Source: a virus. Taken from it: a stretch of 24,488 nt of DNA. Positions 1 to 24,488 of the stretch are shown here, one piece after another; position 1 is the first letter of the stretch, and each line of letters opens with the position of its first letter. The position numbers and the translations under genes are program-made. The notes under the pieces were generated by a model. The model searched no databases and had not been told where the DNA came from. It saw only the letters and a list, made by a program, of their open reading frames with translations. The stretch lies in IMG/VR virus record IMGVR_UViG_3300010354_000624, positions 1 through 24,488 of that record. One strand, 5' to 3'.

Positions 1-401
1 AATTCCCATCCCCTAGACTGTGCTGCTTCCTTTGCCGCTTTCCACTTGGCAGAATTGGTGATCCATGTTTGCATCTCGCAAATGTAGTTTCTAGACTGCC
101 GTTTTGGTTTTTTGGGTTGACAGCATTGTTTTTTCGGCTTGACCTCTATCAGCATCGTTTTTATCCCGCCTTCGGGGGTTTTCATCTCAACAATAAAGTC
201 CACGAAATATCTGTGCGGTTTCCTGTCAAGTGGGCTAATATACGGTATTACCACTTCTTCCGATCCCCACCGCAAAACACTCTGATTTGTATCGCAGAAT
301 TTCATAAACCTTCGTTCCCACATGGAGCGGTACACTATTTGCGTGGGATTACCCATGTACTTGGACGGATTGGTGGGAGAAAAATATCCTTTGTAGGGCA
401 T
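1..401 (-). CDS. 4: Head completion protein gp4, 3' end cut by window edge
   Basis: This gene reads leftwards and leaves the window after 133 codons, so roughly the last 15-20 residues are missing if it has the T4 gp4 length (about 150 aa). In T4, gp4 finishes the DNA-filled head before the tail joins. Seen: the start MPYKGYFSPTNPSKY, then YRSMWERRF, WGSEEVVIPY, RYFVDFIVEM and IEVKPKK. These follow T4 gp4 as I recall it (MAYSGKW, YRSNWEKFF, WGSETAVIPY, RYFMDIW, IEIKPKK). Glu29, Asp68 and Glu86-Val-Lys88 have the spacing of a PD-(D/E)XK nuclease core, so nuclease activity is an inference. A Lys/Arg-rich patch follows at 88-104. The start at 401 is chosen by homology; no clear ribosome site lies just upstream. 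An in-frame GTG (425) and ATG (446) would add hydrophobic residues absent from T4 gp4. The opposite-strand open frame at 69-461 is its shadow. Confidence 0.88.
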   Translation of the reverse strand, partial: MPYKGYFSPTNPSKYMGNPTQIVYRSMWERRFMKFCDTNQSVLRWGSEEVVIPYISPLDRKPHRYFVDFIVEMKTPEGGIKTMLIEVKPKKQCCQPKKPKRQSRNYICEMQTWITNSAKWKAAKEAAQSRGWE

Positions 402-409
402 TATAGATA
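402..409 (+). promoter_or_regulatory. Candidate T4-type late promoter box (TATAGATA)
   Basis: TATAGATA differs in one base from the T4 late -10 box TATAAATA and sits in the 38-base gap between gp4 and the gp48-like gene. Transcription would begin about 7-10 bases downstream, giving a leader of roughly 20-25 bases that includes GAGGA at 426-430 and then the ATG at 440. T4 late promoters have no -35 element and need the gp55/gp33/gp45 sliding-clamp system; whether this phage uses it cannot be seen here. The position is exactly where the plus-strand operon should start, but an 8-base near match alone is weak evidence. Confidence 0.4.
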
Positions 410-439
410 TGTAGAACAGTCCCACGAGGAAATACCTAA

Positions 440-1930
440 ATGGCATTACCCCCCATCGTAAAAGGCTCTCCACTCAGTCTGATTGCGGACACCAAGCAAA
501 CAGACGCGAACTATTGTTGGGCCACCAATTCCCCCCAAACAGGCTCCATAGTTGCACGGGAACTATTGGCTCAGAAGGGTCTAGACGACCCAACTACCAA
601 CAGTCTAGAGTCGTATTCTCCTGCCCTGAAGGGGTCTAAGGAAAAGCCTCCGATTATGAGGTATCCCACGGACATAGGAGGCCCGAGAAGCGAAATTCCC
701 CATGTAATGCAATTCAAGATTTATTGGAGATGGGAGAATCCCGAGTTCGCACAGCAGGCTCAAAAACTCAAGGCAGAGTCCGAAAGCACACTGAAAGAAC
801 TAGAGGACGCACAGACACTGATCGAAGACGGAAATTTCAACATGGTGGACATGATGTCCTACGGTGGGCTAGTTCCAAAATCACAACTCGCAAACGGGTT
901 GAACATGATTTTGAATCCTAGTTTTGTTGATCCTCAAGACCCGTCGAACAACAAGAATCTAGAGGAACTTCTGAACAACCCCGAAACCCGAGAAGAGGGT
1001 CGGCGTGTCATGGAGCGTAACCTCCGAAACGCAAATGATCGGGTAAACAGCATAGGCTCCGAATTTGGAACAAATATGTGGGGAGAAACCAACTTTGGAG
1101 CAACAGACATAACTCAGGACAAAACAGTTCTCAGCAACCGATTCAACCGATTGGTGAATCAGGCTACACCTCAAGGTTTGCAGGACGCACTCAGCAGCAT
1201 AGGACTCAAGCAGCGCGATCCTCAATACGATCAGATGGTATCTATTTACCTTCCTGTTTGCACCCGCATAAATGGAGAAGACGCATTTTCGTACACAGAT
1301 TTTGACATGAAGAAAGCCGCAGGAGCGGTTGCTGCACTGGCTAGTATTGGTTCGTCTGAGGGATTTGGTGACTTGGTTGGTAAAGTAGGAGAACTCAGTA
1401 AACAAGGAGCCGTGGCATATGCAACATCACTGGCGAAAGACAGTGCATTTGCTGGTGTCATTCCTGCGGTTACGGGATTGGTGCTGAACCCCCGAGTCGA
1501 AAAAATGTTTCAGCAGAAAGAAATTAGGCAATTCATATTTTCATGGGATTTCTATCCGCGAAACGAAGCCGAGGTTAGAAACATCAAAGACATCATCGAC
1601 ACATTTCGATACCATTCTCATCCAGCAAGATCAAGCGGTGATGTGTCGGCTGGTCAACTCTCAACCGATCCACAGATCATGTTGCGAGTTCCTGCTGAAT
1701 TCACTGTGAAGTTTTTGTCTTCTTCGTCCAATGGTTCAGGAAACGGATTCGTGGAAAACGAATACATCCCGAAGATTTCTAGGTGCGTGATCACAAACAT
1801 TGCAGTGGACTATACACCCAACGGTGTTTTCTCAACACTGCAAGACAACTCACCAACGGCATACACACTCACAATCACCATGTCTGAAGTCGCACAACTC
1901 ACACGCGAAGATGTGGACGGAGGCTTCTGA
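440..1930 (+). CDS. 48: Baseplate tube-junction protein, gp48/gp54-like
   Basis: Probable baseplate protein that links the hub to the first tail-tube ring, the role of T4 gp48 and gp54. Seen: a C-terminal module with FIFSWDFYPRNEAEVRNIKD at about residues 363-382, then DTFRYHSHPA, a segment ISRCVITNIAVDYTPNGVFS and an ending with TAYTLTITMSEV. Tube-like gp48/gp54 proteins share this order: an FxFxPRNxxEA stretch, a helix, a 'NYTP(D/N)G' strand, and 'PTAxxLxxxFxE' before a short tail. At 496 aa it is longer than T4 gp48 (364) or gp54 (320). The extra length is N-terminal, with a charged helix around residues 110-130 and an Ala/Gly-rich helix near 290-340. The ATG at 440 is preceded by GAGGA nine bases away. 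The stop overlaps the gp53 start as TGATG. I cannot tell gp48 from gp54 by eye; the gp48 name follows its place beside gp53. Confidence 0.66.
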   Translation: MALPPIVKGSPLSLIADTKQTDANYCWATNSPQTGSIVARELLAQKGLDDPTTNSLESYSPALKGSKEKPPIMRYPTDIGGPRSEIPHVMQFKIYWRWENPEFAQQAQKLKAESESTLKELEDAQTLIEDGNFNMVDMMSYGGLVPKSQLANGLNMILNPSFVDPQDPSNNKNLEELLNNPETREEGRRVMERNLRNANDRVNSIGSEFGTNMWGETNFGATDITQDKTVLSNRFNRLVNQATPQGLQDALSSIGLKQRDPQYDQMVSIYLPVCTRINGEDAFSYTDFDMKKAAGAVAALASIGSSEGFGDLVGKVGELSKQGAVAYATSLAKDSAFAGVIPAVTGLVLNPRVEKMFQQKEIRQFIFSWDFYPRNEAEVRNIKDIIDTFRYHSHPARSSGDVSAGQLSTDPQIMLRVPAEFTVKFLSSSSNGSGNGFVENEYIPKISRCVITNIAVDYTPNGVFSTLQDNSPTAYTLTITMSEVAQLTREDVDGGF

Positions 1931-2826
1931 TGTTTTTCAAAGAATTTCCGGTAGTTCCGTATCCATTTTATCTTGGAGACAACAGGCAATACGCAATCGC
2001 AAGAAACCTGTTGCGCCGAGTTGCGTTTTCGAATCGAATCAATGAAGAAGTCGCTTTCACCCTGTACGACATAAAAGACGGAGAACGACCGGAACACATA
2101 GCAAATCGACTTTACGGGAATGCCAACTATCATTGGATAATTCTTTTGGCAAATGATATTGTTGATCCGTACTACGGCTGGTATATGTCGCAATCGGTTT
2201 TGGAGCAGTATATCCAAAAACGGTATTCGGGAATTGCCCTGTATTTCACAGATTCATCGGGAAACTTTGTATATGACACCGAATTTGCAAGCGGATGCAC
2301 GCTGGAACAAAATGGTATCAGTCAGCCAATAAAGTTCCATCGGGATACTTTCTGTGAATTTGTCGTTGAGTCTCCGGTCTTTGGCATTGGTTCCGCGACA
2401 GTCCACAAGCCTAGTGGTTCTACTGCCGGAATATACATTCAAAAAACTCTTCCGTACTATCAGGGAGTTAACTATTTCCGTTTGGAACGACCAACAGGTG
2501 ATGCCGAAGGTGCCAGTGGCGCACAAGAATATCCCGTTGTCGATCCTATTTCCAAGCAAACAGCGGACTACGAAGAATATGCGGCAGTTCTTGGAAACAA
2601 ATACCCTCCTGTTGGTATCGGTGGAGCCACAGGCGCAACAGTAGAGTTTTGGGAAACATACATCGGAAAATACATGGGCGTTTCTGGCGACGAAATCAAT
2701 TTGTACTCCGTCAGCAACTACACATACGAACACGACAAGAACGAGAAAAAGAGAACCATCAGAGTGCTTAATCCTGCTTTCCTGAAGCAAGCAATGAAGG
2801 AACTCAAAGCAGCGATGGGAGTGTAA
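1930..2826 (+). CDS. 53: Baseplate wedge protein gp53
   Basis: T4 gp53 joins the baseplate wedges around the central hub. Seen: an N-terminal segment with LYDIKDGERPEHIANRLYGN (residues 45-64), YHWIILLANDIVDPYYGW (67-84) and an SQSVLEQYIQKRY helix (87-99). T4 gp53 has the matching features as I remember them: a 'YYIKGSPRPEELANAIYGNPQLYW' stretch, 'LLMCNDNYDPYYGW' and a following helix. This part has the look of a LysM-like fold. The protein is 298 aa against 196 in T4. The extra sequence is a Gly/Ser/Thr-rich middle region at about 100-235, and the end returns to a charged helix (NEKKRTIRVLNPAFLKQAMK). The start overlaps the upstream stop (TGATG), and GGAGG at 1920-1924 is its ribosome site. 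In T4, genes 4 and 53 are also neighbours. Confidence 0.9.
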   Translation: MFFKEFPVVPYPFYLGDNRQYAIARNLLRRVAFSNRINEEVAFTLYDIKDGERPEHIANRLYGNANYHWIILLANDIVDPYYGWYMSQSVLEQYIQKRYSGIALYFTDSSGNFVYDTEFASGCTLEQNGISQPIKFHRDTFCEFVVESPVFGIGSATVHKPSGSTAGIYIQKTLPYYQGVNYFRLERPTGDAEGASGAQEYPVVDPISKQTADYEEYAAVLGNKYPPVGIGGATGATVEFWETYIGKYMGVSGDEINLYSVSNYTYEHDKNEKKRTIRVLNPAFLKQAMKELKAAMGV

Positions 2827-2829
2827 ATT

Positions 2830-4173
2830 ATGCCAGACATGCACGGCAGCGACATAACCAAGGCAGGAGATTACAAGATCAGTAAAATGGTCTTGAAGTC
2901 CGGCATCAACGAAAAGTATGTTGATATCCGTGGACTGTACACCAACTTTGAAGTGTTTGAGGACATGTTTTCTCCGTACATCACCGCAAAGATATACATG
3001 ATTGATTCGGTGAATCTGCCTGAGCAGTTACCGATCCGAGGTCAAGAAACCCTTGAACTAGAGTTTGTAACGGATTTTTCCGAAGTGAAACCCGTGAAAA
3101 AGACATTCAAGGTGTACAAGATAGACAGTCAGATCATAGACGACAACGGCAGAGGACAGGAATATGTGCTGCACCTCATCAGTGAGGGTGGTTACTTCAA
3201 CTACACCGAAAGGTGCGGGTATTCTGTGAAGGGAAAGGTGTCAGAAATGGCACAAGAAATATTTAAGAAGCACTTCCCGGAGTATTTGTGGAAAGACAAA
3301 CTGGACATAGAACAAACAGCCGACAACTTTTCTTTTGTCCTTCCGTGGGGATACAGTCCTTTCAAGGCACTTACTTGGCTTGCCAGAAAAGCAGTCGTTG
3401 GAGTGGACACAGACTACTCTCCCTTTTTCTTTTATGAAAGCATGGATGGATACAAGTTCAAGAGCCTGAACAAGATCATAGAGGACGGAGAGAAGTTCAA
3501 GGACAAATACTATTTCGTAAAAAGCAATGTAAACAGAAATATCGAAAACAATGAGGGGTCTGGCATAAAGACCGGAAGTGCATCCAAACTTCCAAGCATG
3601 TACCATCGCATACAGAGTCTGAAAGAGGATATGCGATTTGACATGATTGAAAACATAGGTTCGGGTGTGATTGGCTCTCATATGACCGTTCACGACATGA
3701 TGCGGAAGGAAAAAAGAGAGTACTATTTCAAGGAATCTGACATCTTTGAAAAGGTCAAGAAGATCGGAAAGAATCCACATTACATAAAGAGTGACACCAA
3801 AGAGAGCAACGAATTTTTCGAAAAGAGCAATTCAGCATATTTCTTCGTGCCATTTACTCCATACACGGTGTTCACGGACTCTAATCAGATTACCGACAAC
3901 TCTAGGGTGGAGGAGTATTTCCTGAACCGGAAGTACATGGTCAACACCATGCTTACGCAAAAACTTGTCGTGGAGATTTACGGCGACAGTGAAAAGCGAG
4001 TGGGACAACTGATGGAGGTGTTTGTCCCGAAGGTTGCTGCGGATGGTCACCTTTTAGATGAACCGGAAGACAAAAACCTGAGCGGAGACTACATCATCAC
4101 ATCAATATGTCATCGGTTTGGCAAGAAGTACGCTTGTCGCATGGAACTGTCTCGTAATTGCATGGGAGTATGA
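2830..4173 (+). CDS. 27: Baseplate hub protein, gp27-like
   Basis: Probable trimeric hub ring that carries the gp5 spike, equivalent to T4 gp27 (391 aa) and to the first half of type VI secretion VgrG. Seen: a beta-rich N-terminus with a membrane-facing style opening (ISKMVLKSG...YVDIRGLYTNFEVFEDMFSP), IYMIDSVNLPEQLPIRGQE, an FKVYKIDSQ strand, and a helical middle with KALTWLARKAV. The C-terminal beta strands end in GDYIITSICHRFGKKYACRM, typical of the last strand set of gp27/VgrG hub domains. Sequence identity to T4 gp27 is low, so the call rests on this pattern, the size (447 aa) and its position directly before gp5. GGGAG at 2817-2821 precedes the ATG. The stop lies two bases before the gp5 start. 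Confidence 0.8.
   Translation: MPDMHGSDITKAGDYKISKMVLKSGINEKYVDIRGLYTNFEVFEDMFSPYITAKIYMIDSVNLPEQLPIRGQETLELEFVTDFSEVKPVKKTFKVYKIDSQIIDDNGRGQEYVLHLISEGGYFNYTERCGYSVKGKVSEMAQEIFKKHFPEYLWKDKLDIEQTADNFSFVLPWGYSPFKALTWLARKAVVGVDTDYSPFFFYESMDGYKFKSLNKIIEDGEKFKDKYYFVKSNVNRNIENNEGSGIKTGSASKLPSMYHRIQSLKEDMRFDMIENIGSGVIGSHMTVHDMMRKEKREYYFKESDIFEKVKKIGKNPHYIKSDTKESNEFFEKSNSAYFFVPFTPYTVFTDSNQITDNSRVEEYFLNRKYMVNTMLTQKLVVEIYGDSEKRVGQLMEVFVPKVAADGHLLDEPEDKNLSGDYIITSICHRFGKKYACRMELSRNCMGV
4164..4168 (+). promoter_or_regulatory. Ribosome binding site that sets the gp5 start
   Basis: GGGAG lies six bases before the ATG at 4175. The reading frame is open further upstream to an ATG at 4118, but that would overlap the end of the hub gene by 56 bases and add 19 residues with no counterpart before the OB fold. 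The site supports the shorter form. Confidence 0.6.
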
Positions 4174-4174
4174 A

Positions 4175-5278
4175 ATGAGAGAATTTGCAGGCAAAGAAGG
4201 ATTTTTCTGGTGGCATGGAGTGGTGGAGGATGTTGGTGATCCTCTCATGCTTGGGCGGTGTCGTGTTCGCATATTCGGATACCACTCGGACGATTTGATT
4301 GAATTGCCTACGGAGGATTTGCCGTGGGCATACCCCATGCAGCCTATAACAAGTGCTGCTCTTTCGGGAATAGGAACATCTCCCACCGGACTTCTTGTTG
4401 GTTCTCATGTTTTTGGTTTTTTTCGAGATGACGAAGAGGGGCAAGACCCTGTTGTGTTGGGTTCTTTCGGCGGAATTCCTGCAAAGAACCCGGACAAAGA
4501 GAAGGGGTTTTACGATGCTTCAAACAGGTATCCTCCGACACAGGAAGGTGTTGACGAAAAAAAATATCCGATAGGAGTGTCCATAGCAGATGAACAAGAC
4601 ACAAACCGATTGGCTAGGAATGATTCTCCTGATTTGATTCAGCAGACAGTCGTTGGGTTTAAAAAGGCATCACTGAAGCAAAACATAAAGAGTGTGCCGG
4701 ATATGAAGAGTAGGACAGAGTGGAGCGAACCGCCGACCCCATATGCTGCTGTGTATCCTAAAAACCATGTTCGGTACACCGAAAGCGGTCATGTTCAAGA
4801 GTTTGATGACACTCCCGGTGCAGAGAGAATACACACTCTACACAAATCAGGTTCGTTCACGGAGGTGGGAAACGGATGGACAGACAGCGGTGATCCAGAC
4901 GGAACAAAAGTTGAAAAAATTGTTGGAAACGGGTATGAGATTTGTCTTGGCGACAAGATGGTATACATCGCAGGCTCGGTTGGTTTGAACCTTGTTGTTG
5001 ACGGGGCTGTAAATCTGACCATAGGCGGTGGAGCAAATATTCAGGTGAGTGGTGATGCTAATATATTGGCTAAGAACAATATCAGCCTGCAATGTGAGGG
5101 AGACTTCAAGGCATCAGCAAACAAGATGGAGTTTTTCTCTGCTGGCGATGTGGGGTTCTCAGGAAAATCCGTATCGTTTATAACAGATGGTGGTGTCATG
5201 GTGGTATCTCAATCGGGACGGGTAGAAATCAATTCAGGCGAACCAACGGTAAGACCAGCCAAGGTCAATGTTCAGTAA
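4175..5278 (+). CDS. 5: Baseplate spike protein gp5, lysozyme domain absent
   Basis: Trimeric spike below the hub that punctures the outer membrane. Seen in order: an N-terminal OB fold (about 1-105) with WHGVVEDVGDPLMLGRCRVR, LPTEDLPWAYPMQPITSAAL, SGIGTSPTGLLVGSHVFGFF and VVLGSFGGI, all close to T4 gp5; a linker (106-190) with a conserved-looking GFYDASNRYP; a segment YTESGHVQEFDDTPGAERIH (201-220), again as in T4; and a C-terminal beta-helix (about 255-355) in eight-residue steps such as LTIGGGAN, IQVSGDAN and ILAKNNIS. T4 gp5 (575 aa) has a lysozyme domain between linker and helix. Here only about 85 residues separate OB fold and helix entry, and no lysozyme catalytic pattern is visible. 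At 367 aa it is a pure spike. A run of eight A (4557-4564) lies in the linker without breaking the frame. Confidence 0.92.
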   Translation: MREFAGKEGFFWWHGVVEDVGDPLMLGRCRVRIFGYHSDDLIELPTEDLPWAYPMQPITSAALSGIGTSPTGLLVGSHVFGFFRDDEEGQDPVVLGSFGGIPAKNPDKEKGFYDASNRYPPTQEGVDEKKYPIGVSIADEQDTNRLARNDSPDLIQQTVVGFKKASLKQNIKSVPDMKSRTEWSEPPTPYAAVYPKNHVRYTESGHVQEFDDTPGAERIHTLHKSGSFTEVGNGWTDSGDPDGTKVEKIVGNGYEICLGDKMVYIAGSVGLNLVVDGAVNLTIGGGANIQVSGDANILAKNNISLQCEGDFKASANKMEFFSAGDVGFSGKSVSFITDGGVMVVSQSGRVEINSGEPTVRPAKVNVQ

Positions 5279-5287
5279 GGAGGCAGC

Positions 5288-5554
5288 ATGGGGAGGGTAT
5301 GCAGGGCTAACATAGATACAGCGGGAGGAATTATTTTGGAGGGAAGCAGAACGGTATTGATTGACGGGTTTCCTGTTGCTCTTGAGGGAAATAGGATAGA
5401 GGATCACGGAACGGGAGAACACGACAACGCAATTGCCGTAAACGGAACTCCACGACTCATCATAGACGGAATTCCCGTCATAGTGGAAGGCATAAGCAAG
5501 GGATCGTGCGGTCATCCGGCAGTGTCTTCCTCTTCATCGGTTTTTGCAAACTAA
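5288..5554 (+). CDS. 5.4: PAAR-repeat spike tip protein (T4 gp5.4 type)
   Basis: Small protein that sharpens the end of the gp5 beta-helix, as in T4 gp5.4 and type VI secretion PAAR proteins. Seen: 88 aa, short repeated hairpins (ILEGSRTVLIDGFPVALEGN and LIIDGIPVIVEGISKG), a GEHDNAIAVNGTP turn, and GSCGHPAV near the end, the usual place of the PAAR-type motif. Cys5, His40, His45, Cys74 and His76 are candidate ligands for the tip metal ion; family members use His and Cys, but which of these bind cannot be decided by eye. A strong ribosome site AAGGAGG (5277-5283) overlaps the gp5 stop. The position immediately after gp5 fits this role. Confidence 0.87.
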   Translation: MGRVCRANIDTAGGIILEGSRTVLIDGFPVALEGNRIEDHGTGEHDNAIAVNGTPRLIIDGIPVIVEGISKGSCGHPAVSSSSSVFAN

Positions 5555-5559
5555 AGGAA
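5553..5559 (+). promoter_or_regulatory. Ribosome binding site that sets the next start at 5565
   Basis: AAAGGAA lies five bases before ATG 5565. An earlier in-frame ATG at 5544 would overlap the PAAR gene and place this site inside the coding region, so 5565 is preferred. Confidence 0.6.
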
Positions 5560-5564
5560 TCCTA

Positions 5565-6413
5565 ATGGCAGATGTAGGCCCAACACCAGAGTGCCCGTGC
5601 AAAGCAGCCCTTTCTGACGAGAGGAAGAATGCTCTTAATTGGGGTCGGAACAATCCTGTTTTTCAGAACCCCATGCTTGATCGTATTAGCAACGCGCAAG
5701 GAGCGTTTGCTGATTCCAAGGCAAAGGTAGACAGTATCATTGGAGCATTGGGTGCGCTTCCGGGCGCACAGGTTGGTCAATTGCAGCAATTGTCCAACAC
5801 GGTTGGAAACATGCAAGGCATACTATCCAACTACGCAAACGAATCAAACAGGCTTTCGGGTCTACCATTTACCGGAAGTGGCCCTGATTTGCTGTCATTG
5901 GTAAGCACAGTTGGTGCTGCCATCAATTTTCAGTGCGCTTTAGGAATAGAAGGTCTAGATGTTGGATTGGGTATCGGACTGATGATGGAAGACGGCAAAT
6001 TAAAACTCAATGTTGCTCTGAATGTACAAGCGGATTTGAGCCGGATACTAGACCAAATTGACACTAACGGTGCAGTAGGAGATATTATGAATAAGGTTAA
6101 CAGCCTAGCAGCGGATATTGGAAATGCGGTTACCGCTATCAATAATGTTGCGGGTGAAATCAATCAAGCACTTGCAGAAGTAAGCAAATTGTACGATGAT
6201 GCCTTGAATTTCATATCGCAATTCACAAGCATCAATTTTGCAATAGATTTTTCGAATGACCCCTGCACGAAGTTTGGTGTAGGCTTTCAGCAAGGAATAC
6301 TGAATCCGGCATTCATAGATCAGGCACGAGCAGCAAATCCTCTTAATCGCGCACAGAACCCCGGATTTGGAGGATTCCCGAGCGGCGGTGGGTTCGGGAG
6401 TACATTTCGATGA
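5565..6413 (+). CDS. Unrecognised 282-aa protein in the spike region
   Basis: I do not recognise this protein. Seen: a Cys-Pro-Cys at residues 10-12, then long helical stretches rich in Ala, Asn, Gln and Gly (about 30-105), a short hydrophobic part (LGIEGLDVGLGIGLMMEDG, about 125-145) followed by likely strands (KLKLNVALNV), more helix with heptad-like spacing (about 155-225), a second Cys region (NDPCTKFGVGF) and a Gly/Phe/Pro-rich end (PGFGGFPSGGGFGSTFR). There is no signal peptide and no clear membrane helix. Its place between the PAAR tip and the wedge genes, and its expression in the same operon, suggest a virion or assembly protein. A hub-associated or spike-delivered role is a guess. 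The stop overlaps the next start as ATGA, which suggests translational coupling. Confidence 0.72.
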   Translation: MADVGPTPECPCKAALSDERKNALNWGRNNPVFQNPMLDRISNAQGAFADSKAKVDSIIGALGALPGAQVGQLQQLSNTVGNMQGILSNYANESNRLSGLPFTGSGPDLLSLVSTVGAAINFQCALGIEGLDVGLGIGLMMEDGKLKLNVALNVQADLSRILDQIDTNGAVGDIMNKVNSLAADIGNAVTAINNVAGEINQALAEVSKLYDDALNFISQFTSINFAIDFSNDPCTKFGVGFQQGILNPAFIDQARAANPLNRAQNPGFGGFPSGGGFGSTFR

Positions 6414-7084
6414 TTTTGGGAGATGACCCCGGTTCAGGGGCTGGTATGCTCAAAGACTTTATTTTTCATTTTGGAGAACTTGCTGGTGCGCTGGTTTTTG
6501 GAATGCTGATAGGGGTGGTGTCTATCATCAAGAAAAACAAAATAATGGACAAGTGGTCTGCTAAAACCGAAGCATCCAAGATTACAGCACACACGCGAGT
6601 ACACGAAAGCCTAACAGAACTCCGCGTCATGGTTCGTGCAGGCAGGGCACTTATATTTCAGTATCACAACGGCGGCAAGTTTGCAGACGGAACTTCAATA
6701 AAGAGGTTTTCAGTTACTCACGAATCGTGTTCCACGGGAATAATGAGCATGATGATGGAATCTCAGGATGTGTTGTTGACTCGTTACATGGAACTCATAT
6801 CGCTTATAGACGAAAAGCCAAATAAAATCATTGCGGTTTCTAGCCTACCCGACTGCTCGTTCCGTTCAATTCTTGAGATAAATAATGTCGTGTATTTTTC
6901 GGTTGGAAGCCTTAAGTGCGAGGACGGGCTTACACCTATGGGATTTGTGTGCTGTCATTGGTGTGATGTTACGGAGTTGGACAAATTGCACGAAGAAGGC
7001 TTTGACGATGATGCCTTGCAGGATGTCATAAGGAACAGTATCCATACCATCAATAACCATCTGATACACACGAAAACCACCTAA
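6410..7084 (+). CDS. Membrane-anchored protein with GAF-like domain
   Basis: Seen: a short N-terminus, one hydrophobic helix at about residues 19-40 (LAGALVFGMLIGVVSII) followed by KKNK, a charged helix with HESLTELRVMVRAGRALIFQ (66-84), then YHNGG (85-89), FADGTSIKRFSVTHES (91-106) and a later strand pattern VVYFSVGSL ... MGFVCCHW (160-184). The 'helix, ALIFQYHNG, F-x-T-HE' order resembles a family of bacterial and phage proteins with a GAF-type fold, as far as I can recall; the match is to a pattern, not a verified hit. Positive charges after the helix suggest an N-out, C-in membrane protein with the domain in the cytoplasm. Cys181, Cys182 and Cys185 form a small cluster. GGGAG at 6396-6400 supports the ATG at 6410; Met13 is an alternative start. 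A membrane protein inside a baseplate operon is unusual. Function unknown. Confidence 0.75.
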   Translation: MILGDDPGSGAGMLKDFIFHFGELAGALVFGMLIGVVSIIKKNKIMDKWSAKTEASKITAHTRVHESLTELRVMVRAGRALIFQYHNGGKFADGTSIKRFSVTHESCSTGIMSMMMESQDVLLTRYMELISLIDEKPNKIIAVSSLPDCSFRSILEINNVVYFSVGSLKCEDGLTPMGFVCCHWCDVTELDKLHEEGFDDDALQDVIRNSIHTINNHLIHTKTT

Positions 7085-7506
7085 TGCCAAACTACATCGG
7101 AACAAATCAAAAAACTGCTGCCAAAGATCCAGTGTACACTGATCTTGATGCAGAGATGCTGTTGAATCCAAAGACCAGTGATTTGATGATTGTTCAGAAC
7201 TCCAAATCCATTCGTAGATCAATTCTCAATCTTTTGTCCACTTCTTATGGAGAGAGATTGTTTCAGCCAAATATCGGCTCTTCTTTGCGTTCGCTCTTGT
7301 TTGAACCAATTGATCCGGTTACCACTTTTGAGATAAAGGATCGTATCATACGAACGCTTCGAAACCACGAACCACGAATTGGAAGTCTCAGGGTAGATGT
7401 GATTTCAAATCCCGATGACAATTCATATGTGGTGGATGTTGAGTTTGGGGTTCGTGCCACCGGAGAGAAAGACAAGATCAGAACAGTTCTAGAGAGGATT
7501 CGCTGA
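7084..7506 (+). CDS. 25: Baseplate wedge protein gp25
   Basis: gp25 sits at the inner wedge where sheath contraction starts; TssE is its type VI secretion relative. Seen: 140 aa (T4: 132), VQNSKSIRRSILNLLSTSYG (37-56), GERLFQPNIGSSLRSLLFEP (56-75), a helix FEIKDRIIRTLRNH and the signature Glu-Pro-Arg at 96-98 (NHEPRIG), then a beta hairpin SYVVDVEFGV. The EPR motif and the YGxR-F-P-xG-S-L order are hallmarks of the family. The ATG overlaps the upstream stop (TAATG), with no clear ribosome site before it, so re-initiation after the preceding gene is likely. Confidence 0.95.
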   Translation: MPNYIGTNQKTAAKDPVYTDLDAEMLLNPKTSDLMIVQNSKSIRRSILNLLSTSYGERLFQPNIGSSLRSLLFEPIDPVTTFEIKDRIIRTLRNHEPRIGSLRVDVISNPDDNSYVVDVEFGVRATGEKDKIRTVLERIR

Positions 7507-9377
7507 TGGCACAGAACAATACCGTAAATGTGGTTGGTCTTGATTTCGAGAACATCAAGACATCACTGAAAACCTATCTTCAGTCACAATCCACACTCAA
7601 AGACTATAATTTCGATGGATCGGTTCTGAACATATTGCTTGATGTGTTGGCATACAACACTCACTATCAAGCATTCTATTCCAACATGGTGGCAAATGAG
7701 ATGTTCTTGGACAGCGCACTTTTGCGTCCGTCCGTGGTGTCTCATGCAAAGCATTTGGGGTATGTCCCGTCTTCAACCAAAGCGTCCAAAGCGGTGGTGG
7801 ATGTGTTCCTAACTACAGCAGCGTCTTCAGACACATACCTCCCGAGGGGAACGGAGTTCGGAGGCACGAATCCTGCGGGAACAAGATACAAGTTTGTCAA
7901 TCTTGACACTGTTTTTGCGGATGCAGGGGCAACTGCATTTTCTCCTGTTACTTTGTATGAGGGCAGTCTTCGCCGCATAACATACATCTACAACCGAAAC
8001 ACAAAAATAGGTTCTTATCTAATCATTCCCAATGATAAGGCCGACATGAGTACTCTTCGTGTTAGGGTGTACAAGTCCGTTACCGACACCACCGGAATAG
8101 CGGATGTGTGGACAGATGGATCGCAGTACCTTACACTTGACTCTACGAGCAAGGTGTATTTCATCCAAGAGAAGGACGCTGGAATATACGAGGTTTACTT
8201 TGGAGATGGTGTGTTGGGTCAGCAACCCGAAACCGGGAATGTGGTTATGATTGAATATGTGGAAACAAACGGTCAATCCGCAAACGGGGTTGATTCGTTC
8301 ACCAAAAGCGATGCAGCAATAAGCAAAATAGAGTTTCATCCCGATCCTGAAACCGGAAGCACGGCTTCTGCTTCGTTTGGTGGCTCGGATGCGGAGAGTG
8401 TTACCAGCATAAAGTACAACGCTCCCAAATTCTATCAGACCGGAAATCGTGCAGTAACCGAAAACGATTATGCTGCTCTGGTGTTCAAGAAATATCCAAA
8501 CATTTCCTCTGTGAATGTGTACGGCGGGGAAACCGTGACCCCTCCTCAGTACGGCAAGGTTTTCATTGCCGTAAAACCAAAATCGGGTGGAGTGCTTACA
8601 ACCGGAGAAAAGGTCAGCATTGAGCAAGACATACGCAGAAGCAATTCTATTGTTACCATAGTCCCGAAAGTGGTCGATCCCGAGTACACCGATTTGGTTT
8701 TTGAAACCGTGGTGACCTATGATGCGGACAACCTTCCGGTTTCCTCAAGTGTCTTGAAAACCCTTGCGGTGTCCTACATTTTCGGTTATTCCGGTGCAAA
8801 ATTGGAGCAATTCGGAAAAGACTTCTATTTGTCCAAGATGCAAGAGGGGCTTAACAACCTTCACCCATCGGTTTTGGGTGTGTACTCCAAAATAAAACTA
8901 AGGAAGACCGTTGACGCTTCGGTGGTCATAAAAAACAAGTCCCATGAGTTCAACTTCGGCAATCCCATTTTCCACCCCCACGAAAACAATTATGCCACTG
9001 TTTTTTCCAACAGGTTCGGTCACCGTGATTTGACCGAAACACTGCAAGAAGACTGCATGTTGGAAGACAACGGTTCGGGTGTTGTGAATGTGGTGCGAGT
9101 TGATCCAAACAACCCGGACAATCACATCGTGGTATATCCTTCGGTTGGAACCGTGGACTATGCTGCGGGAATAGTTAGGTTGAATTCCAAATTCGTTCCA
9201 GACACAAGCACAAGTGGATCATCTGCTTTTCCGATAATCGTATCAGTGGAGCCTGAAATCACGAACATATACGCAAACGAAAATCAGATTCTTCGCGTGA
9301 ACACATCGTATACGGACTCTGTGGTGGTTAGAACCACAACCGAAACAGCAGAAGCCGCACTAAATTCATTGAGATAA
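7506..9377 (+). CDS. 6: Baseplate wedge protein gp6
   Basis: gp6 forms the continuous inner ring of the T4 baseplate and is related to the J protein of P2. Seen: 623 aa (T4: 660), an N-terminal segment with YNFDGSVLNILLDVLAYNTH, NMVANEMFLDSALLRPSVV and SHAKHLGYVPSS (about 33-90), then beta-rich middle parts with VYFGDGVLGQQPETGNVVMI and SIKYNAPKFYQTGNRAVTEN DYAALV (family-typical 'AP.....nRavt..DY' stretch), and a late FGHRDL region. These are typical of gp6/J-type proteins. TGATG couples it to gp25; GAGAGG at 7492-7497 is a usable ribosome site. The next gene starts one base after its stop. Confidence 0.93.
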   Translation: MAQNNTVNVVGLDFENIKTSLKTYLQSQSTLKDYNFDGSVLNILLDVLAYNTHYQAFYSNMVANEMFLDSALLRPSVVSHAKHLGYVPSSTKASKAVVDVFLTTAASSDTYLPRGTEFGGTNPAGTRYKFVNLDTVFADAGATAFSPVTLYEGSLRRITYIYNRNTKIGSYLIIPNDKADMSTLRVRVYKSVTDTTGIADVWTDGSQYLTLDSTSKVYFIQEKDAGIYEVYFGDGVLGQQPETGNVVMIEYVETNGQSANGVDSFTKSDAAISKIEFHPDPETGSTASASFGGSDAESVTSIKYNAPKFYQTGNRAVTENDYAALVFKKYPNISSVNVYGGETVTPPQYGKVFIAVKPKSGGVLTTGEKVSIEQDIRRSNSIVTIVPKVVDPEYTDLVFETVVTYDADNLPVSSSVLKTLAVSYIFGYSGAKLEQFGKDFYLSKMQEGLNNLHPSVLGVYSKIKLRKTVDASVVIKNKSHEFNFGNPIFHPHENNYATVFSNRFGHRDLTETLQEDCMLEDNGSGVVNVVRVDPNNPDNHIVVYPSVGTVDYAAGIVRLNSKFVPDTSTSGSSAFPIIVSVEPEITNIYANENQILRVNTSYTDSVVVRTTTETAEAALNSLR

Positions 9378-9378
9378 A

Positions 9379-12300
9379 ATGCCAGACATAAAGAACATAG
9401 TTCTAAGCACTCCCGCCGAAGCACTTGAGGGCATTCTGTCTCCATTCATAGAGGATCAGTTTCCTTCTTTTGCGAGAAGCGATTACAGAAAACTCATTCT
9501 GTTCATTAAGGCATATTACGAGTGGTCTGAAAAACAAGGAAATCCGTCTTTCGTCAACAGCAAATTGGGCGAAGTCATGGATGTAGACAATAGCCTTGAG
9601 CAGTTTTATTCCCATTTCAAGTCTCAATATTTGGACTCCTTTCCCGAACAACTTGCTGTCAGCGTTGAGGGATCATCACCAAACCGCAGAACACTCGTAA
9701 AAAAGATCAAGGAGTTCTACGGGGAAAAGGGAACGGAAAGCGCGTATCGTTTCCTGTTCAGGATACTGTATGACAGCAATGTTCAGTTTTTGTATCCCAA
9801 GAACTTCATACTTCGAACATCTGACGGAGAGTGGATCGAAGAGAAATCCGTGAAAGTGACTCGTCAAAACGAGCAGTATCACGATGATTTGGTTGGAGGA
9901 CGCATAGAGCAGTACAACGGAACCGTGCTGACTGGCTCTGCAAACATAGATCGTGTGTTCAAGTATTATCAAGACGGTGTTCCTGTAACAGAATTGTTTT
10001 TGACGAGTATTGTTGGAACCATATTGCCAAATCAATCGGTTGTATTGTCTTCAGCATCAGACAGCGGAGTTTCACCGTTCACGGAAACAACTTTCAGCGT
10101 TCTTGGTGAGTTTTTCGTGCAAACACCGGGAGCCAACTACAGCGTTGGAGACACTGTTTACATTTCTGCTGCTGGCGTTGGGTTCTCTGCCAAAGTAGAG
10201 CAGACGGGTCTTGCAGGAGCAGTGAAGCGGATCAGAATCGAAAACTCCGGCGTGAATTATTTTGACTCGGTTACCGCACTTGTCGTGAGCGCAAACGGAA
10301 CAAACAACACTGCTCGTGTTCTGCTGTCACCGACCGCAATCACCAATTACCCCGGATACTACAAGGGTAACCGTGGCAAGATTTCTTCCACGCAAAAACT
10401 GTATGACGGCGATTTCTATCAAGAGTATTCCTACATTCTGAAGTCCGCTGTCAGCATAGACAAATACTATTCCATTCTTCGTAAACTTATTCATCCAGCA
10501 GGAATGAAAATGTTTGGCTCCATACTTCTGGAGTCCGTGGTTGATTCTCCTTCGGGTGGATCAAGCCAAGTCACCCGTGTTGGTGTTCCCGTTCTTGGAA
10601 ATTACACACCGTATACGCTTGGAACCACATTTGACTTGCGGAACAACGGTGTAACTGCTACTGGTCGTTGGTTCTTCAACGATGGCCCGGGAGGCAGTGG
10701 TGGCATTACGCGAGGGGCAACAGGTGACTTGTATCCTGTTGGTTACAATCCGTACATCGGGTCTTCCGCCGAAATTGGGCCTAGCGGCATTTCTTCACCC
10801 ACCGGAACTCTTTTCCGCATGGGTGGAAGCGGCGGATTTACAGGGCTTGGGTACACATATTGCTTTGTTCCCGAGGGTGGCAGAACCGCACATAATCCGT
10901 TGGGTGCGCCACTTGGTGGAATAACCGCATGGCTGCGGTTTGCCGAATCCAAACTTACGCCGGATGTCGTTGGAACTTCTCCAAAAGCAGTGGTGGGTCT
11001 GACCCTGTGGCTGAAGCCAGAAAACATTGGTGTGTGCGGCGGATCAATGATCACTGGTCGGTGCATGGACATCTGGCGGGATGCTTCCCCTTCGCAAAAT
11101 CACGCTCTACCTCCAAAGTGGAGCATGTGGACAACCAATCCTTCGTTCACGGGAGTTACTGTTGACAAACTTCGACCGACACTGGTCGTTGCTGATCGCG
11201 GAATCGCTGGACGAACAGGAATACAGTTTAATGGTGGTGTGGTTTATGGCCCAAATACTATATGGTTGCAAGCGGGGGTTTGCGGAGGACACACCGCAGG
11301 AACCACTCTGGGTGCATTGGCTTCAGACATTCCTTTTGAACCGGGAAAGACGGGAGAACGAATCCTATCAGGTCAGTTTTTCACGCTTACTCGCGGATTG
11401 ACATTGACCAAGGACATGACGGCTTTCATTGTGTTCAGGGCAGGAGTCACGGCTAATGGTGCTACGGCAACTGGATACACCGGATCCAATCACGGCTTGG
11501 GATTCGTGTCATCAGACAAGCCGTTCCATCAGTTTGCACCTGCAACCATGTACTACCCGTTGTTTGGCACGACTGATGGAAATTTGGTCACGGAGCCGGG
11601 AGTTACACTGTGGACTGATTCCTTGAGTGGAACAGGAATTGCAGTCACAGAAAATGCAAATGTCACCGATCCAAACGGAAACACCACTGCGTCATCTGTC
11701 ACATTTAACGCAGGTGCAGGAACGGCAACCCCAGATTGGGCTTTCAAGTCAAGGTTCATTTCTGATATTGCATCGGGAACACCATATACATTCTCTGTTT
11801 GGATGAAGGGTTCCGTTGGTGGTGAAAAGATCGTGGTGCGCGGTATGGCAAATACCACTTACACTTTGTGTAATCTGACCACAAAATGGCAGAGATTCGT
11901 GATCACCGAAACAGCAGCGACCACATCAGGAACCATACAAATAGGAATACGGCAAGGGATTTCGGGAATAGGAACAATAAATTCTACAGCCACTGTATAT
12001 CTTTGGAATCCCCAACTGCAAAGTGGTTCTTCGTCCACTCTGCTGACATCCGTGAGCGGAGGCGAAATCGACCACGCATTTTACAACCGTTCCTACTACG
12101 ATGTTGATATTGACTCAACCAAGCAGAACAGCACTTTCTATTTTGTAAATTCAATAACAAGCGAGTCCTTGTATCCGTATGAAACAGGTCTTGTGGGTTT
12201 CCGAAGTAATCGTGGCAGCACGGGATCAGAAAGAATTGCATACAATCCGTATCAGACAACACTCACTGGAGTATCACTGCAAAACATAATAGTGGGAGAA

Positions 12301-12918
12301 TGGAACCGATCCACGGACAGCAGAATACAGTCCTTCCACAACGGAACAGAGGCAAAAAATCTGTCGATCACTACATCACGCAGAATAGCAAGACCAACAA
12401 GCCCCGGCGGATCAAGTCAGTTCAATATTGCTGCATCAGAATCGGCATACAATTCGGAGCCTGTGTCGTTGAGCAGATTTGGTTCGTACCTCCTGCCCGT
12501 CTTGGACAGCCCATACGGGATAACAAGTGCAAACTTCGTGTCTTATGCTCTCCTGAACCCATCGTATTCTTTCCGTGGAGTCATATACGAAGTCATAGTC
12601 TATGATCGTGTTCTGACAGAAACCGAGCGACAGGTGGTGTATTGCTATCTTTCCAAGAAGTACAGGCTTGACGATGTTCTGCCGTACTCGTACACATGCT
12701 CTCATCCAAGTGCAGATGTGATTGGATTTGCGTATTGGGACATTTCAAAACACCCGAACGCAGCAGGAAGCGCGAACATTCTTGCCGGAACTTCATTCGG
12801 AAACATCACTATTCAGGACTTCCTTAATCTGTACGGAATCATTTACAAATCGGCAGGAACCCGCCTGTCTGACGGAACCGTACTGACCCAAGATACATAT
12901 ACGGTACTCGGAGAATAA
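9379..12918 (+). CDS. Large baseplate wedge protein with LamG-like and carbohydrate-binding-like insert
   Basis: Fills the place of T4 gene 7 between genes 6 and 8, but I do not see T4 gp7 sequence. Seen: residues 1-390 are a phage structural domain with FIKAYYEWSEKQGNPSFVNS, DVDNSLEQFYSHFKSQYLDS, a helix KIKEFYGEKGTESAYRFLFR and LRKLIHPAGMKMFGSILLES (HPAGM at 372-376), a pattern I recall from large cyanophage baseplate proteins. Residues 390-535 are Gly-rich. LTLWLKPEN (541-549) and VYDRVLTETERQ to KKYRL (1074-1098) are typical opening and closing stretches of concanavalin/LamG-like domains. Between them, 745-883 (WTDSLSG, TPYTFSVWMKG at 801-811, TTKWQRFVIT, YLWNPQLQSG at 874-883) resembles a carbohydrate-binding jelly roll. 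The inserted domains point to glycan contact at the baseplate rim, an inference. The start lies one base after the gp6 stop. Confidence 0.82.
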   Translation: MPDIKNIVLSTPAEALEGILSPFIEDQFPSFARSDYRKLILFIKAYYEWSEKQGNPSFVNSKLGEVMDVDNSLEQFYSHFKSQYLDSFPEQLAVSVEGSSPNRRTLVKKIKEFYGEKGTESAYRFLFRILYDSNVQFLYPKNFILRTSDGEWIEEKSVKVTRQNEQYHDDLVGGRIEQYNGTVLTGSANIDRVFKYYQDGVPVTELFLTSIVGTILPNQSVVLSSASDSGVSPFTETTFSVLGEFFVQTPGANYSVGDTVYISAAGVGFSAKVEQTGLAGAVKRIRIENSGVNYFDSVTALVVSANGTNNTARVLLSPTAITNYPGYYKGNRGKISSTQKLYDGDFYQEYSYILKSAVSIDKYYSILRKLIHPAGMKMFGSILLESVVDSPSGGSSQVTRVGVPVLGNYTPYTLGTTFDLRNNGVTATGRWFFNDGPGGSGGITRGATGDLYPVGYNPYIGSSAEIGPSGISSPTGTLFRMGGSGGFTGLGYTYCFVPEGGRTAHNPLGAPLGGITAWLRFAESKLTPDVVGTSPKAVVGLTLWLKPENIGVCGGSMITGRCMDIWRDASPSQNHALPPKWSMWTTNPSFTGVTVDKLRPTLVVADRGIAGRTGIQFNGGVVYGPNTIWLQAGVCGGHTAGTTLGALASDIPFEPGKTGERILSGQFFTLTRGLTLTKDMTAFIVFRAGVTANGATATGYTGSNHGLGFVSSDKPFHQFAPATMYYPLFGTTDGNLVTEPGVTLWTDSLSGTGIAVTENANVTDPNGNTTASSVTFNAGAGTATPDWAFKSRFISDIASGTPYTFSVWMKGSVGGEKIVVRGMANTTYTLCNLTTKWQRFVITETAATTSGTIQIGIRQGISGIGTINSTATVYLWNPQLQSGSSSTLLTSVSGGEIDHAFYNRSYYDVDIDSTKQNSTFYFVNSITSESLYPYETGLVGFRSNRGSTGSERIAYNPYQTTLTGVSLQNIIVGEWNRSTDSRIQSFHNGTEAKNLSITTSRRIARPTSPGGSSQFNIAASESAYNSEPVSLSRFGSYLLPVLDSPYGITSANFVSYALLNPSYSFRGVIYEVIVYDRVLTETERQVVYCYLSKKYRLDDVLPYSYTCSHPSADVIGFAYWDISKHPNAAGSANILAGTSFGNITIQDFLNLYGIIYKSAGTRLSDGTVLTQDTYTVLGE

Positions 12919-12922
12919 TGTA

Positions 12923-15364
12923 ATGCCTCTACTACTCAAAGCATCCATCAAGAGAACATACGCAGAAAATCTTCTGAGTGATGTGGCTCTTAACCGTGGT
13001 CAGTATTTCTTGTTTGTAGCCAAATCTACCCCGTGGGATGCCACAGCAGGGGCAAGCGCAGACATTATTCCTGTTACGCCACCGGACACCGTTCGGGATG
13101 AGTATGATGTAATGCACAGCATCATCGGATACAAGAAACTTGACCCAAGCAAGATAGTTTTTGCTCTTGAGCGCATTCCTTGGGAAATAGGCCCATATGA
13201 TGCTTATGAAGACAACGAAGAGTTGTTTAATGAAGACGCTCCGAAGAATTTTTATGTGGTGACATCAGCAAACAACATATACAAGTGCTTGAAGGCAGGC
13301 AGCGGAAATTCCGTTGTTGAACCTTCGCACACCAGCACCACGCAACTAGAGTACAGCGATGGTTACATATGGAAGTACCTTGCCACCGTGAAAGAGTCTT
13401 TGTTGCCGTATGAGATTACGGACTACATCCCAATAACATACGCTGTTGTGCAGCAGGACACTCTTGGAACAGACACAGAAACAACACTGCAATTCAACGC
13501 ACAGCAAGCAGCAGTCAACGGACAGATCACAAGGATTGATCTGTTGCAAAACGGAATAACAAGTGGCGGTGCTTCGGCTGCGGTGTACCTTGGAAGCGAA
13601 TATGGGGCCCAATTCGCTGTTGGAGTAACCGGAAGCACGGCATCCACCGCTTCATTTGGTGTGGGTGACTACTACACGATTTCATCAAGCACCTTCACAA
13701 ATTCATTCAGCCTGCCTGTCAGTGACATCAACAATTACATTGGCTATGTTCTTCGTATAGTTCGGGTGTCGGGAGCGGGAACCAATCCATCAGATGTGAA
13801 CAAATACGGAATTATTCATGGAGTCACGGCAAGTTCCAGTCAGTACACATTTACGGTTCGGGGAGAACACGAACCATTTACCTTTACATTCCCCGGAGGC
13901 AGCAGCCAAGTTTACTATGATATTATTCCGTATGTTCGTATAAGCGGTGACGGTTCCGGTGCTTATGCTTTCCCTACCGTTGGAGCGACAGGAACCAGTG
14001 AGTGGAGAAGAATCACCGGAATCGAATTGATTGATGGGGGTGACGATTATAGCCAAGCAACGGTTGAAGTGGTAAGTTCCAAGCAAGACGGAACTTCAGG
14101 CAATACCGTTCATCCGCAGTTCACTGCCGTGCTGTCACCAAAAGGCGGTCACGGATCAAACATACTGAAGGAGTTGAATGTTCGGGATGTCATTCTCATT
14201 ACAACAATTGATGAAAACGATGAAGAAGTCATCCAAACAGGAGGAAGTTACCGAAAATTCGGCATCATCCGTAATCCTGTGCTGAATGACGGCAGCGGAA
14301 TCATTGCGGGTACACAGACTCCCTACTACCGCGACTTGACAATGCTGTACCTCGGAAGCAGTTACTCTACACTGGCAGGATTTCAAACAAATTATTTCAG
14401 CGGAGAAGCAAGCAATTTTGTTGTTGGCAAAGAATCTTATGCCACCTTCCCCGTGGTTGAGGCAACCGCATATTCGACAGCGGTGGTCGGAGAAAAGCGA
14501 GTTCAGATAAAGGTAAAGAATTCACCGTCCGAACCCATCACATGGCTTGATAGACTAAAAAACTACGAGTTGTCCCTTTCGCCATCAAAAAGTGGATTCT
14601 TGGTCGGAGAGCGAGTCACGCAAAATATTCCTGCCGGAATTTCTATTGCTGCACTTGGTGGCATCACATACGCTTTTGGAATCAGTGCAGAGGGCACGAT
14701 CATATCCGCGACAGACAAACTCATTGGCATTCGTGTCACCAAAAACGCATTTGTGAAAGGCTCATCAAGCAGTCTGGCAATAACAGGATACAACAGTGGA
14801 GTAACCGCCAGTGTTTCGGGAATCAGTCTTGCTTACGGAGAACTATTGTATGTGAACCGTGGTTTGTCTCTTGCTACTGAGGCAGGTTTGACGCGGGAAT
14901 TCTTTAAACTGATTAGTGCCAGTGTTCCGTATTTTGAATCTGCAAGCGTTCCATCGTACACAGGTCTTACGGTTCTACGGATGAATAAGCCTGCGGGACT
15001 TGCCGATTTCACCGACACCACATGGGAAAATGGAGATTTCATACAACAGGGTGTGAGTGGTTCGTATTTGTACGATTACGCCAATGGAACTGTGTACGGG
15101 TGGTCACGAATAGACTCTTCCACCGGACTGCTGTATGTCACAGAGCCGTTCGGTATATTCAAGAACTCGGCTGATGGCAATGGACTGACTGCTTCCCGCT
15201 TGAATGACGAAAGCGGTCAGATCAATCTTGGATATCTTGTTGCTGGTGTTTCTGCCCCCGCCATAGACATTCACTCCGGGGAAATCATATACATAAACAG
15301 TATCCAGCCCATTCAGCGACTTCCCAACCAAAGTGAAGAATTTAGACTACGAGTAGGATTCTAA
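12923..15364 (+). CDS. 8: Baseplate wedge protein, gp8-like, extended
   Basis: Seen: an N-terminal region that follows T4 gp8 in order, with LNRGQYFLFVAKSTPWDATA (GrxxPW-like step), a short helix, ERIPWEIGPYDAYED, NFYVVTSANNIYKCLKAGSG, SVVEPSHTSTT and SDGYIWKYLATVKESL (SDGYIWKYL at 145-153). The equivalent T4 parts are 'SEPWSS', 'RDWGDTRYPDPY', 'YRCLDV' and 'GDGYVWEYLFEI'. Beyond about residue 175 the protein continues with beta-rich, Gly/Ser-rich sequence to 813 aa, more than twice T4 gp8 (334). The C-terminal part includes SGEIIYINSIQPIQRLPNQS, a pattern familiar from cyanophage gp8-type proteins. GGAG at 12910-12913 serves the ATG at 12923. An ATG at 12918 is followed at once by a stop. 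Confidence 0.86.
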   Translation: MPLLLKASIKRTYAENLLSDVALNRGQYFLFVAKSTPWDATAGASADIIPVTPPDTVRDEYDVMHSIIGYKKLDPSKIVFALERIPWEIGPYDAYEDNEELFNEDAPKNFYVVTSANNIYKCLKAGSGNSVVEPSHTSTTQLEYSDGYIWKYLATVKESLLPYEITDYIPITYAVVQQDTLGTDTETTLQFNAQQAAVNGQITRIDLLQNGITSGGASAAVYLGSEYGAQFAVGVTGSTASTASFGVGDYYTISSSTFTNSFSLPVSDINNYIGYVLRIVRVSGAGTNPSDVNKYGIIHGVTASSSQYTFTVRGEHEPFTFTFPGGSSQVYYDIIPYVRISGDGSGAYAFPTVGATGTSEWRRITGIELIDGGDDYSQATVEVVSSKQDGTSGNTVHPQFTAVLSPKGGHGSNILKELNVRDVILITTIDENDEEVIQTGGSYRKFGIIRNPVLNDGSGIIAGTQTPYYRDLTMLYLGSSYSTLAGFQTNYFSGEASNFVVGKESYATFPVVEATAYSTAVVGEKRVQIKVKNSPSEPITWLDRLKNYELSLSPSKSGFLVGERVTQNIPAGISIAALGGITYAFGISAEGTIISATDKLIGIRVTKNAFVKGSSSSLAITGYNSGVTASVSGISLAYGELLYVNRGLSLATEAGLTREFFKLISASVPYFESASVPSYTGLTVLRMNKPAGLADFTDTTWENGDFIQQGVSGSYLYDYANGTVYGWSRIDSSTGLLYVTEPFGIFKNSADGNGLTASRLNDESGQINLGYLVAGVSAPAIDIHSGEIIYINSIQPIQRLPNQSEEFRLRVGF

Positions 15365-15373
15365 GAGGTAAAA

Positions 15374-18300
15374 ATGGCTTACGACCCCAGCATTTTTAAC
15401 ATCTCGCCGTATTACGACGATTTTGACCCCAACAATCGTTTTCTGCGAGTGTTGTTCAAGCCCGGTTATGCCGTTCAAGCCCGTGAACTGACGCAACTTC
15501 AGACGATCCTACAGAATCAAGTTTCAAAAATTGGCGATCACCTGTTCAAGAACGGTTCTCGCATAGTTGCAGCACCCATCACGGTGAGAAATGCCAATTA
15601 CCTTGGACTCAACACCGGAACAGGAACCCCCTTTGCTGCCTTTGATTCTAATGATTGGGAGTCTTTGGTTGGCGGAACGGTGTACTTGGGGGCAACTGCC
15701 CAAGCAGTGATTGCACATGTTCTGCCTCCTGAAACGGACGATAAACTGTTTTTGGTGGTTGATTATGTTTCGGGGTATTCTGGTCTTATTCCTTCCAATG
15801 GTGTTGCCCCGTATGTGAACGGAGTTACCGTTGGTATAACTGCTGCTGATGGATCTTCATACACTCCATTTGTTCCAAAGGGAGCAACATACAACGGACT
15901 GTGCAAACTGGTCACCGTTGATGACGGTATTTTCTATGTTGACGGGTCATTTGTTGTCAACGAGCAGCAGTCGTTTGCTCCTTATTCCGTGAGTGGCGGG
16001 GAGCGTGATCTAAGCGGAACAGTTGCGGGAGTTACTTTTGCGGGGATCGACAAGAAGGTTGGATTCTCTATTTCAAGAACCACTGTTACTTCTGATGAAG
16101 ACAATTCGCTTCTTGATCCGTCTTTTGGATCACCCAATTACAACGCTCCGGGAGCGGATCGTTATGTGATTGATTTGACTCTGAGTCAAACCGGACTAGC
16201 AGAGAATCCAGACGATTTCATCGAATTGGTCAGATTTGAAGACGGTAAGATCACTAAAAAGGTGGATCGCGTTCTTTACTCTGACATCTTGCAGACACTT
16301 TCCAAGAGAACCTACGACGAGTCGGGTTCCTACATCGTAAATCCTTTTGAAATCACGGTTCGTGAATCTTCCGCTCCCGAAAACCTTGAGGTGGTGATCG
16401 GGCCAGGAAAAGCGTATGTCATGGGTACGGAGGTTGAAACCAAGTATCCAACCATTCTTGGCATATCAAAGGCTAGACAAAACTACACCGAAAGCGGTTC
16501 GTTTCAGTTCAATGTAGGAAACTTCATCGGCGTTAGCATGGACAACATTCCAAGCCGTATGGGTGCTACAGCGTATACTCACATGAACAGGCTTAACGGC
16601 GGTTCATCTGTTGTCAGATTCAGAAACAGTGCTGGTGCAGTGGTTGGTGAAGCCAAGGTTCACGGATTCATTCCACGGGGCGTTAGTGCTTGGGCAGGAT
16701 TTGTCACAAGCAGCATAACAGCAGGACAGTACACCACGGCAGGAACACCGTACAACATGTACATTTACGGTGTTTGCTCTGGTTCCGTCATCAGCGGCGC
16801 GTGCAGTGCCGTTGTGTATGGATTTAGCGGAGGTATTGCTGGTGTCACCTTTGCGGTGTTGACTCCTGTTTCGGGCAGTTCTTTTGGAGTAATCGGAGCA
16901 AGCGCAAACGACGATGGATGTTTGGTGTATGAACTTTCGCCCACTCAGGGTGTAAGTGCTTTGAATTCTTTCGTATTTTACGGAAAAGCAGCAACCAAGT
17001 CTTCGTCCTTGTGGACTGGTTCCGCATCCGCAAACTGGATAGTTGGTGGATTCACGGGAGCCACATTCTCGTTCAGCAGTGCCGAGTTTGATTTGCCGTC
17101 TATTCCATCAAACATTACCGCAGTTTGGTCTGATGCCATAACAACATCACATACCACAAATGACACCCTGTTGTCACAGTACACAATAATTTCCGGTGGA
17201 ATAACCGCAGGGTTGGTGATAAACCCCGGAGTCCGCGATGGTTCTGTTGCATCGGCAGGAATCTATCGTGATGGAAGCGGATATGTAAAGTTGTCCGTTC
17301 GTGGATTCCACGCAGGGTTTACTGGGCCTGTCAGGATCATTGCTCCATACAAGTACACTATTACTTCAAGTGATTTGGTCAACACAAATGCCATAAACGC
17401 TTGCAGCAGGACAAAAACCTCTCAGGTGTACAGCAATGCAGGAACGGTAATTCCAACACTTGCCAACATAAATGGACGGGTCGGATTTACTCTTCCCAAC
17501 TTTGATGTATATTCTGTAACGGAAGTTCGCAGAGAAGGCATCAATATTACCGATGACTTTGAATTGGATGACGGGCAAAGAGACTCTTTCTACGACTATT
17601 CTGCGCTGGTGGTGAAGAAATCCAAAGAAGGAACCTCCGTTCCGGGATCTTCTTCATTCACATACTCACTTGGTCAGCAACCAACTGGAGTGTCGTTTGC
17701 GTACAAGTGGTTCCGTCACGAAGGACTTTCATTTGGGCCTTTCTTGGGCAGACACGCATATGTGGGAATAACATACGGTGATATTCCCCTGTTCACCAAC
17801 CCTAAGACCGGACGCACCGTTTCTCTGGCAAATTGCGTAGACTTCCGCCACACGGGACTTACTTTTGATGCCGTGGTTTCCAAGCCTTATGGCGTATACG
17901 AGCGGTTTGACGCTTCGTACCCGACCGGAGCAACATGGTCTAATTACTTGCCGCGCATCGACCGGATCAGCCTGAAGATAAACCCATCGGATTTGTCTAC
18001 ATCGTTTGCTGTTGATACTGGAGAGGTGGGCGATCTATCTCCGGTTTCGCCTCCCGAAACAGAAAACTCACTGACTCTTGCCACTCTTGTTGTTCCGGCA
18101 TACACGCACTCTGCGAAGGATGTAGTGGTCAACAAGAACGATGTTCGCCGTTTCACTATGGCAGACATACAGAGTGTGGAAAAGCGGGTGGATGAACTTG
18201 AGTCTTTCACCAAACTGTCGTTGTCTGAAACGGAAATGGAATTCACTTCCGTGAAGTCTGCAATTGACTCTTATGTTTCTGTAGGTGGGGTGACATCCGC

Positions 18301-20632
18301 CAGTGTCTATTCTCTTTCGACCGAACCCGTCAAGACATCCATTTACACCGATGATTTCTATGGTCATGCTGGTGGAGATGTGGCAGACACGAATCACCGA
18401 TGCTCCGTGGATTACGAACACGGTGAAATGCGTGCCATGTTCATACACAACGACCTTGAGTTGCCTTCGTTGTCAACAGGAACATATACGAACACCACGG
18501 TTTCTCCTGACGGTCTTATCACCTTCTCGTACACAACGGAAGAATTGCTTGACAACAGCGGCTACAACAACAGCATCAAGATCAATCCCACCGGAACGGT
18601 GAATTGGCTTGGATTCATCGACCTGACGAAACAATACGAGCCGTATTTCGAAACTTCTGTCAGACCCACGGTGTACTCCAACAACCTGTCGGAAAACGAC
18701 AATTGGGTAGCGTCAAACGCTAACAATACTCGCGGATTCGGAACACAGTGGAATGATTGGGAATACCTGTGGACTGGGTTTGCCATCAGAACCGATGCAA
18801 AGGACGACATTCAAAAGAGAATTCTTGAAGCACCAAGAACCAATTCCGATTCGTCCATCCCTACGGTGAATTCCGGCAACGAGCGCATGTCTGTGCGGCG
18901 CAGTGTTGTTCCGTTGGACGAAAAGACCGGGAACATCCTGACCGCAAGCCGACTTGTGGGTAGAACTCGTTACCGAACCCTTGACAATCGGATTGTTGAC
19001 CGAACTGTTGTTCCGTACATTCCAGTGAATCAAAACATCGGTGTCACTGCATACGGATTGCGCCCGAATTCCAGCGGTTTGGGTCTGTATGTGGACGGAG
19101 TGTTGGTGAAGAGTGGGCTTACCACGAACGCAAACGGAACGGTTGGCGTTACCTTCTCGTTTACGAGCGGAAACAACCTGTCGGGCGAGAAGTCCATCCG
19201 CATTACTGACAACTCAAGCACCCAAAATGCCACCCAAGCAGCAGACAAGATTTTCTACTGCAAGGGAACAGTGGATCAACGAATTGACGGAGTTTATTCC
19301 ACAAGAAACCCGGAGTACCGCCGTCAGACAGTTACCAGTGAAGGCATCATCAAGGATCCGTTCAACCGAGAGGTTTCCTATGATAACATTCAGGAAACCA
19401 TACAGAACAATTCGTGGATTGATCCTCTGTGCCAGACATTCGTGGTAGACAAGAAGACATATCCCGAAGGAATATTTGCCAAGAGCGTGACTCTGTACTT
19501 CTCGGCAAAGGACAGTGCCCTTCCGGTCACCGTGCAGTTGCGTCCAACCGTGAACGGCTATCCGTCACCATCGGTTTCGTTCCCGTTCTCCACCGTTACC
19601 CTCATGCCCTCACAGGTAAGCACGGGAACCGTTGGCACAACTACAACTCCGAACGGAACCACATTCACTTTCAGCAGCCCTGTGTATCTTGAGCCGGGAG
19701 AGTACGCAATTGCTGTCATCACGAACAGCAAGAACTACGAACTCCGGGCAAACGACTCAGGCATCAACCTGACCACAGGTGGGCGCAGCAGCAATCCATT
19801 CGTGGGAACCCTGTATCAACCCCAGTCTGTTGGGCCAGCCGCGCAGAACCTGTCAACGGACATAGCCTTCAAGGTTGACATGTGTTCCTTTACTGCCAAC
19901 TCCAGCGGAACTGCCAATTTCGTTCCCGGAAGTCCGTTCATGGATGTGGCAAACTGCCAAGTCCTGAAGGTAAGCGTTCCTGTGATCACCCCCACGGGGT
20001 GCAATTACTCCATGAGAATTGATCCTGCTGCATCTGCCAGAACGGTGTACAACAACCAAAACACATATCTGACATCGGTGTACACCGCATCTCAGAATTT
20101 TGGATTCTCGTTGTCCAAGCCGTCCAAGACCTACATTTCTCCCGCCATTGACGCTGGTTTGTTCTACGGAGTAGGGGCAGAGATGTTGGTGACAAGCACC
20201 AACGATCCCAACACCCATACAACCACACCAAGTTCTTCGTATGTGTCCAAGGCAGTCAGCCTGCCCGATGAACTCGTGTCCAACGGCATTTTCGTGACCG
20301 GAGAAGTGTGCTGCCCCACTGGTTCTGAGGTTCGTGCGTATGTCCGGTGGTCTGACAACGGCGAATCCGACCTGTTTGGCAAGTCGTGGGTTCAGATGAC
20401 GGCTGTTAACGGCATCGGAAGCCCCCGGTTCCCGTTCACGGCTACCTCTAATCTGTCACGAACCGAATACGATTTCCGTCCCACGCAGTGGGCATGGTTC
20501 AACACGGGTTCCACGGTTCGTGCGTATCAAATACTGCTGATGTACACCACCACATTGGGTGCAACAGCAAAAACCTATTCCAAGTTGCCAGCAACACGAA
20601 ATCTGCGGATGTGCAGTTTCAGAAGCGTATGA
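15374..20632 (+). CDS. Giant DUF4815-type tail/baseplate structural protein
   Basis: The largest gene here, 1752 aa. Seen: residues 13-57 hold DDFDPNNRFLRVLFKPGYAV, QARELTQLQTILQNQ and IGDHLFKNG, the hallmark N-terminus of the DUF4815 phage family. A beta-rich region rich in Gly and Ser (about 370-640) follows. Then FTMADIQSVEKRVDELESFT (927-946) forms a coiled coil before TSIYTDDFYGHAGGDVADTN; INPTGTVNWLGF starts at 1070 and WNDWEYLWTG follows. DPLCQTFVVDKKTYPEGIFA (1350-1369) begins a C-terminal part with VTVQLRPTVNGYPSP and VYLEPGEYAIAVITNS. This order is typical of very long structural proteins of cyanophages, which occupy the place of T4 gp10 near the wedge tip; a fibre- or gp10-like role is inferred. 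AGAGG at 15365-15368 precedes the ATG. The stop overlaps the next start (ATGA). Confidence 0.88.
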   Translation: MAYDPSIFNISPYYDDFDPNNRFLRVLFKPGYAVQARELTQLQTILQNQVSKIGDHLFKNGSRIVAAPITVRNANYLGLNTGTGTPFAAFDSNDWESLVGGTVYLGATAQAVIAHVLPPETDDKLFLVVDYVSGYSGLIPSNGVAPYVNGVTVGITAADGSSYTPFVPKGATYNGLCKLVTVDDGIFYVDGSFVVNEQQSFAPYSVSGGERDLSGTVAGVTFAGIDKKVGFSISRTTVTSDEDNSLLDPSFGSPNYNAPGADRYVIDLTLSQTGLAENPDDFIELVRFEDGKITKKVDRVLYSDILQTLSKRTYDESGSYIVNPFEITVRESSAPENLEVVIGPGKAYVMGTEVETKYPTILGISKARQNYTESGSFQFNVGNFIGVSMDNIPSRMGATAYTHMNRLNGGSSVVRFRNSAGAVVGEAKVHGFIPRGVSAWAGFVTSSITAGQYTTAGTPYNMYIYGVCSGSVISGACSAVVYGFSGGIAGVTFAVLTPVSGSSFGVIGASANDDGCLVYELSPTQGVSALNSFVFYGKAATKSSSLWTGSASANWIVGGFTGATFSFSSAEFDLPSIPSNITAVWSDAITTSHTTNDTLLSQYTIISGGITAGLVINPGVRDGSVASAGIYRDGSGYVKLSVRGFHAGFTGPVRIIAPYKYTITSSDLVNTNAINACSRTKTSQVYSNAGTVIPTLANINGRVGFTLPNFDVYSVTEVRREGINITDDFELDDGQRDSFYDYSALVVKKSKEGTSVPGSSSFTYSLGQQPTGVSFAYKWFRHEGLSFGPFLGRHAYVGITYGDIPLFTNPKTGRTVSLANCVDFRHTGLTFDAVVSKPYGVYERFDASYPTGATWSNYLPRIDRISLKINPSDLSTSFAVDTGEVGDLSPVSPPETENSLTLATLVVPAYTHSAKDVVVNKNDVRRFTMADIQSVEKRVDELESFTKLSLSETEMEFTSVKSAIDSYVSVGGVTSASVYSLSTEPVKTSIYTDDFYGHAGGDVADTNHRCSVDYEHGEMRAMFIHNDLELPSLSTGTYTNTTVSPDGLITFSYTTEELLDNSGYNNSIKINPTGTVNWLGFIDLTKQYEPYFETSVRPTVYSNNLSENDNWVASNANNTRGFGTQWNDWEYLWTGFAIRTDAKDDIQKRILEAPRTNSDSSIPTVNSGNERMSVRRSVVPLDEKTGNILTASRLVGRTRYRTLDNRIVDRTVVPYIPVNQNIGVTAYGLRPNSSGLGLYVDGVLVKSGLTTNANGTVGVTFSFTSGNNLSGEKSIRITDNSSTQNATQAADKIFYCKGTVDQRIDGVYSTRNPEYRRQTVTSEGIIKDPFNREVSYDNIQETIQNNSWIDPLCQTFVVDKKTYPEGIFAKSVTLYFSAKDSALPVTVQLRPTVNGYPSPSVSFPFSTVTLMPSQVSTGTVGTTTTPNGTTFTFSSPVYLEPGEYAIAVITNSKNYELRANDSGINLTTGGRSSNPFVGTLYQPQSVGPAAQNLSTDIAFKVDMCSFTANSSGTANFVPGSPFMDVANCQVLKVSVPVITPTGCNYSMRIDPAASARTVYNNQNTYLTSVYTASQNFGFSLSKPSKTYISPAIDAGLFYGVGAEMLVTSTNDPNTHTTTPSSSYVSKAVSLPDELVSNGIFVTGEVCCPTGSEVRAYVRWSDNGESDLFGKSWVQMTAVNGIGSPRFPFTATSNLSRTEYDFRPTQWAWFNTGSTVRAYQILLMYTTTLGATAKTYSKLPATRNLRMCSFRSV

Positions 20633-20805
20633 GCGTGAAATATGTGAAAAATTCCAGTGGACGGGGGGTGCTGCTGGCTGACAGAACGGCTCTTGCTGCG
20701 CTTTCTGAAAAAGAAGCACTGCTGAACACCGTAAAGTCGCTTCAGGCGCAGATAGATAATCTACAGGAGCGAATAGCACGATTGGAAAACGGCAAGAAGG
20801 AATAA
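20629..20805 (+). CDS. Small coiled-coil protein between the giant protein and the fibre
   Basis: 58 aa, starting MSVKYVKNSSGRGVLLADRT. Seen: residues about 24-54 (LSEKEALLNTVKSLQAQIDN, LQERIARLE) have Leu/Ile at regular a/d positions, so a parallel coiled coil is likely. The start codon overlaps the giant gene's stop as ATGA, so translation is probably coupled. The open frame extends upstream to 20488, but that part overlaps the conserved end of the giant gene. Placed just before the fibre genes, it could be a small connector, a trimerisation aid or an assembly chaperone; the sequence does not decide. I do not recognise the family. Confidence 0.72.
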   Translation: MSVKYVKNSSGRGVLLADRTALAALSEKEALLNTVKSLQAQIDNLQERIARLENGKKE

Positions 20806-20808
20806 CCG

Positions 20809-23130
20809 ATGCCCGGAAGCACAGGACCAGACCTAAACACATTCATTATTCCCGAAGTAGAATTGGGCGACACCTTCAATTACTGGAGGGACACCACCAA
20901 TACTGCTATTTACAAACTGAACAAACTCAAGATTTACGATGCAGTTGAGAGCGGTTCTATTGGCTCTACTTACGGTTCCACAGGCGCGTGGAGAGCGGTT
21001 TTACGAGACACAGTTACAAGTGGACACACATTTTCTTCTGCAATAGTATTTGCTGGCGGCATCACTGCTTCTGCCGTTAACATCACCACTGGTCTAACGG
21101 TGGGTGGCAATCTAACGGTGTCTGGCGGTTCCACTTTCAGTGGTCGTGTTGATGCTCAAAGTGTTGCGGTTGTTGCTGGCGCAACCGTGGGTGGCAATCT
21201 AACGGTTTCGGGTGGCTCCACTTTCAGTGGTCGTGTTAATGCTCAAAGTGTTGCGGTTGTTGCTGGCGCAACCGTGAGCGGAAATCTTACTGTGAGTGGC
21301 ACAGTTGCTGTTGGTAACACACTGAATGCGTTGGGTGCAACTCTTTCCGCGCAAACAAACGCTGCCATACGAACTCGTAGTTCTGGAAATGCTTTCGAAT
21401 GGGGAAATCCCAATTCTTCTGGTTACGCTTCTGTTTTAGGATCACAGAACACCAGCGGTGCTGCTTTTGTTGGATTGCACTGTGAAAGTGGAACCGGAAC
21501 CAATCAGTACAGGACTAGAGGGAATACCGGTTGGGTGTTGGGATTGCCCAACCTAACAACACAAACCTTTCAGATTGGGTGTGTTCCCAATCCCAATGCG
21601 GACAATCAGGATGTAACCGCTCATATCAAGATAAAAACACCCGGACAGGTAATAGTCCAGAAAAATCTATCTGTTGGAACAGACACCGAATCGGTTCTTA
21701 TTACTTCATATGGAGAGTCTGTTACTATTGGATCAACTCAGGGCGGTACACTGGTTTTGCAAGACACCGACACCACTAGTGGCTACAGAAACAAATTCTT
21801 TGTGGCAAAGGACGGTGAATTGATATACGGAAGAGCCGATGACAACGGCACTTCTCCCTTAAAGCAAATGGTGATTGACCAAGCCGGAAGTGTGTCAATT
21901 GGTTCGGCTGCTGCTATTGCTGGCTCCAAATTGAATGTGCAGAATGGCGATGTGGTAGTACACAATACTTCGGCTAGTGTTACGGTGGGAATTTCGTGCG
22001 GTGCTGCCGCCAGTGTTTCGCAACTTCGACTCAGTAATGATGTTGGTCATGCAGGCTTCGTGTGGTATACCGGAAGCAATAACTCTACATACGGCAATTC
22101 CACACTAGCAATATGGAACAACAACGGCGCAACACTGAGTTTTGCAACCAACAACACTATGCGTATGCAGTTGCAGGGGCAAAACCTGTATGTGATTGGA
22201 AAGGTTGGAGCAGGAAATCCTTCACTTGCGTCAAGCCCCGCTCAATTGCAAGTGGGTGATGGTGCTTCCAAGCAATACGAGGTGTATTCTTCTACTGGTG
22301 TGATATCGTGTTCGGCGTGGGATCGTTCCATCAACAATTACCTAACCCATGAACTACTTGGAGCAACCCTACAATTTGCTACTGGAACAGACACATCCAA
22401 TGATAACTACAGACTAACCATTACCACAAAAGGAGATGTGGGAATCGGAACCACAAATCCCGGTGCTTCTTTGGATGTTCGTGGGTCGGTGTTGGTTGGA
22501 TACAACACAACCGGAAGAGTTTTGGGTGTTTCTGGAAACATAACTCTGTCTCGTCAGAGTGGTTTGCTGTTTCACGATGCCGATGACTCCCACTATGTTG
22601 GTTTCAAAGCACCAAGCACTGTAACAGGCAATGTCACATGGACTCTGCCTGCAACAGACGGATCACCGGGGCATGTGCTGTCTACAAACGGTGGAATTTT
22701 GTCGTGGAAGGCTGCTGACGGTGTTACGGGAACGGACACACAGGTACAGTACAACCAAGGCGGCGCACCCGGTGCAACAAGCAGTTTCCTGTTCCACTAC
22801 AACACTGCCGCAGGATACAGCGCAGGAACTCTTGGTGTGAGCGGCGGCGCGTATGTGTTGGGAAATGTGGGTATTGGTGTAACAGGGCAGAACATTGGTC
22901 GGCGCATCATACACGGAACCGGAGCAAACACGGCGCGTGGAAAACTTGAGGTGGTTGGAGACATTCGCATTCCTAGCGGCGGATTCTTTGTTAACTCTAA
23001 CATCACAGTGCCTGCGGGTGTGTGCGGATCAATCGGAAGCACGGAAAATGCAATTATGAGCGGAACGCTCACCGTTGCAAGCGGTGCAACACTGACCGTT
23101 GAAAGCGGCGGATCACTGGTAATTCTATAA
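20809..23130 (+). CDS. Tail fibre protein, repeat-rich
   Basis: 773 aa. Seen: an N-terminal attachment-like segment with ELGDTFNYWRDTTNTAIYKL followed by NKLKIYD (about 19-45), typical of cyanophage-type fibres; GNLTVSG-type beta repeats, including two nearly identical 29-residue units at 98-155; a long shaft with VGIGTTNPGASLDVRG (about 543-558); LPATDGSPGHVLSTNGG, common in phage fibres; and an end SGTLTVASGATLTVESGGSL. The composition (Gly, Ser, Thr, Val, Asn; few charges) fits a trimeric beta-structured fibre. No peptidase S74 domain is present, unlike the next gene. AAGGA at 20797-20801 gives the ribosome site. The fibre probably binds to the baseplate through its N-terminus and extends outward; the receptor is unknown. 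Confidence 0.85.
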   Translation: MPGSTGPDLNTFIIPEVELGDTFNYWRDTTNTAIYKLNKLKIYDAVESGSIGSTYGSTGAWRAVLRDTVTSGHTFSSAIVFAGGITASAVNITTGLTVGGNLTVSGGSTFSGRVDAQSVAVVAGATVGGNLTVSGGSTFSGRVNAQSVAVVAGATVSGNLTVSGTVAVGNTLNALGATLSAQTNAAIRTRSSGNAFEWGNPNSSGYASVLGSQNTSGAAFVGLHCESGTGTNQYRTRGNTGWVLGLPNLTTQTFQIGCVPNPNADNQDVTAHIKIKTPGQVIVQKNLSVGTDTESVLITSYGESVTIGSTQGGTLVLQDTDTTSGYRNKFFVAKDGELIYGRADDNGTSPLKQMVIDQAGSVSIGSAAAIAGSKLNVQNGDVVVHNTSASVTVGISCGAAASVSQLRLSNDVGHAGFVWYTGSNNSTYGNSTLAIWNNNGATLSFATNNTMRMQLQGQNLYVIGKVGAGNPSLASSPAQLQVGDGASKQYEVYSSTGVISCSAWDRSINNYLTHELLGATLQFATGTDTSNDNYRLTITTKGDVGIGTTNPGASLDVRGSVLVGYNTTGRVLGVSGNITLSRQSGLLFHDADDSHYVGFKAPSTVTGNVTWTLPATDGSPGHVLSTNGGILSWKAADGVTGTDTQVQYNQGGAPGATSSFLFHYNTAAGYSAGTLGVSGGAYVLGNVGIGVTGQNIGRRIIHGTGANTARGKLEVVGDIRIPSGGFFVNSNITVPAGVCGSIGSTENAIMSGTLTVASGATLTVESGGSLVIL
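21100..21273 (+). repeat. Tandem 87-bp direct repeat, two copies, inside the fibre gene
   Basis: Copies at 21100-21186 and 21187-21273 differ at 5 of 87 bases by direct comparison. Each encodes 29 residues (VGGNLTVSGGSTFSGRVDAQ then SVAVVAGAT), with Asp changed to Asn in the second copy. A diverged third start (GTGAGCGGAAATCTTACTGTG) follows at 21274. The period is a multiple of three, so copy number can change without a frameshift. Confidence 0.95.
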
Positions 23131-23139
23131 GAGGAAGCC

Positions 23140-24488
23140 ATGAGTACCATTAAGTCTGATTCAATTCAACCAACACTTGGAACCAACAACCTGATCTTGA
23201 AGACAGGCTCGGCAGACACCGAGCGCATTCGTATCACCCCAAGCGGCGTGATGACGGTTTCAAGCACTGTGAGCAGCACATTCAGCGGTTCGCTTACGGT
23301 GAGCGGTGCTGCCAACATGAACGGCAGGCTTGGCATTGGCGCGGCACTCAGCGGAACTCCGAACAGCCAACTTGAAGTGGTTGGTTCAGGATACGGATCA
23401 CCGCAGTTCAACACGGCAAACACCACGCGCAGCCGAGCCGCTGCGGAGTTTGGTTCGATTGTTACACAAACTCGGCTTTTCGTGGGAACTGTTGAGAACG
23501 AGCAAGCAGCGTGGCTTCAGGTTCAAAACATGTCAAACAATCTTGCGTACAGCCTGTCTCTACAGGCAGCAGGCGGTGGTGTGGCAATCGGTGCAACCAC
23601 TCCCAGTGCGCCGCTTCATGTATATGGTGGGCCAAGATACGCGCAGGCAGAAATCCGGTTGACCGATGAGTATGTGAATGGAGCGGACTGGGGAATTTTG
23701 GCACAGACCAACAATTCCGTAAAGATGTTTCGCATACTTGATCGCAGACTTGGAGCCAGTCCATCAACATATGTTGACCGATTTTGGATTGACCAATACG
23801 GTCAGGTTGGAATAGGACTGACTAGTGGAATGTCGCCGCAAACATACACGAATAATACAGGCAGTACACAGTATTCGTCTGTTCTTTCCTTGATTGGACG
23901 AGCAACCGATACAGACTCAGCAGACGGTCGCATAGAACTAAACAACCCGAAGACATCATCTGCAATAACGACATCCACCACATTTGGACGAATTTTCTTT
24001 GTGGCAGGAGGACAGGCAAACGACAACAAGATAAAAGCGGCAATCACTTGCGTTTCACCGTCAACTGGTGCAAATGGTGGTGGAGAGATAAACATCTTCA
24101 CGAACAACGGCGGTACGGCAACCACAGCCGAAACAGTTAAAATGACCATAGCCAGAACAGGAGTAATCACATTTCACTCATATGGAGCGGGAACGCTCAC
24201 CACCTCTTCCACCGGAGTTATAAGCGCATCAGACGGTCGCCACAAGACCAAAACACGCTCACTTGACAGCGGTTTGGACAAGGTTTCCCGCCTGTTGCCC
24301 ACCTACTATCGCTGGAACGATGACTCACCCTTTGCCCATCCATACGAGGAACTGGGATTTGTGGCACAAGAGGTGGCAGCAGTCATTCCCGAGGCATCAC
24401 CCGAACCGGAAACAGCAGAAAAATTCAAGAACTACAGTGATCGCGCAATCATAGCAGTATTGGTGAAGTCCGTTCAGGAACTCAAGGG
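23140..24488 (+). CDS. Tail fibre with peptidase S74 chaperone domain, cut by window edge
   Basis: 449 codons are visible and the 3' end is outside the window. Seen: a start MSTIKSDSIQPTLGTNNLIL with IRITPSGVMTVSS, typical of short phage fibres; VSGAANMNGRLGIGA and QLEVVGSG repeats; a beta-rich body; and from about residue 360 the intramolecular chaperone (peptidase S74) signature SDGRHKTKTRSLDSGLDKV, LLPTYYRWND, ELGFVAQEVAAVIPEA, YSDRAIIAVLVKSVQEL. Ser364 and Lys369 have the i, i+5 spacing of the catalytic dyad of the endosialidase chaperone, so the fibre probably trimerises with this domain and then cuts it off just before Ser364. GAGGAAG at 23131-23137 is the ribosome site. This is likely the distal or receptor-binding fibre. 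Confidence 0.88.
   Translation, partial: MSTIKSDSIQPTLGTNNLILKTGSADTERIRITPSGVMTVSSTVSSTFSGSLTVSGAANMNGRLGIGAALSGTPNSQLEVVGSGYGSPQFNTANTTRSRAAAEFGSIVTQTRLFVGTVENEQAAWLQVQNMSNNLAYSLSLQAAGGGVAIGATTPSAPLHVYGGPRYAQAEIRLTDEYVNGADWGILAQTNNSVKMFRILDRRLGASPSTYVDRFWIDQYGQVGIGLTSGMSPQTYTNNTGSTQYSSVLSLIGRATDTDSADGRIELNNPKTSSAITTSTTFGRIFFVAGGQANDNKIKAAITCVSPSTGANGGGEINIFTNNGGTATTAETVKMTIARTGVITFHSYGAGTLTTSSTGVISASDGRHKTKTRSLDSGLDKVSRLLPTYYRWNDDSPFAHPYEELGFVAQEVAAVIPEASPEPETAEKFKNYSDRAIIAVLVKSVQELK

Follow-up and report, generated by a model that had tools for sequence, protein, structure and literature searches.

A gene for a predicted membrane-anchored GAF-fold protein beside gp25 in the baseplate operon of a T4-like freshwater phage

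Among the recognisable baseplate genes of a T4-like freshwater phage, one conserved gene (termed gene X) stands out as encoding a predicted membrane protein. The window, i.e. the whole 24,488-nt stretch of viral DNA analysed here, places it in an operon that is otherwise recognisably of the baseplate. In order, its products are the gp48 tail-tube cap, gp53, a PHROG 350 tail protein, gp5 with an OB domain, PAAR, a 282-aa protein, the protein of gene X, gp25, gp6, a wedge protein resembling gp7, gp8, a protein with DUF4815 and a 773-aa protein with no family match. The genes around gene X are as follows.

5288..5554, + strand: PAAR spike-tip protein (Pfam PAAR_motif, E=1.4e-9)
5565..6413, + strand: 282-aa spike-region protein, coiled, no family; its last 4 nt are shared with gene X
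6410..7084, + strand: gene X, predicted membrane-anchored GAF-fold protein of 224 aa (open reading frame; family in >100 viral loci)
7084..7506, + strand: gp25 baseplate wedge protein (Pfam GPW_gp25, E=3.5e-16)
7506..9377, + strand: gp6 baseplate wedge protein (PHROG 219, E=1e-159)

Gene X begins with an ATG that shares the 4-nt overlap ATGA with the upstream reading frame (stop codon at 6411-6413), and its stop overlaps the gp25 ATG at 7084 by 1 nt (TAATG); these overlaps suggest that gene X may be translationally coupled with its neighbours. The reading frame is more than a chance one, given the >100 related viral loci and a dN/dS of 0.05-0.17 in seven close gene X pairs, with one pair saturated at synonymous sites. 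These ratios point to purifying selection. The protein encoded by gene X has the following predicted elements.

6473..6529, + strand: predicted membrane helix, residues 22-40 (hydropathy; conservation)
6530..6541, + strand: positive cluster KKNK, residues 41-44 (positive-inside count, 55/55 members)
6545..7081, + strand: predicted GAF-fold domain, residues 46-224 (AlphaFold2 pLDDT 92.9, pTM 0.86; Foldseek)
6548..6634, + strand: first domain helix, residues 47-75, with invariant H61, E66, E70 and R72 (model; 48-member alignment)
6644..6676, + strand: first β-strand and turn RALIFQYHNGG, residues 79-89, with invariant R79, H86 and N87 (model; 48-member alignment)
6707..6727, + strand: second β-strand FSVTHES, residues 100-106, with invariant E105 and S106 (model; 48-member alignment)
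6941..6964, + strand: last β-strand GFVCCHWC, residues 178-185, with invariant G178 and W184, and C185 in 98% (model; 48-member alignment)

The hydropathy profile contains a single hydrophobic segment, with a Kyte-Doolittle 19-mer score of 2.10 at residues 22-40 against 0.90 for the next best stretch. One such segment, scoring 1.6-2.5, is present in all 55 distinct family members; the small residues G22 and G31 are conserved within it, as are G26 and G35 in the close family. Because 55/55 members carry more Lys and Arg on the C-terminal side of the segment than on its N-terminal side, the protein is predicted to adopt an N-out topology with the soluble domain most likely in the cytoplasm, as judged from hydropathy and charge counting rather than from a trained predictor or experiment. 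An earlier note on this DNA had described short overlaps with both neighbours, a single N-terminal membrane helix followed by Lys/Arg (here K41-K-N-K44), and a soluble domain carrying RALIFQYHNGG and FSVTHES, all of which the present analysis recovers.

The same note had guessed that the soluble domain is GAF-like, and structure prediction bears this out. An AlphaFold2 model of the domain, built from a 53-sequence alignment that includes Mel-JY01-type, LE1-like, P12024S-like and MaMV-like sequences, has a mean pLDDT of 92.9 and a pTM of 0.86; it is confident even with the C-terminus of LE1 visibly misaligned. In domain numbering, the modelled helices (H) and strands (E) are H2-30, E34-45, E51-62, H78-90, E95-97, H105-112, E117-124, E131-139, H142-150 and H155-178, which include the helix-strand-strand-helix-strand-helix-strand-strand-helix order of GAF domains. 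Foldseek comparison with the PDB produced 197 hits at E<=1e-3; the best 50 of these are either GAF domains or constructs of photoreceptors that include one, and the best PDB match listed is 7lsc_C (E=3.4e-7, probability 1.00). Both the fold and the order of helices and strands are common to gene X and the cyanobacteriochrome GAF domains (PDB 7lsc, 6ozb and 8k9o). Among predicted viral proteins, a phage protein named "GAF domain containing protein" ranks first (E=2.2e-14, TM 0.81). Profile search is less generous: the window protein has no match to Pfam GAF (PF01590), which appears in relatives only and always below threshold (L037, E=0.038; P12024S gp12, E=0.0091), and the best relative in the gp25-linked family scores 15.0 bits against a gathering cut-off of 22.4. 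The guess of the earlier note holds for the predicted structure. A previous full-length AlphaFold2 model from 19 close sequences (pLDDT 70), whose PDB matches were non-significant though mostly GAF-like, has been superseded.

GAF domains often bind ligands. In the gene X model, Q84/H86 and S101/T103/E105, all polar and invariant, occupy alternating positions on two adjacent strands, and from this alternation they may line a putative ligand pocket. A metal site formed by CCHWC was considered and dropped, as distant members do not retain the CC pair.

How firmly gene X belongs to this operon was surveyed in related phages. A direct search of viral contigs found 38 loci with gene X, and a profile search found 137 relatives, 80 of which were retained. 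The order PAAR, 282-aa-type protein, gene X, gp25 and gp6 is kept in those loci that extend far enough, all of which had been fetched through gene X. As a control, loci were fetched through gp6 without reference to gene X, and only those with enough upstream DNA were counted. Gene X immediately precedes gp25 in 41/41 close loci (gp6 at least 48% identical) and in 11/26 distant testable loci (gp6 36-41% identical), so the position between the PAAR/spike region and gp25, which the earlier note had suggested surveying, is indeed kept in related phages. The other 15/26 distant loci have gp25 without a detectable gene X, and other proteins precede gp25 there; hence baseplates can do without gene X. 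A whole-contig search covered 11 contigs of loci lacking gene X and four others, and found no gene X elsewhere in those 11, which are fragments; in the three longest relatives gene X is single-copy. Among marine Kyanoviridae (S-H9-2, ACG-2014d, ACG-2014f, DSL-LC02, Melnitz and Mosig), no gene X occurs in the stretch around gp25 or gp5, and genome-contig scans, sensitive to close matches only, gave no relative.

Pairwise divergence of gene X follows that of gp25 (r=0.915) and gp6 (r=0.907) about as gp25 follows gp6 (r=0.937), with the same median identity of 0.48 for the three genes; a p-value is omitted because the pairs are non-independent. In its inheritance, gene X resembles a core baseplate gene. 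Conserved order and parallel divergence are nevertheless expected of any vertically inherited neighbour, and physical contact is not proven thereby.

Beyond this clade, a chain of BLAST and HMM matches ties gene X to proteins of phages LE1, P12024S, BS-TP1, Arash, MaMV and Mel-JY01, which possess an HNG..(T/Y)xE core and, in each member scanned for hydropathy, a membrane helix; the Arash and P12024S relatives differ in having more positive charge ahead of the helix. Their gene neighbourhoods are diverse. Leptospira phage LE1 gp48 directly precedes an M23 endolysin gene with a 4-nt overlap, Nonlabens P12024S gp12 directly precedes an endolysin followed by a GTA-type holin, and Bacteroides BS-TP1 gp129, annotated as GAF, has an endolysin three genes downstream. 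Salmonella phage Arash gp232 sits in a tail cluster of virion proteins, and the Microcystis MaMV and Mel-JY01 relatives occupy other neighbourhoods. The window protein matches PHROG 14038 (E=3e-8) and PHROG 30125 (E=4e-6), and the Mel-JY01 and P12024S relatives match PHROG 38864 too; these three families have no recorded function, and those of their members identified here come from other gene neighbourhoods.

Taken as a whole, we favour, at a probability of roughly 0.4, the reading that gene X encodes a membrane-anchored core companion of this clade's baseplate, either an assembly tether or a minor virion protein. The product would be a single-pass inner-membrane protein, with its C-terminal GAF-fold domain most likely facing the cytoplasm. 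Made beside gp25, it would most likely bind a baseplate component, and the cytoplasmic domain, by holding that component, would tie baseplate assembly to the membrane; alternatively, it may stay on the completed baseplate, as a minor constituent of the virion. The computations support this reading with the hydrophobic helix, the modelled GAF fold, the fixed gene order, purifying selection and a divergence that tracks gp25 and gp6. The otherwise recognisable baseplate operon speaks for it too, as does Arash gp232, a distant relative placed among virion proteins and itself detected in virions. Against it count the distant loci that have gp25 without a detectable gene X, and several distant relatives that adjoin lysis genes, not baseplate genes.

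Those lysis-associated relatives (LE1 gp48, P12024S gp12 and BS-TP1 gp129) speak for gene X as a sensor or regulator in the infected cell, a rather doubtful alternative in which the GAF domain would bind a small molecule or a partner protein and time lysis or another late event. The frequency of ligand binding among GAF domains and the invariant polar residues on neighbouring strands would suit such a role, yet the window has no lysis gene, gene X is locked to gp25, and the neighbours of other relatives vary. The reading also draws on an analogy with the T4 holin T, whose soluble domain is the regulatory part bound by antiholin RI. The globular domain of T is reported to be regulatory and dispensable for holes (PMC12162936).

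Alternatively, gene X might encode a component of the particle that inserts into the inner membrane of the host during infection and acts in DNA entry or against superinfection, which we consider quite improbable. Its operon consists of virion genes, and proteomics of purified Arash virions is reported to have covered 100% of gp232, through 9 unique peptides and 172 spectra (PMC10585845). The Arash list is broad, however: with many enzymes among its 116 proteins (PMC10585845), it argues only weakly that gp232 has a place in the virion. The earlier note had proposed that the protein would function in the infected cell rather than as part of the particle. While its GAF fold, single anchor with Lys/Arg and conserved place stand, that part of its reading is not established, in view of the inheritance of gene X like a core baseplate gene and the detection of Arash gp232.

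It is very improbable that gene X is an accessory gene for host takeover or anti-defence that has settled in this operon: a membrane anchor and a sensor fold would suit interference with host signalling, but genes of that kind do not typically hold a nearly fixed position, evolve slowly and diverge in parallel with the baseplate genes, as gene X does. The evidence in fact parts a core gene from an accessory one better than it parts the baseplate, regulator and entry readings from one another.

The T4 T-type (class III) holin deserves a closer comparison. Like T4 T (PDB 6px4, 6pxe and 6psk), gene X is predicted to have the class III holin layout of a single membrane helix followed by a helix that runs into a globular domain of similar fold, and Foldseek matched the model to the class III holin of Proteus phage Stubb (E=6.2e-5), the T holin of Serratia phage PS2 (E=7.3e-4) and the Proteus phiP4-3 holin (E=1.7e-3), with a TM of ~0.5 for the holin matches. 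However, a Pfam search of the window protein down to E<=1 did not return PF11031, nor was this family found in seven related contigs. The endolysin families PF00959, PF08291 and PF13539 were not found in seven related contigs. In profile-profile comparison of gene X with nine T holins and T4 T, between 8 and 19 of 60 controls with shuffled columns did as well, and homology to T holin is therefore not claimed. T4 T is N-in with a periplasmic C-terminal domain, the opposite of the topology predicted for gene X in 55/55 members, and the two genes differ in place. The N-terminal amphipathic helix, which is cytoplasmic, and R34, an Arg before the membrane helix, are reported to be essential in T (PMC12162936), whereas the N-terminus of the window protein is short and acidic, without an R34-like Arg, and its hydrophobic moment is lower (0.49 versus 0.68 in T4 T). 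As these N-terminal features are absent, the predicted topology is opposite and the profile comparison failed against controls, we state a resemblance in fold to T, not membership of its family. A literature search found no paper tying T holin to GAF. A 145-aa multi-hydrophobic protein lies beside a 101-aa lipoprotein-like protein at L247:13034-13786 (contig of L002, 93.0-93.8 kb) in a 147-kb relative; the pair has no Pfam match and is a possible separate holin/spanin set. That gene X itself is a class III holin is accordingly the least probable of the readings.

A broader proposal, which we regard as unlikely, is that phages possess a widespread and undescribed class of membrane-anchored GAF-fold proteins, of which the T4 T regulatory domain would be a diverged cousin and one branch would serve baseplate morphogenesis as a membrane sensor linking tail assembly to the cell membrane. 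Should gene X be a sensor related to T4 T, it would suggest an origin for the regulatory half of class III holins. Should it instead tether assembly to the membrane, the site and manner of contractile-tail assembly would become testable in one gene. Either way, a PHROGs family listed without function gains a predicted fold and residues to mutate.

Further observations concern other proteins of the operon and of related loci. The gp5 homologue (window 4118-5278, 386 aa) has Gp5_OB as its only Pfam domain, with no lysozyme domain detected. The PAAR protein of the window has only 88 aa; at two other loci (L265:1115-3127 and L271:1124-3121), the PAAR domain opens a protein of ~670 aa, the other ~590 residues of which have no Pfam family. 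In the wider clade, the 282-aa protein (5565-6413) diverges much faster than its neighbours, at ~30% identity versus ~55% for gene X. The first ~275 residues of a 1179-aa protein (window 9379-12918) match baseplate wedge PHROGs, and the remainder gives mostly scattered or no matches. The 773-aa protein (window 20809-23130) has no Pfam or PHROG match, and its gene carries an 87-bp tandem repeat at 21096-21294 (2.3 copies) and a 24-bp repeat at 23060-23118.
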